Source of the DNA: Candidatus Saganbacteria bacterium
GTDB lineage: Bacteria; Margulisbacteria; WOR-1; XYC2-FULL-46-14; WPAF01
Length of the DNA stretch: 43,986 bases
Direction: 5' to 3'
Assembly: GCA_009772965.1 (NCBI GenBank)
Contig: WPAF01000017.1
Span: forward strand, 1 to 43,986
Part shown: positions 1-43,986 of the stretch, in pieces
Layout: each line of letters starts with the position of its first letter
Position numbering within the stretch: position 1 is the stretch's first letter
Notes under the pieces: model-generated
Databases searched by the model: none
Seen by the model: only the letters and a program-made list of their open reading frames with translations
Told to the model about the DNA's origin: nothing
Made by a program: the position numbers and the translations under genes

Positions 1-203
1 GCAAGCATGCTTTTGAAAGGGCTTTGGAACTTTTAGATTTAACAATCTCTGACAAGAAAAACATTTCCCGATTAAGGGAATTATTGCGGGTAAGAGAGGT
101 TTTGGCCGATTATTTTGTTTTTGATAATACTTATAATTCCACCGATGAAAGCTGGCAAAAATATTTTCTTCAGTTCAATTATGCAGCACGGTTAAACAAG
201 TAA
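1..203 (+). CDS. C-terminal end of unknown protein (partial)
   Basis: The frame that starts at base 3 is open from the window edge to a TAA at 201-203 and encodes about 66 residues. The peptide is charged and helical-looking, ending in YFLQFNYAARLNK. It has no stop, low-complexity stretch or membrane segment, and its composition is that of a soluble protein. I do not recognise the family. It converges with the next gene (stop at 213) with only 9 bases between the stops, so there is little room for a separate terminator. The real start lies outside the window. Confidence 0.6.
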   Translation, partial: KHAFERALELLDLTISDKKNISRLRELLRVREVLADYFVFDNTYNSTDESWQKYFLQFNYAARLNK

Positions 204-212
204 AGGATGATT

Positions 213-806
213 CTACAACCCTTTTCCAACGCGCAGACACAAGCATAAGCCCCAAAATGATTGAACGGGATTAATATTCCCAAACCCAATAACATCCAAT
301 CCAAAATCATATACTGCGGTGAGCAAGAGTAATTTAACTTCAATAGGAAGTCCAAATGTAGCAAAAGGAGTGCTTTCATAATCACTGGCCATGGTAGCAT
401 TATCCAAATTTGCAGGACCGATATATCTGCCTCTTTTTATGCCAGTAATAATACTTGCACCAAGCCCAAAAGAGATGATTTCTTTGTTTCCTTTAAAAAG
501 GAGACCGACATTTTCATACTCAAATATTTTATTAATTAAAAAACTGAATTCACTAACTTCATCAGGTTTAAAAAGAGCTGCTCCTCCTATTGAACGAAAC
601 GAATACGCATAATCACTATATCTTTTGGTATAATCAACCACCACCGAAAAACCTAGCGCGGCACCACCCGCACTCTCTATCCCAATTCCACCTAACCCTA
701 AATTAAGCCATGAAAAACTCTTTTTCGTTAATTCGTTACTTGCAAAAACAGACTCGAAAGAAAAAACCGCAAAAATTAATATAAATAAAAATATCCTAAG
801 CTGCAT
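213..806 (-). CDS. Exported protein of unknown function, 197 aa
   Basis: The chosen start at 806 is preceded by AAAGGAGAAAAT, a clear Shine-Dalgarno site. A frame extending upstream to 938 lacks such a site and would run through repeat sequence. Residues 1-22 form a signal peptide (MQLRIFLFILIFAVFSFESV then FA). The mature part is rich in Gly and alternating hydrophobic residues (LGLGGIGIESAGGAALGFSV, FATFGLPIEVKLLLLTAVYD), which suits a small outer-membrane beta-barrel or a periplasmic beta protein, but this is inference. A copy of the tRNA-end-like repeat (823..870) lies directly upstream. It belongs to a minus-strand series of small exported or membrane proteins between 213 and 3405. Function unknown. 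Confidence 0.7.
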   Translation of the reverse strand: MQLRIFLFILIFAVFSFESVFASNELTKKSFSWLNLGLGGIGIESAGGAALGFSVVVDYTKRYSDYAYSFRSIGGAALFKPDEVSEFSFLINKIFEYENVGLLFKGNKEIISFGLGASIITGIKRGRYIGPANLDNATMASDYESTPFATFGLPIEVKLLLLTAVYDFGLDVIGFGNINPVQSFWGLCLCLRVGKGL

Positions 807-822
807 ATTTTCTCCTTTAATA

Positions 823-870
823 AAACAATGCGCGGTAGAGGGATCCCCTCGACTCGTCGCTACGCTCGCG
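823..870 (-). repeat. Repeat copy (a), tRNA-3'-end/REP-like
   Basis: Read on the minus strand this is a CGAGCGTAGCGACGAGTCGAG block, then ATCCCTCTACCGCGCATTG, then the leader of the exported-protein gene starting at 806. Copies (b) 1504..1560 and (c) 3429..3476 have the same order and orientation: a GAGCG..AG.CGAGG block, then a TAGCGCGCATT-type block. The second block resembles the 3' end of the nearby tRNA-Val gene. Confidence 0.55.
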
Positions 871-876
871 AATATT

Positions 877-1320
877 TTACTCAATATTTTCGCTATTGGA
901 TGGTATTGCTTCAGCAGATGACAAAGAATTATTGACATTATTTAAAGATTTGTCATTTGGGACTAATAAATATTCATGTCCTAAATACCCACCAATAATC
1001 TTAATGCCTAAATACGGGAAATAATAACCGGGTAAAGTTGGGATAAAAAAACCAATATTCCCAGGATATGCAAGATAAAGCCAACTTGGAATCAATGCAC
1101 CCCAAAAAGTTCCCCAGTAATTACTTTTTGATCCGTTATCGCCCATAGAAGAATCAATTAGCCATGGATAAGCAATTGCATCTAGAATTAAACCAAAAAC
1201 CAATAAAACACCTACGCCGCTCATATCACCCCAGCTGCTTAGTCCCGAACCAAAGGCCAATCCAACACTTTGAATTGCAATAATAAATACAAGGAAAAAA
1301 ACAACTATTTTAACTTTCAT
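877..1320 (-). CDS. Small membrane/exported protein, 147 aa
   Basis: The N-terminus (MKVKIVVFFLVFIIAIQSVG then LAFG) is a signal peptide or signal anchor. A second hydrophobic stretch (VGVLLVFGLILDAIAYPWLI) and a Gly/Tyr/Pro-rich middle (FFIPTLPGYYFPYLGIKIIG) suggest one or two further membrane passages. The C-terminus is polar (Asn/Ser/Glu). The Shine-Dalgarno site is weak (GAAAGATTAAAATTGAG before ATG). Upstream, at about 1372..1393, is the inverted repeat ATTAG-CTTAT-CTAAT, which could be an operator. The gene is on the same strand as the 197-aa exported gene and 70 bases ahead of it, so co-transcription is likely. No family recognised. Confidence 0.6.
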   Translation of the reverse strand: MKVKIVVFFLVFIIAIQSVGLAFGSGLSSWGDMSGVGVLLVFGLILDAIAYPWLIDSSMGDNGSKSNYWGTFWGALIPSWLYLAYPGNIGFFIPTLPGYYFPYLGIKIIGGYLGHEYLLVPNDKSLNNVNNSLSSAEAIPSNSENIE

Positions 1321-1387
1321 CTCAATTTTAATCTTTCTTTTAAATCACTAAGCATTTACAAAATATAACATATTTCTATTAGATAAG

Positions 1388-1501
1388 CTAATCTTTCAAA
1401 ATAATCTTCTTATAAAACAGCACTCCTACAACCAAAACCAGCCAATGAACAAATATTTCTATAAAATAAGTGCCGACAGTAAATAATTCGACTAAAATCA
1501 T
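1388..1501 (-). CDS. Possible 37-aa single-pass membrane peptide
   Basis: Short ORF starting with ATG at 1501 and ending with TAG at 1388-1390. The product has a long hydrophobic centre (YFIEIFVHWLVLVVGVLFY) followed by a basic end (KKIILKD), the topology of a single-pass small membrane protein. Repeat copy (b) sits immediately upstream, just as copies (a) and (c) sit upstream of exported-protein genes. There is no convincing Shine-Dalgarno site. It could be a chance ORF in an AT-rich gap. Confidence 0.35.
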   Translation of the reverse strand: MILVELFTVGTYFIEIFVHWLVLVVGVLFYKKIILKD

Positions 1502-1503
1502 AG

Positions 1504-1560
1504 AAGAATGCGCGCTACCCTTCGACTTCCCTCGGCTCCGCTCGGGACAAGTCGCTCAGG
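1504..1560 (-). repeat. Repeat copy (b), tRNA-3'-end/REP-like
   Basis: On the minus strand it reads GTCCCGAGCGGAGCCGAGGG, AAGTCGAAGGG, then TAGCGCGCATTC. It is the most GC-rich copy and has extra CGAG/CTCGG units on its left side (to about 1573), so several short hairpins are possible. See copies (a) and (c). Confidence 0.5.
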
Positions 1561-1727
1561 GCTCGGGGCAAGAGAATCAATAACTCTTTACTAACAAGCA
1601 AGCAAGGGATCAGATAGATAATAAGCTGACATGGCTATGAACTTCGAAAATTAAGCGGTGGCAAAAGTTGCATCCATTTACGGGATTATTACCTTATCCC
1701 TTTTGAGGGGGCAATAAAGCATAAAAA

Positions 1728-1949
1728 CTAATTCTCTTGCCAAGAGATTATCCATAATGGACGTTTAACGTCAATTAAACGCACGAGTTTAAATAACTGC
1801 CGCGAATTACTCCACAACTTGGTTATTAAATTGCTCCTTTTGTCTCTTATCCGCTGGAAAGGGATCCCTCTATTAGTCCACTATGAGTTGACGCTCATAA
1901 GCGAGGATGTTTGGGACATAGTCACTATTTGGCTAATTAGCCATTCCAT
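1728..1949 (-). pseudogene. Small ORF interrupted by an amber codon
   Basis: ATG at 1949 follows GGAGGGGGTTACT, a strong ribosome site. Twenty-two codons (MEWLISQIVTMSQTSSLMSV then NS) end in TAG at 1881-1883. The same frame then stays open for 50 more codons to a TAG at 1728-1730, giving a basic, Trp-rich peptide (ends VKRPLWIISWQEN). This could be a broken 73-codon gene, a leader peptide, or chance. The start codon lies inside an inverted repeat that could hide it. No family recognised. Confidence 0.35.
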
Positions 1950-1993
1950 AGTAACCCCCTCCTTTGCTGCGCCATAGCTGGCACAGTGTAATA

Positions 1994-1999
1994 ATTATA
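1994..1999 (-). promoter_or_regulatory. -10 box of the 1949 ORF/structured region
   Basis: TATAAT on the minus strand in the context TTATGATATAATTATTACAC, about 45 bases before the ATG at 1949. No convincing -35 hexamer is seen at 16-18 bases spacing, so support is moderate. Confidence 0.4.
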
Positions 2000-2021
2000 T
2001 CATAATTCAAAACAGTCCTGC

Positions 2022-2240
2022 TTATTTGAGACTATTTATTTTATCAATAGGCACTTTTAACGCTTTTGCAATTAAATGAACTGTCGAAAGTTTGGGTTCT
2101 TTTCGGGACTTATATAAAAGACCCTGAAGGATCATTAATGGGAGCTTAGCTCTTCGAGCAAGTCCGGAATAAGTGATTTGCTTAATCTGACATTGCTCTT
2201 TGAGGTTTTTCGCTATAGTTTCGTGATAATTAATTTTTAT
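2022..2240 (-). pseudogene. XRE-family DNA-binding protein lacking a normal start
   Basis: This frame encodes about 72 residues matching a Cro/CI (XRE) helix-turn-helix: HETIAKNLKEQCQIKQITYS then GLARRAKLPLMILQGLLYKS, ending LIAKALKVPIDKINSLK. Helix 2, the recognition helix and the usual LxxIAKALxV end are all present. Upstream of HETIAKNL no ATG, GTG or TTG occurs before an in-frame stop. The codon where such proteins usually begin (M-K-I-N-Y) is ATA at 2238-2240. The gene therefore looks inactivated by an ATG-to-ATA change, or uses a rare start. It lies among the exported-protein genes and may once have controlled them. Confidence 0.6.
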
Positions 2241-2308
2241 TAGGCTTTAAATTCGCTAAGAAATATTTTTGGATAATATATTTAAAAAGGGACGCTACAG
2301 AATAAATA

Positions 2309-2779
2309 TTATTTGTGAGCCGCATAACCAAGTGATACGCCAACTACAAACAACAAAAGTCCTACTAAATAGGCATTTTCAATATCCTTATTATACTTTT
2401 TTATAGAAATCATTTCTTGCTTGGCCTGCATTTCATTCAATAGATAAATATTGCTAGTAGTTGAGCTTTGATTGTTTTCATTGCCCAATGCTCCAGCGCC
2501 AATTGTCTTGGAAGCAGGAATTACCACAGAAGGGTTACTTGGATCCTGATAATATTCACTTGTTGGGTCATGAATATATTTATTTGTTCCTTCCTCTCCT
2601 GTATAGGGGTTAATATTCCCTTTGTAGTTATAATTATCTATAACAGTATTATTCGGCGCCGATCTCTCGTAAGGTTGAACATAGGTGCCATTTGAACGAG
2701 TGTATCCACCGACATGCACAGCAAATGATGAAGTCACAGTGAATAGAAATAGGATACATACAACTATTATTTTTTTCAT
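2309..2779 (-). CDS. Exported protein with GYTRSNGTYV motif, 156 aa
   Basis: Residues 1-20 are a signal peptide (MKKIIVVCILFLFTVTSSFA). The next part carries a motif seen in many small exported bacterial and phage proteins: VGGYTRSNGTYVQPYERSAP, then DNYNYKGNINPYTGEEGT. The middle is Asn/Ser/Pro-rich. The C-terminus has a single membrane helix (AYLVGLLLFVVGVSLGYAAH) ending in K, so the protein may be anchored with its motif outside the cytoplasm. The next gene upstream (3027) carries the same motif in a shorter form, which points to tandem duplication. The function of the motif is not known to me. Confidence 0.7.
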   Translation of the reverse strand: MKKIIVVCILFLFTVTSSFAVHVGGYTRSNGTYVQPYERSAPNNTVIDNYNYKGNINPYTGEEGTNKYIHDPTSEYYQDPSNPSVVIPASKTIGAGALGNENNQSSTTSNIYLLNEMQAKQEMISIKKYNKDIENAYLVGLLLFVVGVSLGYAAHK

Positions 2780-2811
2780 CTCATCATCTTCTTCAAGTGA
2801 GTGGTTCGCAT

Positions 2812-3027
2812 TTAATAAATTCTTTTTGTCCCTTTTTTTCCTGTCGATGGATTGATATTGCCTTTAGTTGACCAATTATCAATTTTTGTTTTATTGGGAG
2901 AAGTCTTATAATGTGGGGACACATAATTCCCGCTTTTTTTAAAACTTCCCCTTACTATTACGCTTTTTGCAAACGAAACAGAAACCAATAAAAAGCAAGC
3001 CAAGACTATTAATATAAACTTTTTCAT
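2812..3027 (-). CDS. Small exported protein, paralogue of the 2309 gene, 71 aa
   Basis: The start at 3027 is chosen over a frame extension to 3045 because AGAGGAAATAAC sits directly before it. It has a signal peptide (MKKFILIVLACFLLVSVSFA) followed by VRGSFKKSGNYVSPHYKTSP and DNWSTKGNINPSTGKKGT. These align with the motif of the 156-aa neighbour (GYTRSNGTYVQPY, DNYNYKGNINPYTGEEGT). It ends soon after the motif, without a membrane anchor, so the product is probably free in the periplasm. The two genes are 32 bases apart on the same strand. Confidence 0.7.
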   Translation of the reverse strand: MKKFILIVLACFLLVSVSFAKSVIVRGSFKKSGNYVSPHYKTSPNKTKIDNWSTKGNINPSTGKKGTKRIY

Positions 3028-3132
3028 GTTATTTCCTCTTTTCATTTAATCATAATAAGTTATAAATGTTCTTAGACAAGTATTCTCCGCTATGCTCTGC
3101 TACCACATTTGGTTTCTCCCTACCCCTTATTG

Positions 3133-3405
3133 TTATTGGCAAGGTGTCCAGTAATGTCTTATAACTGAGTGATCGCCAGTATCATCATAGTGAGCAGAAT
3201 ATCTCCAAACTTTCCCCGTAACTGTATCAATTTTAAAAAGGTCTTTTGTGTCTTCCTTTCCGCCCACATTCATGCCAGTTCCGTCTTTACCCGAGGTAAG
3301 AACAGAATAATATCCCTGACATAATTGGTATCTTCCTTCTCCAGCCGCTAACCCAACAGAAACGAGAGCCATTAAAAAGATTAAGCAAACTAGCGCTTTT
3401 TTCAT
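3133..3405 (-). CDS. Small exported protein, 90 aa
   Basis: Signal peptide MKKALVCLIFLMALVSVGLA, then a short mature domain beginning GEGRYQLCQGYYSV and continuing with TKDLFKIDTVTGKVWRYSAH. The pattern of a beta-hairpin with DxxTGxxW recurs in many small exported bacterial proteins with no assigned role. Two cysteines (in QLCQG and near the C-terminus, PCQ) could form a disulfide. AAGGGGGAAGAA before the ATG is a good Shine-Dalgarno site. Repeat copy (c) lies just upstream. First gene in the minus-strand series of small exported proteins. Confidence 0.65.
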   Translation of the reverse strand: MKKALVCLIFLMALVSVGLAAGEGRYQLCQGYYSVLTSGKDGTGMNVGGKEDTKDLFKIDTVTGKVWRYSAHYDDTGDHSVIRHYWTPCQ

Positions 3406-3428
3406 TTCTTCCCCCTTAATGACACTAA

Positions 3429-3476
3429 AAAAACAATGCGCGCTACTGGGATTTCCTCGACTGCGCTCGGAACAAG
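3429..3476 (-). repeat. Repeat copy (c), tRNA-3'-end/REP-like
   Basis: On the minus strand it reads TTCCGAGCGCAGTCGAGG, AA, then ATCCCAGTAGCGCGCATTG. The 16 bases at 3437..3452 are identical to 4027..4042, the T-arm/acceptor 3' end of the tRNA-Val gene. It lies directly upstream of the 90-aa exported-protein gene. Confidence 0.55.
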
Positions 3477-3508
3477 CCCTTGCCTATTAATTATAACAGT
3501 TTAATCAA

Positions 3509-3853
3509 TTATTTCTGTGAATTTATTAAACCGGAGAACATTTTAGACAATTCTTCAACCAGTGCATTAAATTTCTCAATAGTTTCATTTCCAGGATTTA
3601 AATGGAGTAAAATAAGGTCAAAACAGGTTGCTGTTTCGTTCAAAGATGCTCTCGCGGTAATATAAAAATGCTTTTTATCATTTTTTGTAAATCGGCCATA
3701 ACCTTCGGAGAAATTAAGAATAATAGAAATAGTTGACCTTGAAATTTGATCCTTCAACGGTTTCGGAATATTCTCTTTCAGGCAACTATTAACCAGCGAG
3801 TATAACTCTTTTGCTTTTTTATATATCTCTTTATCTTTAAAATCGGTAAACAT
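3509..3853 (-). CDS. Four-helix-bundle (S23-type) protein, 114 aa
   Basis: The sequence fits the four-helix-bundle family first seen encoded within 23S rRNA intervening sequences and now found as free-standing genes in many candidate-phylum genomes. Visible are the N-terminal helix (DKEIYKKAKELYSLVNSCL), P-x-x-L-x-x-Q-I-x-R-S-T-I-S-I, the family signature NFSEGYGR, a central KKHFYITARASLNE, and a final long helix. The length is typical. Members form pentameric bundles with a proposed nucleic-acid or partner-binding role, and their function is unproven. It lies between two 16-base copies of the tRNA-Val 3' end (3437..3452, 4027..4042) and next to a TAAG-type repeat, so it may be part of a small mobile unit. 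Confidence 0.8.
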   Translation of the reverse strand: MFTDFKDKEIYKKAKELYSLVNSCLKENIPKPLKDQISRSTISIILNFSEGYGRFTKNDKKHFYITARASLNETATCFDLILLHLNPGNETIEKFNALVEELSKMFSGLINSQK

Positions 3854-4000
3854 GGTTTCTTCTTACTTCTTATTACTTACTACTTATTTCTTACTTCTTT
3901 TTTCTTACTACTTATTCCCTATTTCTTATTTCTTGCTGCTTACTCCTTCTTAACTTTGCGCTTAAACGAAAATTTAAGTAATAAGAAATAAGTAACAAGG
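3854..4000. repeat. Low-complexity TAAG/TACTT repeat with inverted arm
   Basis: From 3854 to about 3950 the plus strand is a degenerate run of CTTATTACTT/CTTACTACTTATTTC units. The complementary form (TTTAAGTAATAAGAAATAAG, then TAACAAGG) follows at 3972-4000. The two arms could pair into a long imperfect hairpin. It fills the gap upstream of the four-helix-bundle gene. Confidence 0.6.
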
Positions 4001-4025
4001 CATAATTTCGCTTCGCAAAATTATG
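4001..4025 (-). terminator. Hairpin just downstream of tRNA-Val
   Basis: CATAATTT (4001-4008) and AAATTATG (4018-4025) are perfectly complementary around a short GC-containing loop, directly after (and touching) the CCA end of tRNA-Val. There is no U-tract, so it may be a processing or weak termination hairpin rather than a classical terminator. Confidence 0.35.
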
Positions 4026-4100
4026 GTGCGCGCTACTGGGATCGAACCAGTGACCCCTTGCCTGTCAAGCAAGTACTCTAACCAGCTGAGCTAAGCGCGC
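4024..4100 (-). tRNA. tRNA-Val (GAC anticodon)
   Basis: Full cloverleaf on the minus strand: acceptor GCGCGCT/AGCGCGC, D-arm TAGCTCAGCTGGTTAGAG, anticodon stem CTTGC/GCAAG with loop TTGACAG (anticodon GAC, reading GUC Val), T-arm ACTGG TTCGATC CCAGT, discriminator A. CCA is encoded (4024-4026), unlike the other tRNAs here. Its 3' end is repeated at 3437..3452. Confidence 0.9.
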
Positions 4101-4111
4101 AACATATATTT

Positions 4112-4183
4112 AGGCGCGGGGCGGATTTGAACCGCCGAATGACTGTTTTGCAGACAGTTCCCTTACCACTTGGGTACCGCGCC
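4112..4183 (-). tRNA. tRNA-Cys (GCA anticodon)
   Basis: Acceptor GGCGCGG/CCGCGCC, anticodon stem ACTGT/ACAGT with loop CTGCAAA (anticodon GCA), T-arm GGCGG TTCAAAT CCGCC, and discriminator U, the identity base for cysteine tRNAs. CCA is not encoded. A broken copy follows at 4226..4308. Confidence 0.9.
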
Positions 4184-4237
4184 ATATGTTTATAATCAAC
4201 CATTATACTCAAAACCTAACCAAGTGGGGCGGATTTG

Positions 4238-4252
4238 CCCGCCTTCGGCGGG
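4238..4252. repeat. Perfect palindrome CCCGCCTTCGGCGGG
   Basis: A 15-base hairpin unit (stem CCCGCC/GGCGGG, loop TTC) within the broken tRNA-Cys. It resembles short mobile palindromes, but its copy number elsewhere in the genome cannot be judged from this window. Confidence 0.55.
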
Positions 4253-4277
4253 TTGCAGACAGTTCCCTTACCACTTG

Positions 4278-4297
4278 CCTGCCCGCCGGCAGGCAGG
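4278..4297. repeat. CCTGCC/GGCAGG palindromic insert
   Basis: A 20-base GC-rich hairpin unit that interrupts the D-arm of the broken tRNA-Cys. A shorter relative, CCTGCCGGCAGG, lies inside a coding sequence at 22114..22125. Confidence 0.6.
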
Positions 4298-4320
4298 GGT
4301 ACCGCGCCGCGAAATAAGAG

Positions 4321-4393
4321 AGCGGGAGACGGGGCTCGAACCCGCGACCTTCTGCTTGGGAAGCAGAAGCTCTACCAACTGAGCTACTCCCGC
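4321..4393 (-). tRNA. tRNA-Gly (CCC anticodon)
   Basis: Acceptor GCGGGAG/CTCCCGC, D-arm TAGCTCAGTTGGTAGAG, anticodon stem TCTGC/GCAGA with loop TTCCCAA (anticodon CCC, reading GGG), T-arm GCGGG TTCGAGC CCCGT, discriminator U. CCA is not encoded. It lies 12 bases after the stop of the sigma-factor gene on the same strand, so it may be co-transcribed with it. Confidence 0.9.
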
Positions 4394-4405
4394 GTATTTC
4401 ACCAG

Positions 4406-4990
4406 CTATTCAGAGGATTTTGCCGATTTGCGCATTTTAATAATTGCTTCTTTATAGATGCGTGAAACCTGGGACTCAGAAAGCCCTATCTCTTCTCCAA
4501 TCTCTTTAAAAGTCTTATCTTTTTTGCAATAAGTTTCAACAACTTCTTTTTCTTTATCTGTTAAAACTTTTAAAGCAGATTCAACATGCAGTAAATCGTC
4601 AACTTGGTCTCCGATTATCGCTTCTTTGTTAAAGGCCATATAAGCGTAGGCCGCTGAGTTTATCCATTCATACATGCCTGAAATCTGATCCATCTTTTTC
4701 CTGCGGAGATAATCCTGCATGGATCCTTTTAAGCGCAGGGAAACATATGACCAAAGCTCCCCTTTTCTGGGATCCCAATTTTTTAAGGAAGTAACAAAAG
4801 CAATTTTTGCTTCAGAAGCAAGATCTTCCGCTTCAGAACTTTTTATATGATACGGAAGAGTTGAAACATACCAATTTACCGTGTTTGTAATTTGCCTATT
4901 AAATCTTTGAAGAATTTCTTCTGAATGCTTGAGAAATTGCTCGCGGAGCACCCTGACTATTCGATCTTCAACTTCAGGCCTTGAGATCAT
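4406..4990 (-). CDS. RNA polymerase sigma-70-family factor, 194 aa
   Basis: Directs RNA polymerase to a subset of promoters. Region 2 spans about residues 45-100 (EDLASEAKIAFVTSLKNWDP, then WSYVSLRLKGSMQDYLRRKK). Region 4 is the C-terminal helix-turn-helix (TDKEKEVVETYC, then TFKEIGEEIGLSESQVSRIY). The pattern is closest to the FliA/SigB-like group that ends in SESQVSRI, but at 194 aa it is shorter than usual FliA (about 240 aa), and region 3 between residues 100 and 140 is poorly kept. Its ATG overlaps the stop of the 73-aa gene upstream (ATGA at 4987-4990), so the two are translationally coupled. No flagellar genes are seen here, so its target set is unknown. Confidence 0.85.
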   Translation of the reverse strand: MISRPEVEDRIVRVLREQFLKHSEEILQRFNRQITNTVNWYVSTLPYHIKSSEAEDLASEAKIAFVTSLKNWDPRKGELWSYVSLRLKGSMQDYLRRKKMDQISGMYEWINSAAYAYMAFNKEAIIGDQVDDLLHVESALKVLTDKEKEVVETYCKKDKTFKEIGEEIGLSESQVSRIYKEAIIKMRKSAKSSE

Positions 4991-5208
4991 CCCCTGCCCT
5001 CTTTTTTAAAATCGCGCACAACGGCCTTTAGCAATTCCTCCTCGCCTTTTTCGGGGTTAGTCAGGTATTGGGCGAATTTTTTGGCTTGTTTTTTTGTATA
5101 TTCCCAAAAATGACCAAGTATTGAAGGTACCCCTGGCGGAACTGGAGCACCCATCCTCCCAACCGATCCAAGCCTTGAGCCAACAGAAGATATTCTTTTA
5201 TCAGTCAC
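4987..5208 (-). CDS. Unknown 73-aa protein coupled to the sigma factor
   Basis: Starts with GTG at 5208, seven bases after a TAAAAT -10 box, and its stop overlaps the sigma-factor ATG. The N-terminus is Gly/Ser/Pro-rich and flexible (VGSRLGSVGRMGAPVPPGVP). The C-terminal half is a charged amphipathic helix region (WEYTKKQAKKFAQYL, then EKGEEELLKAVVRDFKKEG). It has no signal peptide or membrane segment. Because the two genes are coupled, it may bind or control the sigma factor, but this is only inference. No family recognised. Confidence 0.6.
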   Translation of the reverse strand: MTDKRISSVGSRLGSVGRMGAPVPPGVPSILGHFWEYTKKQAKKFAQYLTNPEKGEEELLKAVVRDFKKEGRG

Positions 5209-5215
5209 AGATGCA

Positions 5216-5221
5216 ATTTTA
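5216..5221 (-). promoter_or_regulatory. -10 box, leaderless start of the 73-aa/sigma operon
   Basis: TAAAAT on the minus strand in the context TATGGTAAAATTGCATCT, ending 7 bases before the GTG at 5208. There is no room for a ribosome site, so the transcript would begin at or near the start codon. Confidence 0.5.
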
Positions 5222-5280
5222 CCATATGCTATAATGTAAAATCAATGATTATCACTATCGCCATTTATTTTTTTTTATGG

Positions 5281-5286
5281 TAAAAT
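5281..5286 (+). promoter_or_regulatory. -10 box, leaderless start of pyrK
   Basis: TAAAAT in TATGGTAAAATATAAGCA, ending 7 bases before the ATG at 5294. TCGCCA (5258-5263) lies 17 bases upstream as a weak -35. It mirrors the divergent promoter at 5216..5221, which has the same TATGGTAAAAT core. Confidence 0.5.
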
Positions 5287-5293
5287 ATAAGCA

Positions 5294-6049
5294 ATGATTC
5301 AGGAAGATGCTCTTGTTCTTGACCAAAAGCAAATAAGCGATAAGTATTTTAAATTAACCCTAAAATCACAATTTATTTCCAACAACTCAAAGCCCGGACA
5401 ATTCGTAAATGTCAAAGTTTCTCCCAGTATTACCCCGCTTTTAAGGCGGCCTATTTCGATCCATAAAATAAACAAAGAAAATAACTCGTTCGATTTATTG
5501 TATGAAATTGTCGGGGCTGGCACAGAGATATTATCAAAAAGAAAAGTCGGCGAAAAAATCAGCGTCCTTGGCCCGTTGGGCAATGGCTTTACAATTAAAA
5601 ATACTCCCGCCTTATTGGTAGCCGGGGGCATGGGCGTCGCACCATTATATTTTCTTGCCGAAGAAATGAAAAAAGCTTCAATAGACGCTGTAATCCTTAT
5701 CGGCGGAAAAAGAAGCGACAGCATAAATTGTGAAGAAGACTTTAAAAAGCTGGGATTTAATGTGTTTGTGACTACCGAGGACGGGTCTAAAGGAGAAAAG
5801 GGTTTAATAATCAACCTTTTGAGAAATCATTTAAACAGGCAGGCAATTTATGCCTGCGGACCCAAAGCAATGCTTAAAGAAATATCAAAAATGGCAGCCC
5901 ATAAAAAAATCGGATGCCAGGTTTCAATGGAATCATACATGGCTTGCGGAATTGGATCATGCAAAGGATGCGCGGTAAAAACAAAAAGCGGCTATCAAAT
6001 GGCCTGCAAAGACGGCCCGGTATTTAACGCGGAGGAAATTATATGGTAA
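5294..6049 (+). CDS. pyrK: Dihydroorotate dehydrogenase electron-transfer subunit PyrK
   Basis: FAD and [2Fe-2S] subunit that passes electrons from dihydroorotate oxidation in PyrD to NAD in pyrimidine synthesis (cytoplasm). Visible are the flavin-binding LLRRPISIHKIN near residue 50, the nucleotide-binding LLVAGGMGVAPLYFLAEEMK near residue 110, and the C-terminal iron-sulfur site CGIGSCKGCAV...MAC (C-x4-C-x2-C-x11-C), typical of PyrK. At 251 aa it has the normal length. It overlaps pyrD by 7 bases and forms a two-gene operon. There is no Shine-Dalgarno site; a -10 box lies 7 bases before the start. This subunit marks the class 1B (NAD-linked) enzyme, common in anaerobes and Gram-positives. 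Confidence 0.92.
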   Translation: MIQEDALVLDQKQISDKYFKLTLKSQFISNNSKPGQFVNVKVSPSITPLLRRPISIHKINKENNSFDLLYEIVGAGTEILSKRKVGEKISVLGPLGNGFTIKNTPALLVAGGMGVAPLYFLAEEMKKASIDAVILIGGKRSDSINCEEDFKKLGFNVFVTTEDGSKGEKGLIINLLRNHLNRQAIYACGPKAMLKEISKMAAHKKIGCQVSMESYMACGIGSCKGCAVKTKSGYQMACKDGPVFNAEEIIW

Positions 6050-6888
6050 AAATCGCCGGCATTGAAATGAAAAATCCGGTCATGGCCGCGTCCGGGACAT
6101 TTGGAAATGAGTATTCAAAATTAATTGATATCAATAAGCTCGGCGCTGTTATTAGCAAAAGCGTTACACTAAAGCCAAAAGCGGGAAATCCCCCCCCCCG
6201 CATCTGTGAAACCCCTGCCGGCATGCTTAATAGCATTGGGCTTCAAAATGAAGGGCTTGATGCTTTTATTAAAACCACGATTCCCATGTTTTCTCTTTTT
6301 GAGGTGCCGTTAATTGTCAACGTGGCAGGTGAAACAATAGAAGAATATGTCCATATCTGCAAACAATTAAGCAAACACAGCACAGTTAAAGGATTAGAAT
6401 TAAACATCTCCTGCCCCAACGTGAAAAAGGGATGCATCACTTTTGGGATTGACCCAAAAGCCACTGAAAAATTGGTAAAAGCTGTGAGAAAATCAACCAA
6501 GCTTCCGCTCATAGTCAAGCTCACACCGAATGTGACAGACATTACTCAAATCGCAAAGGCGGCTGTTAAAGGCGGAGCTGATGTTTTATCTCTCATTAAC
6601 ACCGTCCTGGGAATGGCAATAGACATTAAAACCAAAAAGCCAAAATTGGCAAACATCACCGGCGGCTTATCAGGCCCGGCAATAAAACCAATTGCTATAA
6701 GAATGGTATATCAAACAGCACAAGCGGTAAAAGTTCCAATAATCGGGGTTGGCGGGATAACTACTGTTGAAGATGCGGTTGAGTTCTTTTATGCCGGCGC
6801 CTCGGCTATACAGGTTGGCACCGGAAGTTTTATTGATGCGCAGGCGATAATTAAAATTATCGAAGGGCTAAAAAGATATCAAATATAG
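6043..6888 (+). CDS. pyrD: Dihydroorotate dehydrogenase catalytic subunit PyrD
   Basis: Oxidises dihydroorotate to orotate, the fourth step of pyrimidine synthesis, with FMN. Visible are NPVMAASGTFG near the N-terminus, the substrate loop (SVTLKPKAGNPPPRICETPA, then GMLNSIGLQNEG), LELNISCPNVKKG with the catalytic cysteine of class 1 enzymes, the FMN-phosphate region GGLSGPAIKPIAIRMVYQ, and GVGGITTVEDAVEFFYAGAS. At 281 aa it is slightly shorter than the usual 300 or so. It follows pyrK with a 7-base overlap. A run of ten C (6190-6199) lies within the substrate-loop codons and is a possible slippage or sequencing-error site, though the frame is intact here. Confidence 0.93.
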   Translation: MVKIAGIEMKNPVMAASGTFGNEYSKLIDINKLGAVISKSVTLKPKAGNPPPRICETPAGMLNSIGLQNEGLDAFIKTTIPMFSLFEVPLIVNVAGETIEEYVHICKQLSKHSTVKGLELNISCPNVKKGCITFGIDPKATEKLVKAVRKSTKLPLIVKLTPNVTDITQIAKAAVKGGADVLSLINTVLGMAIDIKTKKPKLANITGGLSGPAIKPIAIRMVYQTAQAVKVPIIGVGGITTVEDAVEFFYAGASAIQVGTGSFIDAQAIIKIIEGLKRYQI

Positions 6889-7704
6889 TTAGTTGCTTCT
6901 CGTTCGATTTTTCAATTGAAGCAGAAAAATATAAGCAGGATCTCCCATATTAAATAATATAGTAGAAAGTTCTGTTCCATTAAATTTATTTTTTTCTTCA
7001 ATCCCAAGATAAGCGCCAAGAAGCTCAAGAATTTCTTTTTTCTTTTGCAGGCTATAATTTTTAATTACAGCATAGAAAGGTTGATAATACTTCCCCATAT
7101 TTGCCGCTATCATAGCGGCTTCTAGTTTTTGCTCGTAAGTCAATTCGATCTGAGGCTCTTCAACTTCTACTATTTTCGGTTTTTGCACAACTTGGAGAGG
7201 ACAATTTACTTTTTTGGGGACAGGAGTTGTTTCCTGGTTTTTTTCTTTTCTTTCTACAGGTTTTTTCCCATTTAAATAGGCGTCTCTAGCTTTGCTGGTG
7301 ATTATTTGTTGTTCTCTTACTGAAACAATATATTTCCCGTTTTGCGGCTCTCCTAATTCCTCAAAGAGGCTTTTATAATAAACTACCATGTATCTTATTA
7401 ATTCATCAACATTAGTCACTTTGCTATAGAGCTTTCCGCTCACGCCAAATATTTCAGGTACAGCAATTTCAAGCCCTCCATTGGTTTCCTGCCAAATAAG
7501 CTTTGCAGTGTTAAGAGGATTCGGGACATTTAACCAATGAATTAATGCATTAATCTGAGCATCATTAAATCCACCTAATAAAACATTTGCCGCACAGTTA
7601 CCAATATTCATTTTACTCAAAGCAGTTCTAGCTTGTGCTTTAAGTGTTTCGCTAACATATCTGGCATTTCTAATATTTGCAACAGAGCCAACACTAATTG
7701 CCAT
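6889..7704 (-). CDS. Unknown protein, 271 aa
   Basis: The start at 7704 (MAISVGSVANIRNARYVSET) is set by AAATGGAGGGGAATA directly before it; an extension to 7764 has no ribosome site. No signal peptide or membrane helix. The N-terminal part, to about residue 155, looks alpha/beta globular (NVLLGGFNDAQINALIHWLN). A linker of about 45 residues is rich in Lys, Glu, Pro and Val (KKPVERKEKNQETTPVPKKV). A C-terminal helical domain follows (YEQKLEAAMIAANMGKYYQP). Its stop directly abuts the pyrD stop, so the two genes converge without a gap. I do not recognise a family. Confidence 0.65.
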   Translation of the reverse strand: MAISVGSVANIRNARYVSETLKAQARTALSKMNIGNCAANVLLGGFNDAQINALIHWLNVPNPLNTAKLIWQETNGGLEIAVPEIFGVSGKLYSKVTNVDELIRYMVVYYKSLFEELGEPQNGKYIVSVREQQIITSKARDAYLNGKKPVERKEKNQETTPVPKKVNCPLQVVQKPKIVEVEEPQIELTYEQKLEAAMIAANMGKYYQPFYAVIKNYSLQKKKEILELLGAYLGIEEKNKFNGTELSTILFNMGDPAYIFLLQLKNRTRSN

Positions 7705-7817
7705 TATTCCCCTCCATTTGACCTTATATTTATCACTTTTATTTATCGTCAGGGGAATCAACAAATTTCACTTTTGGGGGATAATCTTCTATTAAGTTGT
7801 CAGACAATTATTTGAAA

Positions 7818-7943
7818 GAGCATATCAGGGCATCAGATTATCAGAAGGTAGGATACCAGAGTATCAGAGAATCAGGATTTAAAACCTGATATTCTGTTTG
7901 TCTGATTCCCTGCGTCCCGATAACCTGATATTCCGGTATGCTC
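7818..7943. repeat. ATCAG-unit inverted repeat, about 126 bp
   Basis: The left arm carries TATCAG/CATCAG/AATCAG units (GAGCATATCAGGGCATCAG, then ATTATCAG...GTATCAGAGAATCAGG). The right arm carries the complement (CCTGATATTCTG...CCTGATATTCCGGTATGCTC). The ends GAGCATA and TATGCTC pair, and the centre is ATCAGGATTTAAAACCTGAT. It lies between the site-2-protease stop and the start of the 271-aa gene. Bases 7765..7994 contain no gene. Confidence 0.65.
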
Positions 7944-7994
7944 AATATTCAAGGCAAAAGAAGAAAGAAAAAAAAACAATGATTAAAAGAAGTT

Positions 7995-8567
7995 TTAACC
8001 GCCCAATAATAATCGATAAAAGAAGTTAATTACAAAAAATAGGATCTCCTGCGTCGGAGGGAACATAATAATACCAATCAAGATAAAAAATCCGTATTTC
8101 TCCAAATTATACTGCCATTCAACAGGCAGATACTGGGTATAAATCCGGGAACCATCAAGCGGCGGTATCGGCAAAAGATTAAAAACCATCAATGCCAAAT
8201 TAATAAAAATCGCGCTCTGAAGCACTGTTGCCCATAAATAATTATTTATCGGGACTGTTTTAAATATTATCGCTAAAATCCAAGCAAGGATAAAATTTGA
8301 CACCGGTCCGCCCAAACCAACCAGCATCATCCCCTGGCTGGGATTTTTAAAATTATAGGGATTTATCGGCACCGGTTTTGCCCAGCCGATCTTTATTAAA
8401 ACCAACATAAGAAAACCTATGGGGTCAAGATGCGCGAGAGGATTTAATGTTAACCTGCCGGCCAGCCGCGGCGTTGGATCGCCCAAAACATCGGCCACTT
8501 TGGCATGCGCATACTCATGCATCGATATGCTGAATAAGACAACCGCGATTAAAATAATAAATTCCAT
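7995..8567 (-). CDS. Site-2 protease family (M50) membrane metalloprotease
   Basis: Membrane zinc protease, 190 aa. The metal-binding HEYAH lies at residues 17-21 in the first membrane helix. NPLAHLDPIG follows near residue 42, and the third metal ligand lies in NLLPIPPLDGSRI (N-x2-P-x-P-P-L-D-G). Several membrane segments are evident, including FNFILAW-type and FFILIGIIMF stretches. The short form without a PDZ domain belongs to the YwhC/SpoIVFB-like group, whose substrates are mostly unknown. It is the last gene of the dnaE-hisI-uvrA operon, starting 3 bases after the uvrA stop. Confidence 0.88.
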   Translation of the reverse strand: MEFIILIAVVLFSISMHEYAHAKVADVLGDPTPRLAGRLTLNPLAHLDPIGFLMLVLIKIGWAKPVPINPYNFKNPSQGMMLVGLGGPVSNFILAWILAIIFKTVPINNYLWATVLQSAIFINLALMVFNLLPIPPLDGSRIYTQYLPVEWQYNLEKYGFFILIGIIMFPPTQEILFFVINFFYRLLLGG

Positions 8568-8570
8568 ATT

Positions 8571-11387
8571 TTACAAAACCTTTTTCAAATATTTTCCGGT
8601 ATAACTTTTTGATATTTTGCTTACTTCAACAGGCGTTCCCGCCGCAACTATTTCACCGCCTTCATCCCCTCCCCCAGGCCCCAGGTCAATAATATGGTCG
8701 GCGGTTTTTATTACGTCAAGGTTATGTTCAATAACTATAACAGAATTTCCGGAATCGACCAAACGGTTAAGCACATTTAACAGCTTTTTTATATCATCAA
8801 AATGCAGGCCAGTGGTCGGCTCATCCAGCAAATAAAGCGTCCTTCCGGTTGAGCGCAAGGCAAGCTCCGTGGCCAGCTTTACCCTTTGCGCTTCGCCGCC
8901 CGAAAGAGTGGTGGCCGATTGCCCAAGCTTAATATAATTCAAGCCGACTTCCTTTAAAGTAATAAGTTTCCGTTGGATTTGGGGAATATTTTCAAAAAGT
9001 TCCAATGCTTCCTCTATTGTTGAGTTTAAGACTTCATAAATATTTTTACCTTTATAGTGAACTTCTAAAGTTTCCCGGTTATATCTTTTGCCCTTGCAAA
9101 CATCGCAGTTGACGTAAACATCAGGTAAAAAGTGCATTTCAATTTTTACCAGTCCGTCCCCATGGCAGGCCTCGCACCTTCCTCCTTTTACATTAAAAGA
9201 AAACCTGCCGGCCTGATACCCGCGGGTTTTAGCTTCCGGGGTTAAGGTGAAAAGATTTCTTATATGGTCAAAAACCCCTGTGTAGGTGGCGGGGTTGCTG
9301 CGGGGAGTCCTTCCAATCGGGCTCTGGTCAATAATGATAACTTTATCAATGTGTTCAAGCCCAACTATTTCTTTATGCGCGCCGGACTTGTCAATTGAGC
9401 GGTAAAACCTTTTCGCCAGCTCTTTGTAGAGGATGTCATTTATTAAAGAGCTTTTTCCTGAGCCTGACACGCCTGTCACACAGGTAAAAACTCCCAGAGG
9501 AAATGAAACATCAATATTTTTTAAATTATTATGCTTTGCCCCTTTAATTACAAGCGATTGTCCGTTTCCTTTTCTTTTTTCTTTTTTATAATCGATTATT
9601 TCCTGCCCGCCCAAATATTTTCCGGTAATAGATCTTTTTGCTGAAATTATATTTTCAACTGTCCCCGCGGCAATAATTTCTCCCCCATGCACCCCAGCCC
9701 CCGGGCCTATATCAACTAAAAAGTCTGCCTCCCTCATTGTTTCTTCATCATGTTCAACAATAATAACCGTATTGCCAAGATCCCTTAAGTTTTTTAATGA
9801 AGCTATTAAGCGCTGGTTATCTCTCTGGTGGAGCCCGATTGACGGCTCATCAAGGATGTAGAGCACTCCTACCAAGCCGGAACCAATTTGCGTCGCCAAC
9901 CTTGTCCTTTGCGCCTCGCCGCCCGATAAGGTGCTTGACTGGCGGTCAATCGTCACATAATCAAGCCCAACATCAATTAAAAACTTTAAGCGCTGTTTGA
10001 TTTCTTTTAAAATTTGCTTCGCGATAAATTGATGTTTTTCAGACAATTTGAGAAATTCAATAAACAGCAAGGCCTGTTTTATCGAAAGGTGTGATACTTC
10101 AGCGATTGATTTGCCGCCAATTGTCACCGCCAAGCTTTCGGGGCGCAATCTTAATCCTTTGCAGGTACTGCAGGGGATGGAACTCATAAACCTGTAAAGC
10201 CAATACCTGACATTCTCTGATTTTGTTTCCACGTATCTTCGCTTGAGATTATTGACCACTCCTTCATATTCACCCTCGTACTCCCAATAACCCTTTTGCA
10301 TGACATGTTTAAATTTTAGGGGTTTTGGCGAACCATAAAGGATAGAATTTACCTGTTCCTTGTTTAGTTTATTTATAGGCGTTTTCATATCAAAGCCATA
10401 TGCCTCTCCCAGAGCCTCAAGCTTTGTCAAATAATATGACGCTGATTCTCCCCAGGGGCTGATTGCGCCATCTGAAAGAGTCAAATTTTTATTGGGAATG
10501 ACCAGGTCGGGATCAAATTCAAGCTTGTCCCCAAGCCCGCTGCAGTCAGGACAGGCACCATAAGGAGTATTAAAAGAAAAAATCCTGGGAGTTATTTCAT
10601 CAAGGCTTATATTGCATGACGGGCAGGTAAATTTTTCAGAGTATAAATCCTCTTTAGTTTTCTTTCCTTCACCCCGGCTTACAATCAATAAGCCGTTTCC
10701 AAACCTTAAGGCGGTTTCAACTGATTCAACTAATCTCCTGCGTGATTCATCTTTTAAAATTATGCGGTCAACAATTATGTCAATATTATGCTTTTTCTTT
10801 TTGTCTAATACGGGAACATCCGGCAATTCATAGGTTTTGCCGTCAATCCTGACTCGGATAAACCCGTCTTTTTGGATATCAGAAAAAAGGTCTTTATACT
10901 CACCTTTTCTTCCCCTGATTACAGGCGAAAGGATAGATATTCTTTCTCCTTTCGGCAGGTAAAAAATCTGGTCAACAATCTGTTCCGGCGTTTGCTTTGC
11001 TATCGCTTTATGGCATTTGGGGCAATGGGGAATGCCAATGCTTGCGAATAGCAGACGCATATAATCATAAATTTCTGTGACAGTTCCAACGGTTGATCTT
11101 GGGTTTCTTGACGGAGCTTTTTGGTCAATTGATATTGCGGGAGATAATCCTTCTATCTGGTCAACATCCGGTTTTTGCATCTGTTCGAGAAATTGGCGGG
11201 CATAGGCAGACAAAGATTCAACATATCTTCTCTGCCCTTCAGCATAAATTGTATCAAACGCCAAAGAAGATTTGCCCGACCCTGAAATTCCGGTAAAAAC
11301 AATCAGCTTATTCCTGGGAATTTCAAGGTTTACATTTTTTAAGTTATGTTCTCTAGCGCCTTTTATGATTATCTTATCTGAGTTCAT
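8571..11387 (-). CDS. uvrA: UvrABC excision nuclease subunit A
   Basis: DNA damage recognition ATPase of nucleotide excision repair, 938 aa (normal length). The first Walker A is [10 protein letters not shown] at residues 33-42; the second is [11 protein letters not shown] in the C-terminal half. ABC signatures are [13 protein letters not shown] and [13 protein letters not shown], followed by [12 protein letters not shown] and [13 protein letters not shown] zinc site is visible in [20 protein letters not shown], then CDVCKGKRY, and another in CPKCH...CPSC. It begins at the base next to the hisI stop and runs into the site-2 protease gene, so it is co-transcribed with dnaE and hisI. Confidence 0.97.
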
Positions 11388-11696
11388 TTAAATAATCTTA
11401 TTAAAGAAACAGCTTCTATTGCCCGTATGGCAGGCAATGTTTCCCACCTGCTCAACTTTTGCCAGCAGGGTATCCGCGTCGCAGTCATAAAAAAGCTCTT
11501 TTACTTTTTGGATGTGGCCGGAGGTGTCGCCTTTGTGCCAAAGCTCCTTGCGCGATCGGCTCCAATACCACATTTCTTTTGTCTCAAGCGTTTTTTTATA
11601 TGATTCTTCATTCATGTAAGCCAGCATTAAAACCACGCTATCCTTGTAGTCCTGCACAATAACAGGTATCAATCCTTTTTCGTCAAACTTTAGCAT
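11388..11696 (-). CDS. hisI: Phosphoribosyl-AMP cyclohydrolase
   Basis: Opens the adenine ring of phosphoribosyl-AMP in histidine synthesis. At 102 aa it is the single-domain HisI without the HisE domain. Conserved features are [35 protein letters not shown], the metal site [11 protein letters not shown], and [10 protein letters not shown] near the C-terminus, with the zinc-binding cysteines. It lies between dnaE (3-base gap) and uvrA (no gap), away from other his genes, an unusual operon partner for replication and repair genes. Confidence 0.95.
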
Positions 11697-11699
11697 AAT

Positions 11700-12160
11700 T
11701 CATCCCCTTTTAACATGTTTAAAATCCACCCTTACCGCACCTGTACCCAAAAGCTCTTCAATTTGGGCTACTAATTCAGGATTTATATCTGCCCGGTATT
11801 TACTTGATATTAACTTGCTTTCATAATATATTACCACAGGTTCGTCCCCTTTAAAAAACAAAAGTATTTCTTTTAACCTTTCAAGTACCGTCTTTTCCTT
11901 GATGTCAATTATCTCAATCACCAGCGACCGCACTTTTTCTAGCTCCGCCAGGGGCTCAACGCTGTCTACCATAATATTAAATTCATCTGTCCTGGCGTCC
12001 CTATTGAGCCGGCCTTTTATTATTACAACCGAGTCTTCAATCAGGCACGACTGAAATTTGTCATAAGCTTTTGGAAAAACAACAAGCGGAATTGATCCGG
12101 TAAGGTCTTCAAGGTTTGCAAGCATCATCAAATCGCCCTTTTTTGTGTTTATTTTTCGGC
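11700..12160 (-). pseudogene. dnaE: C-terminal part of dnaE in a shifted frame
   Basis: Continues the polymerase III alpha subunit after the frame break near 12152-12156. The segment begins INTKKGDLMMLANLEDLTGS, the start of the OB-fold domain, and goes through VVFPKAYDKF and the C-terminal tail to TAA at 11700. The frame is one base off from the main dnaE frame. Removing one A from the A5 run at 12152-12156 would join the two parts as VPKINTKKGD. The frame is open upstream to 12335, but that part is only a shadow of dnaE. It could be translated separately from an internal ATG (MMLANLED), or reached by frameshifting. Confidence 0.75.
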
Positions 12161-15042
12161 ACAGGCATTGAAATATATAAGCCCAGTAGTTCTTTTTCCA
12201 TTTTAAGAAGTTCTTTTGGCGAAATATCGGGGACTTCAATATTTTCAAAATCCGCATCAGGCCGATAAGACGGCATGGCCTGGGGCGAAAAATCAAATAG
12301 CGCGCTCTGCCCGTTTGCTTTTTCTTTTTGCTCAATATTCGCGCGGTCTAATATTTTTTCAAAAACTGCCAGCAAATATGCCCTGCTTTTGCCAAACGAA
12401 TCAAGCGCTCCAGATTTAATCAGGCTTTCTATTACTTTTTTATTGCACGCGCGAGTATCAATCCGTAGGCAAAAATCCATTAAAGATTTAAACGCCCCAT
12501 CCTTACGGCGCGCTTCAATTATTGAATCTATCGCCCCCACCCCCACATTTTTTACCGCAGTCAGCCCAAACCGGACTCCATCTTCAACTACGGTAAAATT
12601 CTTATAGCTCTGGTTAACATCCGGCGGCAAAACCTTATGCCCCATCCTTTGGGAATCGGCAATATACATGGTAATCTTATCGGTGTTTCCCATAACTGAG
12701 GTTAAAAGCGCGGCCATAAATTCTTTGGGATAATTGGCTTTAAGATACGCTGTTTGATATGAGATAAATGCGTAAGAAGTTGAATGCGATTTATTAAAGC
12801 CGTAGCCGGCAAATTTTGCGCAAAGGTTGAAGAGCTCGGCCGCTTTATGCTTTGAAACCCCTCTTTTAACCGCTCCCTCAATAAACCGCTCCTTCTGCTC
12901 AGCCATTTCTTTAACTTTCTTTTTGCCCATGGCAGAACGCAAAACATCAGCTTGTCCCATGGTAAAGCCCGCGATTTTACTGGCTATTTCCATCACTTGC
13001 TCTTGATAAAGAATTACACCATAAGTTTCATGCAGGATCGGCTTAAGCTCAGCCAGCTCATACCGCACTTCTACCTTTTTATGTTTTCTTTTGACATAAT
13101 CCTCAACCATCCCCGATTCAAGCGGGCCCGGGCGGTATAGGGCTAAAAGGGCGACAATTTCTTCAAAGCTGTCGGGCTGAAGGTCTTTTATCAGCCCCCG
13201 CATGCCGCGCGATTCAAGCTGGAATATTCCTGCCGTTTCAGCAGACCTAAATAATGAAAATGTTTTTTGATCATCCAATGGAATTTTGTTTAAATCAATA
13301 TCTATCCCTCTTGTATGCTTAATAATGTTTACCGCGCCTAAAAGCATGGTAAGCGTCCGCAACCCTAAAAAGTCCATCTTTAAAAGACCGATTTTTTCCA
13401 GATCCGACATTTCAAACTGCGTGACAATCGCATTTTCATCTAATTTTTGAAGAGGGACGTATTCCACAAGAGGAAGCTTGGAAATAACTATGCCCGCGGC
13501 ATGGACCGACGCATGGCGCGACAAGCCTTCAATCTTTTTTGCGGTTTCAAGGAGATTTTTAACCTTTGGATCTTTTTCATACGCCGCTTTAAATTCTTTA
13601 TTTGTTTCAAGCCCCTTATCAATCGTCATGTCGGGGCCAAATGGAATCATTTTGGCAATGCGGTCAACTTCAGCAAGAGGAATCTGCATTACCCTGCCAA
13701 CATCCCTAATTGATCCGCGCGCCGCCATAGTTCCAAAAGTCACAATCTGGGCAACATGGTCTTTGCCGTATTTGCGGGTAACATAATCAATTACTTCCTG
13801 CCTTCTTTCAAAACAAAAATCAATATCTATATCAGGCATGGAGATTCGTTCAAGATTTAAAAATCTTTCAAAGATTAATCCGTATTTTAAGGGGTCGACA
13901 TTGGTGATATTTAGAGAGTAAGAAACTATGCTCCCCGCCGCAGATCCCCTGCCCGGACCAACAGGGATATTATTGCTTTTCGCGTAATTGATAAAATCTT
14001 CCACAATTAAAAAATACGGGGCGTATCCCATTTTTTCAATGGTATAAAGCTCGTATTTTACCCGATCGTTAATTTCGGGCGGTATTTTAACTTTGTTGTC
14101 AATTTCTGTCCCATACTTTTGGCCTATCCCGTCCCAAACCTTTTTTTCAAGAAAAGTATCGGGGGTTTCTCCTTTTGGCACATTAAAATCCGGTAGTATA
14201 AGCTTGCCGATTTCAAGCTCAGCATTGCACTTTTCCGCAATTTCCAAAGTATTTGTCACCGCTTCTTCAAGCCCTGAAAATATTTTTTGCATCTCATGGG
14301 CGGATTTCAAATAAAACTCGTTCCCGCTAAACTTTAAACGGTTTTCTTTTTCAAGGAAATTGCCTGTGCCTATGCATAAGAGGACATCCTGTCCGTATGC
14401 GTCTTCTTTGTGTATGTAATGGGCGTCGTTTGTAGCGGCCAGCTTTATTTCAAACTTCCTGCTCAAATCAATCAATTGAGGATTTATTTTTTTCTGTTCC
14501 TCCAGCCCGTTATCCATAATCTCAAGATAAAAATCATCGCCAAAAATGTTTTTATGCCACTTTGCTATTTCTTCCGCTTTTTTAATTTCTCCTGATAAGA
14601 GAATTTTGGGTATTTCCCCGGCCAAACAGCCGGAAAGGACAACCAGTCCACTGCTGTATTTTTCAAGAATTTCTTTATCAATCCTTGGCTTTTGGTAAAA
14701 CCCTTCAATTGACGCCAACGATACAAGCTTTAATAGATTGCGGTATCCTTCATTATTTTTTGCCAGCAAGGTCAAATGGTAAGGAGACCTGTCCTCCCTT
14801 GTTTCTTTATCAAGGCGCGAACGGTGCGCCAAATACACTTCACAGCCTAAAATCGGCTTTATGCCATGTTCTTTCGCTTTTAAGAAAAATTTTACTTCCG
14901 CGTACATATTGCCATGGTCTGTCAGCGCCACTGCTTTCATGCCAAGGTCTTTGGTTCTTTTAATAATATCTTCAACCCGGCTCATTCCGTCAAGCAGGCT
15001 GAATTCAGAATGGGTATGAAGGTGCACAAAATTGTGAGGCAT
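12109..15042 (-). CDS. dnaE: DNA polymerase III alpha subunit, main part (frame-broken)
   Basis: Replicative DNA polymerase. The N-terminal PHP domain is visible (VHLHTHSEFSLLDGMS, VALTDHGNMYAEVKFF). The catalytic aspartates lie in PDIDIDFCFERR at residues 403-414, and the fingers region includes IFQLESRGMRGLIKDLQPD. The helix-hairpin-helix region is present. At the C-terminus LLKMEKELLGLYIS should be followed by GHP and about 40 residues leading to the OB domain. Instead it runs straight into MPVPKNKHKKGR and stops, so an internal block is missing and the OB domain lies in another frame (see the 11700 entry). Joined, the protein would be about 1113 aa against the usual 1150 or more. A -10 box lies 10 bases before the ATG. 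Confidence 0.93.
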   Translation of the reverse strand: MPHNFVHLHTHSEFSLLDGMSRVEDIIKRTKDLGMKAVALTDHGNMYAEVKFFLKAKEHGIKPILGCEVYLAHRSRLDKETREDRSPYHLTLLAKNNEGYRNLLKLVSLASIEGFYQKPRIDKEILEKYSSGLVVLSGCLAGEIPKILLSGEIKKAEEIAKWHKNIFGDDFYLEIMDNGLEEQKKINPQLIDLSRKFEIKLAATNDAHYIHKEDAYGQDVLLCIGTGNFLEKENRLKFSGNEFYLKSAHEMQKIFSGLEEAVTNTLEIAEKCNAELEIGKLILPDFNVPKGETPDTFLEKKVWDGIGQKYGTEIDNKVKIPPEINDRVKYELYTIEKMGYAPYFLIVEDFINYAKSNNIPVGPGRGSAAGSIVSYSLNITNVDPLKYGLIFERFLNLERISMPDIDIDFCFERRQEVIDYVTRKYGKDHVAQIVTFGTMAARGSIRDVGRVMQIPLAEVDRIAKMIPFGPDMTIDKGLETNKEFKAAYEKDPKVKNLLETAKKIEGLSRHASVHAAGIVISKLPLVEYVPLQKLDENAIVTQFEMSDLEKIGLLKMDFLGLRTLTMLLGAVNIIKHTRGIDIDLNKIPLDDQKTFSLFRSAETAGIFQLESRGMRGLIKDLQPDSFEEIVALLALYRPGPLESGMVEDYVKRKHKKVEVRYELAELKPILHETYGVILYQEQVMEIASKIAGFTMGQADVLRSAMGKKKVKEMAEQKERFIEGAVKRGVSKHKAAELFNLCAKFAGYGFNKSHSTSYAFISYQTAYLKANYPKEFMAALLTSVMGNTDKITMYIADSQRMGHKVLPPDVNQSYKNFTVVEDGVRFGLTAVKNVGVGAIDSIIEARRKDGAFKSLMDFCLRIDTRACNKKVIESLIKSGALDSFGKSRAYLLAVFEKILDRANIEQKEKANGQSALFDFSPQAMPSYRPDADFENIEVPDISPKELLKMEKELLGLYISMPVPKNKHKKGRFDDACKP

Positions 15043-15052
15043 AAGGAATTAA

Positions 15053-15058
15053 ATTATA
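15053..15058 (-). promoter_or_regulatory. Extended -10 promoter of the dnaE operon
   Basis: TGTTATAAT on the minus strand (TATAAT at 15053-15058), with TTTCCA 17 bases upstream (15076-15081). The -10 ends 10 bases before the dnaE ATG, leaving only a 3-4 base leader. The region overlaps the terminator hairpin of the upstream small gene. Confidence 0.55.
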
Positions 15059-15060
15059 AC

Positions 15061-15110
15061 AAAAAAGGCCGCTTCTGGAAAGGATTATACTTTCCTTAAA
15101 CGGCCTTATT
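15061..15110 (-). terminator. Rho-independent terminator of the zinc-ribbon gene
   Basis: On the minus strand AAGGCCG (complement of 15101-15107) pairs with CGGCCTT (complement of 15065-15071), with an inner GGAAAG/CTTTCC pair, followed by TTTTTT. It lies just after the stop of the 48-aa gene at 15128 and just before the dnaE promoter. Confidence 0.7.
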
Positions 15111-15127
15111 AGCTAGCTAATAAAAGA

Positions 15128-15274
15128 TTACCCGCCGATCCTAAACATTTTGGTTCCGCATTCCGGGCACTCGCCTTTGGTCGCTTTCCTCTTGTTCTTC
15201 ATAACAATTGCTTTTGGGTTTTTCATTTCCCTTTTCTTTTTACATTTAACGCAATATCCTTTAACTTCCGCCAT
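15128..15274 (-). CDS. Small zinc-ribbon protein (DUF5679-like), 48 aa
   Basis: Starts with ATG at 15274 after a perfect AGGAGGTG site. The product has two Cys pairs, YCVKCKKKREM and CPECGTKMFRIGG, a four-cysteine zinc ribbon. The layout GYCVKC-x-x-KREM...MKN-x-R-x-A-x-x-G-x-CP-x-CGTKMFRIG is that of the DUF5679 family, small proteins of unknown role widespread in deep-branching bacteria, often near replication or chromosome genes. It has its own terminator at 15061..15110. Confidence 0.85.
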   Translation of the reverse strand: MAEVKGYCVKCKKKREMKNPKAIVMKNKRKATKGECPECGTKMFRIGG

Positions 15275-15371
15275 AATTCACCTCCTATTCATCGTCTTGC
15301 CGCTGATTATGGCAAAAAGCACCTTTTGAGTCAAGCGCAATTTTAACCTTAGTTATTACGATTATATATAT

Positions 15372-16346
15372 ATGGTCAGTAATATACAAAATAACCCGTC
15401 ATCTATGTATGAAGCGATGGCCGCGTCTTCTGCAATGATTGCAACCGGGCTTGAAAAAGAGATAAAAACCGAGAAAATTGGCCTAAAAGATGTTAAGGTC
15501 AATATGGAGCAAATCAATAAGATCATCAGCAGGTTGAGCTGCACTGATCCTTTAGAAAACATCAATGAGCACAATAAAAATTCCAAACACAAAAGTAAAC
15601 GGAATAAGAATAATTTGATCAGATCTTTTAGCTCGCGGATTATACCCGTTAGCGATAAAGGATGGTTAGGCTTTATCTTTGAATGGCATGACAATATATT
15701 AAAAGGGATTTTAAAGTTTGTGCTCCACCCCGATTTAGACGAGCTTACTCAAGTGGCAAAAGAGCTTAAAATCGACTTATCCTCCTGGAAATTGGATAAA
15801 ATAAAGATCAACAGCCGCGGGCAATTTATCCTTGCATCTGATCTTTCAGAACCTGAGCTGAACCAAATGCTTTTACTTGAAGAGCTTAAGATATTAACCA
15901 TTGCCAGCCATCTTGAATCTTCTATAATCAAATCAGTTGTAATTAACTTGAGGATTTTTGCCGTTAAAGATGAGCTTATTGAGGCCGGGATATTGGCTCA
16001 AGAAATCGAGCAAATAGAAATCTCCGCCAAGCAGATTGCTTTTTTAAAAATTATTTCTATGCTAAAGGATTTTCATCTTAAAAGGGTTTTTTCAAATTCA
16101 AGCGGAGAATTCATGAAATATACAAAAGATATTAAATATTTAACCGAAAAGATTATCTCGCTTAACATTGAACTGCCGAATATGGATATTAAGTGGATTC
16201 ATCAAAAACTTGAAACCCTGGCTCTTGACGCCGCAAGATATAAATTGGAACTCCTGCAATCAATGCAAAAATTATCCCATAATAAAGAAAATGAAAAAAT
16301 GATCGTTTGGCTTGGACACGCAGTTAATAGACTAAGCCATTCCTAA
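15372..16346 (+). CDS. Unknown helical protein, 324 aa
   Basis: Soluble, with no signal peptide or membrane helix. The N-terminal part is Asn/Lys-rich with a basic stretch (KNSKHKSKRNKNNL, about residues 70-85). The remainder is predicted mostly helical with many Leu/Ile heptads (LLLEELKILTIASHLESSII; ELIEAGILAQEIEQIEISAK). The only plus-strand gene between 7 and 25 kb, it stands alone and converges with queE, sharing the last 15 bases. No convincing Shine-Dalgarno site precedes the ATG, which follows a run of TATATATAT. No family recognised. Confidence 0.6.
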   Translation: MVSNIQNNPSSMYEAMAASSAMIATGLEKEIKTEKIGLKDVKVNMEQINKIISRLSCTDPLENINEHNKNSKHKSKRNKNNLIRSFSSRIIPVSDKGWLGFIFEWHDNILKGILKFVLHPDLDELTQVAKELKIDLSSWKLDKIKINSRGQFILASDLSEPELNQMLLLEELKILTIASHLESSIIKSVVINLRIFAVKDELIEAGILAQEIEQIEISAKQIAFLKIISMLKDFHLKRVFSNSSGEFMKYTKDIKYLTEKIISLNIELPNMDIKWIHQKLETLALDAARYKLELLQSMQKLSHNKENEKMIVWLGHAVNRLSHS

Positions 16347-17066
16347 AATCTTGTGCATTTGCGGTATTACGCGCACATTTTTCAGCTTTCTCTTTGCAAC
16401 CAAAAAATAACTCAATATTTCTTCCGGCGTCGGCCGATGTTTTACCGTCCCAAAGGGAGTTACCGGCTGGATGATTGTTTTTATTTCACTGTCGATCGAG
16501 GAAATAATTGAAGCCGCCTCGTCTATTTCTTTTGCTAAGGTTTCTCTTGTCACAACCATTTTAACAAATACTTCTTTTGCGTAAGCTATTTCAAGGGCTT
16601 TTTTATGTTCAACCCAAAGCGGAGCTAATCCGGTTGAAGAAGGCAATTTAAAATCAAGCGCCACGATATCAACTGATTCAATAATTTCTTCAAGCCGGCT
16701 TGGAAAAGTACCATTGGTTTCTAGGTATATTTTATTTCCCGCTTTCTTCAATTCAGGCAAAAAGTTCTTTAAAAAATCAACTTGCAGTAAAGGTTCTCCT
16801 CCGGTTATCGAAACCGAGTGAATATAGTTTTTGCCTTTTTTACAATCCGAAACAATCTCAAGCAAATTTCTCACCCCAATAGGATTATTTTGGATTTGTT
16901 TATTGTGGTCTTTAAATGTTTTAGGGATTTCAAGCGCCTGCGGCGAATCGCAATATTTGCAGGATAAATTACATCCGGCAAACCTTAAAAATATCTGGTA
17001 CTCGCCAACATACAACCCTTCACCCTGGAAAGAGGCAAAGATTTCTGACAAGTAGGTTGTGCTCAT
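16332..17066 (-). CDS. queE: 7-carboxy-7-deazaguanine synthase
   Basis: Radical SAM enzyme that forms the 7-deazaguanine ring in queuosine (tRNA modification) synthesis. The iron-sulfur motif is GCNLSCKYCD with C32-x3-C36-x2-C39, the arrangement found in QueE. SFQGEGLYVG near residue 12 and SITGGEPLLQVDFL are also conserved. At 244 aa it has typical length. Its ATG overlaps the scpB stop by 4 bases, placing it last in the holA-ftsI-trpS-scpA-scpB-queE operon. No other queuosine genes are in the window. Confidence 0.93.
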   Translation of the reverse strand: MSTTYLSEIFASFQGEGLYVGEYQIFLRFAGCNLSCKYCDSPQALEIPKTFKDHNKQIQNNPIGVRNLLEIVSDCKKGKNYIHSVSITGGEPLLQVDFLKNFLPELKKAGNKIYLETNGTFPSRLEEIIESVDIVALDFKLPSSTGLAPLWVEHKKALEIAYAKEVFVKMVVTRETLAKEIDEAASIISSIDSEIKTIIQPVTPFGTVKHRPTPEEILSYFLVAKRKLKNVRVIPQMHKILGMA

Positions 17067-17581
17067 CCGGTGATATTTGGAAGCTCTGAAGTATCTTTCA
17101 GCCCAAAATGCTTTAAAAAATCAACTGTGGTGCCGTAAAGTATTGGCCGGCCAAGAGCCTTGCTGCGCCCGCGCTCTTCGATAAGGTTTTTTGCCAGCAG
17201 GGTTTCAATTACCCCGTCGCTAAAAACCCCCCTGATAGATTCTATTTCAAGCCTTGTGATCGGCTGTTTGTAGGCAATTATTGCCAGTGTTTCAAGCGCT
17301 TGCGGGGACAATGTTGTTTCAATTTTTACATTTACCAATTTATCAATAAAATCCGCGCACTCAGGGTCGGTGCCCATTATAAAACCATGGGCAACTTTTA
17401 ATATTTTCAATCCGCTTTCTTCGTTATGTTTTTGCAAAAGCAAATTTAATGCTTCCTGCGCCGCTTCTTCGCCAGCCCCAGTAATCCTTTGGATATCCTG
17501 GATAGTTAAGGGCTTCTTTGCCACAAAAAGCAGGGCTTCTATCGCCTTATTAAGCTTTTGCAAATCTAAGGTTAATTCCAC
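17063..17581 (-). CDS. scpB: Chromosome segregation and condensation protein ScpB
   Basis: Winged-helix partner of the SMC-ScpA complex in chromosome compaction. The start is GTG at 17581, seven bases after GGAGGGG; an ATG at 17602 upstream has no such site. The product of 172 aa shows the typical KAIEALLFVAKKPLTIQDIQ N-terminus, SPQALETLAIIAYKQPITRL and IEERGRSKALGRPILYGTT. It overlaps scpA by 32 bases and queE by 4 bases, so translation of all three is coupled. Confidence 0.93.
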   Translation of the reverse strand: MELTLDLQKLNKAIEALLFVAKKPLTIQDIQRITGAGEEAAQEALNLLLQKHNEESGLKILKVAHGFIMGTDPECADFIDKLVNVKIETTLSPQALETLAIIAYKQPITRLEIESIRGVFSDGVIETLLAKNLIEERGRSKALGRPILYGTTVDFLKHFGLKDTSELPNITG

Positions 17582-18203
17582 TAAATCTCCCCTCCTGTGC
17601 AACTCTGATTCTTTTTTGCCGGCATAGCTCCAACACCGCTAAAAAGGTTACCACCACTTCCATCCTTGTCCGGCGTATAAACAATTTTTCAAATTCCACT
17701 TCGCCGCCAGCCCCGCGGATAATCTCGACTATTTCTTCTACTCTCTGCGTAAGCGAAACCTCATCCAAAATAATCGGTTTTGTTTTTTCTTCTTCCGCAA
17801 AAATATTATACACTTTTTGAAATGCCGTCACCAGGTCGTTTAAATTAACATCAGTCAGCAGGAAATCCGCTTTTTCATGGGTTGGATGATGTTCTTTATG
17901 GTAGCGAGAGTAAATCCTTGAAAATTTTTCTTTTTGCCTTTTTAAGTGTTCCGCGGCTTCCTTAAAAATATTATACTCCGCCAAATGCTTCGCCAAGTCG
18001 GCCTCCACCTCTTCTTCTTCCCGCCTTAATTCAATTTCTTCAGGCTGGGGAAGAAGCTTTTTGCTTTTCATTTCCAAAAGATAAGCCGCCATAACCAGAA
18101 ATTCAGAAGCGGAGCTAAGGTCTATTTCCAATAATTTTTTCATGTGTTCAAAATAAGCGGAAGTTATTTCAGTCAAAGAAATTTCAAAAATATTAACTTT
18201 CAT
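17550..18203 (-). CDS. scpA: Segregation and condensation protein ScpA (N-terminus disturbed)
   Basis: Kleisin subunit that bridges SMC heads. The first available ATG (18203) gives 217 aa starting MKVNIFEISLTEIT. The conserved family start, (E)GPFDLLIDAVKE, is encoded in frame directly upstream (18204-18239) but has no start codon, because the trpS stop TAA immediately precedes it. An ATG in another frame at 18268 (MKQSSRWGFKG) would connect to it if one extra G were present near 18237-18239. A single-base loss or sequence error is therefore likely. The rest of the protein is normal, including the C-terminal winged helix (VVTFLAVLELCRQKRIRVAQ). Confidence 0.88.
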   Translation of the reverse strand: MKVNIFEISLTEITSAYFEHMKKLLEIDLSSASEFLVMAAYLLEMKSKKLLPQPEEIELRREEEEVEADLAKHLAEYNIFKEAAEHLKRQKEKFSRIYSRYHKEHHPTHEKADFLLTDVNLNDLVTAFQKVYNIFAEEEKTKPIILDEVSLTQRVEEIVEIIRGAGGEVEFEKLFIRRTRMEVVVTFLAVLELCRQKRIRVAQEGRFSGINLRFAKA

Positions 18204-18239
18204 TTCTTTAACCGCGTCTATTAAAAGGTCAAACGGCCC

Positions 18240-19214
18240 TTAAAGCCCCATCGCGAGCTTTGCTTCATTTAGCGTTTTTGCGGCAATTACTCTTGCTTTA
18301 CCACAGCCCGAATCAAGTATTTTTATAATTGATTTTTGCTTTATTATTTCAGCCCGTCTCGCTTGTATTGGAGCCAAATACGCAAGAAGGAGCTCAACAA
18401 ATTCTTTTTTGCAGGCCACGCATCCCCTGCTGGCGGCTTTGCATTCCTTTTCAATAGCGCTGATTTTTTCTTTGTTAAAAACTTTATGGTACGAAAAAAC
18501 CGTGCAAACATCAGGGTGCCCATTGTCTTCTTTTTTTACGCGGGCAGGATCGGTTATCATCTGATTTACTTTTTTTATTATTTCATCTTTTGAGTCGGAA
18601 AGGGCAATAGTATTGCCGTAGCTCTTGCTCATTTTTCTGCCGTCAATACCCGGCAACACCGGAACCGAAGTCAATAAATCCTTTGGCAAGACAAAGGTTT
18701 CGCCGTAAAAATAATTAAACCTGCGGGCAATCTCCCTCGTCAGCTCTATATGGGGCAGTTGATCCTCTCCCACCGGGACAAAATCAGCTTTATAAATTAA
18801 TATGTCCGCGGCTTGGAGCACTGGATATCCCAAAAAGCCGTAGGTGCTCAAATCTTTTTCTTTAAGCTCATTAATTTTGCTTTTGTAAGTTGGAACCCTT
18901 TCAAGCCAAGGCAAAGGCGTAATCATGGAAAAAAGAAGGTGCAATTCGCTGTGCTCGGCAATATCCGACTGCTTAAAAATAGTGCATTTTTCTGGATCCA
19001 ATCCAGCCGCCAAAAGATCAATGGTTAGTTCCTCAATATCTTCTTTTAATTTTTTGGGCTTTTCATAGCCGGTAGTAAGCGCGTGCAGGTCGGCAATAAA
19101 AAAATAACAGTCGTATTCATCCTGCAGTTTAACCCAATTTTCTATTGCTCCAATTAAATTCCCAAGATGCGCTTTTCCCGAAGGCTGGATGCCAGATAAT
19201 ATCCGCTTTTTCAT
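18240..19214 (-). CDS. trpS: Tryptophanyl-tRNA synthetase
   Basis: Charges tRNA-Trp. Class I synthetase with the ATP-binding GIQPSGKAHLGN (HIGH region, residues 8-19) and KMSKS at 194-198. LPWLERVPTYKSK, LGYPVLQAADILIYKADFVP and VGEDQLPHIELTREIARRFN are typical of TrpRS. At 324 aa it has the normal length. It overlaps ftsI by 4 bases. Its TAA stop is followed in the same frame by scpA coding sequence. Confidence 0.96.
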   Translation of the reverse strand: MKKRILSGIQPSGKAHLGNLIGAIENWVKLQDEYDCYFFIADLHALTTGYEKPKKLKEDIEELTIDLLAAGLDPEKCTIFKQSDIAEHSELHLLFSMITPLPWLERVPTYKSKINELKEKDLSTYGFLGYPVLQAADILIYKADFVPVGEDQLPHIELTREIARRFNYFYGETFVLPKDLLTSVPVLPGIDGRKMSKSYGNTIALSDSKDEIIKKVNQMITDPARVKKEDNGHPDVCTVFSYHKVFNKEKISAIEKECKAASRGCVACKKEFVELLLAYLAPIQARRAEIIKQKSIIKILDSGCGKARVIAAKTLNEAKLAMGL

Positions 19215-20878
19215 GGTTTATTGGCTGATTTTACCATATCCGGAGGCACATTTAAATATCTAAGGGATGCTTCTACTATATTTTTAAAAGTCGGCCCCGC
19301 CACCGTTTCACCCCAAATACATCCTCTTGGCTCATTCACAATAACCATGGCTATGAGTTTTGGGTCAGATAATGGAGCAATGCCAATAAATGAGGCAATA
19401 TATCTTCCTTTTAAATACCCGCCCTGCCCCGCTTTTTGCGCGGTGCCGGTTTTCCCCCCAACCCTATAATCGCTCATTTTTGTTTTTCTTCCGGAGCCAA
19501 GCAATACCACATTTTCCAAAAGTTTTATCATATCCTGGGCGGTTTTTTTGGATATCGCGCGATTTAATTCTTCGGCAGTAAAAGTTTTTAAAGTTGAAAG
19601 ATCCTGGCTTTCTATTTTTTTAATCAGGAACGGCCTAACCCTTTTTCCATCATTAGCGATCCCGGAAAACGCAGAAACCATTTGCAGAGGAGTAACAGCA
19701 ATGCTCTGGCCAAATGCTATCATCGCGATATCCGGCTTATACCAATCTTTTGGCTCTCTAAGCAGTCCCCGCGATTCTCCCTGCAAGCCAATAAGCGTAG
19801 GTTCTCCAAAACCGAAATCCTTGATCTTTTTATAAAATTTATCCGGGCCCAATTTTATGCTTATCTGGGCGGCTCCGGTATTAATTGACTGCTCAAGCAT
19901 CCAAGAAACCGAAATAAATTTTCCCTTCCAATTGATATCATGCGAATTCTTAATCACTTTTCCGCCAATGGTCAGCGAGTCCAAAGCATTCAGCTTGGTT
20001 TCAAGATTAATAACTCCCTCATCCAGCCCCGCCGCCGCGGTTATTACTTTAAAAGTCGAGCCTGGTTCATAAGCATCAATCACGGATGATTTCCATCTCA
20101 TAGGATCAAATTTAGAATATTCGTTGGGATCAAAGTCGGGCTTTCCGGCAAGCGCGAGAATTTCTCCGGTTTTTGCGTCCATTACCAGCGCCAACCCTGA
20201 AACGGCATTATAATTTTTTACCGCCTTTTCAATTTCCCTTTCCGCGTAATATTGGATTGTTTCATCAATAGTTAAAGTGAGATTGGATCCCGGAGCCGCT
20301 TCTAAAACATTTTTATCTTTTACCGATAAAAGCTCATATCCCATCGGATCGCTTTCTGTGACAATTCTCCCCTCCACCCCTTTAAGATACCTGTCACAAG
20401 AAAGCTCAATTCCCGAAAGTCCTTCATTGTCTATCCCCACAAATCCGATTAACTGGGAAGCAAAGTGCCCCTTGGGATAAACGCGCTTTTTTTCGTTTAA
20501 AAAATAAACGCCTTTCAGTTTTTTTTCTTCAATTATCCTGCCTAACGATGGGTCAATTTTTCTTTTTACCCATGCGAATAGCTTCTTTTTATCAAACGGC
20601 CCAACCGCTTCTTTTAGAAGGGCGGAAAGTTCTTTGACATTTGTAAATTCGCGGGGATTAACATATATTGAAGTCGTGTCAATTGAGGTCGCGAGTATTC
20701 TGCCGTTGCGGTCTAAAATATCTCCCCTGTCAGCCGCCAGATTTATGATTCTTTTCCGCTGGCGCTCGGCCTTTCCGCGGTAAAATTTATAATGGATTAC
20801 CTGCATTTCAAATAATCGGATAAATATCATGGAGGCCAAAATAAAAAAGACCGCGAGAATTATCCTATCTCTTTTCAC
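19211..20878 (-). CDS. ftsI: Penicillin-binding protein 2 / FtsI-type transpeptidase
   Basis: Membrane-anchored D,D-transpeptidase that cross-links peptidoglycan, probably at the septum. It has an N-terminal anchor (IILAVFFILASMIFIRLF, residues 6-23), a pedestal domain with RGDILDRNGRILATS, and the catalytic motifs S274-TFK, S331-IN and K476-TGT in order. The spacing and 555-aa length match class B PBP (FtsI/SpoVD). It overlaps holA by 14 bases and trpS by 4. It is not next to the usual mra/mur cluster, so it could be a second class B PBP rather than the main FtsI. Confidence 0.9.
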   Translation of the reverse strand: MKRDRIILAVFFILASMIFIRLFEMQVIHYKFYRGKAERQRKRIINLAADRGDILDRNGRILATSIDTTSIYVNPREFTNVKELSALLKEAVGPFDKKKLFAWVKRKIDPSLGRIIEEKKLKGVYFLNEKKRVYPKGHFASQLIGFVGIDNEGLSGIELSCDRYLKGVEGRIVTESDPMGYELLSVKDKNVLEAAPGSNLTLTIDETIQYYAEREIEKAVKNYNAVSGLALVMDAKTGEILALAGKPDFDPNEYSKFDPMRWKSSVIDAYEPGSTFKVITAAAGLDEGVINLETKLNALDSLTIGGKVIKNSHDINWKGKFISVSWMLEQSINTGAAQISIKLGPDKFYKKIKDFGFGEPTLIGLQGESRGLLREPKDWYKPDIAMIAFGQSIAVTPLQMVSAFSGIANDGKRVRPFLIKKIESQDLSTLKTFTAEELNRAISKKTAQDMIKLLENVVLLGSGRKTKMSDYRVGGKTGTAQKAGQGGYLKGRYIASFIGIAPLSDPKLIAMVIVNEPRGCIWGETVAGPTFKNIVEASLRYLNVPPDMVKSANKP

Positions 20879-21800
20879 TAATTAGCTCCGCGATCAATAA
20901 AGGGATTTCAACTTTTGGATTCGCCCCGTGTTTTAACTTAAAGTCGGATTTAACAAGCAGGTCTATGTTGTTTTCCAGTTCCTCTTGGGAAAACCTCGCG
21001 GTTTCATTTGACAACAATTTTACCCTAAACGGGTTAGCCCTGATAATTTGCGCGATTTTATAGGGGTCAAGTTTATTTTTCATGAGCATTTTTATTTTAT
21101 AGAGCATTAAAAACTGCGAAGAAATAAGCCCCATCATTTCAATCGGGTTGTTGCCGTCGGATAAAAGCCGGTGGATGGAATCGAATGCCGTTTTTTTGTC
21201 TTTTTTTATTAGCGCGTTCGACAAGGTAAACACATCATAGCCGGTATTTGGCACCAGGGCTTTTATATCATCCATGGTTATTTTTTCCCTGCCATCGGCA
21301 TAAACTGACAATTTTTCTATCTCTGAATAAAGCCTTTCCATGTTTAACCCGACTAATTCAATTAAAAATTCAGCCGTTTGCAAATCAATTTTTTTATTGG
21401 ATTTGCCTGAAGTTTCAATTACCCATCTCGCGAGCTTTTCTTGCTCCCACTCTGAAATTTTGCGATGTTCAATAATTGAAGCTTTTTCTTTTAGGAGCCT
21501 AAATATTTTTGTCCGCCCGTCAAGGTTGCTTGGATATAAAAAAACTAATTTCAGCCCTTGCGGAAAATTATTTATCAGGGGCTCGATGGCGCCGCAGTCT
21601 TTTGAAAAATCAAAGCCCTCAACAACCATCAGCCTTTCAGGCGCAAAAAGCGAGGGGATAGCCATTTTCTCAGCCAATTCTTCAGATGAAATGCTTTCGC
21701 AGGTTTCAACCAAGGCAGACGGGGAAGATTTTTTTATTTGCGCTAGCTCCTGCTTGACTTGAAACCGCTCTTCCCCAAAAAGTATTACAATAGAACTCAT
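20865..21800 (-). CDS. holA: DNA polymerase III delta subunit
   Basis: Clamp-loader subunit that opens the sliding clamp. At 311 aa the pattern fits HolA: N-terminal ILFGEERFQVKQEL, PSLFAPERLMVVEGFDF, LVFLYPSNLDGRTKIFRLLK, the lid region NMERLYSEIEKLSVYADGRE followed by ITMDDI, and a helical C-terminus (PIEMMGLISSQFLMLYKIKM). It is the first gene of the operon that includes ftsI, trpS, scpA, scpB and queE. No Shine-Dalgarno site is evident before the ATG at 21800. Confidence 0.9.
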   Translation of the reverse strand: MSSIVILFGEERFQVKQELAQIKKSSPSALVETCESISSEELAEKMAIPSLFAPERLMVVEGFDFSKDCGAIEPLINNFPQGLKLVFLYPSNLDGRTKIFRLLKEKASIIEHRKISEWEQEKLARWVIETSGKSNKKIDLQTAEFLIELVGLNMERLYSEIEKLSVYADGREKITMDDIKALVPNTGYDVFTLSNALIKKDKKTAFDSIHRLLSDGNNPIEMMGLISSQFLMLYKIKMLMKNKLDPYKIAQIIRANPFRVKLLSNETARFSQEELENNIDLLVKSDFKLKHGANPKVEIPLLIAELISEKR

Positions 21801-21828
21801 ATATTAAAACCCCATATAAGCGGCTCAA

Positions 21829-21900
21829 AGCCGACGGTCGGACTTGAACCGACAACCTACGGTTTACAAAACCGTTGCTCCGCCATTGAGCTACGTCGGC
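21829..21900 (-). tRNA. tRNA-Thr (UGU anticodon)
   Basis: Acceptor GCCGACG/CGTCGGC, D-arm TAGCTCAATGGCGGAG, anticodon stem ACGGT/ACCGT with loop TTTGTAA (anticodon TGT), T-arm GTCGG TTCAAGT CCGAC, discriminator U. CCA is not encoded. It lies 28 bases before the holA start on the same strand. Confidence 0.9.
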
Positions 21901-21925
21901 GTTCTTTTGAGGGTGCTCACAAGCT

Positions 21926-21998
21926 AGCCGCCGGCCAGAATCGAACTGGCGACCTAGCGATTACGAATCGCTTGCTCTACCAACTGAGCTACGGCGGC
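21926..21998 (-). tRNA. tRNA-Thr (CGU anticodon)
   Basis: Acceptor GCCGCCG/CGGCGGC, D-arm TAGCTCAGTTGGTAGAG, anticodon stem AGCGA/TCGCT with loop TTCGTAA (anticodon CGT), T-arm GCCAG TTCGATT CTGGC, discriminator U. CCA is not encoded. It starts 5 bases after the stop of the 429-aa exported-protein gene and is probably read from that transcript. Confidence 0.9.
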
Positions 21999-22003
21999 AG
22001 TTT

Positions 22004-23293
22004 TTACCACCGGTTCATTAGAAGGCGCGCATTTTCATTGATTGGTGCTGCGGTTTTGCGGTCAGGATCGATCTTCCATTCAAAATTTTCATTTTCGACC
22101 TTGCCGTTTCTTTCCTGCCGGCAGGCAAAAACAACTTTTATGCCGTCTGAAGCCGCCACAACCTTCCATCCGTCATCATGAATTTTGGTTCCCAATGATT
22201 TTGTAAGGGACAGCACAGATTTAACTGCTGATGAGATCATTGTCCCTTTACTGGTTTTTAATTCTTTAACCATGCCAACCGAATCAACCAATAATTCTTT
22301 TGAAGCCATGGGTACAGCGGCAGTTTTTTGGACTGCCTTCTTGGGGACTTTCGCATATATATTTATTTTATCCTTTGCGTTTTCGTTTAGTTTTTGCACA
22401 AGCAGCTGAGGGTTAAGCTCAAACAATTTCGCATAGTTCTTTTTGTTTAGCAATCGATCAGAAACCATATCAGCAATTGCCTGCGCCTTTTTATCTTCCG
22501 GATCCTTTCTGATTGCTTCTTTTATTTCATCCGCTGCGGCTTCTAATTTATTCTGCCGGTAGAAAATTCTTGACATATAATAATGGGATTTTGCGTGCGT
22601 CGGGTCATATTGGAAAACCTGCTTAAAGTAACCAGTTGCTTCAGTCAACTGCTTGTTTTGGAAGGCGCGGCATCCTAAAAGATAAAGGTCTTCAACCGGC
22701 TCTTTAACCAAAGAAGCCTCTATCCAGCCTTCTTTGCCGTCTTCCAGGCGAACCCTGTAAAATGGGGCTTTATAGAGCGCTACTACTTTTAAGCCGGGCA
22801 AAAGCTGCCTTATTATTTCTCCCTTTTCAACAACCGGCGCTGTGTTTAAAATTGTCAAAGGCATATCTTTATTTGCCATGGCGCCGTCTTCTTTGATCGC
22901 AAAATCCAACGAACGCTGGATCTGCTTGTTATTTTTTCCAGTTATTATTACTCGCGAAATATGCAGGCCGGAAGGGATGTCGGCTGAAACCTTCATGACC
23001 CTGCTCCAATTTTTATTGTCGTCAGAAAAAAGAGGGATATATTCTTTTTCGGCGTCAAGCGCAAGCTTTACATCTTTTACCGCCGATGAAAGCCTTACCT
23101 CAATAAAAACTTCCTTCCCTCTTTCTACCACCTTTGGATACAAAGCGGCTTCAACCCAGGCCAAAGACAATTCTTCGGTCATATCTGTTGGGCCAGCTTT
23201 TACGCTTATTCCTTCAGAATCCATTTCTTCAAACGCAATAGCCGGTAAAACTGCTAAAGAAAAAAGCAAGACCACTAAAAGTAATTTTTTCAT
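22004..23293 (-). CDS. Exported SH3/TPR protein, 429 aa
   Basis: Signal peptide MKKLLLVVLLFSLAVLPAIA. After a beta-rich domain there is a bacterial SH3-like segment at about residues 150-195 (VVALYKAPFYRVRLEDGKEG, then WIEASLVKE). Two tetratricopeptide repeats follow at about 205-275 (EATGYFKQVFQYDPTHAKSH; EAAADEIKEAIRKDPEDKKA). The C-terminal domain is unknown. The layout suits a periplasmic scaffold or a cell-wall-associated protein. The sequence CCTGCCGGCAGG at 22114-22125, resembling the short palindromes found in the broken tRNA-Cys, lies inside the C-terminal domain and codes for part of ACRQE. First of two exported proteins here, followed directly by tRNA-Thr. Confidence 0.75.
   Translation of the reverse strand: MKKLLLVVLLFSLAVLPAIAFEEMDSEGISVKAGPTDMTEELSLAWVEAALYPKVVERGKEVFIEVRLSSAVKDVKLALDAEKEYIPLFSDDNKNWSRVMKVSADIPSGLHISRVIITGKNNKQIQRSLDFAIKEDGAMANKDMPLTILNTAPVVEKGEIIRQLLPGLKVVALYKAPFYRVRLEDGKEGWIEASLVKEPVEDLYLLGCRAFQNKQLTEATGYFKQVFQYDPTHAKSHYYMSRIFYRQNKLEAAADEIKEAIRKDPEDKKAQAIADMVSDRLLNKKNYAKLFELNPQLLVQKLNENAKDKINIYAKVPKKAVQKTAAVPMASKELLVDSVGMVKELKTSKGTMISSAVKSVLSLTKSLGTKIHDDGWKVVAASDGIKVVFACRQERNGKVENENFEWKIDPDRKTAAPINENARLLMNRW
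22114..22125. repeat. CCTGCCGGCAGG palindrome inside a gene
   Basis: Perfect 12-base palindrome in the coding sequence of the 429-aa exported protein. It is related to the longer palindrome at 4278..4297. Confidence 0.4.
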
Positions 23294-23310
23294 CCTTTTC
23301 CCCCCTCTTA

Positions 23311-23928
23311 TTAATTAGTAAATATTATGTTGTCAACCGCGCAGTCAACCGCGCCTTCTTGAGATGCGGCCACAAAAATAAGCTGCATCCTCAGGATGGG
23401 GCCTGTTCCCCACTTGCCGCTTCCAACACCTGGATTGGCAAGGTTAAACGCGGAAAAGGGTACAGAGCTCCTGCTGTAACCATCTTTATAAATTGGAACC
23501 TCAATATCAAAAATATCGTCTTTTGTTACTTTCCATCCTAAATTTTGATCCTGCTCAATGCTTCCGCTGTTGTCAGAATCCTGGTACAACTCAATTTTAA
23601 TCTTGCCCATGCTTTGGCTTCCAAGGACATCTATTTGGAGGCGGGAATAATTTGAGATATCCACATTAATGTTTGTCCCAATCCCTCCCACATACCAATC
23701 TTTAGTTGCCCCTGAAATATTAAGGGCATATTCCCCGCAAGATTCAAGGACTAAATCTTTTTTATCATTTTTAGGGTTGTTGTAAATAGATAATTTTACT
23801 TGATCAAAGGAAAACCATTTACTAAAAGTCCCATCATCAAAATTATCCACCAGATAAAAGGTTAATACCGCTGAAGCCGAAACTGCAAATACCGTCAGGA
23901 GCCCGAAGATAACAAATAGCTTTTTCAT
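23311..23928 (-). CDS. Exported beta-sandwich (carbohydrate-binding-like) protein, 205 aa
   Basis: Signal peptide MKKLFVIFGLLTVFAVSASA, then a single domain with VDNFDDGTFSKWFSFD at the start and AVDNIIFTN at the end. This opening and closing pattern is common in CBM11/CIA30-like jelly-roll domains, which often bind glycans. In between are alternating beta strands (SRLQIDVLGS, GKIKIELYQDSDNSG). The end EGAVDCAVDNIIF carries a Ca-site-like Asp/Asn cluster. Its ATG overlaps the stop of the upstream 236-aa membrane gene by 4 bases. Ligand unknown. Confidence 0.7.
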   Translation of the reverse strand: MKKLFVIFGLLTVFAVSASAVLTFYLVDNFDDGTFSKWFSFDQVKLSIYNNPKNDKKDLVLESCGEYALNISGATKDWYVGGIGTNINVDISNYSRLQIDVLGSQSMGKIKIELYQDSDNSGSIEQDQNLGWKVTKDDIFDIEVPIYKDGYSRSSVPFSAFNLANPGVGSGKWGTGPILRMQLIFVAASQEGAVDCAVDNIIFTN

Positions 23929-24635
23929 TTTTTCTTTTTCTTTCCTTTCTTTGTTTTATTTTTAACTTTTTTTATTTTTTTAACCTTTGCGGGTTTTGCC
24001 ATTACAGCCATTTTTAGCGGTTTGATGTCTTTTCTTTTTATAGTTCTTACAGGCAGGGTTTCCTGGGCTGCTGCTTCCTCTTTAGTTTCTTCCTTAAGGG
24101 CGGAGACAACAGCGCCTTCGGGTTTCTTTTCTTCTACAATCTGGATAAACGATTCCATTTCTCTTATCTGGTTAAAAATATTTTGCTGGTTTAATTCCGC
24201 TTTAATGCAATTGATTTCCGAATTCAGCTTCTCTTTTTCAGTGGTCATTTTTTCGCATTCGCTTTTATAATATTCCGCGCTCTTTAATAGCAGTTCTTCG
24301 CGGGCGGATCTTTCATAAAGCTTTTCCTTTAGCGCTTTATTTTCTTCGTTTAAATCTGAATTTAATTTTAATGCCTGGCTGTTGGCCTCTCTTAGTATTT
24401 CCTTTTCGGAATCAATGATAATTTCCTTTTTTGTCTTGCCTCTGGAAAATATTTCCAACCCCTTCGCCGCCGATAATGTGGCCAGCACAAAAGCAAAAAA
24501 ACCAAAAGTTATAAACCCGTAATCGAGCACGCTTCCTGACCGCCTCAAGACATCAGACAGATCCGGAGCATTGATGCGGGCAAGGGACTGGAAACCGAGT
24601 GAAACGAAAAAAAGTGCAATCGAAATAATTCGCAT
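23925..24635 (-). CDS. Membrane-anchored coiled-coil protein with Lys-rich tail, 236 aa
   Basis: Two N-terminal hydrophobic segments (MRIISIALFFVSLGFQSLA; YGFITFGFFAFVLATLSAA) are followed by a long coiled coil at about residues 80-165 (LNSDLNEENKALKEKLYERS and following) and an extremely basic C-terminus ending in six lysines (KKGKKKKKK-like). The basic tail could bind nucleic acid or acidic polymers. It is translationally coupled to the beta-sandwich gene. No family recognised. Confidence 0.65.
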   Translation of the reverse strand: MRIISIALFFVSLGFQSLARINAPDLSDVLRRSGSVLDYGFITFGFFAFVLATLSAAKGLEIFSRGKTKKEIIIDSEKEILREANSQALKLNSDLNEENKALKEKLYERSAREELLLKSAEYYKSECEKMTTEKEKLNSEINCIKAELNQQNIFNQIREMESFIQIVEEKKPEGAVVSALKEETKEEAAAQETLPVRTIKRKDIKPLKMAVMAKPAKVKKIKKVKNKTKKGKKKKK

Positions 24636-24663
24636 TTTTCACATCCTTTTAAATATTGGGATT

Positions 24664-24736
24664 TGCCGGGACCCAGAATCGAACTGGGGACGCACGCCTT
24701 TTCAGGGCGTCGCTCTACCACCTGAGCTATCCCGGC
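24664..24736 (-). tRNA. tRNA-Phe (GAA anticodon)
   Basis: Acceptor GCCGGGA/TCCCGGC, D-arm TAGCTCAGGTGGTAGAG, anticodon stem ACGCC/GGCGT with loop CTGAAAA (anticodon GAA), T-arm CCCAG TTCGATT CTGGG, discriminator A. CCA is not encoded. Confidence 0.9.
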
Positions 24737-24815
24737 AGAAAAATCAACAAGTAAATGATATTATATTTAAACCAATTTAGCAACTATATTTTGTAAGTGT
24801 TCTTTTTTTGTATCA

Positions 24816-24888
24816 CCCCACACTGAAGTGCGGGGAATTCCCCAGACGACTCGACTGAGCTCGTCGAAGTCTTTAGTCTGGGGTTCCC
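24816..24888. repeat. Composite of three nested palindromes
   Basis: CCCCACACTGAAGTGCGGGG (24816-24835) is one hairpin. GGAATTCCCCAGAC (24834-24847) pairs with GTCTGGGGTTCC (24876-24887). Within that loop, ACTCGACTGAGCTCGTCGAA is itself nearly palindromic and resembles the TCGACT..GCTCG core of repeats (a)-(c). It lies in the otherwise empty gap 24737..25002. Confidence 0.6.
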
Positions 24889-24966
24889 AAAACCCTAAAT
24901 ACTTATATTTTTTTAAAACACTTTCTACCCGACAAATTCAGCGCACAACTTGGTGTGCAATTATAC

Positions 24967-24995
24967 TTGATTTAAATTCATTTTTGTGCGATACT
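24967..24995 (+). promoter_or_regulatory. Promoter, leaderless start of the histidine kinase
   Basis: TTGATT (24967-24972), 17-base spacer, GATACT (24990-24995), then 7 bases to the ATG at 25003. There is no ribosome site, so transcription would begin about at the start codon. Confidence 0.6.
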
Positions 24996-25002
24996 TCACG
25001 CG

Positions 25003-27132
25003 ATGAATTACTTTGCCGTTCCGCCCTTATTGACCGGGATTTTAATTCTCTTCATTGGCTTGTTTGTTTTTCTAAATAATAGGAAATTCGTCACAAACAT
25101 CGTATTTAGCTGCTTTTGCGTCAGCATGAGTATTTGGTTGGTTTCTTTCGCATTAATGTATTATTTCAACGACAATCCTGTTCTTGCTTTAAAATGGGCA
25201 AGGTTCGGCTTCATCGGCATTATTTTTATTCCAATCTTTGCTTATCATTTCATAAATACTTTCATAAATAGCCGCCAGCCAAAATGGGTTATGCCTTCAT
25301 TATATATACTGGGATCATTTTTTGTTTCGCTAAGCCAATCAAATTATATCTATAGCGGAGTAAACAAATATTTTTGGGGCTATTATCCGGTTGCCGGCCA
25401 TTTTTACTTAATTTATCTTATAATGTTTGTGCTTCTTTTTACATACGGTATTTTTCTTTTATACAAAAATTGGGAAAAATATAAAAAAGAAAAAAACAAT
25501 CTGCTGGCCCAACAAACCGCCTATGTCTTGGTAGCATTTTTGGGCGGCACAACAAGCTTGGTAGACTTTATAGTTAAATATCAAATCCCCATGTATCCTT
25601 TTGGATATTTTTCCGCTTTGCTTTTTATATCTTTTATCGCTTACGCGATACTTCAATTCCGCCTGATGGATATTGAAATAATAATTAAAAAAACAGCAGT
25701 TTACTCAATCCTAACGGCTTTTATTACAGTGGTTTTCCTTTTGGTAATATTTATCAGCAATTATTTGGCTCTTAATGTAAGCGGCAACAATTCAATTTGG
25801 ATAGGTTTAGCCGCCGCCCTGATCATTGCTTTTATAATCAACCCCCTGCGCAATAATGTACAAAAATATGTTGACCGCCTCTTTTTTAGGGAAAGATATG
25901 ATTACCAAAATATCTTGCGGAAATACAGCAGGGTTTTAACAAAACCGATAAGTGACTTAAATCGGTTTTCAATAATTACCCCCTATTTAATCGCTAAATC
26001 GCTAAAATTGTCCGGCAGCTCTTTTATGGTGCATGACCGCGAAAGCAGGCGCTATGTCATAAGGGGCGGGATTGGAGAGGTTAAGGAATTAATAGGATTT
26101 TCTATGCCTGAAGATTCGGATTTAATCACGGAAATTTTTGACAAAAGATCAGAAATAAATCTTGAGGAAATAGATTACTTGTTAGCCTCCAGCCAAAACC
26201 TGACAACCGAAAGAAAAAACAGGCTTTTGTCTATCAAAAAGCAAATGGTACTTATCCATGCCGAGCTGATAATCCCTTGTATTTCAGACAGCGCTTATTT
26301 CAATAAGCCCACGCTTCTTTCAACCATTAATCTTGGCAGAAAGCATTCTGACGCGCCGTATTCGGGAGAAGACATTGAATTTTTAAAAACTTTAGCCAGC
26401 CAGGTGGCAATAAACATTGAGTATGCTTTTATTTTTGAAGAATTAAAAAGGAATCAGGAAAAGCTTTTACACTCCGAAAAATTGGCGGCAATAGGATCCA
26501 CCACCGCAGGAGTTGCGCATGAATTAAAAAATCCGCTGACTTATTTAAACACCCTATCCCAAATCCTGCCGGAAAAATGGGACGACCCAAAATTCAGGGA
26601 TATGGTAAGCCAAACCCTGCCTTCTGAAATCCAAAGGATGCAATTGATTGTCGGAGGACTGCTTGATTATTCAAAGACACAAAAATTCCAGCCGTCTCCT
26701 ACTGACATTAAACAAGTAATTGAAAAAACTATCGCCGTCATGGGCTATGAAATGAAAAAACATAGCACTGTCTTAAAAACTACATACAACCATAGCAAAA
26801 CTTTAAATGCCGACCCAAACCGCTTATTGCAAGTATTTATGAACCTTATTTCAAACGCGATTCAGGCGATGCCGGAAGGGAAAAGCGGCGAGATATTAAT
26901 TAAAACAGAAGATAGCCCAAATGGAATTACTATCATCGTTTCAGACAATGGAGCAGGCATTTCCCAAGAAAAGCTATTAAGGATATTTGATCCTTTTTTT
27001 ACTACCAAGGAGCAAGGGAATGGAATCGGGCTGGCAATAACAAAAAAAATCATTGATGAGCACAAAGGATCCATTTCTGTAGAAAGTAAAGTCAACGAAG
27101 GGACAAAATTCACCATACTTTTGCCTTCATAA
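25003..27132 (+). CDS. Membrane sensor histidine kinase with 7TM and GAF domains
   Basis: Two-component sensor, 709 aa. Residues 1 to about 285 hold seven or more membrane helices (first LLTGILILFIGLFVFL; later SILTAFITVVFLLVIFISNY). The layout is that of the 7TM N-terminal sensor of histidine kinases, ending with the typical RLFFRERYDYQNILRKYSRV. A GAF-like domain follows at about 310-480. The dimerisation helix has the phospho-acceptor H506 in VAHELKNPLTYLN. The ATPase domain shows the N-box LLQVFMNLISNAIQAMPEG, G1 VSDNGAGI and G2 GNGIGLAIT. No response regulator is adjacent, so its partner is elsewhere. Signal unknown. Confidence 0.9.
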   Translation: MNYFAVPPLLTGILILFIGLFVFLNNRKFVTNIVFSCFCVSMSIWLVSFALMYYFNDNPVLALKWARFGFIGIIFIPIFAYHFINTFINSRQPKWVMPSLYILGSFFVSLSQSNYIYSGVNKYFWGYYPVAGHFYLIYLIMFVLLFTYGIFLLYKNWEKYKKEKNNLLAQQTAYVLVAFLGGTTSLVDFIVKYQIPMYPFGYFSALLFISFIAYAILQFRLMDIEIIIKKTAVYSILTAFITVVFLLVIFISNYLALNVSGNNSIWIGLAAALIIAFIINPLRNNVQKYVDRLFFRERYDYQNILRKYSRVLTKPISDLNRFSIITPYLIAKSLKLSGSSFMVHDRESRRYVIRGGIGEVKELIGFSMPEDSDLITEIFDKRSEINLEEIDYLLASSQNLTTERKNRLLSIKKQMVLIHAELIIPCISDSAYFNKPTLLSTINLGRKHSDAPYSGEDIEFLKTLASQVAINIEYAFIFEELKRNQEKLLHSEKLAAIGSTTAGVAHELKNPLTYLNTLSQILPEKWDDPKFRDMVSQTLPSEIQRMQLIVGGLLDYSKTQKFQPSPTDIKQVIEKTIAVMGYEMKKHSTVLKTTYNHSKTLNADPNRLLQVFMNLISNAIQAMPEGKSGEILIKTEDSPNGITIIVSDNGAGISQEKLLRIFDPFFTTKEQGNGIGLAITKKIIDEHKGSISVESKVNEGTKFTILLPS

Positions 27133-27134
27133 GC

Positions 27135-27163
27135 TTGCTTAACATTTTTCCGCCTGCTATCAT
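27135..27163 (+). promoter_or_regulatory. Promoter, leaderless start of the GNAT-like gene
   Basis: TTGCTT (27135-27140), 17-base spacer, TATCAT (27158-27163), then 5 bases to the ATG at 27169. Confidence 0.5.
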
Positions 27164-27168
27164 TAATT

Positions 27169-27582
27169 ATGCTTACTTTCCACCCTGCAGATAAAACTGA
27201 CAATAAAAAAATCCTTAAAATCCTCAAAGATATTGACCTTTTCTATTCCGGACATGATATGGCTGGTTTTTGGGTTGCAGAAAAGGACCGCAATATTGTC
27301 GGGATCGTCCAGGTTAAAAATTTTAAAGATTATATCTTCTTAAGTTCACTTGGCGTCCCTGCCGCAGAAATGAATAAAGGTTATGGGGAATTTATTCTCT
27401 CTGAAATTTTTAAAAAGTTTAAAAATGATATCTATATTTATACAACAATACCCGATTTTTTTAAGAAATTCGGTTTTTTAGAAATCTCTTCGCTGGATTT
27501 TCTTCCAGCAAAAAATGCTTTTGAATGTGATGATTGCCATCCGGAAAAATGCGTTGCAATGGTTAAAAAATATGGTTCCTGA
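27169..27582 (+). CDS. GNAT-type N-acetyltransferase, 137 aa
   Basis: Soluble protein with the GNAT pattern: N-terminal FHPADKTDNKKILKILKDID, the beta-strand pair FWVAEKDRNIVGIVQVKNFK, a helix in the acetyl-CoA region where the usual Q/RxxGxG/A is replaced by AAEMNKGYGEFILSEIFK, and the late IPDFFKKFGF motif of the family. The poor acetyl-CoA motif leaves the substrate and even the activity uncertain. Two Cys pairs near the C-terminus (CDDCHPEKC) could bind a metal. It overlaps the next gene by 11 bases. Confidence 0.7.
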   Translation: MLTFHPADKTDNKKILKILKDIDLFYSGHDMAGFWVAEKDRNIVGIVQVKNFKDYIFLSSLGVPAAEMNKGYGEFILSEIFKKFKNDIYIYTTIPDFFKKFGFLEISSLDFLPAKNAFECDDCHPEKCVAMVKKYGS

Positions 27583-28462
27583 ATATCCGCAATTTAAAGA
27601 TTTGGATATAAAAGACTGGGAAATATTGGCAGAGCATTTATCAAAAATAAAAAGAACTATTTGCGAGCTGGTTCTCGCCAACATTGTCATCTGGAAGGAT
27701 TTTGACTGCCCAAAATTAACTATGGTCAATCAAAACTTATGCGTACTGATAAATCCCCTTAATGAACTATCTTATTTTTTAGAGCCGTTGGGACATAATA
27801 AAATTGAAGAAACAGTTAAAATTTGCTTGAGCCATACAAAAAGGATTTCGCGCGCATCAGAAAGTTTTGTTTCTTCTTTGCCAAAAAACTTATACCACCC
27901 AACCTGCCTGCCCGGGCAATATGACTATGTTTATTCCATTCCCGAGCTTGCCCAATTAAGCGGGAAAAAGTTTGACGCCAAAAGAAACCATATTAAAAAG
28001 TTTTTAAGCCGCTATCCTGACCACGGCTTTGTTAATCTCACAGCTGAAAATAAAGATAAAGCAATCCGATTATTTGAAAAATGGTTTGAATCAAAAAAGG
28101 ATTCAAGGTCTTTTTCAAAAATGGCTTATGTTGCCCAAAAATCAGCTTTAGATTCAGCATTTGACAATTTTAATGAGCTTAAATTGGCTGGCGGAGCGAT
28201 ACTTATTAAAGAAGAGATTAAAAGTTTTTATATCGGCAGTAAATTAAATAACGATACAATAGACCTGCATTTCCATTACTGCGACCCAAATACTGCAGGG
28301 CTCTCACAATTCAGCCTGCAAAAAGCTTGTTCAGACAGCTTCTCCTCCTATAAATATATTAACCTCGAACAGGACATTGGCATCGCCGGCCTTAGAAAAT
28401 CAAAACTGTCTTATCACCCGTTAAAAATTGAGAAAAAGTTTGAAATTAAGAGACCTTTATAA
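27572..28462 (+). CDS. DUF2156-type (LPG-synthase C-terminal-like) protein, 296 aa
   Basis: The start at 27572 (MVPEYPQFKDLDIKDWEILA) is chosen because homology of this family begins there; it overlaps the previous gene by 11 bases. The protein has the double-GNAT layout of DUF2156: an N-terminal KDWEILAEHLSK helix, SGKKFDAKRNHIKKFLSRYP and ALDSAFDNFNELKLAGGAIL, and near the end KYINLEQDIGIAGLRKSKLS, a hallmark of this family. Related domains transfer aminoacyl groups to lipids, but soluble members have no established role. Its 3' end lies inside the first 62-bp direct repeat (28443..28504). Confidence 0.85.
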   Translation: MVPEYPQFKDLDIKDWEILAEHLSKIKRTICELVLANIVIWKDFDCPKLTMVNQNLCVLINPLNELSYFLEPLGHNKIEETVKICLSHTKRISRASESFVSSLPKNLYHPTCLPGQYDYVYSIPELAQLSGKKFDAKRNHIKKFLSRYPDHGFVNLTAENKDKAIRLFEKWFESKKDSRSFSKMAYVAQKSALDSAFDNFNELKLAGGAILIKEEIKSFYIGSKLNNDTIDLHFHYCDPNTAGLSQFSLQKACSDSFSSYKYINLEQDIGIAGLRKSKLSYHPLKIEKKFEIKRPL

Positions 28463-28504
28463 TAGAAAGCGGGCATTGGTCAGCCGCGTCTTTTAATTGA
28501 GCTT
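28443..28504. repeat. 62-bp direct repeat, left copy (restriction-modification flank)
   Basis: 60 of 62 bases are identical to 30634..30695. It contains the last codons of the DUF2156 gene (IKRPL and TAA) and, on the other strand, a copy of the ferredoxin 3' end (QLKDAADQCPLSIIKVS). The two differences are synonymous in the ferredoxin frame. The region between the copies is the restriction-modification cassette. Confidence 0.9.
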
Positions 28505-28508
28505 TGTT

Positions 28509-29723
28509 CTAATGAGTCGCTTGTCCTGGCTGTAAAGAAAATTTAATTTTTTGTTTCGACTCAAAAAAGTGTGGTTGGGGGTAAATGTTTTTAATTAAAA
28601 CTTCCTTTTCTATTTGTTCAAGCAACTCAAATTCTACTTTGGAAAATAAACTTGCAGGTATACTGCCTAGTCTTTTTTTTACGGTTTTAATTGCTTGATC
28701 AGACTGGTCTATTCCAATCCATTTGCGATTTAGTTCATGCGCTGCCAAAAGAGTTGTTCCAGAGCCACAAAAACAATCCAGCACTAAATCTCCCTCATTT
28801 GATGAAGCGTTCAAAATAAATTTCAATAAATCCAAGTTTTTTTCTGTTGGATAATTCGGATGCTGCGGATCTTTAAATTCCCAAATGTCTTGCATTTTTT
28901 TTCCGTCTTTTTCATCAAGAAATATTTTTTTCCTTGGCACTCCATTCGCAGACCATTCAATAAGGCCTGCGTTATCCCATTCTTCCAATAATGCAGGGTC
29001 GCTACGCCAGTGGCGACCTTTTGGCGGCTTTATGCCTTTCCATTCTTTTCCTGTATTTCCATTTGCTGTTTCACCTGGCGCATGCAGAGGTATTGTTGTA
29101 TATAGTCGCCCATCTTTATCAACTTTCTTAAATAATCGCGCTTCATCTTCCCCTGTGTATTGGACGCGAGGATTATTCCAAATTGGATTTTCAGATTTTG
29201 AATAGAAAAGTATTAAATCTTTAACATTTCCATACGCTTTGCGGTGAAAGTTTTTCGGATTGCATTTAATACGAGTGATATCATTGCGAAAATTTTTGCG
29301 GCCAAAAACTTCGTCCATTATTAATTTAACATAATGACCAATTTTATAATCAATGTGAAGATAAATTGACCCATTTTCAGATAGTAGTTCTCGCAAAAAA
29401 ATTAAACGCTCCCTCAAAAATTCCAAAAAATCAGCTCCAATAAGTGTATCGCTATATGCGATATCATCATTAATGCCGCTGCTAATTGTGTTAGCCCTAT
29501 CTTCTCCTATTTTAAAATATCCATTTGTTGCAAATGGCGGATCGATGTATATCAAATCCACTTTGCCCGCATATTCATCAAGCAATGTTTTTAAAACTGG
29601 AAGATTATCGCCATGGATCAATTTATTCCCCGCACTGTTTCCAAAAATTGTTTTTAATTTCGCATTTACGGTTTGCGCGAGAATATCTTCTTCGGATTTT
29701 TTATTTTCATATATAATAATCAT
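28509..29723 (-). CDS. Type II DNA methyltransferase (beta class)
   Basis: Probably an adenine-N6 methyltransferase that protects host DNA, 404 aa. The catalytic motif IV (IYIDPPFAT, DPPF at residues 61-64) precedes the target-recognition region, and the AdoMet motif (VLDCFCGSGTTLLAAH) comes at about residue 320; this order defines the beta class. LLSENGSIYLHIDYKIGHYV and PTEKNLDLLKFILNASSNEG are also typical. The recognition sequence cannot be read from the protein. It starts 2 bases after the stop of the endonuclease gene, so the two are one operon. Confidence 0.93.
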   Translation of the reverse strand: MIIIYENKKSEEDILAQTVNAKLKTIFGNSAGNKLIHGDNLPVLKTLLDEYAGKVDLIYIDPPFATNGYFKIGEDRANTISSGINDDIAYSDTLIGADFLEFLRERLIFLRELLSENGSIYLHIDYKIGHYVKLIMDEVFGRKNFRNDITRIKCNPKNFHRKAYGNVKDLILFYSKSENPIWNNPRVQYTGEDEARLFKKVDKDGRLYTTIPLHAPGETANGNTGKEWKGIKPPKGRHWRSDPALLEEWDNAGLIEWSANGVPRKKIFLDEKDGKKMQDIWEFKDPQHPNYPTEKNLDLLKFILNASSNEGDLVLDCFCGSGTTLLAAHELNRKWIGIDQSDQAIKTVKKRLGSIPASLFSKVEFELLEQIEKEVLIKNIYPQPHFFESKQKIKFSLQPGQATH

Positions 29724-29725
29724 AA

Positions 29726-30508
29726 TTAAAGCTGATAAAGAAATTCGCGCAAAACCAGCGCGCTTACGACATTTTCATTTTTTAACTTTTCGGTTATATC
29801 TTTGTGCATTTTATTTTTACCCTTGATATAAAGCACTCCATCAAGAATAGCGATTGTTGTCGCCTTTACGCCCCTTGCCTTTAATGTTGAAATTGCGTCA
29901 TTGAATTGCGCGTTTTGATGCCCACCGAAATCTGTCAAAAATTTTGCCTCTCCAATAACATACTTTCCATTGAAGCGCCCAATGAAATCAAGTCCTTTGT
30001 TGTGCTTGTAATTTAGGTGTTCTTTTGCAAAAGACATCATTTCAGCATCACTGGCGTCCAAAATGGCATTTCCCTTTGCCTTTAAAAATTCATTCAGTTT
30101 CATGGGTGCGATTCCTAGTGATTTGTTATTAACCCAACGCTTGAAAAGCGGGCCAATTTGTCGATTTGTTTCTTTTGGTTCAGAGGAACGAGAAAAAATT
30201 TCATCAATGCCCATTTCATAAAGACGACCGCATAAGCGATCAACTGTAGCAGGATTTCGTTTTAACGATTCCTTGTCGCGCTTAAGATAAGCCACGTACG
30301 AATCTTTGATAGGAAATAAATCCAGCTTCAAAAGATTTTCAAGAAGTGTGGCGTTGTTTCGCTTTTCAAACGCTTTTTCAACATTTTCCCATAGCTCACC
30401 ATGAATATCCCTGATTCCTTCGGGAATTGTGGGATAAACATGAAAAAGATCATCTAAATAACTTCTTTGATTGGCGTATTCTATGCTTAATTGCGTCCAG
30501 TGGTTCAT
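29726..30508 (-). CDS. Putative type II restriction endonuclease
   Basis: A 260-aa protein directly upstream of, and coupled to, the methyltransferase gene. A PD-(D/E)xK-like active site is visible as D174-x12-E187-A-K189 in LDFIGRFNGKYVIGEAKF, followed by LTDFGGHQNAQFNDAISTLK, which is like the core of several type II enzymes. The N-terminal half (WTQLSIEYANQRSYLDDLFH) is helical. No other domain is seen. A TAAAAT box ends 8 bases before the ATG. Assignment rests on the active-site pattern and on pairing with the methyltransferase. Target site unknown. Confidence 0.8.
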   Translation of the reverse strand: MNHWTQLSIEYANQRSYLDDLFHVYPTIPEGIRDIHGELWENVEKAFEKRNNATLLENLLKLDLFPIKDSYVAYLKRDKESLKRNPATVDRLCGRLYEMGIDEIFSRSSEPKETNRQIGPLFKRWVNNKSLGIAPMKLNEFLKAKGNAILDASDAEMMSFAKEHLNYKHNKGLDFIGRFNGKYVIGEAKFLTDFGGHQNAQFNDAISTLKARGVKATTIAILDGVLYIKGKNKMHKDITEKLKNENVVSALVLREFLYQL

Positions 30509-30516
30509 ATGCTTGT

Positions 30517-30522
30517 ATTTTA
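30517..30522 (-). promoter_or_regulatory. -10 box of the restriction-modification operon
   Basis: TAAAAT on the minus strand ending 8 bases before the endonuclease ATG at 30508, giving a leaderless or nearly leaderless transcript. Confidence 0.4.
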
Positions 30523-30572
30523 CATCAAAAATTGAATTTAATAAAATTGTTTTTTCTGCTTCTTAGATCGCA

Positions 30573-30587
30573 GGGGCGGTACGCCCC
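30573..30587. repeat. GGGGCGGTACGCCCC palindrome
   Basis: Perfect stem GGGGCG/CGCCCC with loop GTA in the gap between the endonuclease start and the right direct repeat. This gap belongs to the inserted segment. Confidence 0.6.
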
Positions 30588-30633
30588 GGAGCCATTAAAA
30601 CTTACGTACAATTTTGCGCTAAACGCTATTCAA

Positions 30634-30695
30634 AAATTAAGAAACCTTTATGATAGAAAGCGGGCATTGGTCAGCCGCGTCTTTTAATTGAGCTT
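30634..30695. repeat. 62-bp direct repeat, right copy (restriction-modification flank)
   Basis: Matches 28443..28504 at 60 of 62 bases. On the minus strand it is the functional 3' end of the ferredoxin gene. On the plus strand its left end still encodes the DUF2156 tail (IKKPL and TGA) although the rest of that gene is absent here. Confidence 0.9.
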
Positions 30696-30825
30696 CGAAT
30701 GAATTAAAATCCACGCCAGCTTTAACTTTTGCAATATCCGCCATTTCAAAAACTTCCGGGCACACAGATTCACAAACCCCGCAGGTAATGCATCCGTCTT
30801 CTATTGCCACATTGTTTATTGCCAT
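30637..30825 (-). CDS. Single-cluster [4Fe-4S] ferredoxin, 62 aa
   Basis: Small electron carrier. C12-x2-C15-x2-C18 (GCITCGVC), C22-P and C54 (DQCPLS) provide ligands for one [4Fe-4S] cluster; the second cluster motif of clostridial ferredoxins is missing. The length is typical for this type. Its 3' end lies in the right direct repeat, and a second copy of that end lies 2.2 kb away on the other side of the restriction-modification cassette. AGGAGGGAAAATAA precedes the ATG. Confidence 0.92.
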   Translation of the reverse strand: MAINNVAIEDGCITCGVCESVCPEVFEMADIAKVKAGVDFNSFEAQLKDAADQCPLSIIKVS

Positions 30826-30887
30826 TTATTTTCCCTCCTTACCTAGTAATCTTAATTATTATATCATTTTAATAATTTTTCTCCATC

Positions 30888-30916
30888 TTGACCTCCCCTC
30901 TCTATAAATGTAAGAT
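30888..30916 (+). promoter_or_regulatory. Promoter, leaderless start of the 491-aa gene
   Basis: TTGACC (30888-30893), 17-base spacer, TAAGAT (30911-30916), then 6 bases to the ATG at 30923. One of the clearest promoters in the window. Confidence 0.6.
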
Positions 30917-30922
30917 TTCAAT

Positions 30923-32398
30923 ATGCAAAAACACAACCTGCCAAATTACTTAAAACCAATGGTAATGCATGGAGAAAAAATAGAAGAAACCCATATCAGC
31001 TGGGTTATTGTTGGCCTACACTTTACTTATAAAATCAAAAAGCCGGTAAAATTTAATTTTTTGGATTTTTCTACTTTAGAAAAGAGAAAGCATTTTTGCA
31101 ATGAAGAAATAAAGCTCAACCAAAGATACTCCCCTTCAATTTACCTTAAAGTTATGCCCATAAGTATAAATGGAAGCATAGTAGATTACGCAGTTAAAAT
31201 GAAAACCTTACCCCCAGAAAAAAGATTAGACAAGTTAATTACCAAAAATAAAGCCACCCCTTCTATGATAAAAAAGATTGCTGAAGAAATTTGGCATTTC
31301 CACAGCAAGGCAAAGGCCAGCGATAACATTTCTAATTTCGGCAAACCGGATCATTTAAGAAAAATATATAATAAGGACTTTAATTCCCTCTCCCATTTTG
31401 TCGGCAAAAACATAAGCGGGAAAGAATACGGCCAGCTATACCATTTTATGAATAATTTCTTAATTAACAACAAAACCTTCTTTCTTTCGCGCATTAAAGA
31501 GAAAGCTATCAGGGACAGGCATGGCGACTTACATTCAGAAAATATTTTCTACCATAATAAGCCGTATATTTTTGACTGCATAGAATTCAACCCGAATTTT
31601 AGGTATATTGACAGCGCGGCGGAGATAAGTTTTTTGGTTATGGATCTGGAGTTCCGCAAAAAAGAAGAACTGGCGAAAATATTTCTTAACGCCTATCTTA
31701 ATAAAAGCAAGGATTATGATCTCTTAAAATTATTAACATTTTATAAATGCCACTATGCCTGTGTTGAAGGGCTGGTAAATATTCTGTCAGGAAATTATAA
31801 AAAAGCAAAAGAGTATTTCAAGCTTGCTTTAAGATACACAAAACCATATTTAATCGCCGTGGGCGGGATAATCGGCACAGGCAAGAGCACGCTAGCAATG
31901 GGTTTGGCGGAAAAATTGGGGGCTTTTCTTTTACGCTCGGACATAGTAAGGAAGAAATTAGCAAAGGTCCCCCTTTATGACCACTCCGGCTCAGAATTTA
32001 ATAAGAGTATATATTCTAAAGTATTTACACAGAAAACCTATCAAGCATTATTTTCTTCGGCAGTACAAGCTTTGGGACAAGGGCAAAATGTTGTTCTGGA
32101 CGCTTCTTTTTCAAAAAAACATTTTAGAAAGCAGCTTGTAAGATTGGCCCAAAGAAACAATGTGGATTTTTTATTTATAGAAACTTCAGCTCCCGATAAA
32201 ATAATTTTAAAACAGCTTAAACAAAGAAAAAGAGAAATTTCAGATGCCGGCTCCAAGCTATTAGCTCCCTTCAAAAAAAGCTATGAGGCGCCGGAAGAAA
32301 TCCCCGTCCTAAACAGGTTTAGGATAAAAACTATTGGGAAGAAAGAAAACACTTTAAAAAAAGCTCTTGCCCGCATTAACGCCCGCATTAACGCTTGA
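30923..32398 (+). CDS. APH-like kinase fused to P-loop ATPase, 491 aa
   Basis: Residues 1 to about 300 resemble the aminoglycoside phosphotransferase/protein-kinase fold: VGLHFTYKIKKPVKFNFLDF around the ATP-binding lysine, the catalytic loop RDRHGDLHSENIF (200-208), and the metal site IFDCIEFNPNFRYID. Residues 308 to the end are a P-loop kinase: Walker A GGIIGTGKST at 314-323, SDIVRKKL, NVVLDASFSKKHFR. The same fusion is widespread and usually named bifunctional aminoglycoside phosphotransferase/ATP-binding protein. Resistance activity is unproven, and its true substrate is unknown. Monocistronic, with a strong promoter. Confidence 0.9.
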   Translation: MQKHNLPNYLKPMVMHGEKIEETHISWVIVGLHFTYKIKKPVKFNFLDFSTLEKRKHFCNEEIKLNQRYSPSIYLKVMPISINGSIVDYAVKMKTLPPEKRLDKLITKNKATPSMIKKIAEEIWHFHSKAKASDNISNFGKPDHLRKIYNKDFNSLSHFVGKNISGKEYGQLYHFMNNFLINNKTFFLSRIKEKAIRDRHGDLHSENIFYHNKPYIFDCIEFNPNFRYIDSAAEISFLVMDLEFRKKEELAKIFLNAYLNKSKDYDLLKLLTFYKCHYACVEGLVNILSGNYKKAKEYFKLALRYTKPYLIAVGGIIGTGKSTLAMGLAEKLGAFLLRSDIVRKKLAKVPLYDHSGSEFNKSIYSKVFTQKTYQALFSSAVQALGQGQNVVLDASFSKKHFRKQLVRLAQRNNVDFLFIETSAPDKIILKQLKQRKREISDAGSKLLAPFKKSYEAPEEIPVLNRFRIKTIGKKENTLKKALARINARINA

Positions 32399-32445
32399 TT
32401 TTGTCCTAGCTTTTTGATAACCTTTAGCCAGTAAATGGAGGAAAA

Positions 32446-33486
32446 ATGAAAAAACAAAATTTATCTTTTATTGTTGGTGGCCTGATTTTATTATTTACAT
32501 CATCATCTTTTGCCTGCTGGGGAGCCAGGCCCATGGGAATGGGCGGGTCTTTTGTGGCAGTGGCTGATGATTGCAATGTCGCATATTGGAACCGCGCTGG
32601 AGCCGCCCAGCTTGATAATTGGAAAGATGGCGAGAAACAAATTATGTTCACAAGCGTAATATTTGATCAAGTTGGATTTTTTAACAGAAGGGGAAGAGTG
32701 GGAAATCCATACTATGATTCGTTTAGTTTTGCCCAAAAGCTAAATAGATACTCAGGTTGGACACTTGCCGGAACCTATAATGGCGGTGGTGGTTTTGCCA
32801 TTACTCCAGGAATTGGTTTTCGGCTTCCGGGCGGAGGTGTTTTTGACAATATGTCTGTTGGCATCGGCTATTATTTATGGAATAACGAAACTTATGGGAC
32901 AATTAATAACCAAACTATCCGGCTGAATATGCTAATACACCAAATACATTTAGACTATTTATGGAAAGTTTATCCGGAATTTAATTTTGGAGTTCATATT
33001 GAGAGGTTCTGGCAAATTTCTTATACTCTTACTTCTCCAGATGTGGCCGGCTCAAATACAGTAAACGGGAATATTGCGGAAAGCATGAATTTTAGGCCTT
33101 CAATAGCTTGGATTCCCCAAGGAGATTTAAAAGGTCTCATTGTTAATGCAGGATTTTATGACCTTTTTGCCCAAGGAGGAGGACCTCATGTTGCCTTTGG
33201 ATTTGAATATACGCCTCAGCCAGGCACCAGAAAAATTGTGAGCGGGAAAGGAAAATCTAAAATCGTAAAATATGTCAAAAGCGGAGATTCATTCCTTACT
33301 AACAGCCATTTCCGCGCAGGCCTCTACAATATGATCAGTAAAACCAATGATCCATTTTTGTTTACACTTGGATATGGCTACAATATTAGCGATAGTATTG
33401 AGCTTAACTATCTGGGCGGCTTTTGGGTTGGAAGCAATGCCGGAGGGGGTCATAACCAAAGTTTCGGCGCAAGCTGGAAATGGTAA
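32446..33486 (+). CDS. Outer-membrane beta-barrel protein (PorV/UPF0164-like), 346 aa
   Basis: Signal peptide MKKQNLSFIVGGLILLFTSS then SFA. Directly after it is the motif RPMGMGGSFVAVADDCNVAY then WNRAGAAQL, found at the N-terminus of PorV/PorQ and UPF0164-type barrels (G-M-G-G-A-F-x-A-x-A-D-D-x-x-A-x-x-x-N-P-A-G). The rest alternates aromatic and glycine residues in amphipathic strands (FNFGVHIERFWQISYTL; ELNYLGGFWVGSNAGGG) and ends SFGASWKW with a terminal aromatic, as in outer-membrane proteins. TGGAGGAAAA precedes the ATG. Good evidence that the organism has an outer membrane. Substrate unknown. Confidence 0.85.
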   Translation: MKKQNLSFIVGGLILLFTSSSFACWGARPMGMGGSFVAVADDCNVAYWNRAGAAQLDNWKDGEKQIMFTSVIFDQVGFFNRRGRVGNPYYDSFSFAQKLNRYSGWTLAGTYNGGGGFAITPGIGFRLPGGGVFDNMSVGIGYYLWNNETYGTINNQTIRLNMLIHQIHLDYLWKVYPEFNFGVHIERFWQISYTLTSPDVAGSNTVNGNIAESMNFRPSIAWIPQGDLKGLIVNAGFYDLFAQGGGPHVAFGFEYTPQPGTRKIVSGKGKSKIVKYVKSGDSFLTNSHFRAGLYNMISKTNDPFLFTLGYGYNISDSIELNYLGGFWVGSNAGGGHNQSFGASWKW

Positions 33487-33494
33487 GCTAATAA

Positions 33495-34214
33495 CTAGCG
33501 CGGTTTTTCTAGGATATATTGGCTGATAAGCTTTTCTGAAGTGTTTACGATATCTTCTTTTGCCAACCCGGCTTCTTTTACAATCTTTAGCGCTGAAGAA
33601 AATTCGCCAAGCATGCGGGAGAAATGGGAATCAGTCCCAAGCATTACCTTCCATCCCGCTCTTTTAACCTCTTTCGCAATCTCAACACATCTTTCATAAC
33701 TGCCCGGCCTTGAAAAATCGGAGCTGTTATTGATCTCTATTAAAACTTTATTTTCTTTAGCCGCCTCAACAATCGCTTTTATATTAACTGGATATTTAGG
33801 GTTCCCCGGATGGGCAATCGCGTTGATCCAGGGATTTTTCATGGCTTTAATTAAAACTTCTGTATTTTTTTCTTCTCCCTGGCTGTCATACCCCACCCTG
33901 GGGTGGAATGTGGCAAGGACAATATCAAGCTCTCCCCATTTCATATCCTGCGCCGCAATGTCTATATCCCCGTTTTCATTAATGATATTCGCTTCAATCC
34001 CCCGCAAAACCCTTACGCCGTTAATTTGTTTCGGCAGCATCCGCATATTCGCAAAATAATAATAATGGGGGGCTCCCGGCATGGCAGGACCATGGTCGGT
34101 AATGGCAAAGATTTTTAGGCCTATTTTCTTGGCATATTCAGCATATTCTTCAATTGTTGAATAAGCGTGGCCGGAGGCAATTGTGTGTACATGCAAATCG
34201 GCAATCAGCTTCAT
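33495..34214 (-). CDS. PHP-domain phosphoesterase (YcdX-like), 239 aa
   Basis: Metal-dependent phosphatase. Metal ligands appear in DLHVHTIASGHAYSTIEEYA, ITDHGPAMPGAPHYYYFAN, RGIEANIINENGDID, ATFHPRV, IAHPGNPKYP and MLGTDSHFSRM, the full series of PHP motifs in the YcdX-like order. Cytoplasmic. The length agrees with the YcdX group (about 245 aa). It overlaps yebC by 4 bases. Substrate unknown. Confidence 0.9.
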   Translation of the reverse strand: MKLIADLHVHTIASGHAYSTIEEYAEYAKKIGLKIFAITDHGPAMPGAPHYYYFANMRMLPKQINGVRVLRGIEANIINENGDIDIAAQDMKWGELDIVLATFHPRVGYDSQGEEKNTEVLIKAMKNPWINAIAHPGNPKYPVNIKAIVEAAKENKVLIEINNSSDFSRPGSYERCVEIAKEVKRAGWKVMLGTDSHFSRMLGEFSSALKIVKEAGLAKEDIVNTSEKLISQYILEKPR

Positions 34215-34951
34215 TTTACTTCTTGCTCGATAATTTCATCAGGAATGTCAGCGTTGGAATGAACCCCTTGAACGTCATCAAGCTCTTCAAGATGGGCAAT
34301 AAGCCGCATTGCCTTGCGGGCGTCTTCTCCTGCCAATTTAACCGTTGTTGAAGGAATCATTGTAACTTCCGCATTCGCAATTTCATACCCTTTATTTTTA
34401 AGAGTATCCCTTAATTTTTCAAAATTAAGAGGAGTAGTCGCTACTTCGCCTTCTTCAGGATTAATATCTTCCGCTCCCGCGTCAATCGCATCCATTGAAA
34501 GGGCATCCATATCAACTCTTTCCTTATCAAAAGATATTATGCCCATTTTTTTAAATAAATATGAAACACAGCCGGAACTGCCAAAATTTCCCCCACCCTT
34601 TGTAAAAGCATTGCGAACTTCTCCTGTGGTGCGGTTTTTATTATCGGTTAAAGTTTCAACCAATATAGCAATACCTGATGGGCCATACCCTTCATAAGTT
34701 ATTTCCTCAAGCGCCGCGGCTTCTGCCCCTGCCGCCCTATCAATCGCCCTTTTAATATTGTCATTGGGCATATTGGCTTCCTTGGCTTTTTCTATCGCCA
34801 GCCTGAGCCGGGGATTGCTAGATACATCTACGCCGCTAATTTTGGCGGCAGTTGTGATTTCTCTTATTATTTTAGTAAAAACCTTGCCTCGCGCCGAATC
34901 GGTTTTTGCCTTCGCCCTCTTTATTGTTGCCCACTTTGAATGACCTGACAT
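34211..34951 (-). CDS. yebC: YebC/PmpR-family regulator
   Basis: A 246-aa member of the YebC family, DNA-binding regulators also linked to rescue of ribosomes at proline-rich stretches. Typical features are MSGHSKWATIKRAKAKTDSA, RGKVFTKIIREI, LRLAIEKAKEANMPNDNIKR, the loop YEGYGPSGIAILVETLTDNK, and NFGSSGCVSYLFKK. The family is often next to ruvC; here it is coupled to the PHP gene instead. A TAAAAT -10 box ends 6 bases before the ATG. Confidence 0.96.
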   Translation of the reverse strand: MSGHSKWATIKRAKAKTDSARGKVFTKIIREITTAAKISGVDVSSNPRLRLAIEKAKEANMPNDNIKRAIDRAAGAEAAALEEITYEGYGPSGIAILVETLTDNKNRTTGEVRNAFTKGGGNFGSSGCVSYLFKKMGIISFDKERVDMDALSMDAIDAGAEDINPEEGEVATTPLNFEKLRDTLKNKGYEIANAEVTMIPSTTVKLAGEDARKAMRLIAHLEELDDVQGVHSNADIPDEIIEQEVK

Positions 34952-34957
34952 ATTATC

Positions 34958-34963
34958 ATTTTA
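34958..34963 (-). promoter_or_regulatory. -10 box, leaderless start of yebC
   Basis: TAAAAT on the minus strand ending 6 bases before the yebC ATG, without a ribosome site. The divergent leuA gene has a normal Shine-Dalgarno leader. Confidence 0.45.
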
Positions 34964-35022
34964 ACAAGAAACTTTATTAATCTCAACCGTTATGATAAAA
35001 TTTCAAGTAGGAGCTGATAAAA

Positions 35023-36540
35023 ATGACCAGGACAATAAAGATCTTTGATACCACCCTCCGCGACGGCGAACAATGCCCCGGAGCATCCTTAAATGTTGAA
35101 GAAAAAATTGAAATCGCAAGGCAGTTAAAAAAGCTTAATGTTGATATAATTGAGGCGGGGTTTGCTATCGCATCCCCCGGAGATTTTGAATCCGTTAAGA
35201 CAATTGCCAAGCAAATAAAGGGACCGGTAATATGCAGTTTGGCGCGCGCGCGCAAAGAAGATATTGAAACCGCCTTTGAAGCGGTAAAATTTTCTGATAA
35301 TCCCAGGATCCATACTTTTATCGCCACATCTCCCATCCATATGGAAAAGAAACTAAGAATGACTCCTGACCAGGTAATAAACCAGGCGATTGACATGGTG
35401 AAGCTGGCAAAAAAGCTTTGCCCCGATATTGAATTCTCGCCGGAAGACGCGGGAAGGTCTGAGCCGGAATTCTTATATAAGATAATTGCCGCCGTAATTG
35501 ACGCAGGGGCTTTAACAATAAATATTCCCGATACCGTCGGCTACACAACCCCGTGGGAGTTTGGCCGGTTAATTGAAAACGTTATTAAAAATGTACCAGC
35601 AATCAAGGAAAAAAATGTTGTTATAAGCGTCCACTGCCACAATGATCTTGGATTAGCTGTGGCAAATTCGCTCGCCGCGGTACTGGCCGGGGCCAACCAG
35701 GTGGAATGCACTATCAACGGCATCGGGGAGAGAGCCGGTAATGCGTCGCTTGAAGAAATTGTCATGGCAATAAAAACCAGAAAAGATTTCTTTAATTGTA
35801 ATACAGCAATAAAGACCGATGAAATTTATAAATCAAGCCGTTTGGTTTCAAATTTAACCGGATTGCTGGTACAGCCCAATAAAGCTATAGTCGGCGCAAA
35901 CGCCTTTGCCCATGAAGCGGGAATCCATCAAGCCGGGGTTTTGCGCGCAAGGGAAACCTATGAAATCATGAGTCCCCAGGATATTGGATTAACCGAATCA
36001 AAGCTTGTTTTAGGCAAACACTCAGGCCGGCACGCCTTCGCGGATAAGCTTAAAGATATGGGATATTCTTTAACTGAAGAAAATTTAGAAAAAGCGTTCC
36101 AAAAGTTTAAAAATCTGGCAGATAAAAAGAAAGACATTGGCGAGCGGGATATCGAAATAATTATCGCGGAAGAAGTTTATATAGCTCCGGAAACATATGC
36201 GATAGAAAGCATCAGCATTAAATCCGGAACAACCATTAAACCTTCGGCTGAAGTAAAATTATTATATAAAAATAAAACAATCGCCGAAAAAGCTGAAGGA
36301 TCAGGCCCTGTCGACGCGGTTTACAAGGCAATTGATAAAATAATAAAAATCCAGCCCAAACTTGTTGATTACACTATCCAAGCAATCACCGGAGGCACTG
36401 ACGCGCAGGGAGAGGTAACCGTAAGAATTGGTAAAAACGATAGGGTTTTTGTCGGGCATGGAACAGACACGGACATTATTATAGCTTCCGCAAAAGCATA
36501 CCTTTCCGCGATAAATCGGCTATTTATTCTTCAACCGTGA
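35023..36540 (+). CDS. leuA: 2-isopropylmalate synthase
   Basis: Condenses acetyl-CoA with 2-oxoisovalerate, the first step of leucine synthesis. The N-terminal catalytic barrel shows [53 protein letters not shown] and [14 protein letters not shown]. The C-terminal regulatory domain (about 385-505) has [13 protein letters not shown] and the usual [12 protein letters not shown]. At 505 aa it is full length. TAAAAT (34996-35001) and AGTAGGAG give a normal promoter and ribosome site. No other leucine genes are in the window. The 3' end overlaps the convergent AsnC-type gene by 17 bases. Confidence 0.96.
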
Positions 36541-36757
36541 TGCAGGTAAGTGTTCTTGCCACAAAACCAGTGGCTTGAATCCGTTTTACAATCAAATCAC
36601 CAAGAGTTTTAAGGTCAGCGGCTTCAACAAAAACTATCACATCGTACGGTCCGGTAACTAAATGGACGGTTTTAACCCCTGTTATTCCTTTTATCTGGCC
36701 GATCAACTCAATTGCTTTTCCCGGAAGCGACTCAATTAAAATATATGCCGTAGTCAT
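36524..36757 (-). CDS. AsnC/Lrp ligand-binding-domain protein, 77 aa
   Basis: A stand-alone RAM domain, without the helix-turn-helix of full Lrp/AsnC regulators. It shows [20 protein letters not shown], the turn [20 protein letters not shown] and [12 protein letters not shown], forming the beta-alpha-beta fold that binds amino acids. AAAGGAGGAAAC precedes the ATG. It converges with and overlaps leuA by 17 bases. A role in amino-acid sensing next to leuA is plausible but inferred. Confidence 0.88.
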
Positions 36758-36790
36758 GTTTCCTCCTTTAGATAAGGGAATTATAAGTTG

Positions 36791-36819
36791 TTGCAGGAAA
36801 AATTGTCAAGTAGTATAAT
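36791..36819 (+). promoter_or_regulatory. Promoter, leaderless start of the DUF502 gene
   Basis: TTGCAG (36791-36796), 17-base spacer, TATAAT (36814-36819), then 6 bases to the ATG at 36826. The predicted transcription start falls on the start codon. The clearest leaderless promoter in the window. Confidence 0.65.
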
Positions 36820-36825
36820 TAATCA

Positions 36826-37437
36826 ATGTGGTCCAGATTAAGTAATTATTTTCTTAGAGGGTTAATTACCCTTTTACCCCTGTTAGTCACCATTTGGCTG
36901 CTTTGGTTCATGTTCAGCTTTTTAGACGGTATATTGGGAAACATTATTTCGCTTTTTGTCGGCCATCCTTTGCCCGGATTGGGTTTTATTATCACCATAT
37001 TGCTTATTTTAACCACAGGCTACTTTGCCACCCATGTATTTGGCGCCCAAATCTTTAAAGTGGGAGAAGAAATCCTATTTAGGATTCCAATTGTTAAAGG
37101 AATCTATACTTCCGCGAAACAAATGAATGAGGTTCTTTTTATCCATAAGGGCACAGACGAGTTTCGCCGCGCCTGCGTCATCGAATACCCGAGAAAAGGC
37201 ATTTACACAATGGGATTTGTAACATCCGATGCCGCCGCTGAAGTGGAAAATAAAGTTAAAAGCAAACTTATCAATGTCTTTATTCCAAACACGCCTACTC
37301 CCGCTACCGGATTCCTGGTGATGATGCCGGCGCAGGAAGTAATCCTTTTGGAAATGAAGACCGAAGATGCTTTTAAATATATTGTTTCCGGTGGAGTGCT
37401 TCAGCCGCCAGAACAAGAAAAATATGAACCTGCTTAA
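36826..37437 (+). CDS. DUF502 membrane protein, 203 aa
   Basis: Two membrane helices near the N-terminus (GLITLLPLLVTIWLLWFMFS; LGFIITILLILTTGYFATHV) and a conserved soluble part (IPIVKGIYTSAKQMNEVLF, RRACVIEYPRKGIYTMGFV, VFIPNTPTPATGFLVMMPAQ). These are hallmarks of DUF502, a family of uncertain role in bacteria and plants. It overlaps the start of the rnfE-like gene by 14 bases, so they form an operon. Confidence 0.92.
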   Translation: MWSRLSNYFLRGLITLLPLLVTIWLLWFMFSFLDGILGNIISLFVGHPLPGLGFIITILLILTTGYFATHVFGAQIFKVGEEILFRIPIVKGIYTSAKQMNEVLFIHKGTDEFRRACVIEYPRKGIYTMGFVTSDAAAEVENKVKSKLINVFIPNTPTPATGFLVMMPAQEVILLEMKTEDAFKYIVSGGVLQPPEQEKYEPA

Positions 37438-37990
37438 GGAATTTTACAAAGGAATTTTCTCTGAAAATCCTGTTTTAAGGATCCTCTTAGGCCTTTGCGC
37501 CACTATGGCAGTCACAACTTCTTTAATCAACGGGGTTGGAATGGGGCTTGCCACTTCTTTTGTGCTGATCTTAAGCAATGTGATTATCTCGTCAATAAGA
37601 AAAATCATCCCGGACAAAGTGCGCATACCGGTAATGATTATTGTAATCGCGACTTTTACGACTATTGTAGATTTAATCCTGGCCGCTTATTTCCCCCCGC
37701 TTTCAAAGGCGCTTGGAATATTTATCCCTCTAATTGTTGTTAACTGCATTATTTTTGGCCGGGCGGAAGCTTTTGCTTCAAGATATCCGGTTTTTGATTC
37801 TTTTCTTGACGGGCTGACAAAAGGCGCGGGATTTACTGTGACTTTAATGTTCGTCGGGTTCATCCGTGAATCTTTAGGCCGGCAGGTTTTGGTTATGATT
37901 TTGCCTCCCGGCGCGTTTCTCCTAATTGGATTTTTAGTTGGCGCGATGAACCTCATCGAAAGATGGCAAAAAGGGCTGAATCCCCGCTAA
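37424..37990 (+). CDS. rnfE: Electron transport complex subunit RnfE (orphan)
   Basis: A 188-aa membrane protein with about six helices. It begins KEFYKGIFSENPVLRILLGL then CATMAVTTSLINGVGMGLAT, the N-terminus of RnfE/NqrD-type subunits of the sodium or proton-pumping Rnf complex. The sequence SSIRKIIPDKVRIPVMIIVI is also typical, as are GFTVTLMFVGFIRESLG-type C-terminal parts. The start at 37424 lies inside the DUF502 3' end; a frame extension to 37367 is less likely. None of rnfA, B, C, D or G is nearby, so it is separated from the complex or acts alone. It converges with metF, overlapping by 4 bases. Confidence 0.82.
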   Translation: MNLLKEFYKGIFSENPVLRILLGLCATMAVTTSLINGVGMGLATSFVLILSNVIISSIRKIIPDKVRIPVMIIVIATFTTIVDLILAAYFPPLSKALGIFIPLIVVNCIIFGRAEAFASRYPVFDSFLDGLTKGAGFTVTLMFVGFIRESLGRQVLVMILPPGAFLLIGFLVGAMNLIERWQKGLNPR

Positions 37991-38844
37991 ATTTTATTTA
38001 AAATCTCAGCAATAATATCCACATCATTATTAAGCGTCATGATGTGGATGCCCGAACAAACGGGTTTTAATTCATTAATTATTTCTATTGATATTTTAAT
38101 CCCCTCGGTTTCAGGCGTCCTAGATTCTTTCATCCTTTTTAAAATTTCTTCCGGAACAAAAACTCCGGGGACTTTTTCATTTAAAAATACTGCCATATTA
38201 TATGATTTCAAAGGAAAAATACCGGCAATAACCTTTGCTTTGCGGTTATTCAGCTTAGTAAAAAATCTCTTAAAAAGTTCAATGCCATAAATTACCTGCG
38301 TTTGAAAAAAATCCACCCCGGCTTCAATCTTTTTTTCAGTTTTTAATATCTGCTGTTCAACCGGCTCGGCTCCCGGATTTATCGCTCCGCCAACAAAAAA
38401 ATTCATTTTGCCGGCAAGTTTTTCGCCGAATAAGTCAATCCCCTCGTTTTCCATTTTTTTAATCGTCGAGATCAATTGGACAGAATCCAGGTCATAAACC
38501 GGACGGACAGAGCCGCCTTTTGGATAATCGCCGGATAAAGCCAAAATATTTCTCAAGCCAAGGGCATAGGCGCCTAAGATGTCAGACTGCAGGGCAAGAG
38601 CGTTTCGGTCGCGGCAGGTCATCTGCAGGATCGGCTCAAATCCCTGCTCATGCAGCAACCGGCAAAAAGCAAGTGATGAAAGATGGAGCCGGGCGCGCTG
38701 GTTGTCTGTCACATTAACCGCGTCTACTTTGCTTTTAAAAACCGACGCCGCTTGGATGATTGGCTCAACCTCTACCCCTTTTGGCGGACTCAACTCGGCA
38801 GTTATTAAAAATTTTCCTGATTTCAACGCTTCGCTAAAATTCAT
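37987..38844 (-). CDS. metF: Methylenetetrahydrofolate reductase
   Basis: Reduces methylene-tetrahydrofolate to methyl-tetrahydrofolate for methionine synthesis or the Wood-Ljungdahl pathway. The 285-aa barrel has ITAELSPPKGVEVEPIIQAA, DAVNVTDNQRARLHLSSLAF, ILQMTCRDRNALALQSDILG, LALSGDYPKGG and DFFQTQVIYG, all typical of the MetF family. Its ATG overlaps the lgt stop by 4 bases, as last gene of the ahcY operon. Confidence 0.94.
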   Translation of the reverse strand: MNFSEALKSGKFLITAELSPPKGVEVEPIIQAASVFKSKVDAVNVTDNQRARLHLSSLAFCRLLHEQGFEPILQMTCRDRNALALQSDILGAYALGLRNILALSGDYPKGGSVRPVYDLDSVQLISTIKKMENEGIDLFGEKLAGKMNFFVGGAINPGAEPVEQQILKTEKKIEAGVDFFQTQVIYGIELFKRFFTKLNNRKAKVIAGIFPLKSYNMAVFLNEKVPGVFVPEEILKRMKESRTPETEGIKISIEIINELKPVCSGIHIMTLNNDVDIIAEILNKI

Positions 38845-39569
38845 TTATGCCCACGCTCCCTTCTCATAAATTGCAAGGCAAGAAAAAATATTAAAATTGA
38901 AATCCATTGCGCCATTGAAAAAAATAAATATTTAGGATTCATCCTGAGAAATTCGACAGAAAACCTATAGACAGAATAAAACATTAGCCCCGAGAAAAAC
39001 ACTTGCCCATCATATTTTTTCTTTCTATATAATAACAGGAGCATGGTAAACATTATAATCCCTGAAATAAAAGCGTATAACTGCGTTGGATGGTGGGCTT
39101 CAGATAAGCCGGGGAAAACAATGCCCCAAGGCAGTTTTGTTTCAATCCCATAGCAGCAGCCCCTCAAAAAACAGCCGATCCTTCCAATCCCATACCCTAA
39201 AGCTGTGCCCGGAGTAATGATATCCATCAGCTTTAGAGCCTTTATCTTATAATAATTTGCAAAGGCCACCGCCGCTAAAGCAGCAAAAAGCAAACCGCCA
39301 AAAAACACCAAACCTCCCTGCCAAATAAAAAACACCTCAAGCGGGTTTGAAATAAAATCCGGCCAAAACTCAATTACATAAAATATCCTGGCGCCGACAA
39401 TTGAAGAAACCAAAATAACAAGCGCCAGGTCAAATATCTTTTCTCCCTTAATTCCTTCCCTAACTGCCAAAAAATAGGAAAAATAAATTCCGGCTAAAAA
39501 AGCAAGCGCTATCATAAACCCGTAGGAAAATATTGTTATCGAACCAAATTTAAATAATATCGGATGCAT
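38841..39569 (-). CDS. lgt: Prolipoprotein diacylglyceryl transferase
   Basis: Inner-membrane enzyme that adds diacylglycerol to the cysteine of lipoproteins. At 242 aa it has about seven membrane segments; GGLVFFGGLLFAALAAVAFA and the Lgt signature region YGIGRIGCFLRGCCYG are present, together with HPTQLYAFISGIIMFTMLLL. The GRIG-C-FLRGCCYG variant with several cysteines occurs in part of the family. It follows lspA by 3 bases and overlaps metF. Confidence 0.93.
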   Translation of the reverse strand: MHPILFKFGSITIFSYGFMIALAFLAGIYFSYFLAVREGIKGEKIFDLALVILVSSIVGARIFYVIEFWPDFISNPLEVFFIWQGGLVFFGGLLFAALAAVAFANYYKIKALKLMDIITPGTALGYGIGRIGCFLRGCCYGIETKLPWGIVFPGLSEAHHPTQLYAFISGIIMFTMLLLLYRKKKYDGQVFFSGLMFYSVYRFSVEFLRMNPKYLFFSMAQWISILIFFLALQFMRRERGHK

Positions 39570-39572
39570 AAA

Positions 39573-40049
39573 TTAAATTCCTCCCTCACTCTTTGTAAGG
39601 GGAACAAAAGGCGAAGATATGTCCTCTTTTTTAAAAAACATCATTAGAATAATTAAAAATACGCCGACATTGATCATTATATCCGCAATATTAAAGACCG
39701 GCCAGACGCGAAAGTCAATAAAATCAACCACATAATGCCTGACAAGCCTATCTAAAATATTTCCCGCCGCCCCACCCAACACAAGCCCCAAAGGAACCTG
39801 CGCGAAATTAATCCGTTTTACGCGCAAATGGAAATAAAACAACACTCCTATTAATAGCACTCCAACTACCAGCAAAAACGATCTCTGGCTGTTAAATATC
39901 CCAAATGCCGCGCCGCGGTTTTGGACATATGTTAAATGCAGGATATTTCTAATTATCGGCATTGATTGGTTCGGTAAAAAGTTTTTCACAATAACATATT
40001 TAGTCAATTGGTCTAAAATAAATATTAAAGCCGCTGATAAATAAAACAT
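39573..40049 (-). CDS. lspA: Lipoprotein signal peptidase (signal peptidase II)
   Basis: Membrane aspartyl protease that removes lipoprotein signal peptides, 158 aa. It has four membrane helices, VQNRGAAFGIF, and the catalytic aspartates in GGAAGNILDRLVRHYVVDFI and FNIADIMINVGV. It precedes lgt by 3 bases, so the two steps of lipoprotein maturation are made together. Confidence 0.95.
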   Translation of the reverse strand: MFYLSAALIFILDQLTKYVIVKNFLPNQSMPIIRNILHLTYVQNRGAAFGIFNSQRSFLLVVGVLLIGVLFYFHLRVKRINFAQVPLGLVLGGAAGNILDRLVRHYVVDFIDFRVWPVFNIADIMINVGVFLIILMMFFKKEDISSPFVPLTKSEGGI

Positions 40050-40051
40050 CG

Positions 40052-40317
40052 CTAATGGATTTTAGGCGCGGATTTCACATAAACATCTATCAATTTGCCA
40101 ATTTCTTGAAAGTAGCGGCCAACCACAGGGAAGTCGATCATTCTAGCAACAAGCATTGAAGCCAGGTAAACAACAATTCCAAGCAAAAGCGTCATGCCCA
40201 ACGCAACCCCTAATCCCTGGGCAATCCCATTTAAAAACGTGAATAAAATATACCGCCAGGGTTCATTTTTGTCGCGCCTTATATTTTCGATAGCTTCTAA
40301 AAGCTTTTCTTCTTCCA

Positions 40318-40318
<1 letters not shown>
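40052..40318 (-). CDS. DUF5665 small membrane protein, 88 aa
   Basis: Starts with GTG overlapping the ahcY stop by one base and ends 2 bases before lspA. The central membrane helix region (FLNGIAQGLGVALGMTLLLG, IVVYLASMLV) after a charged N-terminus (IENIRRDKNEPWRYILFTFL) matches the DUF5665 pattern. Role unknown. The operon position suggests a link to membrane or lipoprotein functions. Confidence 0.85.
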
Positions 40319-41589
<1,271 letters not shown>

Positions 41590-41602
41590 TCATTTATTGT
41601 AA

Positions 41603-41608
41603 ATTATA
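41603..41608 (-). promoter_or_regulatory. Extended -10 promoter of the ahcY operon
   Basis: TGTTATAAT on the minus strand (TATAAT at 41603-41608) followed by a 25-base leader with a Shine-Dalgarno site. It is the same ATGTTATAATT core as in the promoter at 41874..41879. Confidence 0.5.
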
Positions 41609-41620
41609 ACATATTATGTT

Positions 41621-41866
41621 TTATTCGGGCGGATTTATTTTTTTTATCTGGTAAGGGTTGGCAAGCAAAGTCATATCAACCACAATAGGATTAACTTTTG
41701 GCGGCTCATCAGAATGGGGAGGGACATCCTCAACTGTCGCACGCGGGATGTGGGGATTTAATAAAGTTATCAGCTCTCCATAATATAGTGCGCTTTTATC
41801 TTTTGTTTTAAGGTGCTGGTCAAAAGTAAAATATTCCGCTATTTCTTTTGGTGTCCAGTCTTTCAT
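41621..41866 (-). CDS. Unknown protein, 81 aa
   Basis: Soluble and acidic, with a Pro-rich C-terminal half (VEDVPPHSDEPPKVNPIVVD, ending IKKINPPE). The N-terminus MKDWTPKEIAEYFTFDQHLK might be a small helical domain. No signal or membrane segment. An extended -10 box (TGTTATAAT, 41874-41879) ends 7 bases before the ATG. Divergent from the 45-aa ORF at 41884. No family recognised. Confidence 0.55.
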   Translation of the reverse strand: MKDWTPKEIAEYFTFDQHLKTKDKSALYYGELITLLNPHIPRATVEDVPPHSDEPPKVNPIVVDMTLLANPYQIKKINPPE

Positions 41867-41873
41867 GTTTATA

Positions 41874-41879
41874 ATTATA
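41874..41879 (-). promoter_or_regulatory. Extended -10 promoter, leaderless start of the 81-aa gene
   Basis: TATAAT within ATGTTATAATTATAAAC on the minus strand; 7 bases to the ATG at 41866 and no ribosome site. Confidence 0.5.
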
Positions 41880-41883
41880 ACAT

Positions 41884-42021
41884 ATGGAACCTAAGGCTAA
41901 ACACGGCGGCAAAGCGCGGGGGCGCGTCCGCTTGGAACCCGCTAATGCTAAAATGAAGCCAATCTATGTCAAAGATGTCGCCATACAGGGAATTGTAAAG
42001 GGGCTGTTTAGGAAATTTTAA
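41884..42021 (+). CDS. Small basic ORF, 45 aa
   Basis: ATG at 41884 to TAA at 42019-42021. The product is very basic (MEPKAKHGGKARGRVRLEPA then NAKMKPIYVKDVAIQGIVKG), ending LFRKF. It looks like a coherent peptide, with a flexible charged N-terminus and an amphipathic end. It has no Shine-Dalgarno site and overlaps the divergent promoter. A 26-aa ORF follows one base later (42023..42103) and overlaps the next gene start by ATGA. Possibly a chain of coupled small ORFs. Confidence 0.4.
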   Translation: MEPKAKHGGKARGRVRLEPANAKMKPIYVKDVAIQGIVKGLFRKF

Positions 42022-42099
42022 AATGGAGGACAAAATAAAAGTGGGAATGGCGCAAAGGGGATTGATTTTTAATAGAATTGGTGCAAGAATATGTGCAAT

Positions 42100-42561
42100 A
42101 TGAAACGAGGTTTTTGGTTCAAATTTGGTTTTATAATTTTTGCTGTTGCAATACTGCCGATTGTGCTTGCGTGGTGTTTGTTTTATGGGGTTATCATCGG
42201 AATCGTCGGCATTACGGTGGATCGCTATGAATATGTTAGAAAAATTATAAAGCAGGACGTTATTTGCCGCATAAAATATCCAAGCTGGCAGAAAGAGAAA
42301 TGGGAAGCGTCACTTTTAGGAAACACTAACAATGCCAAAGAACGCAATGAATTAGAAACTGCTATCAAAGAAGGAAGGAGAAAGCCACCCGGAATGTTAG
42401 GAGATATAATCATAAATATTTTGTTATTTAGTATCATTTTTTATCCTTTTTTGCTTATCTGGGGGATTGTTACCGGTCCAATAAGGGCGGGTATAGAATA
42501 TTATAAGTGGTGCTATAAAACCATAAATGGTTATTCGATTTACGCTAAGGAGGTATGGTAA
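42100..42561 (+). CDS. Membrane protein of unknown function, 153 aa
   Basis: An N-terminal membrane segment (FKFGFIIFAVAILPIVLAWC, continuing LFYGVIIGIVGI), a charged loop of about 80 residues with KYPSWQKEKWEAS and ERNELETAIKEGRRKPPGML, and a second membrane stretch (IIINILLFSIIFYPFLLIWG). The start at 42100 is preferred to the ATG at 42091 because TTGATT-17-TGCAAGAAT ends 9 bases before it and a short upstream ORF ends there with ATGA overlap. It ends 3 bases before the response regulator start, so the two form an operon. The loop may face the cytoplasm. No family recognised. Confidence 0.6.
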   Translation: MKRGFWFKFGFIIFAVAILPIVLAWCLFYGVIIGIVGITVDRYEYVRKIIKQDVICRIKYPSWQKEKWEASLLGNTNNAKERNELETAIKEGRRKPPGMLGDIIINILLFSIIFYPFLLIWGIVTGPIRAGIEYYKWCYKTINGYSIYAKEVW

Positions 42562-42564
42562 AGT

Positions 42565-43071
42565 ATGAGCAGCAATCCATTAATTCTGGTGGTTGATGAT
42601 GAAAAGCCAATGGCTGACAAAATTGCCGAAATAATCAAGATGACAAACAGATACAATGTAATTACCGCTTACGGCGCGCATGAAGCAATTGACCTTATTG
42701 ATAATAACAAACGTTTTCTGGGGCTCACGGACAATAAAATAAAATGCATAATACTGGATCTTAAAATGCCGGAAATGGACGGCCTGCAGTTTTTAAAAAG
42801 ATTACGACATACTGAAGCATGGTTTAAACTTATGCCGGTAATTGTCTTAACTGCTTTTGAAGATGAGGAAAAATTACAAGTTACTACAAATCCTGTTATA
42901 GGAAATGTAGCCGCTTATCTGAAAAAACCTTTCAAAAAAGAGGAATTAATTGATACCATAGACCGAATTTTTCACGATGAAATCGGCCATATGATTGATG
43001 AAACCCGCGAAAAGAAATACAAACGGCTTGATGAGCTTGAAGCAGAAAAGAAAAAAAGCCAGGGGCAGTAA
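42565..43071 (+). CDS. Response regulator (single receiver domain), 168 aa
   Basis: CheY-like receiver: acidic pair D11-D12 (VVDDEKP), phospho-acceptor D65 in CIILDLKMPEMDG, T/S in VIVLTAFEDEEK, and K in YLKKPFKKEEL. No DNA-binding output domain; residues 130-168 are a charged helix (EKKYKRLDELEAEKKKSQGQ), so the effect must come through protein contact. AAGGAGG lies upstream of the ATG, within the end of the membrane-protein gene. A histidine kinase gene faces it convergently (5-base gap) and is a likely partner. Confidence 0.92.
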   Translation: MSSNPLILVVDDEKPMADKIAEIIKMTNRYNVITAYGAHEAIDLIDNNKRFLGLTDNKIKCIILDLKMPEMDGLQFLKRLRHTEAWFKLMPVIVLTAFEDEEKLQVTTNPVIGNVAAYLKKPFKKEELIDTIDRIFHDEIGHMIDETREKKYKRLDELEAEKKKSQGQ

Positions 43072-43076
43072 ATAAA

Positions 43077-43986
43077 TTAGCTCGGCAAACCCTTTAAACG
43101 AATTTTGAATGTGGAACCCACTCCAACCTTGCTATCAACTGAAATACTGCCAAGATGCTCGCGGATAATGCGGAAAACAATTGAAAGCCCCAACCCTCTG
43201 CCTTTAGTTATATTGGTGCTAAAGAACGGCTCGAATATTTTATCGAGGTTTTCTTTGGGGATTCCCACTCCGGCATCTGCAATCTCTATATAAGCCATCT
43301 GGCCCTCGTCTTCTGCGGCGGAATGAGTTCTGATAGAAAGATTGCCGCCATTGGGCATGGCTTCAACCGCATTTTTTACAAGATTTATAATGACAGTTTC
43401 GATATCTTCTTTATCCCCCAAAATATTTGGAATACGTTGCAAATCCAACACCACATGAACTCCGCTGGGAGGAAAAATGCGCAAGGCCTCATTAATAACA
43501 GCATTAAGGTCTAGCTCGATTTCCTTGCGCTCTCTAGGACGGCTGAGCCGTAAAGTATTTTCGACAATATAATCTGCCCGCTCAATTTGTTCCATAAGCT
43601 CCTTTTTAAAGTTCATATTTTTTAGCTCTTTTACATCATCAGGTAAGACATCCAGGCCAGCCTGTATAATTGCTAAAGGTGTTTTGACTTGATGGTTGTA
43701 TTCCTGGATTAAATTAGCCATGGATGCTATTTTTTCTGATCGCGCCAAAAGCCGCTCGGTATCGTAGAGTTTTTTCTGAGTAGCCTCAAAATTCCTCTTT
43801 ATGCTCTCGTAATGATGGATGCGATCAAGGAGCGCCAAGGCCTGAATCATTAACGTCCTAAATAAAGTAAAATCTTTCTTATTATAGGTGTCTTCTGATT
43901 TCTTTTTGCCTAACACTATAATCCCTTCCAGCGCTTCGGTTGAGAAAAGAGGCAAATACAAGTTATCCTTGTAGTAGGTTACATCT
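43077..43986 (-). CDS. Sensor histidine kinase (5' end beyond window)
   Basis: The frame is open to the right edge, so the N-terminus is missing; the TTG at 43961 is probably internal. The visible part starts in a GAF-like domain (YLPLFSTEALEGIIVLGKKK), then a coiled coil, the phospho-acceptor H in IQEYNHQVKTPLAIIQAGLD, and the ATPase domain with IETVIINLVKNAVEAMPNGG, IADAGVGIPKENLDKIFEPF and GRGLGLSIVFRII. Its ATP domain ends the protein. It converges with the receiver gene at 42565 with 5 bases between the stops. Confidence 0.9.
   Translation of the reverse strand, partial: DVTYYKDNLYLPLFSTEALEGIIVLGKKKSEDTYNKKDFTLFRTLMIQALALLDRIHHYESIKRNFEATQKKLYDTERLLARSEKIASMANLIQEYNHQVKTPLAIIQAGLDVLPDDVKELKNMNFKKELMEQIERADYIVENTLRLSRPRERKEIELDLNAVINEALRIFPPSGVHVVLDLQRIPNILGDKEDIETVIINLVKNAVEAMPNGGNLSIRTHSAAEDEGQMAYIEIADAGVGIPKENLDKIFEPFFSTNITKGRGLGLSIVFRIIREHLGSISVDSKVGVGSTFKIRLKGLPS

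What the first reader, a model, noticed from the sequence alone, without database searches (positions are those of the whole stretch)
823..4042. Repeat resembling the tRNA-Val 3' end upstream of exported-protein genes
Three repeats (823, 1504, 3429) have the same strand and the same order of blocks, and each lies just upstream of a small exported or membrane gene (starts 806, 1501, 3405). The second block of copy (c) is identical over 16 bases to the T-arm/acceptor 3' end of tRNA-Val at 4027-4042. The repeats may be REP-type elements derived from a tRNA end, or shared control elements for the gene family.
Basis: partly seen in the sequence, partly recalled or inferred. Interest (0 to 1): 0.5.

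Follow-up and report, generated by a model that had tools for sequence, protein, structure and literature searches.

The report
Broken tRNA copies with hairpin inserts
The three repeats are not gene switches but leftover ends of broken valine-tRNA gene copies with small DNA hairpins lodged in them, traces of a process that repeatedly breaks and replaces tRNA genes across this little-known bacterial phylum.

Summary
Copies (a) 826, (b) 1506 and (c) 3434 share strand and block order, and (c) matches tRNA-Val over 16 bases. They are not a dispersed REP family or gene control elements. Copy (c) reads tRNA-Val 3' end (3437-3452), a 24-bp palindromic insert, then tRNA-Val anticodon-arm sequence (3477-3485). 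A genome of another family of the class (G062, Margulisiibacteriota) has the same object, more complete, beside the same tRNA-Gly-Cys-Val operon. A second tRNA-Cys copy at 4226-4308 is interrupted twice. So the repeats are 3' stubs of redundant tRNA-Val copies, cut in the T loop and stuffed with palindromes; (b) is the weakest. Across 31 class genomes a double-hairpin element sits in tRNA sequence in 22 of 47 scorable cases (null 2 of 1500), mostly exactly at T-loop C56|R57. Sometimes the intact tRNA lies nested inside the broken one. Small GIY-YIG nuclease genes lie within 200 bp of a tRNA in 50 of 75 loci (control 0 of 26), always codirectional; 30 of 32 upstream ones have 5' fragments of the same tRNA beyond them. 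I infer, not show, that nuclease-driven breakage and replacement of tRNA genes made these relics. No GIY-YIG gene lies at the window's own locus.

The parts
4024..4100 (-). intact tRNA-Val(GAC), the gene whose copies the repeats are
   Evidence: ARAGORN; Rfam
3437..3452 (-). copy (c): tRNA-Val nt 59-74 (T-arm/acceptor 3' side), identical over 16 nt
3453..3476 (.). copy (c): 24-bp palindromic insert, replacing 12 nt of the tRNA
   Evidence: sequence; same palindrome family in G000 and G002
3477..3485 (-). copy (c): second tRNA-Val piece (CCCTTGCCT = 4055-4063) beyond the insert
829..844 (-). copy (a): tRNA-Val-like 3' end, 13 of 16 with the local tRNA-Val, 14 of 16 with the G057 tRNA-Val
845..870 (.). 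copy (a): palindrome-family insert at the T-loop position
   Evidence: G062 has GGGATCCCCTCGACT at the same place
1506..1518 (-). copy (b): tRNA-Val-like 3' tip (10 nt identical); weakest of the three
1519..1573 (.). copy (b): palindrome nested in a palindrome
   Evidence: sequence
4226..4308 (-). second, broken tRNA-Cys copy: nt 55-66, 12-36 and 1-12 kept; inserts 4238-4252 and 4278-4296
4112..4183 (-). intact tRNA-Cys(GCA)
4320..4393 (-). intact tRNA-Gly(CCC)
3509..3853 (-). 23S_rRNA_IVP four-helix-bundle gene between copy (c) and tRNA-Val
   Evidence: Pfam PF05635 E 1.1e-17
213..806 (-). exported-protein gene next to copy (a); 50% identical to a gene of the same hotspot in G071

Best explanation
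Shown: the repeats are 3' stubs of redundant tRNA-Val gene copies downstream of the intact tRNA-Val, (c) securely, (a) probably, (b) possibly; the tRNA sequence of (a) and (c) stops at or within a base of the T-loop junction C56|R57, and a short palindrome is lodged there. Shown for the class: the same tRNA operon and many other tRNA genes carry broken second copies, most often cut at C56|R57, holding palindromic inserts. Inferred: tRNA genes here are attacked in the conserved T loop (GTTC|RA), probably by tRNA-linked GIY-YIG nucleases of the SegB kind. Repair leaves an intact tRNA (in several loci lying inside the old one) and a displaced copy that is free to decay and to collect palindromes, IVP genes and other small cargo. 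In the window the displaced pieces were then spread over 3 kb by cargo insertion and local duplication. The position upstream of exported genes is incidental.
For: 16-nt identity plus a second tRNA piece beyond the insert in (c). G062 copy beside the same operon: three inserts in otherwise continuous tRNA-Val sequence. Of the tRNA loci of G000 held (30 loci, overlapping), only the Val/Cys cluster of the window has partial copies of 12 nt or more. Class: 22 of 47 double-hairpin elements have both flanks matching one tRNA at one cut, null 2 of 1500; 18 of the 27 scoring >=20 are exactly at C56|R57. Congeners G066 and G067 differ by presence of the stub. GIY-YIG: 50 of 75 loci within 200 bp of a tRNA, control 0 of 26, 50 of 50 codirectional, same-tRNA fragment beyond the gene in 33 of 50. 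Phage SegB (GIY-YIG) cuts in tRNA genes with motif RAWTSGAAC, the reverse complement of the T-loop sequence (PMC13096335, sections 9 and 10 read).
Against: No GIY-YIG gene lies at the window's locus; the local cargo is an IVP gene. Double-hairpin counts per genome do not correlate with GIY-YIG (rho 0.02) or IVP (rho -0.04) counts, so nothing ties the hairpins' movement to the nuclease. The window's palindrome is a single-hairpin family, not the double-hairpin one. (a) has 3 mismatches of 16, (b) is short. In G071 a 40-nt stub is better explained by segmental duplication with its IVP neighbour. Fragment-like matches to reversed tRNA sequence also occur by chance in 9 of 50 loci, and re-paired flanks score >=22 in 81 of 940 because tRNAs resemble each other.
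Confidence: 0.65

Rival explanations
1. Attachment-site remnants of integrative elements (tyrosine recombinase) that entered the tRNA-Val 3' end one after another.
For: 3' tRNA ends as same-strand direct repeats with cargo between them; G071 holds a 40-nt copy from the anticodon to the 3' end; integration is a known source of tRNA fragments (PMC9897764, passages seen).
Against: No integrase among the ORFs examined beside the repeats; in the class, 5' fragments are displaced upstream, cuts also fall in D and anticodon arms, and intact tRNAs lie nested inside broken ones. The contig ends at position 1, so a distant integrase is not excluded.
Confidence: 0.17
2. REP-like elements moved by a Y1 (RAYT) transposase that happen to carry or to target a tRNA end.
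For: G000 has 6 Y1_Tnp matches; one (L004) has a similar palindrome just beyond the ORF; the palindrome pattern has 7 hits in G000 and 24 in G002.
Against: G002 has 24 hits of the palindrome pattern and no Y1 match; G057, G062 and G064 have double-hairpin junctions and no Y1 match; rho 0.09. The tRNA part is not part of the palindrome.
Confidence: 0.1
3. Shared regulatory elements of an exported-protein gene family.
For: Each copy lies 5' of a small exported or membrane ORF.
Against: The three ORFs are not one family; two related exported genes (2309-2779, 2812-3045) have no copy; stubs elsewhere have no such genes or lie downstream of them.
Confidence: 0.03

Closest known systems
Phage SegB-type free-standing GIY-YIG homing endonucleases linked to tRNA genes (PMC13096335; sections 9 and 10 read)
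   Same: GIY-YIG nuclease next to tRNA genes of many isotypes; SegB cuts within tRNA genes at a motif that is the T-loop sequence; segB-tRNA units become duplicated.
   Different: Here the genes are chromosomal in a bacterial class, about 80-110 aa, codirectional and often running into the tRNA, with displaced fragments of the same tRNA beside them; no cutting was tested.
REP / BIME elements and RAYTs (PMC3733652; abstract seen)
   Same: Short palindromes between genes, some in tandem.
   Different: Few copies, no consistent GTAG or CGTC tag, lodged in tRNA loops, no consistent transposase link.
Mitochondrial double-hairpin elements (first described in Allomyces: recalled; other mitochondrial papers seen in listing)
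   Same: Two adjacent hairpins, mobile-looking, short.
   Different: Bacterial chromosome; strong placement in tRNA genes; no known homology.
attR-type tRNA fragments of integrative elements (PMC9897764; passages seen)
   Same: Partial tRNA copies next to an intact tRNA.
   Different: Inserts in T, D and anticodon arms, nested intact tRNAs, no integrase seen.

Membership tests
REP elements (GTAG/CGTC type) | conserved GTAG or CGTC tag at one end | tested here: not met
   (c) shows GTAG only as part of tRNA-Val; (a) has CTACC there
REP elements (GTAG/CGTC type) | high copy number | tested here: not met
   3 composite copies; 7 hits of the palindrome pattern in G000
REP elements (GTAG/CGTC type) | RAYT gene flanked by the same repeats | tested here: inconclusive
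   six Y1_Tnp loci read; a similar palindrome beside one (L004)
tRNA attachment-site remnant | integrase gene in the adjoining element | tested here: inconclusive
   none among ORFs examined; contig ends at base 1
tRNA attachment-site remnant | direct repeat of the tRNA 3' end | tested here: met
tRNA-linked GIY-YIG homing unit (SegB-like) | GIY-YIG gene beside the tRNA | tested here: not met
   none at the window's locus; met at tRNA-Met (L312) and tRNA-Asn (L275) of the same genome
tRNA-linked GIY-YIG homing unit (SegB-like) | break in the T-loop motif | tested here: met
   tRNA part of (a) and (c) ends at or within a base of C56|R57
tRNA-linked GIY-YIG homing unit (SegB-like) | nuclease cuts tRNA genes | not testable with these tools
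   needs biochemistry
cis-regulatory element | conserved position upstream of related genes | tested here: not met

The most novel reading that the evidence does not exclude
Margulisiibacteriota chromosomes host a tRNA-gene-homing system: small GIY-YIG nucleases cut the nearly universal T-loop sequence GTTC|RA, so any tRNA gene (and tmRNA) is a target, and the incoming cassette ends in a complete or regenerating tRNA of the same isotype, so that breaking an essential gene costs nothing. The displaced tRNA becomes a landing pad for double-hairpin elements. The repeats in this window are its fossils.
Probability: 0.4. Interest if true: 0.85.

Novelty: new variant of a known kind. Interest (0 to 1): 0.6.

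Why it matters
tRNA genes are classic landing sites for mobile DNA, but mainly through integrases acting on one gene each. A nuclease that reads the T loop shared by all tRNAs, paired with a replacement tRNA, would be a general way to invade essential genes without harm. It would explain displaced and nested tRNA fragments, and it makes tRNA-linked GIY-YIG genes, reported for phages in the paper I read, testable in bacterial chromosomes. It also warns that such stubs can be mistaken for regulatory repeats.

Tried and rejected
Dispersed repeat family: rejected, three composite copies only. Known structured RNA at the repeats: Rfam gave nothing there besides tRNAs (one sub-threshold plant miRNA match at 3912-4005). 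Single-strand folds of the copies: no better than shuffles except (a) on +, z -2.9. Y1 transposase as mover: no correlation. Hairpin loops in general as target: the 25 elements below the tRNA threshold were not in palindromes more than chance (p 0.27), though two are. Correlation of double-hairpin counts with GIY-YIG or IVP counts: none. The search for related loci with the sigma factor in genome contigs found nothing. Literature: searches listed no bacterial tRNA-nested palindrome or chromosomal GIY-YIG/tRNA cassette; most subscription papers are not in that library. Not used: structure prediction, viral contigs, RNA models.

Rows left out of counts: 69 distinct places of TCGGGATCCCGA, 48 with both ends, 47 scored. 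GIY-YIG: 75 of 110 matches examined; left out were 31 UvrC-length frames, two second hits in loci already held and two fragments (my count). IVP: 30 loci held, of the longer list of matches. The 9 tRNA-flanked elements not at C56|R57 are in D, anticodon or neighbouring positions. The script stopped with an error after printing the results cited; one search failed and was rerun.
Full report
WHAT IS THERE. The window is contig C37 of G000, 1.63 Mb in 63 contigs. Its relatives named through the collections are Candidatus Margulisiibacteriota: contigs of G062 and G057 have the same lengths as records of Prado142 and of WOR-1 RIFCSPLOWO2_02_FULL_46_20. Block 1, AATGCGCGSTA, occurs exactly five times in the genome, three times here; the other two have unrelated surroundings.

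COPY (c) IS A BROKEN tRNA-Val. On the tRNA strand, 3437-3452 is identical to tRNA-Val nt 59-74; then follows a 24-bp palindromic insert (3453-3476); then 3477-3485 is again tRNA-Val sequence (anticodon arm, 4055-4063), with 12 nt of the tRNA lost at the insert. Copy (a) has a tRNA-Val-like 3' end (13 of 16 with the local gene, 14 of 16 with the tRNA-Val of G057) and a palindrome at the same position. Copy (b) keeps only about 10 nt of the tRNA tip, next to a palindrome that holds a second palindrome. A tRNA-Cys copy at 4226-4308 is interrupted by two other palindromes.

THE COMPARISON THAT DECIDES. A gapped search of 74 genomes of the phylum found the composite in G062, of another family of the class. 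There it lies beside the same tRNA-Gly-Cys-Val operon and the same sigma factor gene. The G062 copy runs TGCGCGCTACTGGGAT, insert, CGAACCAGTGACCCC, insert, CCTTGCC, insert, TGTCAAG: tRNA-Val sequence with three inserts. In the window (c) looks like the same object after deletion between two inserts (inference). tRNA operon stretches were fetched from 18 class genomes; ARAGORN finds the tRNA-Val/Cys pair in 15 of the 18 (L124, L127 and L130 have no tRNA in the stretch). Broken tRNA copies beside intact ones are seen in L113, L114, L116, L117, L122, L126 and L128. Of the G000 tRNA loci held, only the window's cluster has partial copies.

THE WIDER PATTERN. A double-hairpin element, TCCCGA..TCGGGA TCCCGA..TCGGGA, marks many of these breaks. 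Its junction occurs at 69 places in 21 of 31 class genomes; some are plainly coding coincidences. Of 47 scorable elements, 22 have both flanks fitting one tRNA at one cut (>=22 of 30; random cuts 2 of 1500), and 27 score >=20 (random 30 of 1500). Of those 27, 18 are exactly at C56|R57 and the rest in the D arm, anticodon arm or between. One further case is the 3' end of a tmRNA copy (L225, by eye; it is among the 27 through its likeness to a tRNA T arm). Congeners G066 and G067 differ by the presence of one such stub. In L122, L202, L221, L243 and L113 the pieces of the broken tRNA lie on both sides of an intact tRNA of the same isotype, with reciprocal breakpoints in L122 (4-32 / 33-58), L202 (4-26 / 27-58) and L221 (5-57, remainder read by eye). 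Taking the insert out of L221 restores a tRNA-Lys for ARAGORN, and in L234 a tRNA-Ala.

GIY-YIG GENES. Small GIY-YIG ORFs turned up inside or beside broken tRNAs (L243, L246, L126). A class-wide test followed: 50 of 75 small GIY-YIG loci lie within 200 bp of a tRNA against 0 of 26 Y1_Tnp loci (Fisher p 2.6e-10), with 13 isotypes and all 50 codirectional. Thirty-two lie 5' of the tRNA, and in 30 of these a 5' fragment of the same tRNA lies beyond the gene; of the 18 on the 3' side only 3 have a fragment beyond (my split of its 33 of 50; a reversed-tRNA control hits 9 of 50 loci anywhere). In 14 of 32 the ORF runs into the tRNA. The Y, Y-x-G, R, H and E positions of the family are nearly invariant. 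G000 has two such genes, beside tRNA-Met (L312) and tRNA-Asn (L275), and palindromes like the window's lie between tRNA-Asn and its GIY-YIG gene (by eye). IVP genes are also near tRNAs more than expected (6 of 30 within 200 bp; p 4e-5 against a 2.2% background estimated from G000).

HOW IT MAY WORK. The phage enzyme SegB, also GIY-YIG, cuts within tRNA genes with the motif RAWTSGAAC (PMC13096335), the reverse complement of the T-loop sequence GTTCSAWTY. The breaks here are at GTTC|RA. I infer that T-loop cutting by such nucleases, followed by repair that leaves a complete tRNA, produces a displaced copy which decays. Not shown: cutting, current mobility, and what moves the hairpins; their counts do not follow GIY-YIG, IVP or Y1 counts. 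At the window's own locus no GIY-YIG gene remains, so the link to that system rests on the break position, the inserts and the same operon in G062 and G057.

AGAINST A REGULATORY ROLE. In G071 the homologue of gene 213-806 (50% identity) has a stub on its downstream side; G062 and G067 have stubs without such genes; the related exported genes 2309-2779 and 2812-3045 have none. The stubs' place before gene starts is best read as cargo and stubs sharing one insertion hotspot.

Noticed in passing
L268-L344 (class loci), e.g. L333, L335, L312: Small GIY-YIG nuclease genes sit beside tRNA genes in 50 of 75 loci, always codirectional, 32 of them upstream with a 5' fragment of the same tRNA beyond the gene in 30.
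   Followed up: yes
window 4226-4308: Second tRNA-Cys copy interrupted by two different palindromes.
   Followed up: yes
window 3853-4005: Degenerate simple repeats (ttacttattactt... and inverted) between the IVP gene and tRNA-Val; comparable simple repeats flank IVP genes in L078/L113, L117 and L118.
   Followed up: partly
L225 around 974-1057: Double-hairpin element in the T loop of a copy of the tmRNA 3' end beside what looks like the intact tmRNA end.
   Followed up: partly
L004 about 538: The palindrome CCTGCCTGCCGGCAGGCAGG lies in frame inside a MiaB-like ORF (name from my reading) and reads as ALPACRQAGA.
   Followed up: no
L116 6264-7300: A broken tRNA-Val stub is followed by small ORFs, one resembling a RelE-type toxin of a toxin-antitoxin pair (my reading, not searched).
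   Followed up: no
window 1560-2010: About 450 bp with no ORF above 52 codons and no Rfam match between copy (b) and the exported genes.
   Followed up: no
window 2309-3045: Two adjacent exported proteins are paralogues (about 41-45% identical).
   Followed up: no
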